Assembly (NCBI GenBank): GCA_951394045.1 | Contig: OX595991.1 | Span: 1,550,001-1,614,000, forward strand | Length of the DNA stretch: 64,000 nt | Origin: Nitzschia sp. DOCU1 | Taxonomy: Eukaryota; Bacillariophyta; Bacillariophyceae; Bacillariales; Bacillariaceae | Direction: 5' to 3' | Shown: positions 1 to 64,000 of the stretch, one piece after another | How the letters are laid out: each line of letters begins with the position of its first letter | Position numbering within the stretch: position 1 is the stretch's first letter | The notes under the pieces: model-generated | Databases searched by the model: none | The model's input: the letters and a program-made list of their open reading frames with translations, nothing else | Told to the model about the DNA's origin: nothing | Translations under genes and position numbers: made by a program

Positions 1-155
1 GCAAACAAAGACCATACAAGATGCACCTGTGTGCCTCAAAAGGCCCATCCAACATCAACTCCATAGAAGTTTTTGAGGACAAACTTTGGCTTGCAAACAA
101 AATTGGCCTGCCTTTTGCGACGCTTTCCCGAAGTGCTTGGTCATAAATTTGGAAG

Positions 156-605
156 ATGAATGCAGATCAAGGCTCCAAACTAATTCAGTTAGGGTTGGGA
201 ATTCAGTTAGCTACTCCAAGCATAGCACCATGTGCAATTTGTAACTGCAGATTGGTGAATGCTGTTGTTCGATTGGACAATTGCAAGCATGAGTTTCATC
301 AGGATTGTTTTCGTACTTGGTTTCGTATGTGGTGGAATAAGGGACGTTCAAACTGCCCAGCCTGTGATGAAGCATATGGCTCTATTTTAGAGCACCATGT
401 GAGAGCACCATGTGCAATTTGTCACTGCAGATTGGTAAACACTGTTGTTCAATTGGACAAGTGCGAGCATGAGTTTCATCAAGGTTGTTTTGATACTTGG
501 TTCCGTATGTGGTGGAACAAGGAGCATTCAAACTGCCCAGCCTGTAATCAAGCATTTGACCTTATTTTGGAGTACCATGTGCAACTTGTTGCTGAATTTA
601 AGTGA
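156..605 (+). CDS. Tandem RING-H2 finger protein
   Basis: A 149-residue protein made almost entirely of two RING-H2 fingers, at about residues 26-75 and 86-135. Each has the order C-x2-C, then C-x-H-x2-H-x2-C, then C-P-x-C, with a conserved W-F-R-M-W-W between the two halves. RING-H2 domains bind two zinc ions and usually recruit an E2 enzyme for ubiquitin transfer; that activity is inferred from the fold. The two fingers come from a 180-bp DNA duplication, and a third, broken copy follows downstream. ATG at 156 is the first start in frame. It lies upstream of and on the same strand as the Helitron-like Rep-helicase gene, so it is probably cargo or an accessory gene of that element. There is no signal peptide or membrane segment. 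Confidence 0.72.
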   Translation: MNADQGSKLIQLGLGIQLATPSIAPCAICNCRLVNAVVRLDNCKHEFHQDCFRTWFRMWWNKGRSNCPACDEAYGSILEHHVRAPCAICHCRLVNTVVQLDKCEHEFHQGCFDTWFRMWWNKEHSNCPACNQAFDLILEYHVQLVAEFK

Positions 606-716
606 ACAATGTTGTTCAATTGGACAAGTGCATGAGTTTCATCAGGTTATCCTTGTAGTTGGTTCCAAATATGGTGGAAGAAGGGGCGGTCAAACTGTCC
701 AGCCTGTAGATTAAGT
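571..716 (+). pseudogene. Third, frameshifted RING-H2 repeat copy
   Basis: The DNA from about 571 to 716 matches the 180-bp repeat that encodes the two upstream RING fingers, in register (units begin near 211, 391 and 571). An in-frame TGA at 602-604 ends the protein just inside this copy. A 4-bp deletion, relative to copy two, removes the first conserved Cys region near 629. Later landmarks (W-F-x-x-W-W, C-P-A-C) survive in another frame. It is a decayed third unit. Confidence 0.7.
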
Positions 717-720
717 AACA

Positions 721-1220
721 AAGAAACGTCAGTATTTGTTGCTAGCAAATATATAACCTCATCACGCAGTATCAGCAAATTATAGCTCAACATGTCACAG
801 CATAGGAAGGACAAGGTGCAATAGTCCGTCCTAGATGACTTGCAGGCAGTTCTGCTGACACCCATGGCACCTGCAGGGCAATGCAAACCTTGGGTCCAGC
901 AAGGACAGTGCAGCACCCTGAAATGGGAATTTGTCTGAGTAAAAAGGCTCTTCTAAATTTCTTTAGTAGCCTACCTAGATGATAATTTACCTCCTTTTGA
1001 GGAGTCATAAAATACGTCAATTTGTCATTTGTTTTAATGAGAAGAATACTTGAATGAAGTAAAATTTTGTGTAAATTTGTTATTACCATGGTTTTGTTGA
1101 GCCTTAGCATATTGTCCACTTTGTAGGAATTGGCAAGTGCAATGGTCATGGGTATGGTCGGCAATGGGTCATAAAAATGGAATGCTCATTCTGTAATGGA
1201 AGACACACAGCCTATTGACC
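721..1220. other. Gap: no supported gene
   Basis: About 500 bases between the decayed RING copy and the Rep-helicase start. A short reading frame near 1176 encodes C-x2-C-x4-H, reminiscent of half a zinc knuckle, but it stops after 13 residues. It could be a 5' exon of the next gene. Nothing else is supported. Confidence 0.4.
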
Positions 1221-4200
1221 ATGGAAGAAGCATGTTCGAACTGCAGGCAATGTCAGGTATCATTCAATGTCTACTCTTCAGATGTTCTGCGTCAGAAACG
1301 GGGCAAAAAATACTGCTTGGTCCCACCTGTTAATGGGTTGGCTGTAGCCATTGCTTTGTGTTCGCATTGCGAGCGATATCTTTTGTCTACCGGAAGACCT
1401 CAATCCAAAGACTACTGGCCATCAATGGTATGGGCATTTTTATCGCACAATACTACATCTACATCCCTCCAGCCAACATCTCTAAGGGATCGTTGGTCTT
1501 TGTTGCCTATGACCTGGCGGGTATGGTGGTTACAGGCAGCTTGTACCCTCAGTGGAAGTGTACTTGGTGAAGGCCTCATCTCAATGAACAGCCCACCATC
1601 TCTCTTCTCTGACAAGACCAAAGAAGTCTCTAATTTCAAAAAGGCTATTGCAGGACTACGGTGGCTACAACTGGCAAAAGAAATGGACCTTCACTTAGCA
1701 TATCCCGAGGTGCGTTGCCCATGGGGCTGCAGTGAGTATCTACATCGCTGCAATAGTCTTCCACTTGAAGACTTCTTATACAGTTGGAGCAATTGGATGT
1801 TTAGCACTTACCAGGCTACATCAGGAAGTTCAAAAAAATGGACAGACTGTATACGACCGGATTTCCCTAGTTCATTCACTATTCTTGAGAATGCAAACTT
1901 TTTATGTGAGCCTACAATTTGTGTTGGGGAAGGCGGTCCTCAAATCTTGGCTTGCAGGAATCATACACGTCAATCCCGGGAGAAATACATTTATCCACCC
2001 TTGACAATGACGGGAACTCTCTACACTGCCAATTCAAATCAACTCTCTCCAGCTGTTTGCCGGAGCCGAACTTTACGACAAACAAAACTTCATCATTTTT
2101 CCGATACCTACCAGACCGGAATTTTACAGGGTGGCTATGATGGCATAGACTCTTCATATGTTGTCAGCAAAGGAAATCTACAGCATGGAAATGCACTGGC
2201 TCTTTTGCGAGACTCTTTATCCATTCAAGGCAGAAGTGACATTCGTGAATATGTTCGGCGGCTCGGGCAGAATCCCCATGATGTGGCATATGTACCGGAT
2301 GATATCATTCAGCGCAAGTTGACTAAAGCACAAAACTTGTTCTCTGACCTGCCAGGGAGGAAAGAACTGAAAAGCGCAACTTACATAACTCTGTCAGATT
2401 CAATTGAGCTCCAAGTGCAGTCCTACGAGGCAAAGTCAAAAGTTCTATTGGTTTATGATACTGAAGGAATGTGTGAAGAAGTTCTTTTTGACCCACCTTG
2501 GCCACATCGCAGGCTTCGAGTTCATCCTTATGATGGGTATGGAGAGCGTTTTGCACGAATATCAGATTCAACAAAGACCTTTGTTGGCTTTCTTCTCCTT
2601 GGCCTCATAACAACCGTGGATGAGTTTTGGTCAATGCTAGTCAGTAATGTGACGACTAACCGGGATTGGTATGGTTGGTGGCTGGCATTTGCAACACAAA
2701 GTTTGAAACTTTCTGGCAGAGGCCGTGGTGACTGGAAGAAAAAGATATTCTTTGTTGAGACCCCCGTCCGCAAAGTAATTGACAGGTTGCAGTTATCAGC
2801 TGGGTCTTATGTTGATCAACTCGCTGAGCTTCTTCGGTCTATAGATGGTGTGAAAACTGTCCATGGTCGCTGGGAGGGGCAAGATGACTGCAATAGCGAC
2901 ATTGTCATTGTGGTAAAGCTGCTGGATATTTCCCCTCCAAACTCTGTCTGGGAACTTCGTTGTTTGGTGTTTGGTATGTTTGATAGCACATCAGATGTAC
3001 CCACCGGCATCCATTTTTGCCCGTCATTCTGGGCAGGCTTGGTGGTGCCAACCCACTCAGTCTTCTGAATTTGGTCGTAGCACAGGGCTTCCCACCAATC
3101 TCAATGGTCTCCAAATTGCAGTGTACTGTCGACAAAGTAGCAAGAAGCAAGAGACACTACGGCGACGTTATTTGAAATGTCTTGGGGGACAAAATAAATG
3201 CTATTGTGCCAGACATATGGTGGCGCTAGTCACCAATGGGTACTTCCAGCAGTCCAATTGTGGGATCACTTGCATGGTGAAAGGTCCACCAAATGGAGAA
3301 TCAGTTTGCAACTGTGCTTCTTTGTATATATGCCCGGAAAAGGCTTGCGTGATTGGCGTATGTGAGGAGCACTGGCACGAGGTGGTTGATGAGCTAGGCC
3401 ATCCAGATGAGGTTCTCTTTATCTCTGAGAGGGATTGCATAATTGGATGTGAAGAAGAACTTCTCCATGACACTGATGTAATTGTGGGGGCTTCCACAAG
3501 ACAGAGCACCGAAACGGCAAACTTGGGTCCTACTGAGTCTCATGAATTAGCGATTGATTTATATGGGGAGGTTGATGATGCTGCATCAGATGACAATGAT
3601 AGTGATGTGGCTATGATTCGCACTACTAACACTGCACGGCAACCAATGGATATAGAGCTTCATGGCCCAACAGATGTCGTTTCTTCTCCTTTGCATGTTC
3701 TTCTCAATATGCAAGGACATTTGCTGATTCGAAAAAACACTAAACTACGCATGCGAAAAAAGAGTTCCAACTTTTATGAAAGAATTGTGTCAAGGTCAAA
3801 AGGGCACACTGTTCCTTTGGTATATGCTGAGGCAGTATTATTTTCAGATATTTTCTATTTCCATACTCAGGATGGATCCATTCTTGGTGCTTTACCAACA
3901 GCCTTGTGGACAGACGAGACTACATTGGCAAAGTATGGAATAGCGTCAATGCGACAACATGGGCAAAACCGCATTTTGGATCCCTCAACCTTGTGCAGCA
4001 CAGATCCAAGATATCAATTTCTGACATTTGATGTCCTTGTGAACCTAGGTCTGCGAGGCAATGATAGCAGGTTGATCTTGCATCGAGGTTTTGCTGATCG
4101 GCAGGGAGGAGATGGTATTGCATTCCAGGGCAACGACAATGGCGAGCTCTATGGAGATTCATCAGAAAATGCTACAAATGTTCACAAACTCTCTGCCTTG

Positions 4201-7200
4201 GTTGGGCATTGCCCTCCCCACTACTTTTTCACTCAGTCCTGCAACCAAAAAACTTGTCGAGGTCTTAGAGTTCTCCGAGAATGGACAACATCTAGTGTTG
4301 CAATAGAAGGGGTCGCCAAGAGATATGGTGTGACGTTCGAGGAAGCACAGTTACTTTTACGTGAATCGGCAGCCCCGTTTGTTCTAAGAAGCTGGAATGA
4401 GGTTAGTATGTTATGGATGAAGTACATTATCTATTCAGTGGAGGCTCCTTTGCACGAAATTGAATGGGCATGGTGGCGTCATGAGTTTCAAGAAAAACAA
4501 GGAAACCCAAGTCATATTCATGCAATCCTGCGTACGAAAGTGGATATTTCAACTCCCCAAGGTCTAAAGAAGGTACTCTACAAAATACGAGGCTCTTTGG
4601 CTGATCTGATTCATTACAATGAAATTGAGGACATGAAAGCAGAAGGGTATATATCTTCTTCCCTGCAGCTACAAGAAATTTTGTGCGATGCCGAGAAATT
4701 TCTAGGGCATCAATGTCATGACAGATGCCACGTTCCCAAAGTGGACAATAATGGCGAAACACATTTTGTTTGTAAAGTTCCAAACAATTTCTGGTTAACA
4801 GACCAGCCCCAAAACCATTCTATTCAACCACTCCAAATTCAGCATTCTCCAGAGAGTTGTCATGTTTTGCGACTTCTCTCTATGATGGATGGTAACAATA
4901 TGACTGAAAACTTGTTGAAAGCAGAGCGCCATATTCCCCGAAGTTCAAACACGGGCGCCATATTTTCCCCGACCAATGGAAGACTCTTCATGTGTTTCCC
5001 AAGTGCACAAAATTTGCAGTTCACTACTGGCTACAGTGTCTCTGCATACCTTGCCAAGTATGTAGCCGAGTTGGATGAAGTTGCTCTTGTGAAGTTGACA
5101 CCCCCATCGGCCCGTGGGTCTCAATCCGGAAACATAACATCAGGAGCCACAAACATGAATGGTGTTTACACAACACTTCACAACACCAAAATTTCATCCT
5201 GGAAAAGAATTGCACAGACAACAAAAAGCAAGGTTGGTAGCGGCCACGGTCAAGCTCTTACTCAGATGGAATGCCTCACGGTTATTCAAGGGGAGTCACT
5301 TGTCACAAGCACAATTCAATTTATACGAATGCCAACATGTCCTCGAGAGTATCGTGCTGCCATTTTCAATCGCATCATAGGATCCGGACGTCGCCCCCAA
5401 GATATGCAAGCAATGATGGCTGTAACAGGACAAACTGCCAGGATGGCAATTGCAGGTTTTCCTGTCTCAAGGCTGTTTACTCCCTTCCAAATGGCAGTAA
5501 TTCAAGATGAATTACGGGCACCATTATCAACTGATGTAACGACGTATTTTGGCATGCGTCCTCCTGAACTGAGATTTGTAAGAGAACAAAAGAACTACCT
5601 ACGGTGGTTTGAACGGAAAACTGTCACCCCCCTCTTTGATCCAGAGGCTTCCATTAACTATGTGAAAGGCAATGTCAAACTGAGGCTGGAAGAAAGTGAG
5701 TGGCTAGATGGGTTCAATACCAAAATCCAGTTGCGGAGAGGGGCCATTGGTGAAGTGCTGTTATATGCACAACAGTCCGATGCTTCTCATTTTGGTGGCA
5801 ATATTTGGAAACAAGAGATGCTAGCCCTACTCCTAAAAATCCAGCGTTTGTATAAAGTCTTTGTGGAGAAGACAATAACTGTTCGCCTTCCTGCTCTTCC
5901 CCGAGCTCAAAAAGATTTTGATGCTTTGCAAAAGAGATTTCTTTCTCCAAAAGAAAGTGAGGCATTGCCTGTTGTCTGGCACACCCCTGTTTATCCAAAG
6001 AACCGCAATCGTTTCATGATCCATTTGCTTTTGGCAATGGGGAGCTTTGAGACTGAATACGAGCTGATGTTAACTGGGAACCTCCGTTCTGCATTCATTC
6101 ATGCCAAGCTGTACAACCCAATGCAAGGAGAGGAATCAGTTCTCAAGTTAACTGGTCGGTATGTAAGAGAGTTCCTTGCAATTCAGCCTGGATCAACCTT
6201 CCAATTTGATCGGAATTTGTGCTTGGCATATTACACCCTAAAAGAAGTGCTTGCTGAGGAAGGTTTGGTCGAAACACCACCTCTTCCTTCCGTTCTACAC
6301 ACTCATATGGTTGAAGAAACCTCATCTTCATGTCACAAGTTTTACATGATGCATCGGTCCTTGTTTCTTGACGTACTGTGGAATGATCTTGTTGCATGTG
6401 GGCTCGAAAATGTGTTGCCTGAAAAAGATGCTGTTCTCAGGGCCAGACAGAGTCCCATAGCAATTGACACGAATATCTTCTACCCACCTCCCCATTCTTT
6501 TCACCAAAGTGCTGCCTCATATGCAGAACAAAAAAGGACATTGTTGGCAATGAAGGCTGAGATTGATGCCTACATTGACCCTACAAAAAATCACAAAAAT
6601 GTTGTTGTTGTTGGCGGTCCAGGAACGGGAAAGACTACAGTATGCCAGATGGCGTGTCTCTATGCTATGAGTAAGGGGCTTAACATTATTTCAACAAGCA
6701 TCGTTGCTGATCGGGCCAAGCAGCTTGGAGGCATTCATCTTCATCGCCTTGGCTGCATGAAGCCTTCTGGAAGAAACTTGACTCCTGGCAGAGTTGCTGA
6801 GAATGCTTTGGCAGCACTATATCGCAATCCTGATCTGTTATCTTTGTGGCAAACTCTGGATGTCTTGTATGTTGATGAGCTTGGGTTGGTTGATGCTGAG
6901 CAGATTGCAACATTTGATATGATGGCCAGGTATGTGAAACACAGTGCTTCATTCATGGGGGGGATTTTCATAATGGCCTCTGAAGATATCCTACAGCTGC
7001 TGCCGTGGGAGGGGACACCAGTGATGATGTCAATGAACATGATTGCAGAGTTCAAATTTTATGAGCTCGTCCAATCTGTACGAGCCGCCAACTGCCCATC
7101 CCTTCAGGAGATTTGTGCTTTAACCAGAACCATCACATGGTCTGCTGAAAATATTGACCGTTTTATGCATCTTGTATCCACAAGTTGCACTTTTGTCTCA

Positions 7201-8415
7201 AGCCTTGTTGATTCAAGGATTCCTGAGGATGCTGTTTATATTTTTGGAAGGAGGGAGCCATGTCTCCAAGTTGAAAGACAGATGCTAGAGCGTCTTCGTC
7301 GAAGTTCAATTCCATTATTTATCTCAGAATCGGTGGATGAAGAGTCAACAACAGGTGGGAATTGGCATCCTGCGGCACAACCTATAGTCCAAAAACTGTC
7401 AAGGAAGCAGAAAAGAAAAAAGCAGCTTGTCTTTTACAGCAATGCCCGTTTTGAGTTTTGCCACAATGACAGGAACTTTCAGCAAGGACAACTAGCAATT
7501 TTGTTAGAGCTAAACGAAGAACAAATTCGGCGCAAAGAGCCTATCAGTGTCTGGGCTGGGCCTCCAGGCTGTAAAGACTTCCCTCCAATGGAATATTTCA
7601 ATCAGGTTGCATTGGCAGAACGAGGATGGAAAGTTGTCAAGGTCTCTTACACAACATCTCCAAGTGAAACTGTGTTTCGGGGTGTCCAGGCTCGACGTAC
7701 TCAGTACGGTCTCAAACCAAGGGTTGCAGCTACTATCCATGCTAGCATGGGTTCTACTTTATCGTCTGTTGTTACTCAAGTCACTAATGGAGATGATGGG
7801 TATGAGTATAGCCTGTGGGAAGCAGCACAAGTGGTTGTGCTTCTAAGCAGAACACGGAGGGCTAAAGATATCTATTTTGCTGGTGAACCATCAAAGGTGG
7901 CAGAGCATCTACTCCAGGTTCTTAGAAAGACAAATCGATTCCTTCCTTACATTCGGCAGCTCCTGCAACAACTGACATCAGAAAGTGATCATCTTTCAAT
8001 TATTCAAAATCCATGCATGTTCCGACCATGTGACGCACAACTTCCTCCAGGAAATCATGGAGTTGTATATGAGTTGGTGTCTACACGCGATATTAATGTG
8101 ATGTACATTGGCGAAAGCAACAACATTCGTCAACGATTGTGTCAACATAACAGTGGGGATGGCTCTGCAGTCACCAAACAACGCTTCCTTCAGCCATGGG
8201 CTGTGTATGGGGTGGTGATTGGGTTCACAAGTAAAAGAGACCGACAGACATTTGAATGCATCTGGAAACTTAAAGCACATTCAAGAAGACGCCATCAAGA
8301 ACCTCTGGATGCAGAAGCACTGCTGCATGTGGGCCATCAAATGGCAGAGGAGTGGAATCGTTCTAGAAGAGCAAACCTACGTGTTATTCGGTGTGGACAC
8401 ATTGCAGAATATTAA
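1221..8415 (+). CDS. Helitron-like Rep-helicase with C-terminal GIY-YIG nuclease
   Basis: Rolling-circle transposase of Helitron type. Two overlapping reading frames join if an intron from GTATGT at 2974 to CAG at 3085 (112 nt) is removed, giving about 2360 residues. The N-terminal 580 residues are unrecognised apart from Cys pairs near the start. After the intron comes a Cys-rich stretch, then the Rep region: a F-F-T-x-S-C-N-Q motif like the Helitron block before HUH, HUH motif S-H-I-H-A-I-L (about residue 1060) and two-tyrosine motif A-Y-L-A-K-Y (about 1237). A Pif1-like helicase follows with Walker A G-G-P-G-T-G-K-T-T (about 1760), Walker B L-Y-V-D-E-L (about 1842) and late motifs A-T-I-H-A-S-M-G-S-T-L and L-L-S-R-T. 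Residues about 2243-2316 are a GIY-YIG domain: V-V-Y-E-L, M-Y-I-G-E-S, R-Q-R-L-C-Q-H and a later Glu. ATG 1221 is the first in the upstream frame. The two-gene alternative remains possible. Confidence 0.82.
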
Positions 8416-8804
8416 TGCTTATAAAATGCATATTCATTGTTTTCTTTTCTTCAACCATACAAAACACTGAAGAATGGGAGCTATATGTCTGTAATCTAAT
8501 TGGTATAAGGTATTGGTTAACTTTGATGTTCTACAATCTTCCCTTATTAAGCCCAAAGATGATGAGCTCTTTGGCACAAATGTGAGGGCGCTTAACTTTT
8601 ATACGAAAGAAGTTGTGAGGGCGGACATGACCTCCACTAACCTCCCCATTGCTCCCAGTGGACACATTACACAAAAATGAAGGGTTATACAGTGTAGACT
8701 ACAAATGCATTTTTAACCCTTTTTTCAGCTATCTCAAACCTGTTTGTTGTTGGTATCAGTGCCAAGTTTTACTTCTACAACAGTCATAAAATTGGAAAAG
8801 CAAC
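8416..8804. other. Gap: no supported gene
   Basis: About 390 AT-rich bases between the Rep-helicase stop and the next small gene. It holds short open frames only, none with recognisable content. Confidence 0.4.
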
Positions 8805-9545
8805 ATGTTTCTCAGTTATGCTGATTTACAATCCTCTCTTGCCAAGGCCAAATGTCGTGAGGTTAATGATGATCTACGTTACCATGGCATTTGTATTGTT
8901 GACCGAACCGCATGGGCGCATGGTATCAATCTAAACACAGATGCAGAACCAACAACAATTTTTGTACGAACAGCATGTCACCATGACGTAAGTTTTTAGC
9001 AGATGCAACTTGCATTGCAAGACACCACCTGATTGATTTGTTGGTTTTCTTTGGCACAGCATGATACCAATACTGGGACACGGGCACCCTGTTTTGGATG
9101 CTTAGATTGTGGCAAGACAAAGATGACACTACAAAACCTGATGATGCACAGTTGCAGCGGCAAAGACAACAATTCAACCTTGCTCTCCCAACACAACGTA
9201 GCCAAATGTCAGGAACATTATTGCCATGCTCTCTGTAAACTCTCCCAAAAACAACATATTGTCATACCAACAGTAACTATAACGTTTAATGACCCAGGTT
9301 TGGCTTGTTGCGAATGCAGTGACCTCAAAGAGCACAAGAATGAGAATAAACAATATACTCAACAACCGCCTATTGCTAAAAAAGCAGCAGCCATGGACTT
9401 CGCAAACACAGAACAGAAGAACACAAAAAAGGCACGTTCAACAAGCAATGAGCCCATTTCCATGGATCGGCCGGAACCTGAAGTACTCAAATTTCAAGAA
9501 CGCTATGCTGACAAAGGTCGAGCATCGCTTCCCCCAAGCTTCTAA
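8805..9545 (+). CDS. Small Cys-rich protein, two exons, Helitron-associated
   Basis: Exon 1 8805-8987 and exon 2 9060-9545, joined by a 72-nt intron with donor GTAAGT and acceptor GCACAG; the join keeps frame and gives 222 residues. I do not recognise the family. Just after the junction is C-F-G-C-L-D-C-G-K followed by H-S-C, which looks like a zinc-binding cluster, with more His/Cys pairs (H-Y-C-H, C-C-E-C) after it. The C-terminal third is Lys/Asn/Gln-rich and probably disordered. There is no signal peptide. It sits 390 bp after the Rep-helicase on the same strand and shares its AT-rich composition, so it is likely a gene of the same element. A DNA-binding accessory role is a guess. Confidence 0.5.
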
Positions 9546-10152
9546 GTAAGAAGGAATAGAGCTATGTTTTAGCGTCATGGAAGGAACATGCTTCCCAGCA
9601 TGCCTTGCTGCTGGTTTCCAAGTTTTAATTCAGTCCCATTGCTGCTTCATTGTTTTTGCCACTTCCCGGCCCACTTATTCAGTTGACTAGTGGAAAGTAG
9701 GTATGGCCTTTTGTGATCAAAACGGTCCATGCTGGGTATGTCCTTTGGACATTTTATTGATTTAAAGTTTGAGTAAAAAGTTATGCCATCTATCTTGGGT
9801 AACATTGGAGCGTCTTTTTTGCCCCGGAGGGGTGGAAAAGCGCGGATTGCAGAACAAAAGATGGAAGCACTGTATGGCCCGAGCTCTATCTTGTTGTATC
9901 TTGTCTAGGTATGTAGTACCCATTGCTGCCTAGTCATTTGCACTTATTGGGTAGCATACTTTATCTATGCCTTTGTAAAAAAGACAAATGCATATTCCAC
10001 GTTCATAGGTAGTAGATTTATTGTCTTTTTCTTTGCTTAGGGACATAGAATTTTCCAAAAAGAATGTATATCTTTCTATAACTAAGAGGGAATATGTAAA
10101 TTTAGTTTCTCAACTCCTTTTGTATCAGTCATAATATGTGCAAGGAGATATC
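9546..10152. other. Gap with repeat motif and short inverted repeat
   Basis: About 600 AT-rich bases without a supported gene. The segment 9592-9775 is partly repeated near 12,900-13,030 (listed separately). CCCAGCATG near 9595 faces CATGCTGGG near 9729 as an inverted pair. Confidence 0.45.
9592..9775. repeat. Dispersed repeat of the Helitron-like region, copy 1
   Basis: The stretch around 9661-9775 resembles 12,921-13,025 in the same orientation. Shared landmarks in order are GCCACTTCCC, TGTTGAC/AGTTGAC, TGGAA, CATGCTGGGTA, CTTTGG and GGACATTTT. Identity is moderate with small indels. Its inner CATGCTGGG pairs with an upstream CCCAGCATG, so a hairpin or small non-autonomous element is possible. 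Confidence 0.5.
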
Positions 10153-11034
10153 ATGAATCATCTTAAAATGACAGATTTTCAAAATTCTAATGCACACATT
10201 GAACCTTCTCCTATTGTGACCATGGCAACTGCTGGTAATCTTGATGCGTTTAATCAACCAAACCACAATAATGTTTCTGTTGTTACTCCTGATCACGGAA
10301 AAAAGCATAAAGCTGCAACTGATGATAGCCGGGCAGTGCCATTCTACCAGTGGTCTCAGATATTTCGCCAGAACATTGTACCCAAAAATTTGATGTCACT
10401 GGGAGGTGCAGAAGTTATGATTACAAGAACTTGCTCTGATCTTTTTGCATTGATTGAGGTCAACCAAGGCAACGACGAGGCATTTCTTCACCCACTAATC
10501 AAGCTACTGACGTCTGTTGACCAGACAGATGAAGAACGTAATGCTATTTTAAAAGAAGTACCAGTTTTAGCTGTTGTGCCCAGGAGAGTTTCAAAGCAGA
10601 AGAACATACCTGTTTACAAAAAAGGACAGGGAAAAACCCAATACAAAAAATGTTATATTGTTTGCTTCCAGCCAATGGGGTTCACCAGGGGACAATGCAA
10701 TCGCATGGCTCAATGCATTGCTGCTTTTCTCAATGCTTGGCGTAAAGCCCATCCATATCAAAACCCACATGGAGATTCAAACTCGAGCACTAGTTCAGAT
10801 GCTTTTGTTACTGTTCCTGCTGACTTTGATCAGACACAGCCTGTTGAGTCAGCTCTTGATTGGTATGTTCTTGATGAAGACATTATCAAAATAATGAGAC
10901 TGATGATTCAAAAGCGACATTTGCATCCTGGGTTTTATTCGCTCCACCGCAAGTTAGCGCAAGGGCTCTTTTCAAGCCCCTTTCCCGACATTGCTGTCGA
11001 TGAATTGGGATACGAACTTGAAACATACGTTTGA
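10153..11034 (+). CDS. Unrecognised protein, Helitron-associated
   Basis: An uninterrupted frame of 293 residues from ATG 10153; a GTG 15 bases earlier is less likely. I do not recognise the family. The first 70 residues are Asn/Thr-rich and probably disordered. The central part holds a basic stretch (V-P-R-R-V-S-K-Q-K, then Y-K-K-G-Q-G-K-T-Q-Y-K-K) followed by a hydrophobic strand C-Y-I-V-C-F-Q-P, which would suit a nucleic-acid-binding or nuclease-like fold. The C-terminal part is mostly helical by eye. There are no membrane segments. It lies between two other + strand genes of the AT-rich region. The frame length and co-orientation argue that it is real; function is unknown. Confidence 0.55.
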   Translation: MNHLKMTDFQNSNAHIEPSPIVTMATAGNLDAFNQPNHNNVSVVTPDHGKKHKAATDDSRAVPFYQWSQIFRQNIVPKNLMSLGGAEVMITRTCSDLFALIEVNQGNDEAFLHPLIKLLTSVDQTDEERNAILKEVPVLAVVPRRVSKQKNIPVYKKGQGKTQYKKCYIVCFQPMGFTRGQCNRMAQCIAAFLNAWRKAHPYQNPHGDSNSSTSSDAFVTVPADFDQTQPVESALDWYVLDEDIIKIMRLMIQKRHLHPGFYSLHRKLAQGLFSSPFPDIAVDELGYELETYV

Positions 11035-11432
11035 TTAGATGTAACCATCACTTAAACGTATGGATAAATAGATATATTCAAGAAACGAATAGCGTTTTGT
11101 CATCAACATGTCATACACTCTGTTCTCATGAAAAGGGAAGGCAGTAGTGCAGGTTGTATCTTCCAGTTCAACCTCCAGCAGATTCTTATTACAATGGATA
11201 AGTGGTAAAGTACAGATAGTTAATCTGACATTACCGCGTCCAAAGTTGTTACTGTACCTTACCCAACATTCAAAATGATGGAATTGAAAACCCAATCTAT
11301 TTTCTTCTTTCCTGTTAAAAAAGTTGCCATAAATACATAAATATAACAAGAAAAATTTGACTTCATAATGTTGTTCCCTTGCCTCCTCTCCCTTTGGTAA
11401 TTGGTAGACTCATATTCCACCATTTGTACATC
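11035..11432. other. Gap: no supported gene
   Basis: About 400 AT-rich bases between two + strand genes. A minus-strand frame covers most of it but has no recognisable content and looks like chance. Confidence 0.4.
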
Positions 11433-12605
11433 ATGGAAGCATTTGTAGATTTGTCATTGATTCCTGAAGATGGGCCTGGGGAGATGTTGGGTCCCACTAC
11501 AAAGATTGTTCCCCTAGTCTACTACCAAAACAGAGACCATGGTAATGCACTAGAGGACAGGGTCTTACACCTCAAAATTCTTTCTTGCACGATGGGAGGG
11601 AGCACCAAAAGTGCCACTGTGAACAATTATTCTACTACAGGCAACAAGAGGATGAAAACTTCACAAACAGTCAAAACCTATAATCGTTTTTTCCTGTGTG
11701 CTGATTTATCCAATCCCCCCCATTGTTGTGCTATAATGACCCAAAATGTCCAAGAAACGACCAGCCTCCTGCGACATCTGCATGGAAAGTCCTTTATTGG
11801 GATGAATTTCTACTTATTTGAGCCCAACTTGACTTCTCAAAGTATTGGCAAAACTCTACCAATTGTCAACTTTAAAGATCGTACTCTCATTCCACTAAAG
11901 CTTACCGAGGCGTCAACTACAAGTACTTCCTCCAAAATGCGCCTGCCTACTGTACCAGCCGAAACAAACTATTTTGTCCTCAAAAACCAAAGAATTGCAT
12001 TGCATCGCCCTACAATGCCATTTGACGTGTCTTGCAGTGGTGTTCAATGTGATCGGCAAAAAGCAAAAGGTGAATGCACTTGCTTGCACAATGGACCTGA
12101 CAAAGCTTTTGTATATTGCTTTGACATTGAATTTCCCATCCCATTAAAATTTGGACTCGGTGATACCTACACAACTACTGGCTTTCGCTCTTTGCGAACT
12201 ACCAAGATTTTTTTTCAAAATTTTGATGATTATGTTTCTACGTTCGAGATTGATGAAGAAATGCTTGCTGTAAAACGGATGCATCGTGGCAAGATTGCAG
12301 AGATGGTACGATTCATCAACGACCATGGAGGTTGGACAATTGTCGGATGGTTCAAACTGGGTGAGGTTGCTGATGCTGCTAATGACAAGGAGAAAGTGGT
12401 CAACACTGATGTTACTGTCCGACTGTCATACTTATACCCTTCAGCTGGTGATAGTCTCATTGATTCACAAGACTTTGCTCGGCTACGCATTGGACATTCA
12501 TATCTCCAAAGCAGAAACCCACGGCTACAAGTTCAGAATGAAGATGATGACAGTGATGATGACAATGAGAATGATAGAGACAATAATGGGAACAACGGAG
12601 AGTAG
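11433..12605 (+). CDS. Unrecognised protein with Cys cluster and acidic tail, Helitron-associated
   Basis: A 390-residue frame from ATG 11433 to TAG 12605. The N-terminal half alternates strand-like hydrophobic segments (V-P-L-V-Y-Y, V-L-H-L-K-I-L, Y-N-R-F-F-L-C-A-D-L). In the centre a cluster C-S-G-V-Q-C ... C-T-C-L-H could bind zinc. The tail is a run of Asp/Glu/Asn (about residues 368-390). Plant and animal Helitrons often carry replication-protein-A-like single-strand-binding genes. The beta-rich layout, zinc-like cluster and acidic end would fit an OB-fold protein of that kind, but no diagnostic motif confirms it. It is the last gene of the co-directional set. Confidence 0.52.
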   Translation: MEAFVDLSLIPEDGPGEMLGPTTKIVPLVYYQNRDHGNALEDRVLHLKILSCTMGGSTKSATVNNYSTTGNKRMKTSQTVKTYNRFFLCADLSNPPHCCAIMTQNVQETTSLLRHLHGKSFIGMNFYLFEPNLTSQSIGKTLPIVNFKDRTLIPLKLTEASTTSTSSKMRLPTVPAETNYFVLKNQRIALHRPTMPFDVSCSGVQCDRQKAKGECTCLHNGPDKAFVYCFDIEFPIPLKFGLGDTYTTTGFRSLRTTKIFFQNFDDYVSTFEIDEEMLAVKRMHRGKIAEMVRFINDHGGWTIVGWFKLGEVADAANDKEKVVNTDVTVRLSYLYPSAGDSLIDSQDFARLRIGHSYLQSRNPRLQVQNEDDDSDDDNENDRDNNGNNGE

Positions 12606-13173
12606 GTGGTATAAATGTGGTGGGGACAAAAAGGAGAATAAAGATGTTACTGCAAACTATGTGCATGAAAAGAAAACAACATTAAGCAAGAGAGTTGACA
12701 ACAAATGAAGTTCATTCAGAAAAGAAACAAACTTTTCATTATTTTGTCATCACTATACTCCCTACTACTATTAAAGCAGCGCAAAGTGTGCTATCCATTT
12801 AGCGGCTACCTAGACTGGCATAGAACAGTAATAGTCGCTCTCGAGATGAAGTTGATTTAGAAGTCAGAAATAATCCCTGCTTGCCCTGCTGCAATTTTTA
12901 AAGATTCAATTAAGCTGCCACTTCCCCACCCTCTTATCCTGTTGACACATGGAAGTGGGAAAAAGGCACGGCATTTGGGAAGAAAACCCTGCATGCTGGG
13001 TACCTCTTTGGGACATTTTCTTATAATACTGCTGTGGCCATCATTGATTAGGCAAAGGGTTTCTTGTGCCTCTATCATCACCGTTCTTGAGAGTTACTTA
13101 GAAGAAAAAAACTATCCTGCCAAACCAGATGCACTCCAACTAATATTTGATCATGTTAATTTCCTTACGCATA
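12606..13173. other. Gap with second copy of dispersed repeat
   Basis: No supported gene. It contains a diverged copy of the 9592-9775 repeat at about 12,900-13,030. Composition is AT-rich. Confidence 0.4.
12900..13030. repeat. Dispersed repeat of the Helitron-like region, copy 2
   Basis: It shares ordered landmarks with copy 1 (GCCACTTCCC, TGTTGAC, CATGCTGGGTA, CTTTGGGACATTTT). Same orientation as copy 1. The two copies bracket the two downstream cargo genes. Confidence 0.5.
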
Positions 13174-13352
13174 ATAAACCATTTGCGCGCGGAGCGAGGT
13201 ATCCAGAAAAAAAGCAGCGCAAATTTGCTTCGCGCGATAGCTCGTCTTATTCAGATGGGATTACGATTTTTGCTCACAACACGAATTATCGTTTACGGCG
13301 AATTTGTGCCGCTTTTTTTCTGGATACCTCGCTCCGCGCGCAAACGGTTTAT
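13174..13352. mobile_element. MITE-like 179-bp element with about 50-bp inverted repeats
   Basis: The left arm, about 13174-13224, and right arm, about 13302-13352, are inverted copies with only a few mismatches. Both start ATAAACC(A/G)TTTGCGCG and run through a GAGCGAGGTATCCAG core into an A/T tract. The middle is about 75 bp and has no coding content. Long arms around a short non-coding core are typical of a non-autonomous DNA transposon or a foldback element. I could not identify a clear target duplication, so the superfamily is open. Confidence 0.75.
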
Positions 13353-13995
13353 GTGCTGGATTTTGAAATAAAGACAGGGCTTTCAGAGAACATTTTTGCT
13401 CTAATTTCATGAAGTATGAAGAATGAGAAAGCTACCATTGCAGAATGAGGAATAACCCAGCATTATAATTTTTATCATGGCCAAGGTATCAAAGAGCAGC
13501 AACTTCATAAACAACCACCACATGGCAACGAGGAGCAAGCGCAAGCAATACCTTCCAAAGAAGTGCATGAAACCTACTGTATTGGACTGTTCTAAGAACT
13601 ATAAGGACAAGAAAGAGGGAAATTGGCTGATGATTATTGCAAAGGAAGAGAAAAAAGGACCAAGGACTCACAACCATGGCAACTTACTTCAACCATCCAG
13701 CAAGGACTTGCATCATTGTCATTGCAATGCTGCAAAACAGCCACTCGTACAGAACGTCGATGCAGACGCAGCATGTGCTTCTCAAGCAGAAAGGACAACC
13801 CCAGATGTGAACAACCAGCAACTTTTTATGTCATGGTATTCTATTTTCCTTCAACTTCCCCCTCAAGGAAGGTTTTCTTGGGTGAGTAAATGGAACCCCT
13901 GGAAATAATCTGCATATTATATTGGAATGTATATGTTTACCCATACAAGGCAAAGATGGGAAGCCTTCTCTAGTCATTCTGTTTCATTCTATAAA
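13353..13995. other. Gap: no supported gene
   Basis: A + strand frame at 13477-13908 has a basic, His/Asn-rich translation without any motif. I do not regard it as a gene. Confidence 0.35.
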
Positions 13996-14541
13996 GGGCA
14001 CTACACTTTGTGAATCCACTAGTTCATTCTGTGCTTTAATTAATGTTCCTAGCACTAGACCATCTAGCTACTTCCTATTATGGCAACAGCAACATGACAT
14101 GCCCCCCTCCTCCCAACTTCTTCTATCAGCCTTCCGGCCGTCATCCATTATTGTTAGGCCATCATCTGTCACTCTAACGGGCACTACACTATGTTGGTCC
14201 ACTGATAAGTACTGTACTTTAATTTATGTTCCTGGCAATAGACTACTTAGCTAGTTCTTCCTAAGGGGCAGCAACATGACGTGCACTCCCCACATGCACT
14301 TCTACCAGCCTCCCAGGCGTCGTCCGTTATGGCAGTTCGGCCGTCATCTGTCGCTCTAAAGGGCACTGCACTATGTTGATGCACTAGTCAGTTCGGCGCT
14401 TTAATTTATGTTTCTGGCAGTAAACTACCTAGCTAGTTCCTATAGCGACAGCAGCACCACTGCACTCTCGCTTCGACCAGCCTCCTGGCCGTCGTCGGTC
14501 ACGACGTCAGACGGCGGTCAAGCCGTCATCTGTCATTTGGT
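13996..14541. repeat. Three tandem repeats of about 182 bp
   Basis: Units begin at GGGCACTACAC/GGGCACTGCAC at 13996, 14179 and 14361, a period of 183 then 182 bp. Within each unit the same landmarks recur: CTTTAATT(A/T)ATGTT, GACTA/GACCA, CTAGCTA or CTTAGCTA, a C-rich patch, CAGCCT(C/T)CC and GCCGTCATC(T)GTC. Units are visibly diverged. The array ends about 165 bp before the SET-like gene and could belong to its promoter or to a terminal repeat of a degraded element. Confidence 0.82.
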
Positions 14542-14706
14542 CTGGCCGTTGACTGTTGCCCCGGTGACATCCCGTTGATTGATGCTGAGTTTGCTTGTGA
14601 GTTTGAAACATGCGGCATCCATCGTCCTTACCACTCTCACAAACAAACATTTCGATAACCAGGCAACACTGGTGTCCTCCTTTGACTTCATTTGAAAGTT
14701 GCGTCC

Positions 14707-15579
14707 ATGTTACCTGTTTATGACTATCGCCTTCCCTGGCTTGTGGCTGCTCTTGCCTCCTTCAAACCACCAAATTTGGATGCCGAAAATACTGTCGACT
14801 TCAGACAATTCCCTGAGTTTCTTCCATTGGAGAACAAACCGCAGTTCCATACGGAGCCGTACATTAGTACCGTCGGTGCTACAGAACTTGTCCTGTGTCG
14901 TTGGGAAGTTGTTGTATTCCGAATGGTGAAAGTCGAAACGAAGTGGGAAGCCGTTCCTTATACCGGGCCGCTGCGACTGAAAATGGCGGTCAACGTTAAC
15001 GCAGGACTTCCTACCGAAAGAGCTTTCATGCCGCTTTTAGAACTCAAGCAAGTTGGGGCTGCAAGTGAAGGAAATGTGTATGGAATATTTGCTCTTGTCC
15101 GTTTTGCAGAAGGAATCATTATTACCGTCAAACTTCCAGAGAAAACGGCTAGTGGAAGTGTTGAACCGTTGAATTTCGGTGCATCATTGATACGGCAATC
15201 TCATGGAGTCGAACTCCCTCCTAACGCCAGAATGACCGCCAATGGTGTCATTCGGGCAATGGCCCCAATCGAGATTGGAGATGAAATTATCTTGGAATCC
15301 GACAACGCAAGGAAAGCCTTCCATCCAGTCGATCTTTTAGACCGCCTTGTTGTGCGGTCCATTTGGTTGGGAGAGTTCATCAAACCGTCCTTGGGCAGAG
15401 TGGAGACATTCGTCAAGTCGAGTGATGGAAACATCTCCTACCATGTCACTATGGGCCTAGGCTCTTATACATCCAAGGAGATCATCAGTGAGGAAGAGGT
15501 TATAGAACGATCTCTATGGAAGAGTCGTCCAACCAAAGCATTGGCCTCAAGAAATCTTGCTACGACTGGAGAGTATTAA
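14707..15579 (+). CDS. SET-domain-like protein
   Basis: A 290-residue frame from ATG 14707. The middle reads like a divergent SET fold: G-I-F-A-L-V-R-F with a strand I-I-I-T-V at about residues 137-150, then H-G-V-E-L-P-P-N-A-R-M-T at about 168-180, and A-P-I-E-I-G-D-E-I-I-L at about 187-198. This mirrors the N-H-x-C-x-P-N-A and I-x-x-G-E-E-I-x-x-x-Y blocks of SET methyltransferases. The invariant NHxC and final Tyr are replaced (S-H-G-V and E-S), so enzyme activity is doubtful. SET proteins transfer methyl from S-adenosylmethionine to lysine. It follows a 182-bp tandem repeat array and may be a transposon-associated family member. Confidence 0.6.
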   Translation: MLPVYDYRLPWLVAALASFKPPNLDAENTVDFRQFPEFLPLENKPQFHTEPYISTVGATELVLCRWEVVVFRMVKVETKWEAVPYTGPLRLKMAVNVNAGLPTERAFMPLLELKQVGAASEGNVYGIFALVRFAEGIIITVKLPEKTASGSVEPLNFGASLIRQSHGVELPPNARMTANGVIRAMAPIEIGDEIILESDNARKAFHPVDLLDRLVVRSIWLGEFIKPSLGRVETFVKSSDGNISYHVTMGLGSYTSKEIISEEEVIERSLWKSRPTKALASRNLATTGEY

Positions 15580-16716
15580 GTTTATGGAGCTGGATGTCAA
15601 CCCAGTCCGTATTGTATCTCTTTAAGGTCTAATGAGTTTATGTTATGCCTAATACCGGTTGGTACAATGCACTAATTTCTGCGACAACTATTGCTTATCC
15701 TATTGGGTATTTCACTTATTCCTACCAATTGCCACGGTTGCATGCGCATTGCCTACCCCTGTCCTAATCAGCATCCCGTAACCACCCCCGCCCGAATTCA
15801 ACATTGTACGCTTTCCTTTGATGTCTAATGAATTAGTTTTCATAGGGCTAGTAGCATGTTCATAATGTCCTGTCACGACCAATCGTTATACCTTCCGCCA
15901 CGACTTACCTACATATGAATGCACCTCCCCTGATGAGCATCGTCCCCTGAATGAACAACCCTTCTATTGCGACCGTATTGTTCTGCAAAAACAATCAGTA
16001 ACCCCCTGAACCTTCCCCTTAGTCTCCCCCCTTCTTATTTGCTCACGTATGCAAAGCACTCCTATCATATCGTGAAAATAGTCTCAAAATACTCCACAAC
16101 AAAATCCACACACAATCCCGTGTACAGTGTTCGCATCACTTGAACTCTCGTGCGAAAGAGCGCGCACGTATTCCTTTGAGTCAAAGTCCAGCGACGCCGA
16201 CAAGATGGTGAGCCAGTAGCTACTGCTACACTATTGGAAGAGGAGACTTTCTCATTTCAAAACATAAATCACTATACTCATACTGTCACCATTGATACTA
16301 TTTGCAGTGATGGATGCCCTCCAGTGGCTTTATCCTTCTGCATTTGACCCATTATCTTCGTGACACATGTATCTCCACCATACACATCATAAATTTTGTC
16401 AGTGGCAACTGTTGCCAACTCCCCACTTCGGACCATCAGGCTGACTTGGTTCCAAAATACTTCCATCGTACTAGCTAGTATAGTAGTAGTAATCACTCTC
16501 TAGAGCAATGCCCTCGTCGACCGGCACAAGGGCGCTAGTACCACTAATATTAGCAAAACCCATACTCCACCGGAGTTCATTGCAATACTAAGATTAAAAA
16601 TGGCGACTACTCATTACTAGTATTACTGAGCAATCGTGTGGAAATTATAGCAATGTCTGGGGACCATGCCGGCCCATAGCCAAAGTAGCAGCGTCGAAGG
16701 ATATAGGCAGCAGCAA
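15580..16716. other. Gap: no supported gene
   Basis: About 1.1 kb. No frame with recognisable content and no tRNA or rRNA seen. It includes the region downstream of the truncated kinase, where an ATPase domain would be expected but is absent. Confidence 0.5.
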
Positions 16717-17704
16717 TTAAGAAGTCTCCAACATAGACAGGTCCAAAACATCATTGATGACTGTCATGAGTCCGTTGGCGCTCGATTTGAGCAGTCTGAC
16801 AAAGGATCGCTGTTCATTGTTCAGTTCTGTTTCACCTAGCAAGTCGATAAAGCCAGTTACTTGATGAAGAGGTGTCCGAATCTCGTGGGCCATAATGGCT
16901 AGAAACTCTGATTTTGCAATGCTAGCTTCACGTGCTTCCTTGGCTTGCATTGCATCCGTCAGGTCACGTGAGTTGTATAGTATTACGGGTTGCCCCGTAA
17001 CAGGATCAGACGTTCGCCGAAGTTGAACAGCCGACCACCTAGGGCCGTTTCGAGTCATGATTTGAGCTTGGACAGAGATTGTAAGCTCTTCATCGCCGCC
17101 TTCCTTTTCGAGAAGTTGAATCCTTCGCAGGGCTTCCTTCCCCTCGTCGACATCGACGAATCGAGATAATAAATCGCCTGGTTTGATCGAATCAGGCGAC
17201 TTGCTGTTTCCCTTACTGTTAGCCCCCTCCTCCGCTGTATCTTCTCGCTCTGAAGTATCCAAAGATGCTTCCGGGTTCTGGAACATCATCTTCCCTGTCA
17301 TGTCGAACTGGCAGACAGGTACTGGCAAGTGACGTAGCATCTCGATCCTTCGCAACTGCTCTGGCTGCAGTTCGTCCTTACATGCCGGAGTCCCCTCGAA
17401 TAACATGCTAGGATTAACTTCATCTGCTGACAATCGAACCCCACTTCCCACTACTTGGACTGTCTTGGCCTCGCCTTTGGGGTAGTATGTCCATTGATCG
17501 TAGATTCGTTGACCCCGAGAAAATGTGGCTCGATATCCCAGCAAACGAGTAACCGTAGCTTCCGTCATGTCTCCAAAGTTCCGATCGAGAAGCTCCTGTA
17601 GGGAATTTGCATTCCACAACTCCACCGCTGCACCGTTTGCCCATCTCATACATCGATTGTCCAGATCAAAGATCCAAACTGGATGAACCAGAATATTCAA
17701 GACT
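16717..17704 (-). pseudogene. PAS-histidine kinase fragment lacking the ATPase domain
   Basis: Reading the minus strand, a PAS-like segment (I-L-V-H-P-V-W-I-F-D-L) leads to a second PAS-like segment ending R-D-L-T-D-A-M-Q-A-K-E-A-R. A HisKA dimerisation domain follows with the phospho-acceptor box F-L-A-I-M-A-H-E-I-R-T-P. The frame stops right after the second HisKA helix (L-D-L-S-M-L-E-T-S), where other kinases continue into the HATPase_c domain; nothing like it follows in any frame. At the 5' side there is no ATG before the PAS domain. A CTAACCCTAACAG sequence at about 17,705 looks like a splice acceptor, so an upstream exon is missing or unrecognised. Best read as a gene remnant. A dimerisation-only regulator is the alternative. 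Confidence 0.7.
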
Positions 17705-18351
17705 GTTAGGGTTAGGAGGTGTATTAATGTTTGCCATTGTTGTTTTGTTTCAGCAGGTTTGGAATGAAGTTGTATTTGTTGTTGTGGCAGCAACCAGCAT
17801 TGTTGTGTGCAAATAGCGCTTGGTATTGCGGATCTTATTGTGGAATTTTTGGCCCCTAAACTCCACAATTCCTGTCCACTCCGCAGTGGATTCGCCACGT
17901 CAACACCATGAGAAATCCACAAACTCCAATGACGGTATCGGTATTTCTACATACGGGGAAATGGAATTTTGGTACAAAAAATACCACATGGGTGGAATTT
18001 TGGGCCTTACGTACCGATGCCTGCTGTATGTCGCCGCCCTCCCTCCCCTTCCTGCCACGCTACTTGATCTTGGTCTCTCCTTTCAATGACAATTTTCGAC
18101 TCATGCGACTTGACGACGTCTGCGCGCTCCCACAACCAATCAAAACATCATCCAGCACCTGAACACGGGAAATCTTTCAAGGATGCGATGGTGCATGGCT
18201 CTGTGTTAACTGGAGACGTAGCAGTGCTGAAGTTAACAAATGGCAGTTCCACTTCCTGCTATTTTTGTGTCGTTCCTTGTGTGGCAAGGAAGTAGAAGGG
18301 GAAGTTGAACAAGGCGAGAAACACAGCTTTGTTGGTGGAGTAACCAAGACG
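17705..18351. other. Gap: upstream region
   Basis: No supported gene. It probably includes a 5' exon or promoter of the minus-strand kinase remnant and the promoter of the S1 gene. The motif GTGGAATTTT(T)GG recurs near 17,838 and 17,992. Confidence 0.35.
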
Positions 18352-19599
18352 ATGGGTGGCGGCGAAGGCGCAAAAGAACGCCGTCGGCTGCAGCGTCTGG
18401 GAGTGCATGATAAGCCGAGCAAGAATCCCGAGGAGGCCGAATCGGGCCATCAAATGCATAACAAATCATTCAATCGCCAACCGGCATCTGCAAAATCCAG
18501 TCGCTCGCAACAGGCCCAGCCAAAGTCTACTAATAAGAAAGTGAAAAAGCCGAAGCATCTAAAGCGAAAGCTCGAGATGGTTTCTGATATGCAAAGCAGG
18601 GAGATGGTCTTGAAGAAAATCGCAGACTTCGAAGAGACGAAGGCCCGACTTGCAGGAGGGAAACGCCAGAAAATTCTCAGTAAGGATCGCAGCGAAGAAC
18701 TAGTGCCCTTTCAGAACCCAACATCAATCCCTGAAACTGATCGTTCGAAAATTTCAGCGGCTCTACCTGTTGCGAAGGAAAAGTCGCCGAAAATGGACGC
18801 CCTTGCTGACCACAAAACAACTGAGGATAAACTGGAATCTCATCATGGGGATTCAGATGACTTGGACTCGGACGACGAACAGAAGAAGTTACAGAAGCGA
18901 GAAAGGGGACGACGACGACGCGGACGGAAAGACACGGCGAAGGAAATCCAAAACAAGGTCCAAGACTCGGAACCAAGACCCAAACCAGACCAAGTCGTGG
19001 CTGAAGGAGAGAAACCTCTCGAGGAGAATTCTCCCTCTACGCAACGCTATTGCATTGGTCGAAAGCCGGTGACAGATTTTGTGATTGGCGAGAAATATCC
19101 TGGAAAGGTAGTCTATGTCAAACAATTTGGCGTTTTCTTCGACATAGGGTGTCACTCGGACGCGTTTTGCCACGTTTCTAGACTCAGTGACGACTTTGTT
19201 GAGAATCCACAAGAATTGTTCAAAGAGGGAGAGGAGTTCCTGACTCGAGTCGTCGAAATCGATCGTAAGCGTAAGCGAATTACTGTAAGCCTGCAATCCG
19301 ACCAAAGGCTAGCGGATGAAAAGGCATCAGTCGCGGCAAGAGAAGAGCGTAAGCGAGCTCGGAAGAAATCACGACCAACTCAGCGCAGAAAAGAAGAAAA
19401 GAAGAAGGATCGCACGATACCTGTTGCACAAACAGATTTGTCTGCTCAAGAATCCACCGTCACATTCTCCTCCCCAACGAACAAGCATGATTCAGCTTCA
19501 TCGGGACTGACCCCGGCGGAAGAAAAAAGGTCCCGAAAGCTTGCACGCCGTGCGGCTCGCCGGGAACAAGCAACGTCAGGGGCAGAGGAAGGGAAGTGA
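18352..19599 (+). CDS. S1 RNA-binding domain protein, basic
   Basis: A 415-residue protein from ATG 18352 (M-G-G-G-E-G). The frame is open upstream but without an earlier ATG. A highly charged, Lys/Arg/Glu-rich N-terminal 230 residues precede one S1 domain at about residues 238-315: G-E-K-Y-P-G-K-V-V-Y-V-K-Q-F-G-V-F-F-D-I-G, then H-V-S-R-L and V-V-E-I-D-R-K-R-K-R-I-T-V-S-L. The tail is again strongly basic. S1 domains are OB-folds that bind RNA. Basic flanks suggest a nucleolar, ribosome-biogenesis or organellar role, but no targeting peptide is evident and the family is not identified more closely. Confidence 0.78.
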   Translation: MGGGEGAKERRRLQRLGVHDKPSKNPEEAESGHQMHNKSFNRQPASAKSSRSQQAQPKSTNKKVKKPKHLKRKLEMVSDMQSREMVLKKIADFEETKARLAGGKRQKILSKDRSEELVPFQNPTSIPETDRSKISAALPVAKEKSPKMDALADHKTTEDKLESHHGDSDDLDSDDEQKKLQKRERGRRRRGRKDTAKEIQNKVQDSEPRPKPDQVVAEGEKPLEENSPSTQRYCIGRKPVTDFVIGEKYPGKVVYVKQFGVFFDIGCHSDAFCHVSRLSDDFVENPQELFKEGEEFLTRVVEIDRKRKRITVSLQSDQRLADEKASVAAREERKRARKKSRPTQRRKEEKKKDRTIPVAQTDLSAQESTVTFSSPTNKHDSASSGLTPAEEKRSRKLARRAARREQATSGAEEGK

Positions 19600-20301
19600 A
19601 AAGCGAGATGATTTGGCAGCAGGATATGGTGCAACTACAAGTGGAGCACTTGGGCAATCAAGGTAGCTTTAAATTTAGACAGCCATGATTCGCTCCTTCA
19701 GTGGCATTTCTGGCCCAGCCTCGTTCGTAAATACTGTTTCCGTGTATACCAGCAGGTAAAAGTACATGGTTCTTCTGTACGTGTTGTCCAGTATTCGTAC
19801 GTACGGCTAATTGACGTCAACCAAGTTCCGCGCTCTGGTAATTCCGAGGACTGGGGTTCAATGTTGCTATCGACCGTGAACTTTCTTTCTTTTATTGTAA
19901 TGAGAGACGGTTCTATCTATTGTCCTATTTTTAGTCCCTGAATCTTTTCTGAATCATCTGAGTCGAGTCAGTCGTCCAAGAGAGCACTGTCTGTACGTAA
20001 AACAGGTACTATGGGAATCCAGTACCATCGTACGTACCGTAGCTCTCGGGGATTTTCAAATCCGCATGATAGAGGAAAAACGAGAGCCGTTTGCGTCCCC
20101 GATTGAGACATCGAGCATTTATTTTATCTTCTTTCAGATCGACTCAACACTCGACTCAGGCCCGTTCCAGAGCTCAAGAATCGCTGTCAGATCGCTGTCA
20201 ACAATTCGGCGTCAGAAAGTGAACTACGACGCAACGAACCGATACCCACTCATTTTCGTTTTCTTCGGCATCCTGTACTTGGTCTGAAAGCGTGTACCAA
20301 A
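19600..20301. other. Gap: no supported gene
   Basis: About 700 bases between two co-directional genes. Promoter and 3' sequences are expected. No RNA gene was recognised. Confidence 0.4.
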
Positions 20302-22520
20302 ATGGCATTCAAACTATCACGTTGCCAGACGAAGAAAGTCCCTAAATCCAGTGCCGATCAAGGCAGAGCCAGGGAGAGCTCGAGCAAAAGCCGCAAGCGA
20401 AGAAAGAGGTCGCTTCCGCCGATTCCTTGTTACAAATCCTATTCTCAGCTGGAGAAGATGGAAGCAGAGTTTCTCCGCGATGATACGACCACATTGGGCA
20501 CCGCTTGCCCGGCAGCGCCGTGCAGTCCCCTGCTCCTTTCGGACGACGACGACGACGCAGCCGCCTTTCACGTAGTTTTTTCGAAAGGGCAGCCGAGAGG
20601 CGACGCGAAAGAAGTCAAGGACGAACACCCAGAAGAAGAAACGTGTGTTACCAATGATTGCGAAGTTGCAAATGACGTGAGCTCACACAGCCCATCCACC
20701 AAGCCAGCTTCCACTGCAGCATTGGCCAATCAAGGACAGTGTGTGCAGCGAGGAACGCCAGTCAATGAAGACAATCGATCTCCCTACCCAAAAATCGATG
20801 AGGCCAGGGCAATGGTGGAGAAGGATGAATCATCGTCCAAGCAATTGTCGTTGCGCGTCATTTGTGACACAGAGGGCAGGTCGGACGAAACGAACTCATC
20901 CGTGACTGGCCCATTCACCGAAACGATGAATGACACTCGGACGATTGTTGCTTCTCTCAACTCAAGTGGTAGGGGCTCGAAGCCGCTGGCTTGTTCAGAA
21001 GTCGATGACAGCAAAGCAAAGGCTGCAGGTGACACTACGATACACGATCAGCGCGATTCATGTGCAGCGGTTGAGAATGAGACTGCCAGTGCTCGGGCGC
21101 AGTGCGGTCGGGAAACCCAACGGGAACGCCTTAAGAGTACCAGACAAAAATTGATAGCAAACGATGAGATGAGCAAAGCGCCAAAAGCCAATCCGCGAAA
21201 ACGTGCCAGAAAGGGAAGTTGCGCACTTTGTGTGACCTGCCCATGTAACAATTTAGCGGATCTTGGGGACGCCAACGGCAACATGACTGTCAACACGTTT
21301 GCTCGGTCGGATGCCGCGGTTGAAAAGGCCTTGATACGACGGGTGCAGAAGATGGAGAAATCTTTCGAGATGAACGAAGGGAGATTGGAAGTTCTTCGCC
21401 GCAAATTAAAGCAACATCGGAGGGAAATGTGGAAGAAGGCGTTGAACCGAAGAGATGCAGCTCCTGTTGGGGCGAACCATTTTCTACCGGATGCTCAAGA
21501 ATTCGAGGAAATTGCTCAGATGGGAAGTGCTCGTTTTCCCGTTGATAGTGTGCAGGCTGTGCAGAAAGTGGTTTTTCCCGATGTACCATGTAAGTTGTGG
21601 GAATTTTCGAGGCACAAAATTCAATAAATCGATGGAAGTAGTTCTCACAAACAAATGTCAACTCGGTAGGCGTCCAGATGACCCTCACACAGATGATTGG
21701 CTGCTCTGGGAAAAGCAAGGAGATCATCGAAAAGGGCGGCTCGCCGCAGGAAGTTACAGCGGCAGCTCTCCAAGAGGATAGTAAAGGGGATGCGTTAGGC
21801 CGGAAAGACGACGAGGAGGAAGAGGACGGAGAATATGTAGTATATTCAACTGATATGGCATGTGAGGACCGATTGAAACGAATTGTATGGAATGCATCAG
21901 ATTTGACTGGGAAGGCTTCACCGCCCAGCAGTTTCTCATTCTGGGAGAATTTGGTAAAGAACAGTCTGTCGTTGTCCAATTCGGAACAAGCGAGCACATG
22001 GAATCGGGATTTTCGGGACGATATTATTCGTTCCCACGACGGTGCATATGGTGGTGGTATCGACCAACTTCTGGGTCTCTTTGGTGCATCGTCTGAGGTC
22101 GAGGCTTCCACTGAATATTTGGAAGAACCTAACAATGTGATCAACATTTCGGATCTTAGCCAAAACGCAAGCAAAATGGCCATGGAATTGATCTCCTCTG
22201 TCGAAAGAGAAAGCTCAAGATTGTCCTCGTTGGAAATTGGTTGCCCTCATTGGAGAGAGAACGTGACTTTTGCCATGAAGCAATCAGACATGAGTGAGAT
22301 TGTATCAGCCCTTGGTCAGGTACGGAAAAGACGAAACCAGATGGTCGAATTCAAACGGCGGCTTCTCGAAGCATGGGAGACGCAGGACACGGTACTGAAT
22401 GTCTATGAAAGTGCTCTACAATCTTCGCTTGATCGCTTCGACTCGCCTCTAATGGACAAAGAAAATATTGGTAGCCCCCAGCTGCAGGTACACAGCCCTA
22501 ATGCGGCGGTAATGGGTTAG
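20302..22520 (+). CDS. Unrecognised 712-residue protein, two exons
   Basis: Exon 1 20302-21589 and exon 2 21670-22520, joined by an 80-nt intron (GTAAGT to CGGTAG); the join keeps frame. An acceptor at 21692 would break it. I do not recognise the protein. The N-terminus is very basic (R-K-R-R-K-R-S) and could be a nuclear signal, followed by 250 disordered residues. Near residue 308 lies C-A-L-C-V-T-C-P-C, a possible metal-binding knuckle, and then a predicted coiled coil (about residues 340-385, V-E-K-A-L-I-R-R-V-Q-K-M-E). Exon 2 adds an acidic patch and more helices, ending in M-D-K-E-N-I-G, which contains a KEN sequence. KEN boxes mark APC/C substrates, so a cell-cycle protein is conceivable. 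This is a guess. Confidence 0.68.
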
Positions 22521-22625
22521 TGATAGAACTTTGGGCACAACAGTACATGTACGATTCATTCCTTCTGAGAATGCAGAAAAGGAAATGTCAGACGGGTACT
22601 AAGTTACTGATTTGGAAAGAGGTTG

Positions 22626-23759
22626 TCATCTCTGGGCCCCAAGATTGCACTTTCGTCGGTGCAACTGAACTAGATTATCTTCGAGAATAGCAACGGTTAC
22701 TTTGCCTACCTGGGGAATGTAACGGATATCCGGTCTGTCCAGAAGCCTGCTCTCGTCTACATTCTGGAATTCGGAAACGTTGACCAGAGTTGTTCCGTTC
22801 GCAATTTTTTCGATGGGAATGCTGAACCTTTGGTCAGGTACTCCGGTTACAAGTATGGTAGATCTTGCTATGCATTCCTCCAATGAGTCCGTACAACGCT
22901 GAAGCCTTTCTCCACGTGGCCAAAATTTGAGAACTGTCGTCTCATCGATGGAGAAGACTGTGGCCCCTCGACTGGCGAGCATTGATGCAAGGGGCCTGCC
23001 GACAATCTCAGAGCGGTTTACGATCGATACAGTTTCGCCACTCCAGCGATCCGGTGAATATTTTTTCCAAGTATGGTATTCTTCAAGGATTGCCTGGACG
23101 GACCTAGCGGTGCAAGGATATACGAGATCACATGTTTCTTGTGGGGGAGGACGTCGCCGTGAATTGTGGTACCATTTTGTGCCCCGCAGGCCCTCTACAT
23201 CTTTTCCATCGGCAACTAAATCCCGAAGATGGCTATCATGCGTTTTGTAGTACACGCCATTAAGGCGGTTTCTGTAGGGTCCTCTGTGAGCTGCAGGGAA
23301 AATTGGATAAAAAACGATAATTCCGTCCACGTCATCGTCCGCATTGGCTAAGTAGATCGCCTCCTCCACAGCCGCCGGTGAATCAGCTTTGCACCTCCAA
23401 AGCTCATAGTTGATATGATCTTCCCGAAGTGTAGTGGCAATGCGCTCACTGTACAATTCAGAGTCCTGGTGAAAGCGGCCAATATCAGCGAGAATTCCGA
23501 CCAACTTCAGGTTTTGATGCTGCTTAGCATAGTTGCGCACGCGGCTTCTGATCTTGGACGCCAAAGGAGTCACATCCACAAAGTGAGCTGGAGGCGATGA
23601 CTTCCAAACATCAGACTCAGATGCCGAATCGGGGCCAACGACAGTCAACCCGGCGGATATCTTCGCATGCTGCGACCACGAGGAAGCCGTACCTATCAAA
23701 CGAAACCGACCACTTCGCCGCACGTTTCGGCTGCAGACTCTTTCTAGAATCCCAAGCAT
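22626..23759 (-). CDS. Methylenetetrahydrofolate dehydrogenase, MTD1-like
   Basis: FolD-superfamily enzyme of one-carbon metabolism, oxidising 5,10-methylene-THF. The sequence is nearer to the yeast NAD-dependent MTD1 type than to bifunctional FolD. Landmarks are K-L-V-G-I-L-A, D-V-D-G-I-I-V-F-Y-P-I, K-D-V-E-G-L, Y-P-C-T-A-R-S-V, the Rossmann segment V-N-R-S-E-I-V-G-R-P-L-A, S-T-I-L-V-T-G-V-P and the late P-Q-V-G-K-V-T. The chosen start at 23759 gives 377 residues with a basic, Ser-rich N-terminus that may target mitochondria; an in-frame ATG lies at 23780. The DIRS-type retrotransposon begins only 113 bp upstream, so the native promoter is cut off. Its original divergent neighbour was SF3B6, now 14 kb away. 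Confidence 0.85.
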   Translation of the reverse strand: MLGILERVCSRNVRRSGRFRLIGTASSWSQHAKISAGLTVVGPDSASESDVWKSSPPAHFVDVTPLASKIRSRVRNYAKQHQNLKLVGILADIGRFHQDSELYSERIATTLREDHINYELWRCKADSPAAVEEAIYLANADDDVDGIIVFYPIFPAAHRGPYRNRLNGVYYKTHDSHLRDLVADGKDVEGLRGTKWYHNSRRRPPPQETCDLVYPCTARSVQAILEEYHTWKKYSPDRWSGETVSIVNRSEIVGRPLASMLASRGATVFSIDETTVLKFWPRGERLQRCTDSLEECIARSTILVTGVPDQRFSIPIEKIANGTTLVNVSEFQNVDESRLLDRPDIRYIPQVGKVTVAILEDNLVQLHRRKCNLGAQR

Positions 23760-23872
23760 CGTGCTATAGTGAATGTGCATAGAATTTACATAGAAGGAAG
23801 TTGACAAAATGTACGATGCAAAATTATGGTAACCATCCAAGAAAGGAGAGACGAGAGTGCATCATCATATCC

Positions 23873-24068
23873 TGCGTACTCCCGTAGCCGGACAGACGGA
23901 CAGAAGTCCGAAGAAACCCCGACCAGACGTTGAGGATGACCGGAAAGAAGATACTCCTAGTAGAGGGGTATTCGAAGGACGACCCGATGAGGTTGTGAAA
24001 CAGATGCCACAATCTCATCGGAAACGAAGAGTCTTCGCCCCGTTGCGTCTAGTTGTAGCATTTAAAGA
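23873..24068 (+). repeat. Split direct repeat A1
   Basis: 196 bp, identical to 37019-37214 except one C/T change near the middle. It forms the left end of the YR retrotransposon. Confidence 0.95.
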
Positions 24069-24076
24069 CCTGTTCA

Positions 24077-26222
24077 ATGGCGTTCTCTACTACCTCTATC
24101 CCCAAGTGGCTCGACTACCTAGCTAGTCATGCAGCCAGCGACGGGACCTGGCCTAAGTCGGTCTGGGACAAGCCCTTGTCCGCTCTCGACGAGAACGTTG
24201 GGAAGTTCGAGAAGCTAGTCATCGAAGTGGCCCTAGCTGACAAGGACGGAGCCGTCTTGGTGGCGGAACCAGGAGAGAAAGTGAGATTCCTGCATAACTT
24301 GCAGGTGGTGGTGAAAGACGCGGGAGGTGAGGTCAAGCTGATTGGAGTGTCGGGTCTCAGAATGACCGCGACATACAGAATTCTGGATGAAGATGGCACG
24401 AGAGGAGAACTCGTCCATCGTACCAGGCTCGCAGCCAAAACGCCATCCTTGGATGATTTGGTTCACGCCAAAGCGGCAGGGGAGTTCAAGAGCGTCAAGG
24501 CGGGCGACGATGGAGAACTTCTCCCCGAAGACAAAGAGGGCTTGGGTGTCTTCTGGGTCCACCCGAAGCTCTGGAGCCTGATGCCCAACAACCCAATCCC
24601 TGGTGAGGAAGTGGCCTGGAAGATCCTCGAGAACTTCAAGATGGACAGGGGAGAAGGAACCGAAGAAGGGATCGAAACTTATGCCCTCTCCGGAGAGCAG
24701 AAAGAACTCAAAGAGATGTTGACCTGGTTGTGGATTGTGACTAATAAAGTGATCAAGACCGGAGGGACCAAGGAAGTCACAAACACGAAGGAGATTGATG
24801 ACGTGTGCGAAGCCGCCATTGGCAACAAGTTGCGTGGAACGGGAAGGGGAAGTGTCCCAGGGACCCCCAACGTGACGAATGTAAGCACTGAGGAAGTTAC
24901 CCCTTCCACCGCCGCGGCATTGCAAGACGTGGCCCGCTCCATGGCTCAGGTTGAAGAAAAGTTCTTGGAGAACCAGCTGAAGGAACGTGAGAGGAAGAAG
25001 ATGGCGCACAGATACACGAAGGAGAACAAGGAATTGTTCTGCCTCTTGTCAGCCAAGGACTGGGAGGATACCAACCCCGTGCTGACCCCATTCACTGAAC
25101 AGTTACTCAGTGATAAAGACCCTGCGAAGGCTCTGGGTTATGTCCAGGGAGAACTCGAAAGAGCCAAGTTCCCATGCTCAGTTAACAGTGGAAGCCTGGT
25201 ACAGTTCTTTTTGCAAGGTTACTGCGGACCGGAGTACAAGGTACTACCCAGCGGACTCACACTGTTTATGTGCAGGCCCAGGAGTCTCCCCAAGGTAATC
25301 CCCCGACGCAAACGGGAGTTTATCATTCGTTCTGCCTTCGGTGGAGAGGACTTAGGGGACGAAGGTGTCAAACTGTTCGCAAAAACGGACCTCTACATGC
25401 CGAAGACCTACGACGACCTACAGAAGCAGCTGGAAACCATGATTGGGTTCCTCCGAATGCTCAACGGGGAAGATAACATATCCCTTCAAGGATACCAGTT
25501 AGCGCTAGGACACATAGCTCAGCACCAACAGAAACTGGCAGTCATTGAATCACAGCCCAAAGGAAAAGGACTTTGGGTCAGATTGGCGTTCGTGTTCGAC
25601 ACTGCGTTCCAGCTGTTCATACACAAGTTCATCGACGTCATCGCCCAGACTCGAGAAGGCAAATCAGCCATTGTTTTGGGAAGGAGCCAATTGCAGTGGT
25701 CGATGAGAAACAATCTGGAGCTCATCTTTGCCCAGGTTGAATTTGGGCATATGCCAGATTTGGCGGTGCCTTCTGCTCTTCTCAGCATGACTTCGCGTGG
25801 GGAAGGAGTAGCCGGAGGCGGCGGGGGACAAGGACGGACCAACCGCCACAGCGAGAATGATGAAGACGAGGGAAGCCCACCAAACCAACAAAGCTCAGCT
25901 TGGCATGCGGTAAACCCGTCTCCGGTAGCGGAATGGAAAATCCCCGCCCCGTACGAACAAGTGTTCAACTTTCGAGACCCGCACAGGTTGTCACAGGTTG
26001 TCATTCTGTCGGGGGTGGCCGATGACAAAACACCACTGACATGAACGACAGAACTGATACATGTGTATCCGGTACCAAGTCGAAGGGAAGTGCCGCAAAG
26101 CGTGCCATTGCGCTCACAAACCCAGTGGCAATCTCACGAGTGAAGAACGAGAGCTTATTGGAGCGAAGGTGCGGGAAGCACTAGCATTCTACGCCCGAGA
26201 ACATCGCCCTGCAAACGACAGC
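24077..26222 (+). pseudogene. Gag-like gene of the YR retrotransposon, 3' part frameshifted
   Basis: From ATG 24077 a 655-residue frame encodes a charged, helical protein with no catalytic motif, as expected for a Gag. It has a Gly-rich hinge near residue 580. It ends at TGA 26042-26044. Beyond this, two small shifts of frame (near 26,030 and 26,064) bring in a CCCH zinc finger, M-C-I-R-Y-Q-V-E-G-K-C-R-K-A-C-H-C-A-H, ending at TGA about 26,220. The second shift looks like a duplicated GT in ATGTGTATCC. CCCH fingers at the Gag C-terminus bind element RNA, so the break would impair packaging. Confidence 0.8.
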
Positions 26223-26770
26223 TGAGGAGCATGCCGATCCAGTGGGGCATGGAGGGTGGGGAACAAAGTCGTTATTGATGACGGTAAGTACTTACTAAGT
26301 GCATCTTCGTCCATTAGGTTCATCATGTTGAGACGTTGCGCGTTGCGTAGCTGTTTTCTTCCAGTGGCCACCTTGGTGGGTGTGCCAAGTATTTGATCAG
26401 TTACCCATGCTGGGGACAACATTTTGCTCGGTGAAGATGGCATCGCTTGCCTTGTGTTGGCATCGACCTCTGTGTTTGTGTTTTCGGGGAGGGCATATGT
26501 GCGCCTCGCGGTTTGGAAGGCTTTGTTAGCAAGACTCAGTTTTTGTTGTGCCACTTGGCGCGCCTCCTTGAGGGCTTGCAATGCCTTCTGTTTCTCAGTT
26601 GGCTTCAGCGGTGCACATGGGATCTCATTTTGTTGGGCATTCTGTGGTGGTGCAGTAGTGTGTGCATTTAGTGCAGTAGTGTGTGCAGTTTGTAGTGCAG
26701 TACGAGGGAGTGCAGTAGTCTGTGCAGTGTGTGGACGAGGACGGGTAGTCGATGCAATTGTTTCTACTAA
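26223..26770. other. Anomalous segment between Gag and reverse transcriptase
   Basis: No YR-element protein motif is visible on the + strand. The minus strand is open for 223 residues across it (26860 to 26189), with a helical K-E-A-R-Q-V-A-Q-Q-K-L segment and an Ala/Thr-rich part made by imperfect GTGCAGTAGT repeats at about 26,650-26,735. It could be an inserted fragment or a fast-evolving spacer. Confidence 0.4.
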
Positions 26771-27493
26771 TGAATTGCAGCTACCACGGCTGATCCGATT
26801 GAAGTCAATCCGTAGCAAACGGTCGCCCAAATGGCTCGCCGCGTCCGTCCAATGGATCAATGGCGCCGACGTATTGGTACCGGACCCAGGATGCTCAACA
26901 GCATAACCTAGCTAAGATGAAAGAGTATGGATTCGACCTGGACGAAATGATCAAGAAGTACAAGACGACGATCGGGTACGGCAAAGAATTCAGGCCGATT
27001 GCCGACTTGAAGGACATCTATGGAAGACACCCAAGCTGGGACCGTATGCGAGAGTACCTGACAAATAGAGTGTCGTTCCATTTCACAAGAGAACTCACAG
27101 AAGAAGAACGAAAGGAAGACCTCGCCTTAGCTTTGAGCTACGGCAATCACAAGTCAGCAACACAAGAGGAAGGAGAAGTTTGCCGGCTCCTGAAGAAGGA
27201 GATCGACCACGGATTTGCCCTGCCAATCCTGAGATCGAGTCTGACTGAGATGCCAGGAGTAATCTTGCAGCCTATGGGAGCTGCCAAACAAACAACTCTG
27301 AACCCCACCGGCAAGAGAGTTGAAAAGCTCCGCCTGACCCACGACAGCTCGTTCAACTTTACTGACGCCAAGAGATCCGTCAACAATCGAATAGACCAAG
27401 GGGAATACAATGAGCTCATTTATGGCCATTGTCTCCATAGAGTACTTCACTTCATGGTAGCGCTTAGATGGAAGTTCCCGAACAAGACCGAGA
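26771..27493 (+). pseudogene. Reverse transcriptase of YR retrotransposon, 5' part
   Basis: N-terminal half of the reverse transcriptase. S-P-K-W-L-A-A-S-V-Q-W-I-N-G-A lies in one frame and continues after a one-base shift near 26,862 as Y-W-Y-R-T-Q-D-A-Q-Q-H-N. It runs to L-R-L-T-H-D-S-S-F-N and F-P-N-K-T-E, where the copia element is inserted. The other half resumes in the matching codon at 34,199. The frameshift and insertion make this copy non-functional. Confidence 0.83.
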
Positions 27494-27640
27494 AATGATC
27501 GACAGAGTGATGCGGAGCCACTCAAAACGTAGTAATAACAATAAAAGTCATTGTAACAAAATATTATGGCATTACGCGCGGGATACGAACACCCGGCTTG
27601 ACTAACTGGACTGTAAGACGCCACTTCTTTGGGGAAATAA
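27494..27640 (-). repeat. Copia 3' LTR
   Basis: It matches 34052-34198 with two visible substitutions. Similarity continues 7 bp outward into the flank (ACCGAGA), which blurs the terminus. A GAGGGG purine stretch just upstream on the minus strand could be the polypurine tract. Confidence 0.82.
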
Positions 27641-27827
27641 CGGTCCCCTCGATGGGAGACGGAGCTAGGGATCCGATCACATCGCACTATCTTCCAAACC
27701 AAGACCAACTTCCTATAGTATCACCATCATCATCATCGTAATCAACCGAGGTACCTGCCCCATCGCAGGACGTCCGACACGAATGGCCAACAAGGTTAGG
27801 CCACCCCCTCGACGAGTCAGACGCGAA

Positions 27828-30800
27828 TTAGAACAACACCTGTCTTGCAAGCTCCTTTCGCTCCGCTCCATTCTGAACCTTGGTCAGCATATCAGCAAGA
27901 TTCGCCTTCGTATTAACATAACCGATCCGTAGGATATCAGCCGCCGCTTTTGATCGCACGTAGTGATAAGCGATCGAATTCGACTTTTTCTTCAACGTCA
28001 ATTCGGGCACGCTCGTGTTGCAAACAACCGACATATTATCAACAAGAACATGAGCATAGCCATCGATTGACACGCCCAGCATTCGTAGTTTGTAACGTAG
28101 GGCTTCCAAAAGCTCAACGCCCGTCTTCAACGCCATAAACTCCGAGCCAAAAGAACTCGTCTCAATAGAATTCTGCTTTTTCGAATACCAAACGATAGGG
28201 GCACGATTAACCCAAATCAAAACACCTGTTCTTGACTGACGAGTCACAACGTTAGCAGCATGAGAAGCATCAACAAACATAACAATTACCACGGGTTTTC
28301 CAAGGGGAGTTGGAGCGTCAGGCGGCCAGTCATCGCTCGCCCATGGATAAAATTCCTTCCATTCGTGCTTCGGTAAATCCGGCAAGTGGTCCGGATATCC
28401 ATCGTCCATCACAAGATTAGATCGCTCATGATTATTCAAATAGGCGAAAACATGGAGGGCTGCCTTCAGATGGCCATCCCTTGGACACGCATTGTACGCA
28501 GCCAGCATCGAAGTCTCAGCACAAATATCAATGCGACCGAGCTCCACAATCCAACGCAAGATTCCCACGCATTGCATATAAAAAGTAGCACCTTCATCGT
28601 TGAGTAGTGGAGTAACATCCAGCTCCGGCTTGTAGCCTGAAGGGAATGGTGCACTTGCTCCGGTCTTTAACTCAAGCTCCATTTGAGCGAGCCTTGATTT
28701 GATAACACGAATTGCTTCCTTGACGTAGTCCCCTGAACCAATCGCCCATTTCGGTAGGGGGTCACCGTCGATCCAAAACTTCGAAATCGTCGCACCAAGA
28801 TATCTTGTAGGTTCTCCAACCGAATCCTCTTTGAGCAAGAAACGCTTGTTAAGATCGTCGAGGATAAATTTCGGGTCCATACTTATCGCCAACAAATCGT
28901 CCGTGTAGACCAACAAATACTCGTAATATTTTTCACCATTCGGCTTGACGGCCTCTCAAAACCAGACATCCATATCGGCACGACACGGAGTAAACCCCAA
29001 TTCTTCTCGAAGAGTCTTGGCACAGTAGCTTCTCCATGAAAATCCAGCAGATTCCAACCCATAGAGGGCCTTTACTATCACAGCTGTCTTGCCTTGTAGT
29101 GCTCCGAACTCAGGTCCAAGTATAGTGTGAACTCTTTCGGCACATGGCGCATTTAGATAGGCGCCAGCTATATCAGCAGAGAGAACAGACAAACCATTCA
29201 AAGACGCGAGTAAGAATGCAAGACGAATACTTTCCCTTGTCACAACGCTTGCGTATGTGACGGAAGATGGCGGCTCCGTTTGGTCGCCCCTCGCACAAAT
29301 CCTCGCCTTGTGGGTGAGGTCCATTTTGACATCGAAGACAACCATCAAATCGATCAGCTGCGATCCGACCGGGACTTTTCCTTCCGAATCAAGTATTTTG
29401 AGAGCCGGTAAAACCGTCTTGACCTCCTTGGCCATTGCGTTGGCCCAGTGTTGAGTTCCGGTTTCACGATCGATCTCTCGTGCACGAGCAACATCCATCG
29501 GACCCGGAACCTCAATTCCGAACTTCTCATTTTTGTGTCGCACGGCGCGGCGTTTCACCGCTTTTAAAACACTGTCCCTTTTCCTGAGGGTGAACGGAAC
29601 CCACCATGCAAACGCTGGCCCCGAAACAAGTTTGTTAGCCACAGCATACTCGGCAAGTTGGACGGGGTAAGCTTCCTTCGCATCTTTGAGCGGAATCCAC
29701 ATAGTAGTGCCGTCGTTCAACTCAGCACAGAGGTTCCAGCCTTTCGTGGTTCGCTTCGGTATCTTCTGTCCACCACGTTCGATAAAGCCGTCATCAGCTC
29801 TAAGGGCCATTGCATCGCGCCTGTGATCCACAAACTCCTTAACAAATGCAATTGAGTGTCCTTCATCATCCACAGATTCCATAATCGATTCGACAATTTG
29901 ATTTGCTGTTATTGACTCGACGTCACCGTTGGACCAAACGACCTCGTACTGGGCCGTATCGAGCAGTGGATTTTCATGGTAGTGTCCGATGAATTCGCCA
30001 GCCGAGTTCCGCTTCCTACCGCGAATAACTCCCGTCAAAACATTGTTGCCATCACCGGTAGATTTCCGGATCTTCGTTGAAACGTAGTGGTCATACTCCA
30101 AAGGTTTATTTTCCTCATCGAAAGAAGGTGGGACGAACTCCTTATCCTGATCATCGACTTCGTTGGGATCGTCATCTTCGTACGGCACAAATTCCGGCAC
30201 TGCAATTTCTGCGCGAATGAAACGTTTATCGCCATCGTCTGGCTTCATTTCGATACCTTTGACTCGGTCTCCAAGTTTTGCTGCAAGCTTCTCTGTAAAA
30301 TCCTTCTTCATTTGCTTGATATCGTCGTTGTTGTGTTCATCCTGCGAAACTGGAATAACAGAAGAACGATGCAAAATGCTACCGTTCGAAGTGAGAACTG
30401 CTTGACAAAGAACATCGGGAATATCGAAACTTGGTCCGAGCCAACGACACAATTGTTTCTGAGGTTGACTTGATTCCCGGGGTGAGCGAGCCCAGCACCA
30501 GTCGTAAAAGCCAAAATTGATCAAATGCGAAATATCCGCCGTGTCCCCTGAAGCTATCGTCGCTGCACATTCACCGTTCTGCTCAGGATGACCTAAAGCA
30601 GTGTGACTGCGTTGTTCCGCACACGTTGCATAGCAACGGTCCCAAAGACAGGCGGGAACATTGCGGGCCATCATCGTCCGCTCGTAGAGCCGACTGACCT
30701 CGCGAATTGCATTTTCGGCTTGGGACTGGTTATGCTTGTATGGTTCGACTGGTAATATCGGGACTTGGGCACGTTGGCATCTTTGCAAGAATTCTCCTTG

Positions 30801-31955
30801 AGTGAGTGAAAGAGCCGAGTCAGGGACTATGGACTCCGGGAAGCCGACCATTTGAAAGACTTTGTCGAGTGTAGTATGAACTTCAGATTCCTTTTGTAAG
30901 GGGAAGCCAGCAACCCACTGAAACGGCGTTGAGTATACAGCCAGGCACGTATTGCCTTCTAGGGACTTCGTAGGCCCGAATTTGACATCCACAAACATTT
31001 TGCTGCGTAGTCGTCGATAACGTAGTGCGTATTCGGTTGGCCGAAACAGTCTGTCCCCTGAAACTTTGCTCCAGTCTCGAACAGCTCGTTGAGTAGTTTT
31101 CGTTAGCGTCCTTTGTGCGGCTTCAATGCTGATACGCCATCTTCTGGCGAGCTGATCTGCAGTCACAAGCGTGGTTTTCGCCGCCGTTTTCATAGCAGAA
31201 AGAGTTGCATGCACCTTGTCCCCTAAAGCGGAGGCGAGAGCAAGATTGTGAAAGGCAGAGCAGTTTCGTTCCTCTGCGAAAAGATAAGAAGAGAAAGAAA
31301 ACAAGTTCGAATGCAAAGAAGAGACAGTGTTAAAATAAGAGTCCCCTCCGACCTGTCGCCGCAGATGTTCCTCCACTAGATTCGAATTGGAATCGGAAGG
31401 TCGCCAGTCCAACTCGCTGGTCATTCTGACATGTGTGTAGTTCACTGGATCTGTAGCTTCTGCACGGGTCGGTTTGCGAACATGAAAGTAAGAGAAGGGC
31501 TTGTCGTACTGTAGTGGTATGTGTAATCCACTTCGGGAGTCCAAGATACTGTGGTCAGTGGCCGCCCGCCTTTCCTGCGGAATGCGCTGCAAAGCCACAT
31601 CATTAACAATGATCTGATTCTCCCTCAATTGGTCAGGGCACAACAAATGACAGGACATATTAGGTAGCACGAGTGCGTGATCGAACAGAAGGATGTACGT
31701 ATGCATGGTTACCGGGCAGTCGTAGGCAACGGCGACCAAAGCCTCGATAACATTTCGGATTGGCTCCATGCTTCCATGGAAGCCGCTGACATTGATGTTT
31801 GTGTGGTATGTGTGTAGAACGAAGCAGTGCTCAAGAGCGAATGCACAGGTGTCCGCGTGCGAATCCAATTCACAGCGGAATACAAGAGTGTGAGTGGTAT
31901 CATGTGAGTAAGAAGCGACGACGCGTCGCAGAGTGCTGATGTTGTTTGGTTCTCC
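27828..31955 (-). pseudogene. Copia pol polyprotein, one internal TGA
   Basis: In the same frame as gag. Protease E-L-D-S-H-A-D-T-C comes first, then an integrase core (D-V-K-F-G, V-P-D-S-A-L-S, N-Q-S-Q-A-E-N-A-I, giving the D-D-E set). The reverse transcriptase has D-I-A-G-A-Y-L and the catalytic Y-T-D-D, and RNase H has V-D-A-S-H, S-E-F-M-A-L and V-D-N-M-S. A TGA at 28956-28958 interrupts just before Y-T-D-D (D-V-W-F-stop-E-A-V-K-P); related copia proteins usually have Arg there, so a CGA to TGA change is likely. Without readthrough the enzyme loses its catalytic half. The rest looks intact. Confidence 0.88.
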
Positions 31956-33425
31956 TCATTTCTTGCGCCTTGTCATCGACGCCGCAACGTGATTATTGTC
32001 CACACTCATGTTCGCCGCTTTGCTTTCGTCCATCATTACAGTAGTCAGTGTGTCGCTTCCGGAGGCTTCCGACTTCGTACTAGAGACATTTCGGTCCTTA
32101 GATCTCTTCTTGAGATCCATTACATAATCCTTTTCTTCTTTTGTAAATGTTGACCAGATAGCGAAGGGATAACCTCCATTGTTGAGCAGGTGGCCGGATT
32201 CGGAGAATCGTCCTCCACCGCCGCGTCCACGGCCTCTGCCGCCTCTACTAAATCTTCCGCCTCTGCCTCGTCCACCACATCCCCTGCCTTGGTATCCGCG
32301 TCCTCTTCCTTCACCTCCAGAGCTCGTAGTGCTCGAAATATTACGTGGTGGCGCGGCTTTTACCATTGTCTCAGCGACATCCAGCTGTCCTCCAATATAG
32401 TCGATCGCCTTTTGATAGTCCGTCATCAGGTCGTCTCGGGAGAAGACAACTCCCTTCGCAACAGAGAGGCGCTCGTCAGTGATGCGGGACAACAAGTTTC
32501 GTACCTTTGCTTCGTCGGTGCGTCCTTCGCCATGAGACTCAAGGTCGGCATAAGCACTTTTGTGACAGGCAATGAAGCCGTCCCATTGGAAATTACGGGC
32601 CTTGCCATTCCAAAAGATGGTGTTGAGGGTATGCTCCGCACGGTTCTTAATCTGGTTGATATGAGAAGCCCCAGCATATTGTGCTCTGAAAGAGAAGTAA
32701 GCCGCTCGACCATCTTTGGTACGTTCGTATTGTTTCACAAACGCCCAAGCGTCCGTTCCATGGGTGACGTGACGCATAAGATTGTATAGCATTTCGTTAT
32801 CAATTTGGTAGGTATCTCCGTCATGTCTGGCGCGTCGAATAAGCTCGTTTCGGAAGGTCGGAGTCCCAAATCCAAGATCAGCAACGGGAAGGGCAGAGAC
32901 AGGACGAATAACATATTCCAAAGGAGTCCCTTCGGTTCCGTAGGACGAACAGATCCAAGCGTCAATGTCCTCGAGGGTTTCTCTCGATTTCTTACCGGTA
33001 GAAAATTTCTCCGGCATGTCAGGGTTTCCATCTTTGCGTACTCTATCCATGTCCGTCTTGAATTTCCACAGTCGAGTCAAGCGGCCGAGCGTAGCATCAG
33101 CAACTTCGAAATTCCTCTGGACCATCTCCATGTAGTGCAAGTAGTAGACAAGCTGACGCAAACGCTTCTGCAGATTAGTTCCCATAAAAGTTCCGGGATT
33201 GTTGATTTCTTCGTCGTCTGCATTCACGATAGTACCGCCTGGACGACGGATCGCCGAGAACAGAGTAGACAACTCCTCGTCGTCAATGATTGCTTTCACA
33301 TCAGAAAACTTCAAGTATCCTTGCCAAGACAAAGCCTCCACGATCTCAGCATCGAATCCGAGAGTTCCGGTGCAGTAGTTAACAAACGCCTGCACATCAG
33401 GGTTAGCAGCAGCAGCAGCAGCCAT
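31956..33425 (-). CDS. Copia gag
   Basis: 489 residues from the ATG at 33425 (M-A-A-A-A-A-A-N-P-D); the frame is open further upstream into leader sequence. The body is helical with W-K-F-K and F-F-S-F-R-A-Q-Y style capsid-like segments. A C-terminal R-G-R-G-R/G-G-R-G-R-G region at about residues 370-410 takes the place of a zinc knuckle as the likely RNA-binding part. It ends at TGA 31956-31958 and the pol frame continues immediately in phase (A-A-A TGA G-G-A). Pol may be made by readthrough, or this TGA may be a mutation. It is the only intact gene of the copia element. Confidence 0.8.
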   Translation of the reverse strand: MAAAAAANPDVQAFVNYCTGTLGFDAEIVEALSWQGYLKFSDVKAIIDDEELSTLFSAIRRPGGTIVNADDEEINNPGTFMGTNLQKRLRQLVYYLHYMEMVQRNFEVADATLGRLTRLWKFKTDMDRVRKDGNPDMPEKFSTGKKSRETLEDIDAWICSSYGTEGTPLEYVIRPVSALPVADLGFGTPTFRNELIRRARHDGDTYQIDNEMLYNLMRHVTHGTDAWAFVKQYERTKDGRAAYFSFRAQYAGASHINQIKNRAEHTLNTIFWNGKARNFQWDGFIACHKSAYADLESHGEGRTDEAKVRNLLSRITDERLSVAKGVVFSRDDLMTDYQKAIDYIGGQLDVAETMVKAAPPRNISSTTSSGGEGRGRGYQGRGCGGRGRGGRFSRGGRGRGRGGGGRFSESGHLLNNGGYPFAIWSTFTKEEKDYVMDLKKRSKDRNVSSTKSEASGSDTLTTVMMDESKAANMSVDNNHVAASMTRRKK

Positions 33426-34051
33426 CGTAACGATAAGGAAACAGTTCAAAGAGAAGCTAGGTGTCAATACAAAAGTCAGACAGATTTCACTGTGAGCAAA
33501 TACGCGACAAAACCTAAAATATCGCGCCAAGCACGCAGATCGGCAGAGAGCACGTGAAAACATCGTGCCAAGATGCAAACCATCGGTATGATGAAAGACA
33601 GCACATTTCTTTCGATCTCCATATACTCAATAAAGTATGTAATTGGTTGAAAGGCCAGGAAACAAGGTGCCACGTCGTCAACCACGTAAGCCTGCCAAGA
33701 CCGTCTATATAAGCCCAGTCTGACGTGGTCGTGATATATTTAAGGGTTTACCCAGTTTTTCAAAACCTTCATTTCCGTATATCATATGTCGGGCAAAACC
33801 CGTGCTGTCGCACTCCGAGCACAGAGTGCTTGTGGGTGCGTCCACCCGTGTGGCGAGATGGCTGTGCGTGCCCGAAGCGAGCAACGCCAGCTGAATCGTC
33901 GTTTCGCGATGCTCGACACAAAACATGGCTGACGACCATGAGCCTCTTTCTTTTCGCTCTTTCACCGACTCTTCCTTCATCAATCGAAGAGCCAGGTATT
34001 GTCAAAACCTCCCCAGGTATTGTAGTTAGCTCTGGGTCTGATAAACCGAGA

Positions 34052-34198
34052 AATGATCGACAGAGTGACGCGGAGCCACTCAAAACGTAGTAATAACAAT
34101 AAAAGTCATTGTAACAAAATATTATGGCATTACGCGCGGGATACGAACACCCGGCTTGACTAACTGGACTGTAAGACGCCACTTCTTCGGGGAAATAA
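34052..34198 (-). repeat. Copia 5' LTR
   Basis: Partner of 27494-27640. It would carry the element promoter for minus-strand transcription. The primer-binding-like site lies just inside it, below 34,051. Confidence 0.82.
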
Positions 34199-36026
34199 CG
34201 AGACAATCTTCATCACAAAGTTCGACTACTCAGATGCATATAGAAGACTCCACCACAACGGAAGGACAGCACTAATGCAAGTGATTGCCATAGGAGAGAT
34301 GGCACTAATAATGCTAGGGTTGGCTTTTGGGGGTACGCCAAATCCAGCTGGGTGGACCACAATCACGGAAGCGGTGACTGATTTATCAAACGAACTGCTG
34401 ACATTCCTGCCAGGGAGAGAAACAGTAAACCCTCCAATTAGAAACAGCCCATCAGAGGAAGTGAGGCCGGCAAGAGAAATGGTATATGACATACCAGTGA
34501 GTGTGCCATCCAGAACGGACAACTTTGTCGACAACCTAATCAACTGTTGTGTTGACGACGAGAGATGGCTACGGAGGAGTGGAGCATGCGTCCCCTTGGC
34601 TGTACACATCACAAGCAGACCGTTTGGGGGAGAAGATGAGCCAGTCCGAAGGCGGCCGAACTTGAGCCCAGACAAAATAGAAGCTGAGGGAACACATGCC
34701 GAGATCCAGATGGTCCTTGGCTGGGAACTCGATGGCAAGGCCCTTACGCTGAGGCTGCCGGATGACAAATTCCTAGCATGGGATGCAGACATAGACACGG
34801 CGGCGAGAGAGATGGTCCTGACCATAAAGGAACTAGAGTTGCTGATCGGGCGTCTCAATCACGCCGCATTCGTCCTGCCATTGGGAAGGCACTTTTTATC
34901 GAGACTGAGGTGGAAAATAGACGCCCTAAACCAAAGATGGGGAAAGGCCCAGCTTAGCAGTGACAACGTCGCCAACCTCAGGCAATTTCAACTGTTTTTG
35001 AAGAAGGCCTGACAAGGAATATCGTTAAACCTCTTGGTCCATTGCAAACCATCGAAGATAGGGGTGTCTGACTCATGTCCAGTGGGGCTGGGCGGATTCT
35101 CGATGTCAGGACGAGCCTGGAGGATAAGGGTCCCAAGAGGCACGGCGTTGAGAAAAGGAAGGGCGGCTAACAACGTCTTGGAATTTTTGGCCATGGCCAT
35201 TACGATATGGATCATGTGTGACGAAGCAGCGACCGATGGGTTCGACTGCCTCTTGTCCGTGGGGGACAACACTAGCGCATTGGGTTGGATGTTCAAAGCC
35301 GGGAGCTTGAGCAAGAACTCCCCATACTTTGATGCCATCCAGATGATAGCAAGGAAGATCGCCACGTTGATATACGACTCAAATACCTGCTTGGGGCGAC
35401 AGCACATTAAAGGAGAGGAAAACCAAGTGGCAGACTGGTTGTCCTACGAGGGGAAGGAGCGGGCCAAGGGAAGCTGCCCATTGACTGAAGATTACCCTGA
35501 CAATGTAACTCTAACTTGACGTTTCCATGAATGCTGCCCGCAGTTAATTCCAGCAGGTTTTCAAATCTCTCCACTTGAACCAGAGAAGACTTCATGGATT
35601 GTGTCCGTGCTGCGAACTCTCGAATTGTCCTTGACGCAAGAAGAGAGTCGACTAGCGAACAAGAGGAAAGGTATTGGAGAAGATCTGCCCAACTCATCCA
35701 GCAGCTGGACATTGATCACGACGAGATCGATATGTTATCTGAACAAGAGAAGGACTTGCTCGGAAAGGCATTCTTCGAGACTATCAGAAATGGAAAGTTC
35801 AGTGAAAGCGGATGGCTGGTTGGAAGGTGTGATCGGCCGGTGGCAGCAAACACAATCAGAGGTGCCGCAAGCGCAGTGGCTGCGACGCTACGGCGCCGTT
35901 TCAGGAGAAGCCCCTTTCACGACAATGAAGGGAAGCTCAGACCAGCACTGGGAACGCTACTGGCAGCCTACAAGAGTTCTGACCCACCAACTAACAGTCA
36001 GTGAGCTATTACACCAAAGTTCTTAA
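34199..36026 (+). pseudogene. Reverse transcriptase/RNase H of YR retrotransposon, 3' part
   Basis: It resumes the interrupted reverse transcriptase at T-I-F-I-T-K-F-D-Y-S-D-A-Y-R-R-L, then G-L-A-F-G-G-T-P-N-P-A-G-W. The polymerase part ends with L-L-I-G-R-L-N-H-A. TGA at 35010-35012 interrupts F-L-K-K-A-stop-Q-G-I-S-L-N, after which RNase H continues in the same frame (S-D-S-C-P-V-G-L-G-G, L-S-V-G-D-N-T-S-A-L, H-I-K-G-E-E-N-Q-V-A-D-W-L). A second TGA at 35517-35519 precedes R-F-H-E-C-C-P-Q-L-I-P-A-G-F, a block conserved at the end of DIRS polymerases. The frame stays open to 36026 and overlaps the recombinase gene, as is normal in DIRS elements. Confidence 0.87.
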
Positions 36027-36780
36027 CGATGCTGTACAAACACTTTGTGGACGACGGAGGAAGAAATTATGGGGACACGATAAATGCGCATTTTGTGGAC
36101 CTTTACTTAGGAATGTTTTCTTCGCGGGACGATGCTGCTGCGAATACTGTGTTACCCGAGAACAAGGGAGGACCACGCGCATAACAATCGGGGACGTCTC
36201 ATTTAGAGACAAGCAAAAGCACATAATAAAAATGGATAACGAGAGAGACTTAGGGAGGGCAAGATACGTGACTCTGAGATTTCAAGACCAGAAGAACCGG
36301 GAAAAAGCCGAGTGCCGAACACAAGGAAAGACGGGACACGACATTCTCGACCCCGTCACAAGATTTGGTTACGCGGTAATCAGGATCAAACAACGTGTTG
36401 AAGACTGGAGCGAAGACACGGAAATGTGCATGATAGGAGAGAAGTCGAACCGCCTGAGAATCACGGAGGAAATAGCGCTCGAAACAGTGCGGGACATTTG
36501 CCGAATATACGGAGGAAGAAATGAATTCGGCTTCGAACCAAACGAGATAGGAAACAGGTCACTCCGATCGGGGGCGGCCATGGCTCTAGCCCTAAGCCCC
36601 AAGAACCACCCTGACATCAAGATAAGGACACTGGGCAGGTGGAAGTCAGAAGCTTTCCTAGCGTACATCCGCCCACAGATCCTTGAACTCACAAGCAACC
36701 TAGCTGAAGACATGGTACAGAACTCAATGACCTACACGACACCCACTGACGCCGACGCCAAGATGAGACTGGACTTCTAG
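35594..36780 (+). pseudogene. Tyrosine recombinase of YR retrotransposon
   Basis: It starts at ATG 35594 in a frame overlapping the polymerase. TGA at 36002-36004 interrupts S-Q-stop-A-I-T-P-K-F-L. The frame then runs to about 36,118, where a one-base shift is needed to enter F-F-A-G-R-C-C-C-E-Y-C, the counterpart of the C-E-Y block of DIRS recombinases. The catalytic end is present: I-G-N-R-S-L-R-S-G-A-A-M-A-L (second Arg), L-G-R-W-K-S and A-F-L-A-Y-I-R-P-Q with the nucleophilic Tyr. The enzyme would have joined the circular cDNA to the target. Nonsense plus frameshift make this copy dead. Confidence 0.87.
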
Positions 36781-36843
36781 GGAGAAGAAGAAAACCACGA
36801 GTGCCAAGCCTAGGGGAGGGATGGACACGAGCGAGTTCAGTGG

Positions 36844-37017
36844 CCGCCCACCATCCCCTGAAACCTTGAGCAATTCGAGGCAAGGAGATGTACTAGAGGG
36901 GGAAGCCACCCAAAAAGGGGGCTCAAGCCAATTGAACACGACAAGTCTAGTGCATTACTAGCTAGTCATCGGGGCGAACCGTCTAGCAGGATACGGGAGT
37001 AGCTTGATGCCCGCATC
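36844..37017 (+). repeat. Split direct repeat B1
   Basis: 174 bp, matching 37217-37390 with four visible substitutions. One base (A at 37018) separates it from A2. Confidence 0.95.
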
Positions 37018-37018
37018 A

Positions 37019-37214
37019 TGCGTACTCCCGTAGCCGGACAGACGGACAGAAGTCCGAAGAAACCCCGACCAGACGTTGAGGATGACCGGAAAGAAGATAC
37101 TCCTAGTAGAGGGGTATTTGAAGGACGACCCGATGAGGTTGTGAAACAGATGCCACAATCTCATCGGAAACGAAGAGTCTTCGCCCCGTTGCGTCTAGTT
37201 GTAGCATTTAAAGA
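37019..37214 (+). repeat. Split direct repeat A2
   Basis: 196 bp, the inner copy of the left-end repeat 23873-24068. Confidence 0.95.
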
Positions 37215-37216
37215 AC

Positions 37217-37390
37217 CCGCCCACCATCCCCTGAAACCTTGAGCAATTCGAGGCAAGGAGATGTACTAGAGGGGGAAGCCACGCAAAAAGGGGGCTTAAG
37301 CCAAATGAACACGACAAGTCTAGTACATTACTAGCTAGTCATCGGGGCGAACCGTCTAGCAGGATACGGGAGTAGCTTGATGCCCGCATC
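37217..37390 (+). repeat. Split direct repeat B2
   Basis: 174 bp, the right end of the YR retrotransposon. Host sequence resumes at 37391. Confidence 0.95.
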
Positions 37391-37747
37391 CTTGTCCATT
37401 TTTGTCCTTTCGAACTTGTCGATTGTCGTCGAGTCGAGTCGATCGAACTTGTCCTGCCCGCGCGCGCTCCTTCTGGTCTGGCCTGCTCTCCGTTGAAGTG
37501 CGCGATTGGACGAGCCGAGACGGCGACGATGATGATGGCCGCGAGAGATCGGAAAACGCTCGAAGACGAAGGCGGTCTCAACTCATTAACAGTCTTGTAT
37601 GCCTGTCATTACTTTGAATATCAACGTGAATCAATCATCATCGTTTCTAGTCCTTTCCATCCGTCGCAGCCGTGATCCCCCGGAAACATCAACTGATAAT
37701 ATTACCGGTAGTCGGTGTGGTCGATTTCCAAGAGATCAGTAAGTACT

Positions 37748-38311
37748 ATGAGTGACTACGCAGCCAGAAGGTCCTCAAATGTAAGTCTTCGTCGCAACGT
37801 TTCCGGGTGGGAAATCGAGGCCGTCCACTGATAATTGCTTCGATATCGTATCAACTCCGGCGTTGACTGCTTCCATTTAGTCTCGGCTTCCACCGGAAGT
37901 CAACCGCATTTTGTACGTACGCAATCTACCGTTTAAAATTACGGCGGACGAGCTTTATGCCATCTTCGGCAAGTATGGCGCCGTTTATCAGATTCGACTG
38001 GGAGACAAAAACAAAGACACGAGGGGTACCGCTTTCGTTGTCTACGAGGATATTTACGATGCAAAAGCTGCTGTGGATCATCTGTCAGGTTTTAATGTCG
38101 GAGGTCGATACCTCGTTGTGCTGGTAAGACACGATGAAACTTTGTTGCCCATGGATTATTCCATTGACATTTTCTCATCCAATAGCGTCTGTGACAAAAG
38201 TACTATCAACCCGCTAAATTTCAGAGACGAGCCGAAGCTGAGGAGAAGCAGAAGGAACTGGAAGAGCTGCGCCAACGAATCAATGCCAACAAAAGCAAGA
38301 TGGCGAAGTAA
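37748..38311 (+). CDS. SF3B6: Splicing factor 3B subunit 6 (p14)
   Basis: Three exons, 37748-37780, 37881-38123 and 38225-38311, with introns GTAAGT..TTTAG (100 nt) and GTAAGA..TTCAG (101 nt), giving 120 residues; the human protein has about 125. It is the U2 snRNP subunit that contacts the branch-site adenosine and SF3B1. It has the family signature [16 protein letters not shown], one RRM with [10 protein letters not shown], and [15 protein letters not shown]. The C-terminal helix is charged and ends K-S-K-M-A-K. The YR retrotransposon ends 357 bp upstream of the ATG, inside what was probably a promoter shared with the divergent MTD1-like gene. Confidence 0.95.
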
Positions 38312-38604
38312 TCAACGCTCCCGACCGCGACAGGAAAGAGACAAGGCTTTTTGTTATGGTTAAAATGTACACTCCTTGCGTGTGCAGAAAGGGAGCAAAA
38401 GGCAAATGCGACCGGCAACATGTCAACACGTTCCAAGTCGTAACAGAGATAAGTTCCTTCATGGAAAACAATCCTTGTCACAGCTCAGCTGCATCCCCGC
38501 TCTCGTGTGAATTTTCGTTTGGATGAACTCCGAAAAAGTGGTCCTAAGGATTTCATAGAGATATTGAGCAAAACAATTAGAACTTCATCACGATGGTAGT
38601 CGTT

Positions 38605-39197
38605 TCACTTGTTAAATGGCAGAGTACGCACCCAAGAAACCCAGTCGCCCGTGCTTGTGTAATATTCGTCCGGTCGGGATGGTACATACGAGTTTCTTTT
38701 CTCTCCCATTGCAATCCAGGTTTTCCTTCCCGAGTTCACAAAATGAATGTGTGAGACATGGGACAAGTCGGGATGATACGCGTTCCTTTGGAGCACCGTA
38801 AAGCCTACGCCTACCATTCCTCTTCTGTGCTCCATCGATTGAATGCCTGGACCCATTTCCGGCATTCATCGTAGGGCAAAAACCGAGGCTTCGCTTTCAG
38901 AAACCTACGTGTATTTTCCTCTTCCAAGCGCAATTTTTCAACTCGCCAAGAAAGATCATCCAGCAACACACCAGCTACTTGGAGATCGTCCTCGCTGATA
39001 TCCGGAAAATTGTCGTCCAAGCTCTCATCCTTCTCAGCATCAGGACTACCATTCATTCCATTTCCAACTCCTCCTAGTGTTGCTATCGGTTGTAATCCTA
39101 CTACTTTCGTCGGAACGAATGACCAACTTGGTTGGCTGGAAAGGGCAATTGCCGACAACAGAAGGACCGCCAATTTTTGCCAGCTTCTGGTTAGCAT
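38605..39197 (-). CDS. Plastid-targeted small protein with integrase-repeat-like motif
   Basis: Two exons: 39197-38815 and 38725-38605, separated by an 89-nt intron (GTAGGC..GGGAAG), giving 167 residues. The N-terminus has a hydrophobic signal segment L-A-V-L-L-L-S-A-I-A-L followed by W-S-F-V-P-T-K, matching the phenylalanine-at-cleavage motif of stramenopile plastid import. The C-terminal half carries Y-D-E-C-R-K-W-V-Q-A, W-I-A-M-G-E-K-R-N-S-Y-V-P-S-R-P-D-E-Y-Y and G-D-W-V-S-W. This resembles the small unit called phage-integrase repeat in algal and bacterial proteins, whose function is unknown. The intron is needed to join the two halves of that motif, which supports the model. Confidence 0.75.
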
Positions 39198-39880
39198 CGT
39201 TTTTCTCAATATTCAGCAGGCCTCTGGAAATACTTTAAAATCAATGCTTGAACCATTCAAATCCATGTTGCGCTCTCAAAGTGTTATGTTGGCCGTTGTT
39301 GTGTGCTATTTGGACTGTGTAGCCCAAGTTGTCGCAGCAACAACACCCAAATAGATCATCCCGCCCCGCCGCCACGAAGGCGTTGCGGGCTCAAAAAATG
39401 ATGCCGACGTCGGTCTCCTGGATTGCCCGGCGCGATAAAATGTGACGCGTGCGAAGCAATCTGTACCTGGTACGTAGGACACAATCTGGAGGTGCGGCAC
39501 AGGTATCTTTTTGCTGACGTCGACCATAGATACATCAGCGAGAAACGAAGTGTTCCGTTCGATTGGTTTTATGCATCATCCTGATTGGAATGATCAGATG
39601 CTCTGGATGTCCATGGACGAACAGAGAAACTTCTTTCGCTTTTGGGTATCTCATAGGTGATCATGAACAAATGTTTGCTCTCTGTGCTTCAGTTCGTCGA
39701 CCTTTGAGTTTCTTCACTTCATTCGCCTACGTCCGCCCAGCTGTTTTAGCTGATTGTACCTGTCGCTTCATGGGTACGTCTTTCCTCGTGGATGTTCACT
39801 GCTCAACCCGTGCTCGTATGGAACGAGTCGATACCTACCAGCGCTTGTCCGTTGTAGTCCGTATCTAATGACCATCGCTT
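39198..39880. other. Gap: divergent promoter region
   Basis: About 680 bases between divergent genes. It includes GTACCTGGTAC at 39463-39473, a palindrome that recurs in other gaps of the window. No supported gene. Confidence 0.4.
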
Positions 39881-40603
39881 ATGAACGTCCTCTTTCCAGT
39901 TCATTTTTCTTTTTCCCTGCTGGGGCTCTCTGTTTGTTTTCCTTACCTCGTTTCGGCTCTCCTCCTCTCGACCCAAGGAAATTTTCCCTCAGCTGAACAC
40001 ATCAACACTTCGTATGGCTTTTCAGCACGGTACAATGGCCCGGATGTCAGTGAAATGGATGAAAGACAAAAGAAAATTCGTGACCAGATATTGGCTTCTC
40101 GTAAGGGCACTGGGCTAAGTGGCCCTTTCGGACCCTGGCTGGCCATTCCCGACATCGCCGATCCTGCTCAGGAGCTTGGGCGTGCTGTTCGCTACGGGAC
40201 AAGTCTTAGCTTTCGTGAATCGGAGCTTGTTATTTTGCTCACCGGTGCCAAGACAAAGTCGCATGCGGAATTCGACATTCACGTGGGAGAGGCATTGAAG
40301 GCTGGTCTTAGTATGGAGATTATCAAGACGATTCCGAGAGACGATGGATTTTCGACGGATGCAGTGGAACAAAAGGTTGTTCCGCTGCTCGACAACGACA
40401 GAGAAGTTGCCATAGCAAGATTCACCGCTGAGTTGTTGGACACCTATACTGTTTCTGATGAGACCTATGTCAAGACCAAGGCTGTGCTCGGCGGCAAAGA
40501 CTCAGTTTTGGTCGAGTTGGTTTCAATTGTTGGCTATTACACATACGTCTCCTACACGCTGAATGCTTTTCGTATACCTTCGAAACTTCCAGAGAAAGAA
40601 TAG
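39881..40603 (+). CDS. Carboxymuconolactone decarboxylase / AhpD-like protein
   Basis: 240 residues from ATG 39881. The first 35 residues are hydrophobic (F-S-F-S-L-L-G-L-S-V-C-F) and may be a signal peptide, or the true start could be a later Met at M-D-E-R-Q-K-K-I after an unseen exon. The body matches the CMD family layout: G-P-F-G-P-W-L-A-I-P-D-I-A, R-Y-G-T-S-L-S-F-R-E-S-E-L-V-I-L-L, and E-F-D-I-H-V-G-E-A-L-K-A-G-L. The usual C-x-x-C-x-x-x-H redox site of AhpD is absent, so it belongs with the non-redox decarboxylase-like group. The substrate is unknown. Confidence 0.78.
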   Translation: MNVLFPVHFSFSLLGLSVCFPYLVSALLLSTQGNFPSAEHINTSYGFSARYNGPDVSEMDERQKKIRDQILASRKGTGLSGPFGPWLAIPDIADPAQELGRAVRYGTSLSFRESELVILLTGAKTKSHAEFDIHVGEALKAGLSMEIIKTIPRDDGFSTDAVEQKVVPLLDNDREVAIARFTAELLDTYTVSDETYVKTKAVLGGKDSVLVELVSIVGYYTYVSYTLNAFRIPSKLPEKE

Positions 40604-42117
40604 GAAAATATTCTTCATGGTGGCGCTAAGTGATTCCATAGACGGCGGTGCTATTAGCAGGGTACATTGGGTTATAATCACTAGATGGGTGATCTGCGAA
40701 GATTTCTCGAGACTCTCATCAATAGGGTAATCTTTCAGACAGCTCACACGGAGCTGCTTGGTACTGCGACGTCATATTAGAGACCGTATGTATGCCTGGT
40801 AAAGAGCCGAGGAAGTCTTCGGTGCGTAGAAAATCTCCGCAGCGTTGTGATATCCCCAAGAATTGTATATTCGACGATCGAATCATCGCTCACTGGACCA
40901 TTCAAAGAACGGGGTCTGATGATGACATCGCTGCTTCGTATCATCCGGCGTATTAACTTCCTATTGATCTACTACCGCAGGTAGCTACGGTAGTCGAGTA
41001 TCCGAGGCTGTAGTCCTACGATACCTCGTCAGCATAGGAGGGGTTTGGGGAGGGACCCTTCCAGTCATTTTTTAGATCGCGTTTTCGGCTTTTACTGTGC
41101 CCCTCGTTAAACAGAAAAAATATCATCTGTTTTAGGTTTATGCAGGCTATTATGTGTGTGGTGGGCTTGCGCTCCTGCCATCCTCGCAGTACTTACAAAA
41201 AAAACCGTGTGCGTCTGGCTCACGCCGTGTTACTTACAGGCTGAACGAAACCTTCGTGTCACAGATGCTTACATACGACGTCGCTCGGTTAAGCATGCGA
41301 TGTGGGTGCAGACAGCCAAATATGTAACCAAAGGGTGTCGCAAGTGTGTATCCCAGTAGGCTTTCAACAGCTGAGGAACTGCCCACAGTAGTAGTAGTAG
41401 TTCCATGGGCTACAATCCTATTTTTCAAAATATCTCAAGGAGATCTGACTGCAAGCAAAACAGGGATGCAAAAGCACTGGTGTCCACTGCAGATAAATGA
41501 AACGCGCTGGTGGAAAAGAGTTGTTGATAGTTATTACATGGCTTTCATATCTTCTTCTTCACTGATAGACCCCTTTGTGGCCAACCATGTGGGGTACTTC
41601 ATTCCCAAAATGATTGCGCACTTTGAGACTCCAACTCTATGGCTAAACTTGTTGCACACTCTTCTTCCAACTCTGCACTGACGGACAGTCACCGGTACTA
41701 TGATGATTGCTACCCGGTACTAGAGGATTGCGCCAAACCTTACATGCTACTTTACGGCGGCGGCAACAATGTGGACCAAGGCTCCACTGACTATTCCCCA
41801 ACAATCCTAAATTGATTTTTAAAAAGGTGTATTCAGTGCCCTTTAGTTAACGACTTCCTGCCATTTCAATTGGCATTTTTGCTGTCCACATCTCCTCATA
41901 TTTAAAACCACATGCATTCAGTGCCCTGCTGTTGATCCCCATCCCGAGAAACCACCAAGAGTGGGCCTCCCGCGCCGGATCGAGCCTTGGATTGGCATCT
42001 GGATCTTACAAACCGTTCAAAATTCGCTAAAAGATGGAGGGAATCCATTTCCCACCGAAAGCGAGCACACTCACATGAAAACGCAGGCCAGACAAATAGT
42101 ACTAAACTGGGCGCGCA

Positions 42118-42141
42118 CTCTCTCTCTCTCTCTCTCTCTCT
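42118..42141. repeat. CT dinucleotide microsatellite
   Basis: Twelve uninterrupted CT units. Confidence 0.95.
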
Positions 42142-43243
42142 GTTGAGAATTCAATTCACGGGTGTGGCACCCTGGAGTTTTGCGTGCCGACAGGTGTGCT
42201 TATGTTGCTTGCGCTGTGTACCTTATTTTTTAAAATACGTGCACTCATTTGCACACATAATCCAATGCAACTGGCAACACGATTCGCTTGTGGCAATGGC
42301 GTAGCTGCATGCAAATGCAGTACACTGCTTTACACGTCGACTCCTTCGAATGATTGTAGTCCAATATTATTAGTCTAATTAGTTATGCGTGACATCATGT
42401 GTGATGACGTAGCATGACGAAAGCATTGCGCACGGACGCGGACGCCAGGCCGGTCTCGGACATCGTCGGACAAGGCCCATTACCTATTGACGTCACCGAC
42501 GACGTGACGTCGTATGACGCAAGCATCGCGCATCGACTCCAGCTAGTCGTATGCCGATGAGATCCTAGTGTCAATGCCACCTAAGATCTGGCACCTCGAT
42601 GACATTGAGGTAACTATACTTTATTCCAGAGTAGTTGACAACGTCCAAGGAACCCTAGTAGTGGAACGTCGTAGCTAGTCTACTACAAGATGCATCAACC
42701 TCCTGTTCGGATTGTTGTCGATGCATGTCAATGTCTCGACTCTACTAGAGCTACGAGAGGCTACGAGACAACTTTGTAAGATGCATGTTCGCTCACCACG
42801 ACCATTACTTCTTTGATGACCCAGAACACTTTATCTCCCCTGCCTCCCCTGCTGACCTACAAGCATACCTCCATAATTACGAAGATTCCATCTACGCCAG
42901 TATCCGCGAAGCCCAGGAGATGCCTAACATCGCCTCCTTGTTTACCTTTCCCGGCTTCTCTAGGACCCAACCAACAGTTTGAACCCAGCCCCGACATAAA
43001 CCACTGACCCGAAATAGCGAGACCCCACAACGTCACAGTCATAGCAGATGGCGACCCGGCCAAGTCGTGACAGACATGTTCCGTTCCTTCTTTTCCCCTA
43101 CCCCCACAAACCCCTAATACCTCGCTTCCCTCCCGCCTCACCCCAATTCTGGTGCCACTTGCGGTGCCTCCAGTGGCCTCAGATGAGATGGAGTTCCCGT
43201 CAAAATCTAGCCACTTAAATAAGATTTAAGATCGCATATCGCA

Positions 43244-43244
<1 letters not shown>

Positions 43245-43289
<45 letters not shown>
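43245..43289. repeat. ATCT tetranucleotide microsatellite
   Basis: About eleven tandem ATCT units, some 100 bp left of the candidate RusA/recombinase element. Confidence 0.95.
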
Positions 43290-43395
43290 CCGGTAGAGTG
43301 GGACAGTACAGTGGGGGTCATTCAGGGATGCCGGCGTGCACGCCTGCCATCGACTGCGTTACACTGCGTTACGGTTAAGAAAGGGCATCAATTCG

Positions 43396-43407
43396 GAACG
43401 CACGGAA
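43396..43407 (+). repeat. Short inverted repeat, left
   Basis: GAACGCACGGAA, exactly complementary to 46768-46779. Possible left end of the candidate element. Confidence 0.5.
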
Positions 43408-43487
43408 AAAGCGAGGCCCGCCACGGTTGAAATGACGAAACTTTCGAAACTTCGACCGTTGGGCCGTCGCGCGCGGACCAATCGACG

Positions 43488-44135
43488 ATGGCGCCGAAAC
43501 TCAAACGAGCTACGACTCCTTTCGACAAAACAAGTTTGCTTCCAAACGACTTGGTGGCCATCCACCAACAAGGCATTCAAGACAGGACGAAACAACAAAG
43601 CAACAATCATCAAGAAGAAGAAGGCAACATGAATGAAGCCAGAATCCACCGCACCGACCGCAAAGAACAATCCAACAAGCGACACACCAAGCGCAATCAA
43701 GTATCCTTCTCATGCAAAGGGGACGATGGTACCTTCATGGCGAATAGCTATCAGTTTGCTGCCACAATTTATGGGCACCCACGCCCATACAAACGTCCAG
43801 GGTATGGTGTCGCCAATGGCAGACGGTATAACCCCAACAATGCCGACCAAGTCGGCTTCATCAAGGCTCTTGAAACCCTCTACAAACAAGATACTGCAAC
43901 ATCATATTTTGGATCTGTGGAGGTTCAGATTACGGTTCTATTTTATGTTTCGAAAAAGAAGAATGCTGATATCGACAATCTGCTAAAATTCCTGCTTGAT
44001 GCACTACAAAAAGCGAGGCTTTATGACAATGATATCCAGATTAGTAAAGTTTTGGCTGAAAGACGATCCGTGCAGGATGAAGATCTTGCAAGGACATACT
44101 TTATTGTAGAGAAAAGAATAATTGAAATAGATTAA
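43488..44135 (+). CDS. RusA-family Holliday junction resolvase
   Basis: 215 residues from ATG 43488. The first 75 residues are basic and low-complexity, and a later Met could be the true start. The C-terminal 130 residues match RusA: a hydrophobic strand V-E-V-Q-I-T-V-L-F-Y-V, then the signature A-D-I-D-N-L-L-K-F-L-L-D-A-L, and Y-D-N-D-I-Q-I-S. The Asp residues of D-x-D-N and of D-N-D correspond to the metal-binding acidic residues of the Escherichia coli enzyme, and the Lys in L-L-K is also kept. RusA enzymes cut four-way DNA junctions and are typical of phages, prophages and some bacteria; in a nuclear genome this points to a mobile or viral origin. The neighbour gene is a tyrosine recombinase, which makes Holliday-junction intermediates. 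Confidence 0.85.
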   Translation: MAPKLKRATTPFDKTSLLPNDLVAIHQQGIQDRTKQQSNNHQEEEGNMNEARIHRTDRKEQSNKRHTKRNQVSFSCKGDDGTFMANSYQFAATIYGHPRPYKRPGYGVANGRRYNPNNADQVGFIKALETLYKQDTATSYFGSVEVQITVLFYVSKKKNADIDNLLKFLLDALQKARLYDNDIQISKVLAERRSVQDEDLARTYFIVEKRIIEID

Positions 44136-44186
44136 ATGACCTAGATTGATGATTATAGCAACTTAGTAGTGTTAGTGTTCTAGTGC

Positions 44187-46538
44187 TTACTTGCTGGGCG
44201 ACATCACACTCTTGACGAAGTAGGATAACAGTGTGCCAGCACAAGCATTGGCATCCTTGCTATTGGTGGTTGCAACCCCACCGGCTGCCTCTCTTTGTTT
44301 CTTTTCTGCCAAATAGCGAGTACCCAGGCCAAGGACATTGCCCTTTAGTTTACCAATGGATTTTACCTCACCAATAGGGATTCCATCCATCATAGCCCTC
44401 ATCGCAACTAACACCGTGTACTGGACATCGTCGGTTAGCTTTTCCAACTCCTCATCGTTCAAACTATTACCAATGGAAAGCTGCTTTTCCTGATCAGGTG
44501 TCCAGGAGGCTTGCAAAAGCTCCATTGCTGCACGGTACTTGGACTGATCTTTGTCGCTGAAAATGGAGAGGTGCAGCTTGTGCAGTTGACCACGATGCCT
44601 CTGCAACCTCCCGTCCCCATACATGTCTTGTAGTACATGCTTTAACTCAACTCCGGACCCTCCCTTTTTAGCAACAAGTGCTGCCTTTGATCCATATACC
44701 AGCATTGCCTTCATCTTGTTGCTGGGAGTAACAGCTTTTGCAGCAACACTAGCCATAATTCCACTTTCAGGGCTGGTCACATGCAACGCCGCTGTCGGTA
44801 GGTTTTTGACAGAATCTTCATCTGAAACATCGTCAATCTCAGCCAATCTGCGTTTACTGCCCAAAAGTTTCATCAATTTCTCGTTTTGTTTGATGATCAC
44901 AGCATTCTGTGCCATCAATGCACTGTGCTGCGACAGCACTTGACTCAACAGCATGGATTGTTGCTGCTGGATCGACTGTTGCTGCTGCAGCATTTCGGTA
45001 TGTTTTCCCACCACAGGTACAAGATTTTGACGGTTCGCATACTCGATGCCAACATTATTGCGGCTCCTGAAATCGTCACCAATTGCTTGGCTCCATTTAG
45101 TCAGAAGCTCCATTGCATGGTTTGTGTCGCTTGCAATATTCTGCTCCAACATAACACGGATCAATTTTTCATTCATGGGATTTGTTGTGTTGTACTTTGC
45201 CAACGACTGTGGAAAATATAGAATTGCAGAAGCAGTGCACGTCCATAAGAAGGGAGTCAAAAAGATGCTGTAGTCCAAGCCAACAAACTTTGGACCCGAG
45301 ATAATGTAGAGATGGTTGTGAAACTTGCGAATTTTCTGCAGGTCGTCTTCTGGCAGTGTTGGCAGAATGCGCATTGGTAGATTGTTTGCATTTGGATCAA
45401 ACCAACCTGCCAAGGAGCAGAAAGGAGGATAAGTCAATGCTGGTGCCACATCACGATATGCAGGCTTGTCTGCTGTATCGCTGGGTGCCCAGCAGCCCCT
45501 TGTTACTCGTTGCTCGCGAGTTATGTCACGATTGTTGATCGCAAGAAAATTGTTGGACCCCATGCGCAGACTTTTGGCTGTAGTGCTTTTGCGATATGAT
45601 TGGTCACAATATTGACGCAGCCACTTGGTCGTTTGAGTTGCAACTGATGCATCAGAAATGGCATGCAATGAGGGGAACATGAATTTGGCAATTTGTGCAT
45701 CGCGTTCCGAGCGATACAGCCCATTCTCAGCTGCAAAAAAGCAAGCAAATGCATGGTAGAGGTCTGTCTCCAAGTCTGAATCCGGGGGATTGCTCCCAAA
45801 AGTAAGGGGTGTCTTCTTCAACACCTTGAGTTGACGCCACATGGTTTCAAAATGTTCAAAATTGGTGTCCCACACACAGTCGTCATACCGTAGAAACTTG
45901 GGCTCGCCACCACGACCTACTCCATAGTAAGTCATCATAATGATGGCTCGCTTCTCAAAGTTCTGATTTGTTCTTGTTGCTTCCTTTATAATCATTGACA
46001 TGATGGAGTGCAGGTCCCTTCCCTGCTTTGAACTCCAATTAGAATTGCTTCGTTCCTTGAAACGAACATACTCAGAGCGTACAACACGATACAGTGGTCG
46101 AGTATTTGCGTCCTGTGAGTCTGTGCCCTTGTCAAACTGACTTCGTTTTGCAATGTTTTGGAGCCGGTCCACAACGTCTTTGGACCATTCTTCATCATTC
46201 CAGGCCTCGTGACTTGGAAACTTTGCTTTGAGGGCCTCTCGTACATTCCCCCAGTACTTTGCCTTGGACGAGGCCTCCAAGAATTTTCCACTTGTATTGT
46301 TCTGTAGAATCTTTGATTCAGCATACCACTCTCCAAATGATTCTAGAAGAATTTGCATGTTATCAGCTTCGACGTAGACTTCAGTGATGTCATCCAGACG
46401 TGGGTCACCACGTTCCTCTTGGAATCGATTGAAGGATGCGATGCCAGAATTACGCAGAGCCTTGGTTGCCTTTGCACGACCATACATGGTCTTGCGTAGG
46501 CTAACACTGTTCGTTGCAAGGTTGAGCTGAGTAGACAT
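44187..46538 (-). CDS. Large tyrosine recombinase, Crypton-like
   Basis: 783 residues, uninterrupted, from ATG 46538. The N-terminal region is helical and would be the DNA-binding arm. The catalytic set is recognisable: Arg in G-V-G-R-G-G-E-P (about residue 209), K-S-L-R-M-G-S-N-N-F (Arg about 325, in the H/K-x-x-R position), G-C-W-A-P-S-D (Trp about 350) and A-Y-R-D with the candidate nucleophile Tyr (about 361). After this comes a Gln-rich coiled coil (Q-Q-Q-Q-S-I-Q-Q-Q-Q), then a C-terminal domain of unknown fold. Cryptons are eukaryotic DNA elements with such a recombinase and no reverse transcriptase; assignment to a particular Crypton group is not possible by eye. It is convergent with the RusA-like gene, with 51 bp between stops. 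Confidence 0.75.
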   Translation of the reverse strand: MSTQLNLATNSVSLRKTMYGRAKATKALRNSGIASFNRFQEERGDPRLDDITEVYVEADNMQILLESFGEWYAESKILQNNTSGKFLEASSKAKYWGNVREALKAKFPSHEAWNDEEWSKDVVDRLQNIAKRSQFDKGTDSQDANTRPLYRVVRSEYVRFKERSNSNWSSKQGRDLHSIMSMIIKEATRTNQNFEKRAIIMMTYYGVGRGGEPKFLRYDDCVWDTNFEHFETMWRQLKVLKKTPLTFGSNPPDSDLETDLYHAFACFFAAENGLYRSERDAQIAKFMFPSLHAISDASVATQTTKWLRQYCDQSYRKSTTAKSLRMGSNNFLAINNRDITREQRVTRGCWAPSDTADKPAYRDVAPALTYPPFCSLAGWFDPNANNLPMRILPTLPEDDLQKIRKFHNHLYIISGPKFVGLDYSIFLTPFLWTCTASAILYFPQSLAKYNTTNPMNEKLIRVMLEQNIASDTNHAMELLTKWSQAIGDDFRSRNNVGIEYANRQNLVPVVGKHTEMLQQQQSIQQQQSMLLSQVLSQHSALMAQNAVIIKQNEKLMKLLGSKRRLAEIDDVSDEDSVKNLPTAALHVTSPESGIMASVAAKAVTPSNKMKAMLVYGSKAALVAKKGGSGVELKHVLQDMYGDGRLQRHRGQLHKLHLSIFSDKDQSKYRAAMELLQASWTPDQEKQLSIGNSLNDEELEKLTDDVQYTVLVAMRAMMDGIPIGEVKSIGKLKGNVLGLGTRYLAEKKQREAAGGVATTNSKDANACAGTLLSYFVKSVMSPSK

Positions 46539-46767
46539 GATGATGATGATAGGTGAAAAACAATGATGGATGGAGACTTAGTAGTACAGTACTTGCAGCC
46601 GACCTGTGAGCAATGACAATGACGACGAGTCGAGTCTTATTGCATCCACAATTTTGTCGCCGACACGATTCATAGGTGAGCACATGATTACAGTACATAC
46701 CTAGTACATACCCCGAAAGTTGTACGAAACTTGGCCGAAACTTGCCACATTTAGGGCGGAAAGTGCG

Positions 46768-46779
46768 TTCCGTGCGTTC
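46768..46779 (-). repeat. Short inverted repeat, right
   Basis: TTCCGTGCGTTC, complement of the left copy. It is preceded by an overlapping near-copy GTGCGTTC. Confidence 0.5.
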
Positions 46780-46916
46780 AAGGGAAACGCCGCGCCCATC
46801 ATTCATCCGCCACCCTACGTTGACTACATGCATCCAGCGGTAACAAAAAATCTTGGCACAGCCCAAAGCAACACCACTACGAACGTTTCTGAAGGTCCCA
46901 GACAGACAGGCTAAGG

Positions 46917-47618
46917 ATGAGCGTTGATGCAGTAACACAGCAAGCCCATGGAGCTGATGCCAGTACCGGCACTGGTTCTGTCGATGCATCAGTTCCCACT
47001 AACTCCCTCCTCCCCGATCTCCCATCCGCCGCCGAATTACTGTTTGGCAACTCGACAGCGGATAAGAAGCTCTACTGGGATCGGTCTCACTATGACTCCC
47101 CGGAATCGCAGATGAAGGCCTTGGCAAAATCTTCGACGCTCTACATTGGCAACCTTGCGTTCTCATGTCGGTCAATTAATGTTCGATCGCATTTCTCGCA
47201 GATAGGCCCCGTCAAGTCTGTGCACATGGGCTTGGATAGACTCCGGAAAACGCCTTGTGGATTTGGTTTTGTGGAGTATTACGATCGCCGGGATGCGCTG
47301 GAGGCGGTTGCGAGCTTGAGCGGTACAAAATTGGACGGAAGAGTGATTCGTGTCGAACTGGATGCTGGCTTTCAACCCGGAAGAGAACTTGGGCGAGGTG
47401 CAAGTGGTGGGCAGGTCCGCGATGACCGTCGTGGGGGTGCAGATCCAGCTCGAAGTAAGCGGGATCCTCCGTCTGGAAGCAATAGGCAGCAAGACAGTTC
47501 TGGTGAATCTCCCTTCTTTGAAAACCCCGGCGACAAACGCGATCGGGAAGAGGGGTATGATGCAACAGAGACGGGGGCCGATCGGCCGGAGAAGAACCCT
47601 CGCTTCCGTGAGGAATAA
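46917..47618 (+). CDS. NCBP2: Nuclear cap-binding protein subunit 2 (CBP20)
   Basis: 233 residues from ATG 46917. It binds the 7-methylguanosine cap of nuclear RNA as a dimer with CBP80. A Ser/Thr-rich N-terminus leads to Y-W-D-R-S-H-Y, corresponding to the cap-contacting Tyr/Asp region. A single RRM follows (S-S-T-L-Y-I-G-N-L-A-F; M-G-L-D-R-L-R-K-T-P-C-G-F-G-F-V-E-Y-Y). Then comes the family-specific block R-V-E-L-D-A-G-F-Q-P-G-R-E-L-G-R-G with G-G-Q-V-R-D. The tail is disordered and Arg/Asp/Gly-rich. The upstream flank is occupied by the candidate RusA/recombinase element. Confidence 0.93.
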   Translation: MSVDAVTQQAHGADASTGTGSVDASVPTNSLLPDLPSAAELLFGNSTADKKLYWDRSHYDSPESQMKALAKSSTLYIGNLAFSCRSINVRSHFSQIGPVKSVHMGLDRLRKTPCGFGFVEYYDRRDALEAVASLSGTKLDGRVIRVELDAGFQPGRELGRGASGGQVRDDRRGGADPARSKRDPPSGSNRQQDSSGESPFFENPGDKRDREEGYDATETGADRPEKNPRFREE

Positions 47619-48261
47619 TTGTTTAGTGCACAATCCTATGAAATGCTGGCATATGTGCTAGATGAAAATAAGTTCGTCAATAATAGACTTTTGATTACAT
47701 CTCTGGTATTTTACAAGGGCATCATGATACAGTTTATCTTTTGTAAAGGAGAAGGAGCGATAACTTCTTGTGATAGCGCCGTAATTCAGATCGGAAAGCG
47801 CTGTCACTTTAAAGTATTTGCACATAGTTTCAGGGATTGTAGACAACTAACACTGGCAGGTAGACATGGTTTTCGCCTGTTCCATCGCCTTTGTCGGATT
47901 TAGCTATGTACAGTAGTGCGCTGATGAAATCATCGAATCCATCGAATGAATCATCCTACACGTGTGAAATGGTCAAATGAGTCGAAGCCTCTCGGACTAC
48001 TTTGACTGGAAAGCGTTTAGCGTGATCTACGAACCTGGTATACGTCAGTATCTATTGACCGTACCTGGTATTATACCAGGTACCGGGTATTCTCACACTC
48101 TAGTAGATAGGAAAGAAGACACGTCAAGTTCATCGCCGACCACCCTTTCTTCCGTCGCTTCGCCGCGATTTTTCCAAAACCAAACACATCTTCTCCGTCT
48201 CAGTTCCTACACTTTGTGCTTTCTGATCGTTTCCATCCCGCTGGATGAGATAACTGCAGCA
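47619..48261. other. Gap with perfect hairpin
   Basis: About 640 bases between two + strand genes. A 10-bp-arm hairpin lies at 48061-48083. The frame upstream of the next gene is open from 47977 but its translation there looks non-coding. Confidence 0.4.
48061..48083. repeat. Perfect 10-bp inverted repeat, 3-nt loop
   Basis: GTACCTGGTA and TACCAGGTAC flank TTA. It is about 180 bp upstream of the helical-repeat gene start; a further ACCTGGTATAC is at 48033. Possible operator-like site. Confidence 0.7.
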
Positions 48262-50814
48262 ATGTCCCCCTTCTCAAGAAGACGGCGGCTTGGAGTCTTG
48301 CTTGTTTGCCCGGTGCTTCTTCGCTTTTCGCTGTCATTCACTTCCACTTCCACTCCAACGCATCGCCAATCAGAATGTCCCCGCATGGCGGCGGTCATGC
48401 CCCCTTCTCATTTTTCACCGCTGATGTCAGGCAATATTCACTCAGAGATGGATCGAGACACAGTAATGATTAAGTCTCTAGCCGAGGCAATGACTGCCCA
48501 GGAGATTGATGAGAGGCTTCGCGCTGCACATTGCAGGAATGCACCGGACCACAGTGGGCAGGCCGACTTGATAAAATTGAACCAGACTGCCATCGAAAAA
48601 ACTCTTGAAAAATTCCCTAAATTCAGCGTTGATATATTGGCGGCGGCTTTAAGACGTTTAGCTCTCATTTCTGCGAGAGAGGGCGGGGAGCAAACCGAAA
48701 GGGACCAGGGTCGCCTGCTAGAATCTCTCTTGGAGACAGTTGGCCATCAAATGCTTGTGGCGCAGAAAGATCATGGAATGTTGGCCGTTTATCCACTGGC
48801 GGATATCCTTCAAGCGCTGAGTATTCTTTCAATTTCAGACGTTTATACTGACAGCGAACATTTTAACGCTCTGTTGGGTCAACTTTCAGAATCGGCAATC
48901 GAGATGCTGTCCAGGCACGATCCTTCAGAACTCAAAACGCTGGGACCAATCCGATTGGTGCAATGCCTGCAAGCTATGGGGAAGCTTGGCATGACAGAAA
49001 GTCTGCTTCATTACCGGATATACGAACAGTTGTTGAAACCAAATGCATCTTCAAGGTTGCCCGCAAAATATCTTGCCCATGGGCTAGACGCTGTCGCCTT
49101 GATCTTTCACAACAGGGCTGATGACGAAGCAGTTCCTGATGCAAATGGTAGAGATGATACTAAGCCACGTGAATTGGTCCTATTTGCACGTGCGTTGATG
49201 CGAAGGCTTCGGAAACAAGGTGTAAGGGATGAGGCTACGATCGAAATTTTGTGCAAAGCTCTTGCCTCCACAGATAGTCTGTGGCATTGCGGAGGTCTTA
49301 AAAATCTGGAGGACGAAGCAGCCATTTTCGGTTTTACTACTCTCCGTGCAATTTTAAAAAAGAAGCACGAAAGTGATATTCCGATAGCTCCTGTGCACAT
49401 GGCGACTATGATATCGGCTTGGGGAACGCTGACCAACAATCAGAACGAGGGCACTGTCATTGAAGACCTTTTAGAAATATGCAGAAATGATCAAATCTTG
49501 GAGCGCTCGTCAATTTTTGAGCTCCAGAGAATCATATCTTCTATCCAGGAGCTACGAATTTCATATCAAACCGAGGCTTTGAGGGTTGGCGGGGAGCGTT
49601 TCTTTACGCTGACGAAATCAGGAAATATTTCTCCTAGTGCCTTCAACGCAATGATCCGATGCCCATTGGTGCTCCATCGGCACAATGACCATGTGATGGA
49701 CCCCTATCTCCGCGCGTGCGAATGTGTCCTGGTGAACCAAAACTTCTTGAGCAGATGCGGATTAGGCGATGTTGCAAATTTTCTTTGGTTTTCTTCCCTG
49801 GCTCGTTGGCGCCATGATGGTGTTCTCTTGTCATTGGGGAGGAGAATACTGGATGATCCCCGGCTATGTGATCATGCCAGTCCCAAGATGGCATGTCGGA
49901 TTCTGGCAACGTACACATCCATTTTGTCTCTCCCGCGCAAGACCAGGACGGGCCGGGATAATCTATCCGACCACGTCATTAGAGAACTAACTGGTGAACT
50001 TTTTCACAGCTACGGCGGATACCTCCTAACGTCGCAACTCACTCCGGCGGAAGTTTCATCGGCACTGTACGCATATGCTAAAGTGGCGTATTCCCATGAC
50101 ATGGGCATATTTGATCACTTGTCCCAGCTAATGGCATCTTTCCCGGAGAGGGCGACTGTGAGGCAGTTGTCCTCTGCTCTCTGGTCATGTGGGAAGATGA
50201 GCGCCTGGGAACAGCCGGCTATGAGTGGTGCTTTTGCAAATCCTAGCACCGGTCGTGCGGCGACGAAAGATGAGCCCCCTTATATTAAAAGTGCACACAA
50301 AATCGCCAGTGCCCTGTCAGCCCGAGCAGACATGCTCACTCACGTCGATGTGACCCAGTGCATTTGGGCACTCGGGCGACTTGGTGTGACGGATGACCAA
50401 GCCGTCCGCAACTTTTCCCGCAGAGCCTCAAGTTTGGTGCATCGCATGAACGCCGTCGAGATTTCCAATATACTGTGGGGTTTCTCCAGGGTAAATTTTC
50501 TTGATCGAGCACTTCTGGATGATCTAATGGCAAGGTTGATATCAGGGGACATACACGTATCCCCTAAAGAGGCGGCGATGTCTCTTTACGCTCTAGGAAG
50601 GCTGGGAGTGGGCGATGAAGCAGTCTATACAGAGCTCTCCGCAGTACTGATCGCAACGATAGACGATGTTAGTGCTCAAGCCCTAGCCAATACGCTTTGG
50701 GCTTTCCGCAACGTCCACCTACGGCCACCGCAAGAGCTGATGAACCTATGGGCCACTCACAGGCTTGGCCTGGTAAGCGTACCGATGGATGAAATCGCGA
50801 CAGGCGAGAAATAG
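48262..50814 (+). CDS. Organellar helical-repeat protein (OPR/FASTK-like)
   Basis: 850 residues from the chosen ATG at 48262; the frame is open to an ATG at 47977, but the later start gives an N-terminus with a signal-like segment (R-R-L-G-V-L-L-V-C-P-V-L-L-R-F-S-L-S-F-T-S). The body is helical. The C-terminal 400 residues carry repeated motifs L-S-S-A-L-W-S-C-G-K, V-T-Q-C-I-W-A-L-G-R-L-G, I-S-N-I-L-W-G-F-S-R, A-A-M-S-L-Y-A-L-G-R-L-G and L-A-N-T-L-W-A-F-R-N-V. These are typical of the octotricopeptide/FASTK-related proteins that bind plastid or mitochondrial RNA in algae and apicomplexans. A terminal RAP domain was not seen. Its stop lies 12 bp from the stop of the convergent carrier gene. 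Confidence 0.75.
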   Translation: MSPFSRRRRLGVLLVCPVLLRFSLSFTSTSTPTHRQSECPRMAAVMPPSHFSPLMSGNIHSEMDRDTVMIKSLAEAMTAQEIDERLRAAHCRNAPDHSGQADLIKLNQTAIEKTLEKFPKFSVDILAAALRRLALISAREGGEQTERDQGRLLESLLETVGHQMLVAQKDHGMLAVYPLADILQALSILSISDVYTDSEHFNALLGQLSESAIEMLSRHDPSELKTLGPIRLVQCLQAMGKLGMTESLLHYRIYEQLLKPNASSRLPAKYLAHGLDAVALIFHNRADDEAVPDANGRDDTKPRELVLFARALMRRLRKQGVRDEATIEILCKALASTDSLWHCGGLKNLEDEAAIFGFTTLRAILKKKHESDIPIAPVHMATMISAWGTLTNNQNEGTVIEDLLEICRNDQILERSSIFELQRIISSIQELRISYQTEALRVGGERFFTLTKSGNISPSAFNAMIRCPLVLHRHNDHVMDPYLRACECVLVNQNFLSRCGLGDVANFLWFSSLARWRHDGVLLSLGRRILDDPRLCDHASPKMACRILATYTSILSLPRKTRTGRDNLSDHVIRELTGELFHSYGGYLLTSQLTPAEVSSALYAYAKVAYSHDMGIFDHLSQLMASFPERATVRQLSSALWSCGKMSAWEQPAMSGAFANPSTGRAATKDEPPYIKSAHKIASALSARADMLTHVDVTQCIWALGRLGVTDDQAVRNFSRRASSLVHRMNAVEISNILWGFSRVNFLDRALLDDLMARLISGDIHVSPKEAAMSLYALGRLGVGDEAVYTELSAVLIATIDDVSAQALANTLWAFRNVHLRPPQELMNLWATHRLGLVSVPMDEIATGEK

Positions 50815-50826
50815 ATAAAATCATCG

Positions 50827-52266
50827 TTATGCATTACCAACTTCTTGGAAATATTTCCAGAGAACGCTGAAGACAGCTCCTTGAATTGAATTGGTAAGCA
50901 ATCTTGTCGAAAGTCCGCGCCCGAAGAGGCCTGCGAGTCCATCCTTTTCAATGATAAGTCGTACAATATCGGCATACGAAAGCTCTTGCGATTTGTGGAA
51001 GGGAGTCGATTGTGTTTCATCTCCCTGTCCCAATCTTGCGGTTTGCTTGGTAGTTTTGATCACTCGAAGACTATTTGAGACAGTATCGGATATACATGAT
51101 GCCGAAAAACCAATAAGCGCCGAACGCCCCAGGGACAACAACAAGTCATCAGAGGATGAGACAGTTGGAAGTTGCTCGCTCAAGAAATTAAATGTCAAGA
51201 ACCACGGAAAGTGACCAGCAGCTGTAGCTGCAACCTGTGCTAAGGCACCCTGATATAACACACCTTTGCATGATGTATTGTGAGTCACATATTGAGGACA
51301 GTCGAAAACGCGACGGTATTGGCAACAGTAACTACATACCTATTCCTTCCTTCGAAGCAAGACCCCACAAGTTTTTAAGACCATCTTTCCCCTCCACCTG
51401 CATAGCAGTTTTAGAAGCGTCAATCGGCATCAAAATAATTCTTAAGACACCTGCCGAAATACTGCCGAATGCGGTTTTGATCGGAAGGGGCAAAGTTTGA
51501 GCCTCGGGGGTGCTTTCCAGTAAAGCCAAAATGCCAACATTGGCAGCCGTATCGAAAAATCGTGTCAACGGGCCTTGGACTAACGCAAATGGAAGACCCT
51601 GGTAGAGCCTTGGGATGCCACCCTCCTCCCACAGTGTATTTAGCGACGATTTCAGATCTCCTGGGGGTGAAATCGGCTTGTCAATTCAGATCAAAGGCTG
51701 GTTGATGCAAACAACGATATAAAACACTTACCACCGTATCTATACTGATAGTTCATACTCGTGCGCAACCACATTAGGCTCAAAACCTGGATTATTGAAG
51801 CAGAGGCACCAGCTTTTCCGCCTCCCAGAGCCTTTTTCCCCGCTTTTTGAAAAATTGCGTTCCAGTCTATGGTATCGGTGGTGGCAACGTCTGCGGAAAC
51901 AGTTTCAGACGAGGAGGCATCGAGGAAAGCTGTCTCGGATAGTGGAGCTTGTGCACGCGCAGACTCGGAGGTTGATAGCGCCGCGCCCATCAATGCCACA
52001 TTGCCAATGAAATGTCGTCGACTCGCCCAAGATGTCACGTCTAATTCGGAAGCATTTGAATCTTTCTTGCTGGATGAGACAGTTGGCGGGCCATCAATAA
52101 TACTTTTATTTGGGAGCTGCGGTACCTTCTTGACCGTCACTTGAGACCTTGAATAGGAGTCAGTTGAAGTCGTTAACAGAGCACATACCACCAGCACGAG
52201 AATCGCCGCGGAGATAACCCGCCCGTCCGAATTTTGGTGATGTTGTGCCAAACCTTTTCGGTCCAT
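50827..52266 (-). CDS. Mitochondrial-carrier-family protein, probably organelle envelope
   Basis: Three exons, 52266-51732, 51660-51340 and 51263-50827, with introns GTAAGT..CCCAG (71 nt) and GTATGT..CAAAG (76 nt), giving 430 residues. The carrier part has family-like features: [30 protein letters not shown] (a P-x-D-x-x-K-T-x-M-Q carrier signature) and [15 protein letters not shown]. The substrate is unknown. The 150-residue N-terminal extension has a hydrophobic segment ([12 protein letters not shown]) and then [16 protein letters not shown]. The latter resembles a twin-arginine signal, which is odd for a carrier. Plastid membrane location is an inference. Confidence 0.82.
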
Positions 52267-52739
52267 TCTGAAACTGAATTCTGAGCCTCTGGTACGGCTC
52301 TTCGTCCTGTGATTTATGTCGATGATTTCTCAATTAGCGATTATTTCATTCAGAATGCGTCTCTTCGTGTGGGTGAATCAAAAGTCCTCACATATATCAT
52401 TTCATGATGGCGAGAAGGAGAGGAACGATCGAGAGAGAAAAGGACATGAGATTTGCTTTGGGATATTATCTAGCAATCCTCTCTCCCCCAGATTCCATTC
52501 GACGCTCGCCCCCCTTTTTTGCGTTACTGTAGTTTTCAGTTTCGCAGGGGCAAAAATCCCTACCTTGACGAGAGTGTCAACCGTTGATAGTACCTTTGCA
52601 GCTGTACACATCGCTCATTTGGCAATAGCAGGGAAATGCAATCTGCTTTCCACCTCTCCAATCAAATCAACAATGTACCTGGCACCTGGTACGTAAGTAG
52701 AGTTCGATTCGACTAATTGGATCCAAAATCTAGAAACAA
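52267..52739. other. Gap: no supported gene
   Basis: About 470 bases. It includes GTACCTGGCACCTGGTACGTAAG near 52675, related to the ACCTGGT palindromes elsewhere in the window. Confidence 0.4.
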
Positions 52740-54609
52740 TTACTTCAAGTCTACTGGAAGCCCCATTCGTTCGAGCCTGGCCTCCATTTCAGTTTTCTGC
52801 TTCATGCCGTATCTTCGCTCGTCACCAGGAAGCAGTTTACCTAGGGTACTTCCCTGTGCCCTTTCAAGGTTTTCATCGTCCAAGCCTTGCTTGATGATTT
52901 GGTTCTCAAGGGCGGCAATCGTGCGTTTCAGCAATCGTTTCTCATTCCGACGATGGCGAATGGCCATACGCTGGTTGTACGAAAGAAGGCGAAATGTCGA
53001 TTTGTCCTTAATAAGAGCAGCATCTTCCTCCTCTGTATTGGGGTACTTTGAGAGTTGTCGTTTCACAGCCTCGATTACGGACTTGAGAACCGCGGCTTCG
53101 TTGGCGGCGGAAATCGTTCTCGAGTAATCAAAATCCTTCAGGGGTTTGCCCCGCGTATCCTCTGGCGTCATTTGCATCAGTCGCAAAAATTCCAGAAGCT
53201 CCACCGGGTAGCGATCTGCATAGCACGGAAAGTCTACCATACTCTCTCTGCCGACTGATTCCAAAAACTCTACTTTCTCATCCGCCAACGGATCGACAGG
53301 GATACTGTCATCGTTCAACTCTTTTACAAAAGATTCAGTCCGCGGCGCAATGGCCACAGTAATATCAACAGAGTTGAAAGGGTTTCGTTCTACTGCAAAG
53401 CCGTACAACAACAATAGCTCGGCGTTTGATTTTGGCCCATAAGAAATGTAGATCTTGAGCGAAACCGATTAGGCAAGATCCATAGAAATATCAACAAAAT
53501 CACATGTCAAGTCACTGATTCATACCTGCTCCATCCGACGATAACCACGATCAGCGTAAAGAATAACTTCCTCTTCCCCGCTAGAGAAGAGCCAGTCTCC
53601 TCCTTCTCGCGCATCAATGTAGGCTTGCGAGAAGGGCGAGTGGTTGATAAGGTCAGCATACGGAACCAAAGCCAATGTTTCCCCTTCCCTCAAACTTCGA
53701 AGTCTAATGGCACGCGAAAAGAGCATTGTGAATGCCCAAATCCAATTATCGTAAGTGAAGTGCTGTCAAAGTGTGAGAGGATTGTTCGTCGCATGCCGAC
53801 GGTCGTCCGTTTGCGTAACCCACCTGTTCTGGGAAGCGGTCCGGGTATTTTCTGATGAGGCCATCTTCTCCTCCTAAAAGAGCATCATATTCCGACTTCA
53901 ATTTCATTTGCAAACTCTTCGTCGCTGCGATAATAGGCGATCCGTTCAGAAATGACAAATCCTCGTCTGACCATGTAAATGTTGGATTGACTTCCTCAGT
54001 CTCTGGTAAAACTCCAATGTACGGATCCCAAAAACTCTTTTTGCCAAGAACATATCTCTCATGAATAAGTTGTAATGCAATCGCCAGATATTCGTTGATT
54101 TCTGCTGACAAAACATCTTTACCCAGAGCCTTCCTGGCTGACGATTTTGTGAGGCATAGTTTCAATGGAATTTTGAGCAGATTGGTTCCTTCGTTGATAT
54201 CTCGTCGTGCCAACAGTCCTCGACCTGACGACTCGTTGGTGATCTCATCTTTTGTATCCGTAGATATAGCCATCGGGTGAGGTGCTTCTCCCCACGAAGA
54301 TTCTTCGCTGAGATAAACGTCGCCTTCTTTCTCCAGCCATTGAACGAGCTTGGCATTCGCGGTCAGCTTTGGGTTGGAATCCCCCTTATTTCCGAGCAAC
54401 CCCTTCATTTTCATGTCTTTCTCGAACTGGCCAGGCTCCGGAGATGTGCTTTCTAGCAATGCCTTGACCCATTCACTATCTCCACCCTCGCCACCTGCCA
54501 TGTTGTAGCGCGTAGAGGCGGTGGTCCGCGACGGAAGCGGCGTAGGAACAAATGCATCCGTCCGGCAACAGAGCAGAAAAAACGACAGTACTGAAGCAGG
54601 AAGTCTCAT
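52740..54609 (-). CDS. Plastid SET-domain methyltransferase, Rubisco LSMT-like
   Basis: Three exons, 54609-53824, 53762-53526 and 53453-52740, with introns GTGGGT..GACAG (61 nt) and GTATGA..TCAAG (72 nt), giving 578 residues. A signal segment S-F-F-L-L-C-C-R-T-D-A-F-V-P carries the plastid-import Phe. The SET domain has G-R-G-L-L-A-R-R-D-I-N-E-G, then D-L-I-N-H-S-P (the N-H-S motif) and I-Y-I-S-Y-G-P-K-S-N-A-E-L-L-L-L-Y-G-F with the catalytic-site Tyr. A helical substrate-binding domain follows. Family members methylate lysine in Rubisco large subunit or fructose-bisphosphate aldolase; which one here cannot be told. The donor GTGGGT is less usual, but the reading frame fits it. Confidence 0.88.
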
Positions 54610-55173
54610 TGTGTAGGTTTTCGATATGTTGTTTATCTTCGTCGTGAGCGGTCGGGGGGGGGGGGGGGCACTCTTTTCATTAGTGTGTTCAGCATTGAAC
54701 TTCAAACATTTCCGCCTTTTCTTAGAGTTTTTTGGTGGGAAATGTTGGATCATCGATGCTTTCTCGCTCTCTCTCCATCCACCTGGAGCGCGTGCAGGAC
54801 TGCGCGCGCCAAAGCGACTTCGCACGTGGCCACCAGCTGTGACGTATGCACGCTGTGCTCGTACCAAACGTAGTACAGGTACATAGTACGGTTGGTAGTC
54901 GCTATTGAACGCAAAAAACGCAACCAAACTTTAAATGCAGATCACGCTCGACTTCAGTTTATTGCTACACTGTCTGTGTTTTATTTCAGCAAATCATCAT
55001 CTATTGCGCCCCTGCTATTGTGTAAGCATGAGGTAGTCAGTGAGACATAATATATGACAATTTGCTCATTCCATCCTTGCCAGTGAAAATTGGAGAGACC
55101 AAAACTGTTGTCGAGGACGCTTCTATACGACGACATTCCATTTCGTTGCTTGCCCTTTCGGCATCGGCTCAAC
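54610..55173. other. Gap: divergent promoter with G15 tract
   Basis: About 560 bases between divergent genes. It includes a run of 15 G at 54654-54668, 45 bp upstream of the methyltransferase start. No supported gene. Confidence 0.45.
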
Positions 55174-56421
55174 ATGAAATGCCTCCTCCGACATCTGATA
55201 TTGGCATTAGTGGGAGGTAGATCGAGGGACAAGACGACGCAAATTGAAGCCCGAGGGCCGACGAACGTAGTCGTACGGGCAGTGGCAAATGACTTTGATT
55301 TTGGCTCTTCGACGAATTCACTCGGCGAAATGTTCGATCGATGCGGATCCCTCGATGTTCTGCGTTGGTTTCAATCAAACAGTTGCCTCGTGCATGCACA
55401 TTCTCCCGCTGCCTGGATAAGCGCAATAATGGAAAAATCGATGCCAAACAAGGGCAGAACTGCCGGACTGTTGAATGCCCTCGTCGGATCATGCTGCCTG
55501 TCTGGAGACAGCACGACTTCCCGAGAAAGGGCAGAATTTGCTCGAGGGCTGCTGGATGAGGTGGATGCCACTTTATTTGCACCAGACTTGGTAACGCTGT
55601 GCCTTGCACATCAAGCGACACGAGAGATCTTCCCGGAACTGGCAGAAATATATCTGGCCCGCGCAGAGTCTTTGCACCCAACGAGTGGCCACAGCCACAA
55701 AGAGAGTTGCAGGTCACAAAGCTGGAGGCTAGACCTTGAAAAGAATTTTGGAGTCCGGGTTCATTTTGACTGTGATGACTTTGCCGTCATTGACAAACCA
55801 AGTGGCATGCGCTTGTGCGGGTTTCAAAGTCTGGAAGACATTTTGGTAAAGGTTGGAATGCCCCTCTCCACTTTGAACTCGGATGGTTCTCAAGGTTTCG
55901 CTCATCGCTTGGATCGAGGTACGTCTGGATGCTTGGTAGTGGCGAAAAGCAATCAAGCGCATGCAGAGTGGATTTCTCGTTTCTTTCTGCGTCAGGTAGA
56001 AAAGACATATTTGTGCCTAGTTTTTACGGGGAAGAACAAATTGGTTTCTCAGGAAGGCACCGTCGATCTGCCAGTGAGTGGTCGGCCAGCAAAATCGGCA
56101 TACCGCTTATTAGAGAAGTATGGAAATGAAGTTGCAAAGATCAAAGTTTCCACGCGCCAAGGGCGCAAACACCAAGTAAGGATCCACTGTTCCAAAGGCC
56201 TAAAAGCATCGATTCTTCTCGATCCGCGTTACGGAGGCGAATATATCATTGGACATATGGGTTCGGATCAGATGAAAGCGTCTCGAGCGTTGGGCCGGTT
56301 TTGTTTGCACGCCGACTCTCTGAAGGTGCCGAAGTTGGGTCTATCTGTCTCGTCGCCAACACCGAGTTGGTGGAATGGTATAACTGATGATGTCGTCAGG
56401 TTTGAAAAGGATCAACGTTGA
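55174..56421 (+). CDS. RluA-family pseudouridine synthase
   Basis: 415 residues from ATG 55174; the frame is open further upstream without ATG. It isomerises uridine to pseudouridine in RNA. The N-terminal 180 residues are family-unspecific. The catalytic part includes D-D-F-A-V-I-D-K-P-S-G-M, A-H-R-L-D-R-G-T-S-G-C-L-V-V-A-K (H-R-L-D with the catalytic Asp), V-E-K-T-Y-L-C-L-V, T-R-Q-G-R-K-H-Q-V-R-I-H and D-P-R-Y-G-G. There is a weak hydrophobic N-terminus (L-R-H-L-I-L-A-L-V-G), so organelle targeting is possible. The stop lies 2 bp from the convergent glycosyltransferase-like gene. Confidence 0.9.
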   Translation: MKCLLRHLILALVGGRSRDKTTQIEARGPTNVVVRAVANDFDFGSSTNSLGEMFDRCGSLDVLRWFQSNSCLVHAHSPAAWISAIMEKSMPNKGRTAGLLNALVGSCCLSGDSTTSRERAEFARGLLDEVDATLFAPDLVTLCLAHQATREIFPELAEIYLARAESLHPTSGHSHKESCRSQSWRLDLEKNFGVRVHFDCDDFAVIDKPSGMRLCGFQSLEDILVKVGMPLSTLNSDGSQGFAHRLDRGTSGCLVVAKSNQAHAEWISRFFLRQVEKTYLCLVFTGKNKLVSQEGTVDLPVSGRPAKSAYRLLEKYGNEVAKIKVSTRQGRKHQVRIHCSKGLKASILLDPRYGGEYIIGHMGSDQMKASRALGRFCLHADSLKVPKLGLSVSSPTPSWWNGITDDVVRFEKDQR

Positions 56422-56423
56422 TA

Positions 56424-57737
56424 TCAAAAGTTATCGCGTTCGACCCAATCCCAATCGTAGGGCAGAAATGCTCTTTTGGATTGTTGATTGCGGGTTGATA
56501 CCAGCATCGCAGACTCCCGAACTGGCCTCTCATGCAAGTGATGGTCCATTTTGCAGCCTCCGGCAAAGTTAACAGCGGGGAGGCGCCGATATTCATACCC
56601 TCGGATTCCCTCGAGATGAAACGCTGTCCGCCCACGACAGCACCAGTCATGCATGCTCTGAAAGCATTGGAATGCACTTGCATCCGGATTGACTTCACAA
56701 TACGCTTGCTGGGCTTTTCTCTGTTGCCTCGAGAGGACAACCGACATTGGTAGTGACTGCGTGAAACTTGACGGCCGACCGGCGATCACGACATCGGCAG
56801 CAGCAAGTAGCATCATATCTATGAGCGAATTTTTCCAGTGAAGCAAGCACTCGTCGCCCTGTGGCTTTTGCTTTGCGCCCATGGCGCCAAATACCACGCC
56901 GGTACCAGGTGCTGCCCGTTCTTGTTCGTAGTCCACCACTTTAATTTTGCCGGATAGTCGTAATCGGAAATCATCCACAATCCCAGCAGTGTCGGTTGCG
57001 ATGAAAAGTAGAGGGGGTTTATCGAGCCAGTCTTTGGAAATGTTCAATATAATGTTCGAGATTGACCCAATCCAACGCGTCTCATTCTGGATGGCTCGAT
57101 TCTTGCTGACGAAGTCACCTTGCTCGCCATTGCCGGCTCGAATATGAAGTCCAATGACAGTGTGATGCAGAAAGTCGTGGCGTTGGGCAAAGCTTTCGAC
57201 CGTATGGCTGTATCGAAATCTGTAAAAGAGGCGGGTGTAAAACTGTCCGTTTAACTCTATGTAGTCGTCAGTACACCGGCATTCGGTGGCGTTACCAGTC
57301 CGCGCAAATCGATTGAAGCAAGGAGCTTCGTTGTTTATTTTAAAGGAGCGTCTTTGGTCAGTGACCATTTCGAGCTCCTCCAGAGGCTGCGCACCGAAGA
57401 AGTGGTGGAAAACCTCGGTGGTTTCGTTGCAAAATCCAAAGAAGGCACGCAGGCCAAAGTTCTTAGATTGGGCGATGTAGTAGGCGTCAACAAGCTTGCT
57501 CATCCGATGGCCAAGGCCACAGCAAGCAAAATAATCGACGCTGGATTTTGCTTTGGCGAGCTGAATCTTTCTCGGGGTAGTCGCTCGGAGCGATAGCTGC
57601 GGAGGAGCGGGAATGATGGTATCTTCCAACGGACTCATTCCGCTCAAGTAAAACACTGAAACGATGAATGGAACTGTGACCAATAACGCCACCGCTGCAG
57701 CAACGATCCATCGCAATCTCATTTTCCCCCAGATCAT
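56424..57737 (-). CDS. Fucosyltransferase-like type II membrane protein
   Basis: 437 residues from ATG 57737. A short cytoplasmic end and one membrane anchor (I-V-A-A-A-V-A-L-L-V-T-V-P-F-I-V-S-V-F-Y-L) suggest a Golgi type II protein. The lumenal part shows C-C-G-L-G-H-R-M-S-K-L-V, V-I-G-L-H-I-R-A-G-N-G-E, L-L-F-I-A-T-D-T and V-V-I-A-G-R-P-S-S-F-T-Q. This resembles the GDP-fucose-binding layout of NodZ/alpha-1,6-fucosyltransferase-type enzymes (H-x-R and A-x-x-S-x-F blocks). Several Cys pairs and possible N-glycosylation sites (N-E-T, N-A-T, N-I-S) are present. Donor and acceptor are not known. Confidence 0.72.
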   Translation of the reverse strand: MIWGKMRLRWIVAAAVALLVTVPFIVSVFYLSGMSPLEDTIIPAPPQLSLRATTPRKIQLAKAKSSVDYFACCGLGHRMSKLVDAYYIAQSKNFGLRAFFGFCNETTEVFHHFFGAQPLEELEMVTDQRRSFKINNEAPCFNRFARTGNATECRCTDDYIELNGQFYTRLFYRFRYSHTVESFAQRHDFLHHTVIGLHIRAGNGEQGDFVSKNRAIQNETRWIGSISNIILNISKDWLDKPPLLFIATDTAGIVDDFRLRLSGKIKVVDYEQERAAPGTGVVFGAMGAKQKPQGDECLLHWKNSLIDMMLLAAADVVIAGRPSSFTQSLPMSVVLSRQQRKAQQAYCEVNPDASAFQCFQSMHDWCCRGRTAFHLEGIRGYEYRRLPAVNFAGGCKMDHHLHERPVRESAMLVSTRNQQSKRAFLPYDWDWVERDNF

Positions 57738-58211
57738 AGAATCTTCAGTTCACTTCAACAATATTGCAAACGTACATTATTTCATTTTGCCTGACTGGAG
57801 CACCGAGACTGCTTCTTCCAGCCATTGGCTCTCTATACTTTTAGATAATCTCGGTACTGATGGCCACTGTTGATGTGAACAGAGAGTGAAGGACCGCAGC
57901 GTCTGTTCAACACTTCTGAACTTCTTGATGAAGAAATCTTTCGTGAGTTAGTCGTTCACGGCGCGCGACTGATGAAGGCGAGGCACGCGCGCTGCTGTCA
58001 CCGCACCAGCCGACCACTCTACTCCGACCGACTCGCTCGACCGCTACCGCCTGCCACTCTCGGTGCGTGGTTGTGTCGCCGCGCGGAGAGAGAAGAGCTG
58101 TGCCTCACACTGACAACACAATGGTGATACCCCGCCTTTCATTTTCTCCCAGTTGTGTCGGTGCCGCATAAACGAGCTTTTCCGCAAATCATAACGGTAG
58201 GATCAATCATC
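57738..58211. other. Gap: divergent promoter
   Basis: About 470 bases, GC-rich in the right half with GCGCGC and CGACCGAC runs. No supported gene. Confidence 0.4.
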
Positions 58212-59924
58212 ATGTCCCCCGGTCTGATTTGTGATTGCCTTGAAGAATCGAATGCTGTTCAAGTGGTGGTTCGATTTGGCGATGCGAGTTCGGTCGTGTA
58301 CGTGCCCACGGCATCCGACGGGACAGAGGGCTCGTGGCAGCAAACACTGTTGTGCATGTGGTCCTCCAGGACCGGTTGGCCCTCACAATACTTGAGAATT
58401 ACTTCATGGGAGCTTCCTTTTGTGTCAATTTGCACTCGGAGCAGTATCCGCGGGGGTAAGGGGGGGTTCGGAACGCTCCTGAAGGGTCAGTCCAGGCAGG
58501 CGGGAGCGAAACTGACCACCGATTTCGGGGCTTGCCGTGATCTGCAGGGGCGTCGATTGCGACATGTAAATGATGAAATCAAATTGCGCAAATGGCGAGA
58601 GATGAAGAGAAGAGAACAGGCAGGTGAAAAGGTACCGGACGACGAGCTTTGGAAGACGCCGAGCGGAATCTACAACTGGCATTTAATGACACCCACGTGG
58701 GCCGACATTAGCAAGAAAGCGACGCATCGAATTAAGCGACAATTTCAGCAGCTCGATAGGCAAGCTCAAAAGGTGGCTTTAAAGAAACAGGAACAGGAAA
58801 CTGTCTATCAGAACTCAATGATTCACTACCTTGAGCAAGCAACGACTGCTACCGAAAATATCCAGAAGTCCATTCCTGATGCCATTCAGCAGGGATTGAA
58901 GGCAGCCACTGCTGCCGCGGCGAGTAAGAAGCGAAGAAGACCAGACGAAGTGCATTTGCCTGATGACGTCATTCTTGAGAATGCTGAGCCGAATTCTTTG
59001 GTTACGTTGTCAGGGGACTTGGTGGTGGTAGATACCGCGGCGGAAACGGCATCTTCATCTGGGATGCAAGTACAATCCAAGTCAGAATTCGGTACTGCTG
59101 TTTTGGTTCTTGACCATGCGGTGACAGAACAAAAAGGAATAGTCTATTTTGAGGTTACTTTGGTGACAGGCGGGCTCGCGCAAATTGGATGGGCCAGTTT
59201 AGTCGGCGAGGCGCCATTTTCGCCGAACAATGACCTCGGGGATGGGGTGGGCGACGACGTAGCAAGCTATGCAGTGGACGGCTCTCGGAAATTGAAATTT
59301 CACGCAGGCAAAGAAGACTCGTATCCACTGGAATGGAAAGAAGGAGACCGCTTGGGTTGCTGGGTAAACTCGGAAGAGAGCACAATTGGTTTCTCACTGA
59401 ATGGTGTAGACTGTGGCGAGGCCTTTCGATTGAATGACAGAAAAATGGATCAGTTATCTCTTATGCCCGCGTTCTCATGTAATCAAGATCAGGTCCTTCA
59501 GTTGCATACCAACCGAGCCGATTGCAGGTACTTGCCTACCAAGGATGCAGTTGTTGTCGGTGATCTTTTTTCATTGAAACCCGAAACCGTAGAGGAAACT
59601 GGGTCGAGAACATCATACCAAGGAGCAGTACCAGCCAGGTCAGATGACTCTCCCCCCAAATCTGCCACACAGCAGGTCGGGCCCCAGGTAGCGATTCCAG
59701 AAAGAAAAGAGCCCACGAACCCCGAGCCCTTGGATTTGACCCTTTACAGCTCAGCGAAGGAACTCGAAGAGCTTGGATTGGACCGTCTCAAAAGTGCGCT
59801 GCTGGCTCTCCAGGTCAAATGTGGTGGAACTTTGACCGAGCGAGCAAATCGGCTTTTTTCATTGAAGGGCCTTAATCGCAATGAGTATCCAAAACAAGTA
59901 AGAGCAAAAGGTTTCCGCGAGTAA
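58212..59924 (+). CDS. SDE2-like protein with SPRY domain
   Basis: 570 residues from ATG 58212. Residues 1-80 would be the ubiquitin-like part of SDE2. It is followed by the processing site G-G-K-G-G-F-G (about residue 81) and the conserved [18 protein letters not shown]. After a Lys/Gln-rich helix comes a SPRY domain (about 305-430: [29 protein letters not shown]). The C-terminus has the SDE2 SAP-like block [10 protein letters not shown] ... [14 protein letters not shown] (about 513-563). SDE2 is cleaved after the di-Gly and acts in intron-specific splicing and genome stability. The SPRY insertion is not in the human or yeast protein as I know them. Confidence 0.85.
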
Positions 59925-60121
59925 TCTGGTCGCAATCGCCTGGGGATGAAATGGATGAAGCTTCGGTGCGCTGCGAAAAAGTGGTTGCTGCGGGGTGCAG
60001 TCGCATCCCGTCTGGGGCATCTATCAACCGGCGAAGGAAAAGAATGATCTAAAGTGCAACTTTGGAGAACAAAGTTGTTGGCTTAAGCTTAACCATGTCA
60101 TGTACAGTCTAATGTTCCTGG

Positions 60122-60805
60122 TTACACATTCTTGTTACCCGATCGAATGTATTCCGCGAGTTCTACAACATTAGCAGCATTTTGAAGCGCTGGAGACATG
60201 TATGGAGACGTGTTGAAACTGCTCTTGTATTGAGAAATCATAGCTGACAAAAGAGTTTCATAGGACTGCTCCAATTTCTGCACCCTGGCCAAATAGTCCT
60301 TTTCCAAGATTTGAACAGCCTCCTCCACTCTTTCGCCCATTTGAGTTTCCAGTGAAGTGAGCTTCTTTTTCATATCAGCAATTTGCTGCTTTAGAGTTTC
60401 TACTTGGCCGTTGGGTGGTGCTTCCGAGTGTTTTTGGGTCGTGCGCACGATTTTGTTCAACAGCTCTGGATTGCCTCTGCGGAAGTAAGGGTGCGAAAAA
60501 CGAACTGCCTTCGTACGGGCTTGTAAGTCGGGATCTGATGAAGCCCGATCAAAACCATAGAAATTGAGCTGGCGAAGGAAACTTGGAAACTTGGTGGAAT
60601 TGAAATAAAGCGGCAAAACTTCATTTTCAAAGGCCTCAATGTCCTTTATTGTGAAGGAGTCCCCACCCAACGACCAACACGCAATATTATCAGGGCACTG
60701 GTCAAGCATGTGAAATGTCTTGGTGAGAAATTTGTTCAGAAGTGTGCGTCGTCTCTTTCCTGTTATTTCAGAAGAAAGGGTAGCCTTTGGGGTTTGGGAC
60801 TTCAT
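60122..60805 (-). CDS. Heat-shock-factor-type transcription factor
   Basis: 227 residues from ATG 60805. An HSF DNA-binding domain occupies about residues 22-120: F-L-T-K-T-F-H-M-L, I-A-C-W-S-L-G-G-D-S-F, L-P-L-Y-F-N-S-T-K-F-P-S-F-L-R-Q-L-N-F-Y-G-F and F-S-H-P-Y-F-R-R-G. A coiled coil with Leu/Met spacing (about 133-185) follows and would serve trimerisation. The tail is short. HSF domains are strongly expanded in diatoms and bind inverted GAA repeats. The basic G-K-R-R-R near the start may be a nuclear signal. Confidence 0.92.
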   Translation of the reverse strand: MKSQTPKATLSSEITGKRRRTLLNKFLTKTFHMLDQCPDNIACWSLGGDSFTIKDIEAFENEVLPLYFNSTKFPSFLRQLNFYGFDRASSDPDLQARTKAVRFSHPYFRRGNPELLNKIVRTTQKHSEAPPNGQVETLKQQIADMKKKLTSLETQMGERVEEAVQILEKDYLARVQKLEQSYETLLSAMISQYKSSFNTSPYMSPALQNAANVVELAEYIRSGNKNV

Positions 60806-61284
60806 GTCTTGGTTGCTTTCGCTTGCGGAATATTAGTTCCAAGGTTGGGAATTGTTAATTTTGTGAGCTGTCGGCTTGGTGTGACTGAGACTTCGGCTTC
60901 ACCGCCCTCGCTCGGGTGCTCGCGCGCACGTTGTTCGAGAGTTTTCGAATTTGTTCTTCATGTTCGTCCGAATTCTTTCCCGATTTCCCGAAAGAGGCTC
61001 GAGCAGGCTTGTTCGCGCAATGCGCGCACTCTCCATCCATTGGCCTCCCGCGAGCACTTCGAAAGTTCATCTTTTCTCCGACGCACGATTGCGGCCCCTC
61101 CTCCGCCCATGACGCTGCTCGTCGTCGGTTGGTACCTTGGAAACGCGGAAACTTCTTGCGTATACATAGCTATCTCTCTTCGGCAAGGAGACTTTGTGTA
61201 CATCCGGCAGGATGCTTTGTGCTACCGTCCGTTTGTAGAGAAATGGAGTACGCAGCAGAGTGGAAGGGTTAACAAGGCAACAAA
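60806..61284. other. Gap: divergent promoter
   Basis: About 480 bases between the HSF gene and the SET gene. It contains GAA/TTC-rich clusters near 60,940-61,000 (for example TTCGAA and TTCTTC) that could bind HSF proteins. No supported gene. Confidence 0.4.
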
Positions 61285-62694
61285 ATGCAGACCCCGGATG
61301 AGGACGATACCGATGCCGACGTGCTTCTCGAAGAAATGCTTGGTGGAATATCCTTTCAAGCCGAATGGAAGGAAGAATTTGCCGAGGTATCTCCTCAAAC
61401 TACAAGTCAAGGCAAAGTGCGGGAAAGCACTACATTGAAGCAAGTTCATTTTTCAGTGGCAACGCGAACGCCAGCGCCACCACTGGCAGATCCATCAAAC
61501 ACAGTTTTCAATTTCGCATATCGCTGTTCCGGATATTGCACCATCAATGGGAAGCTGGAGCGACCGCCGTTACAGGTAGTGGACCTTGGGGGAAATCGTG
61601 GCCAGGGGCTCATTGCGACATCTCCCATCGCACGTGGCTCGGTCATTTATACGGAAAGGGCGGCTGCTGCCTGTCAGGTCCCACCCATTCGAATCCAAGC
61701 TTGCCAATACTGCTTTCGTTCGCTTGAAGGCATTGATACGCTTTCAGCCCAGCTACCATGCCTCGACCTGTGGCCTGTTACAAAATTGGATTTTACTCAG
61801 GAAGCAGCCGCCAACAATCTACAAGAAGACAAGTTCGGACGGATACGATGCGGGCTTTGCAAGTCTCTGTTTTGCACCAAATACCACATGGAGGCTTTCA
61901 ACCAGGAATACGGAAGCTGTTGCAAAGTTTCCCAAATACTCAAAGCTGTGGAAACGCTCGACAAAGAAGGTGCGGTGCAGGCCCAAGTAGCTCTAGCTGC
62001 ACGACTCTTTGTACACTGCGCTCAACACTACCGACAAAACGGGCAGAGCTTGGGAGGACACTTCTTACGAGGTTTCTGTGGGTCGGCTGCGGACTTGGAC
62101 TTCCTCGAGCTTGGTGTGAAAGACAAAGAAGGACGCTTCACGCTAGGTCCATTGTACGACAACACAGCTACAATTCTGCAGCTCACGAATCTGGAACAAG
62201 AGACTCTATCACTCGAGTACTTTCACAAGTTGGCCTCTCAGGCCGCACGCAATGGTTTCGGAATCCTTACCCAATCACCATTTAAGATCTACTACGGTGC
62301 CTTGCTCCGAAAATCGATGAGTCGGGACTCTGAGGAGCATCAACGCAACATGCGTCAGGTAGCACAAGCTCTAGTTGGGAGCAACCAACTCGAGCGTGGC
62401 ATGGATCGTGACATTGAAGCGAAGGTGGCCCCCGAAGTGTGCGCTGTGTTCCCCTTGACTGCTCGTTGCAATCACTCGTGTGAACCGAATGCCGAGGTCA
62501 AAAGCCAAGAGTTTGTGGATTGCCACATTGATGTTGTTGCGCTCCGGGATATATCAATTGGAGAAGAACTTTTGATCAGTTATATCCCGTGCGGTGCGGG
62601 AGTGGGGAAACGATCGACAGCCCAGAGAAGGCGGGAGCTTCAGGCAAAGTATATGTTTTATTGCGACTGTCCGCGATGTATTAGTAACATGTAA
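61285..62694 (+). CDS. SMYD-like SET-domain protein
   Basis: 469 residues from ATG 61285. After about 95 variable residues the split SET domain begins with G-Q-G-L-I-A-T-S-P-I-A-R-G (about 110). It is interrupted by a Cys-rich insert (C-Q-Y-C, C-G-L-C-K-S-L-F-C, C-C) in the place of a MYND-type zinc region, and resumes at A-R-C-N-H-S-C-E-P-N-A (about 393) and G-E-E-L-L-I-S-Y-I (about 428). The post-SET Cys cluster is C-D-C-P-R-C. All catalytic SET motifs are intact, so lysine methylation activity is plausible. The protein is nearest to the SMYD/SET5 group. No targeting peptide is seen, so it is probably cytosolic or nuclear. Confidence 0.88.
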   Translation: MQTPDEDDTDADVLLEEMLGGISFQAEWKEEFAEVSPQTTSQGKVRESTTLKQVHFSVATRTPAPPLADPSNTVFNFAYRCSGYCTINGKLERPPLQVVDLGGNRGQGLIATSPIARGSVIYTERAAAACQVPPIRIQACQYCFRSLEGIDTLSAQLPCLDLWPVTKLDFTQEAAANNLQEDKFGRIRCGLCKSLFCTKYHMEAFNQEYGSCCKVSQILKAVETLDKEGAVQAQVALAARLFVHCAQHYRQNGQSLGGHFLRGFCGSAADLDFLELGVKDKEGRFTLGPLYDNTATILQLTNLEQETLSLEYFHKLASQAARNGFGILTQSPFKIYYGALLRKSMSRDSEEHQRNMRQVAQALVGSNQLERGMDRDIEAKVAPEVCAVFPLTARCNHSCEPNAEVKSQEFVDCHIDVVALRDISIGEELLISYIPCGAGVGKRSTAQRRRELQAKYMFYCDCPRCISNM

Positions 62695-64000
62695 TCCTGG
62701 AACATCGTAATAGTGAGCATATGAATGCTAGAAGCCGGATTTGGCCTTGGGCACCTTGCCTTTCTTCTTACTTCGTAGTTGGCACCCGGCACCAGGGTAC
62801 TACTATTGACTTGAGAAACAAGTTATCATTCCCCTATTGGAATACCGGATGCTGCGGGAACACCTGTCTCGTTATTCATAACTCATATGTAGCGGATCGC
62901 ATGTTTGTTCTCGACTTGCTAGTGAGTGCTTACGAATGCAAACGTTGCTGGAATTCGGATTTCTCTCTCTGCTTGTAAATGTAGCAACGACAGGTGACGT
63001 TTTGGTTAAAACAGATGAATCCTTTGTCTGTTGAAGGTAGAGGGGGGGTCTTCATCCATGACAATAACAAAGAGAGTCGACTGGGATTCCAATCGATGGG
63101 ATAGTACCAGCAGTATTAGTCGATCGATTCCATTATTTGTTAGTCGATGGATTCGACTTTATGGCGCCTCCTCCTTGTGTTGCCCTAGAAAAGAAACGAT
63201 AAATCAGAAAAAGAAAGAAAAGGAGCAATCCACCGGAAAGAACAAAAACACCAAGAAAACAACCCCCGAACCTCAAATAAAAATAATGGGGCGGACAGTA
63301 GATAGTCCTCGCGGATTCCGATCCGCCGGGAACGCGGGTCGTTTAAAAAATAAGACCTCTTAACCCCCCAAATTTCTTAGGGAAATGATTGGTTACGGTT
63401 GATGCCCAGAGAATCTATGGGCGCGACAACGCATAGGAAAATACCCCAAGATTTTTTTTATACCGGACCGTAGATATATATGAGGCCGGCGCGCAATTTT
63501 ACCATGCCGGCGATCACGCCAGGCCACCATTTTGGTCACATTGTTCACAGTATTCCGTTTAGTCATTTTATGATCCGGACCACATGCCGAAACGCCTCGT
63601 AGAAACGATGCCGCATCGTGGCCCTGTTACTGAAAAATTTAGCCGCCGCTTCAGCCAATGAGAGAGTGCGATTTCCCAAGAAAGACTCGTGAATGGACGA
63701 ACCTCTCGAAACACAAGAACTGCAATAACGACAACAGCAAACCTTTTGAAGTCAAAAAACAACATATAACTCGCCCATCAAAGCCACTATCAAGTGTAGC
63801 TCAAGTTCAAAAGACGTAAAATTGAATTCCTGATCGAATGGTACCCTACTACACTCCGTGGTGGCAAAATCCGTGGAGCAATCGCCTGGATTCTGAGGCC
63901 CTGTTGAGGTACTTATCGTGTTGGAGCTGGACATTGGGGACGATATCTCGCCGACCCGATCCCTAATTCTTTGTCAAATAGGTTCCAAAGACGCCAAATT
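62695..64000. other. Right end: no supported gene
   Basis: 1.3 kb. A minus-strand frame at 63,934-63,752 could be a first exon of a gene leaving the window's interior, but it has no motif. No RNA gene, array or clear repeat seen. Confidence 0.4.

Follow-up and report, generated by a model that had tools for sequence, protein, structure and literature searches.

The stretch of DNA analysed here (the window; 64,000 nucleotides, C7:1550001-1614000) very probably contains a two-gene Crypton-like DNA transposon, in which a tyrosine recombinase (YR) is accompanied by a Holliday-junction resolvase of the RusA type. The element is a young mobile DNA unit of a eukaryote, and the YR probably inserts it. 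The genome searched for its copies comprised 52.08 Mb in 63 contigs. A preliminary description of this DNA had proposed a two-gene mobile element, and the proposal was borne out, as RusA and YR were found to move together in this genome, with Crypton-type ends and with empty sites. The interval given there (43396..46779) did contain the element, whose bounds were corrected to 43403 and 46762 by the comparison of copies. The element and its parts are listed below in positions of the window.

43403..46762, no strand: mobile element (alignment to copies on contigs C4, C11, C1, C8 and C14, with similarity ending outside; empty sites of the C4 copy)
43403..43408, no strand: left terminal direct repeat CGGAAA (copy comparison; six empty sites of the C4 copy, with one CGGAAA each)
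43437..43452, no strand: GAAACTT, present twice close to the left end; judging from the sequence, probably recombinase sites
43488..44135, plus strand: RusA-type Holliday junction resolvase gene, 215 aa (open reading frame, Pfam, alignment)
44187..46538, minus strand: YR gene, 783 aa, FLP/Ndc10-like model (open reading frame, alignment, AlphaFold2 model)
46715..46743, no strand: GAAAGTT and two GAAACTT near the right end, likewise probable recombinase sites
46757..46762, no strand: right terminal direct repeat CGGAAA, which in the C8 copy reads CGGGAA (copy comparison, empty sites)

As had been described before, the RusA and YR genes of the window are both open and convergent, with 51 bp between them. 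They are the two genes of an element of 3.36 kb, in which neither a replication gene (among the open reading frames of the window copy) nor a capsid gene was present. The element has no terminal inverted repeats; short direct repeats bound both this family (family 1, CGGAAA) and a second RusA-bearing family (family 2, GAAGG). In the complete C4 copy, six of the nine GAAACTT/AAGTTTC words were located within the terminal 100+100 bp. Just within its left end the window copy is missing about 42 bp, at a place where the complete copies have the hairpin AAGTTTCGCGC-GCA-GCGCGAAACTT; the left end of the C4 copy gave a folding z of -2.8, and 2 of 200 shuffles were equally good. In the C8 copy, the 13-bp centre of a hairpin close to the left end (between GGGC and GCCC) was exactly inverted in comparison to the C4, C11 and C1 copies. 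This single case is a possible trace of cruciform cutting and rejoining.

The RusA protein matched the Pfam family PF05866 with 42.3 bits (cut-off 22.8), the domain covering residues 96-193. Residues D161, D163, K167 and D182 were invariant across seven aligned RusA proteins (two of them 99% alike), and their spacing of 0/+2/+6/+21 equals that of D70/D72/K76/D91, the catalytic set of E. coli RusA. The earlier statement that this is a phage-type RusA with its acidic residues intact was thus confirmed. The true start of the protein is uncertain, because homologues vary in length (168, 169 and 239 aa). Residues 86-215 were identical at the protein level in all six copies, with too few changes for a real dN/dS test; residue 85 is altered in the C14 copy, and upstream of it some of the differences between copies were nonsynonymous. 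The catalytic residues were kept in two database relatives, P0005 (68% identical over 67% of the query) and P0006 (60% over 76%).

Of two phage matches to RusA, the closest was 37.6% identical over 47% of the query, and the PDB sequence search returned E. coli RusA at E 0.49 only. When three RusAs were compared with phages by tblastn, a different nearest phage was obtained for each of them, which would fit separate origins and is no proof of them. The single RusA query found no relative in the scan of viral contigs, and the alignment query found two distant RusA loci there (28% and 33% identity) and no relative in the genome-contig collection searched. As the contigs with RusA relatives (1940, 1095 and 1399 bp) match none of those with YR relatives in size, there was no sign of linkage between the two.

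The second protein of the element is a tyrosine recombinase whose catalytic set is intact with substitutions and whose activity is predicted from sequence and model. Residues R209, K238, K322, R325, R347 and Y361 were invariant in all 11 aligned members of the YR family. However, a K stands where HxxR normally has its histidine, the first one of R-H-R-Y, and a W occupies the position of the second histidine, where two distant members have H. The claim of an intact catalytic set in the preliminary description therefore stands, with these two positions substituted. The window YR had no Pfam match at E 5 or better, and so no GCR1_C domain; two of the 11 family members matched Phage_integrase weakly (E 0.014 and 0.048, below the cut-off).

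The AlphaFold2 model of YR residues 1-500, built from 11 sequences, had a pLDDT of 73.5, with values below 50 in two segments (209-246 and 351-363) that include or flank catalytic positions; an earlier model from 3 sequences (pLDDT 45) was set aside. The best structural matches of the model were solved YRs, namely FLP, Cre and Ndc10. Sequence identity to FLP, the recombinase of a yeast plasmid, and to the kinetochore protein Ndc10 (CBF3) is 6-11%. The PDB sequence search with the YR gave nothing meaningful. With three Crypton-type YRs of the same genome, hhalign indicated a collinear weak similarity (E 7.8e-4, probability 25), and pairwise tests were negative. The YR belongs to a family without a clear Pfam match, other members of which occur in public databases; one of these carries the name Rhodella as its source. 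The alignment query found none in the genome-contig collection searched, and none was seen in three viral-contig scans (each consisting of a few peptide patterns) or in phage records.

Queried with the YR protein, the genome yielded 10 rows, which we count as 8 places: C1:5339220 and C1:5346504 appear to belong to a single broken copy, and two rows on C8 are one copy. The copies on C4 and C11 are complete, the C1 copy is without its right end, only the left part is present on C14, and fragments were found in addition. Between C4 and C11, a single synonymous base change was seen in 3,404 bp, and the window copy differs from both by 1.3%. DNA comparison showed that the flanks are unrelated between copies and that the ends are common to them; these read CGGAAA...CGGAAA, or CGGAAA...CGGGAA in the C8 copy. 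The C8 copy is also split by an insert of more than 5 kb, with ATGCGCAT on both flanks and inverted ends CTGGACCCCC/GGGGGTCCAG. Judging from the sequence, the flanks look like an 8-bp duplication of the kind that hAT-like transposons make.

Empty sites were sought with the joined flanks of five insertions, and 40 of 87 candidates were scored. They were found in this genome for three insertions of two families, as would be expected of the mobile element proposed earlier. For the C4 copy, six paralogous empty sites each had exactly one CGGAAA between the flanks, so that the target already held one CGGAAA and no other target bases were gained or lost. The family-2 copy on C6 had one empty site with one GAAGG, the left flank having one ACAG unit fewer, four bases off the junction. 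For the family-2 copy on C5, three of 33 listed empty-site rows were examined, each with exactly one GAAGG and with a match of about 50 bp in the right flank. The C7 and C11 copies had no empty site among the 40 scored of 87 candidates. The empty sites indicate that the moved interval contains both genes and that insertion occurs at a core pre-existing in the target. Taken by themselves, the terminal repeats would also fit the duplication of a target word that the element prefers; since it encodes a YR, we favour recombination at a core common to element and target. The existence of several copies and of empty sites rules out chance. The C5 target of the family-2 copy belongs to a tandem repeat family whose many units, spaced about 1.3 kb apart, are present on C3, C5 and C1 (e.g. 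C5:3395150-3400524).

Family 2 comprises two copies (C5 and C6) of 3.9 kb with GAAGG ends, in which a 149-aa RusA is convergent with a YR-like gene. This gene has a likely GT-AG intron, as read from the sequence, and is frameshifted in the C6 copy; in the C5 copy a further Crypton (NDC10_II 63.2 bits, GCR1_C match below the cut-off) interrupts the element. The C-terminal piece of the family-2 YR was 24% identical to one Crypton-type gene (E 3e-5 for this single comparison), with none of 200 shuffles as good, whereas against two other Crypton-type genes 10 and 132 of 200 shuffles were as good. For the N-terminal piece the E value was 0.007, and 18, 123 and 3 of 200 shuffles were as good for three partners. 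We call the gene a YR because of its Crypton-type similarity, the layout and the ends. Over 78 residues, the RusA proteins of the two families share 32% identity. Two different YRs are thus accompanied by a RusA, and because the second family repeats the layout with another recombinase and another resolvase, the pairing looks selected and not accidental.

The distribution of RusA in the genome was examined with PF05866, which gave 10 matches, 8 of them inside YR elements (six with YR1 of family 1, two with YR2 of family 2). As the preliminary description had anticipated, RusA adjoins the YR: it was present in every copy in which the 3' half of the YR is preserved (6/6), 121 bp from the YR match, and the other two YR1 places are broken before this 3' half. 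The remaining matches are on C3 and C16. The one on C3 (L025:4767-5609) is a host-like RusA of 280 aa with a long N-terminal extension (a possible targeting sequence), lying among other long open frames; it is apparently a host gene for a phage-type resolvase and the only such match in the genome. The thought that the RusA of the window could be a single-copy host gene was not upheld, the host-like RusA being a different gene. Near a contig end, the match on C16 (L028:1799-4419) is a 146-aa RusA beside a 471-aa open reading frame without a clear family, which has broken relatives on C9; the two together are possibly another RusA-bearing element.

Crypton-type YRs related to the one nested in the C5 copy were found at 15 further loci, the nested one included, and by the PF05866 search these have no RusA of their own. 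The 15 loci result from 28 rows merged by hand, with 7 matches of 23-36 residues left out, and the one on C5 is the locus that was scanned against Pfam. On C8, at about 1.380-1.393 Mb, four Crypton-type YR matches (the first two in L056) lie 4.0-4.4 kb apart in one orientation and look like a tandem array.

According to Kojima and Jurka (2011, PMC3212892), a Crypton has a YR as its mobility enzyme, terminal direct repeats of 5 or 6 bp and no terminal inverted repeats. Those features of the class that could be decided were all found here: the YR residues, the short repeats (within 4-6 bp) and one core per empty target. In oomycetes, certain Cryptons have a C48 peptidase gene besides the YR (PMC3212892). 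For this reason, a second gene in a Crypton is not new as such, and the earlier assertion that known Cryptons carry only the recombinase is not quite accurate. The present element is like Cryptons in its YR, its short repeats, its lack of terminal inverted repeats and, for some of them, in having a second gene, but this gene is RusA and not the C48 peptidase. It differs from CryptonF, in which GCR1_C follows the YR, by a YR without GCR1_C or any Pfam match, and from CryptonS, in which the majority of termini are TATGG, by the repeats CGGAAA and GAAGG. The phage and bacterial RusA proteins of PF05866 share the same D-x-D...K...D set, whereas here it is found in a eukaryotic transposon and with an N-terminal extension. 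The combination of a Crypton-type YR with RusA was not found described: among the papers listed by our literature search, with Repbase and most subscription journals outside it, none pairs a Crypton with RusA, judging from titles, opening lines of abstracts and term counts.

By analogy with its family, the YR would bind the GAAACTT-rich ends, cut at the 6-bp core and excise the element as a circle, which would then integrate at a matching core via a Holliday junction. RusA could cut the integration junction, or the crossed DNA left after excision, and in this way complete exchanges at targets that share 5-6 bp. That RusA helps to finish or repair YR crossovers, the two proteins working jointly, is a tentative reading and the likeliest of the roles considered, although our confidence in it stays somewhat short of even. 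YRs normally complete both strand exchanges themselves and sister Cryptons manage without RusA, which argues against a role at the junction. E. coli RusA prefers GG/CC, and both cores (CGGAAA and GAAGG) hold GG/CC; we do not count this as evidence, because TATGG of CryptonS has it too. A split form of site-specific transposition, in which the YR would make only the first exchange at the 5-6 bp core and RusA would resolve the junction, with no target arms needed, and which would have arisen at least twice with different YRs and RusAs, appears to us rather unlikely.

RusA may instead serve replication or repair by resolving branched DNA, in the excised circle or at the gapped donor site, thereby raising the copy number apart from YR strand exchange. 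Conservative excision and integration alone would, by general reasoning, leave the copy number unraised, and the nearest phage RusA, in phage MEP301, adjoins the genes of an ssDNA-binding protein and of terminase. However, the element is without a replication gene of its own and the 15 other Crypton-type loci manage without their own RusA, so we regard this role as unlikely, if a serious competitor. It could also be that RusA is cargo from a phage or bacterium, kept for some other benefit or merely not yet lost from young copies. The copies are so young that open frames alone prove little, and other Cryptons carry unrelated second genes, such as the C48 peptidase (PMC3212892). Against this stand the recurrence of the layout with a different YR and a RusA as distant as that of family 2, and the conservation of RusA in the database relatives, which are known without their gene neighbours; we find cargo improbable. 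The preliminary description had named as its alternative an endogenous fragment of a virus or plasmid. Polinton-like viruses and virophages do encode tyrosine recombinases (PMC12220804, PMC6459981), and are alike in YR-type integration in protist genomes. They have capsid genes (PMC6459981) and, for the YR-encoding ones, a size of 14-40 kb (PMC12220804), whereas the window holds a complete two-gene unit of 3.4 kb with defined ends, several insertions and empty sites, no capsid gene, and a YR with no relative in the three viral-contig pattern scans or in phage records. We consider a viral or plasmid fragment, e.g. of a Polinton-like virus, very improbable and rejected it. Similarly, a host RusA standing beside a Crypton by chance, a thought invited by the host-like RusA on C3, was rejected as hardly credible: RusA belongs to the repeated unit wherever that side of a copy is preserved, and does so in a second family too, and the copies and empty sites speak against chance.

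Elsewhere in the window, a 1814-aa open frame at 2971-8415 has matches to a PIF1/AAA helicase and a GIY-YIG nuclease, and may belong to a different mobile element. The window also contains pieces of retrotransposons and a gene for a splicing regulator of the SDE2 type; from genes such as these, and from the likely GT-AG intron of family 2, we take the genome to be that of a eukaryote.

According to PMC3212892, Crypton transposition was unstudied as of 2011 (later work lies outside our review). With two complete, near-identical copies, one of which has known empty sites, the reaction becomes testable. A resolvase travelling with a YR would suggest that the finishing of junctions is sometimes the limiting step.
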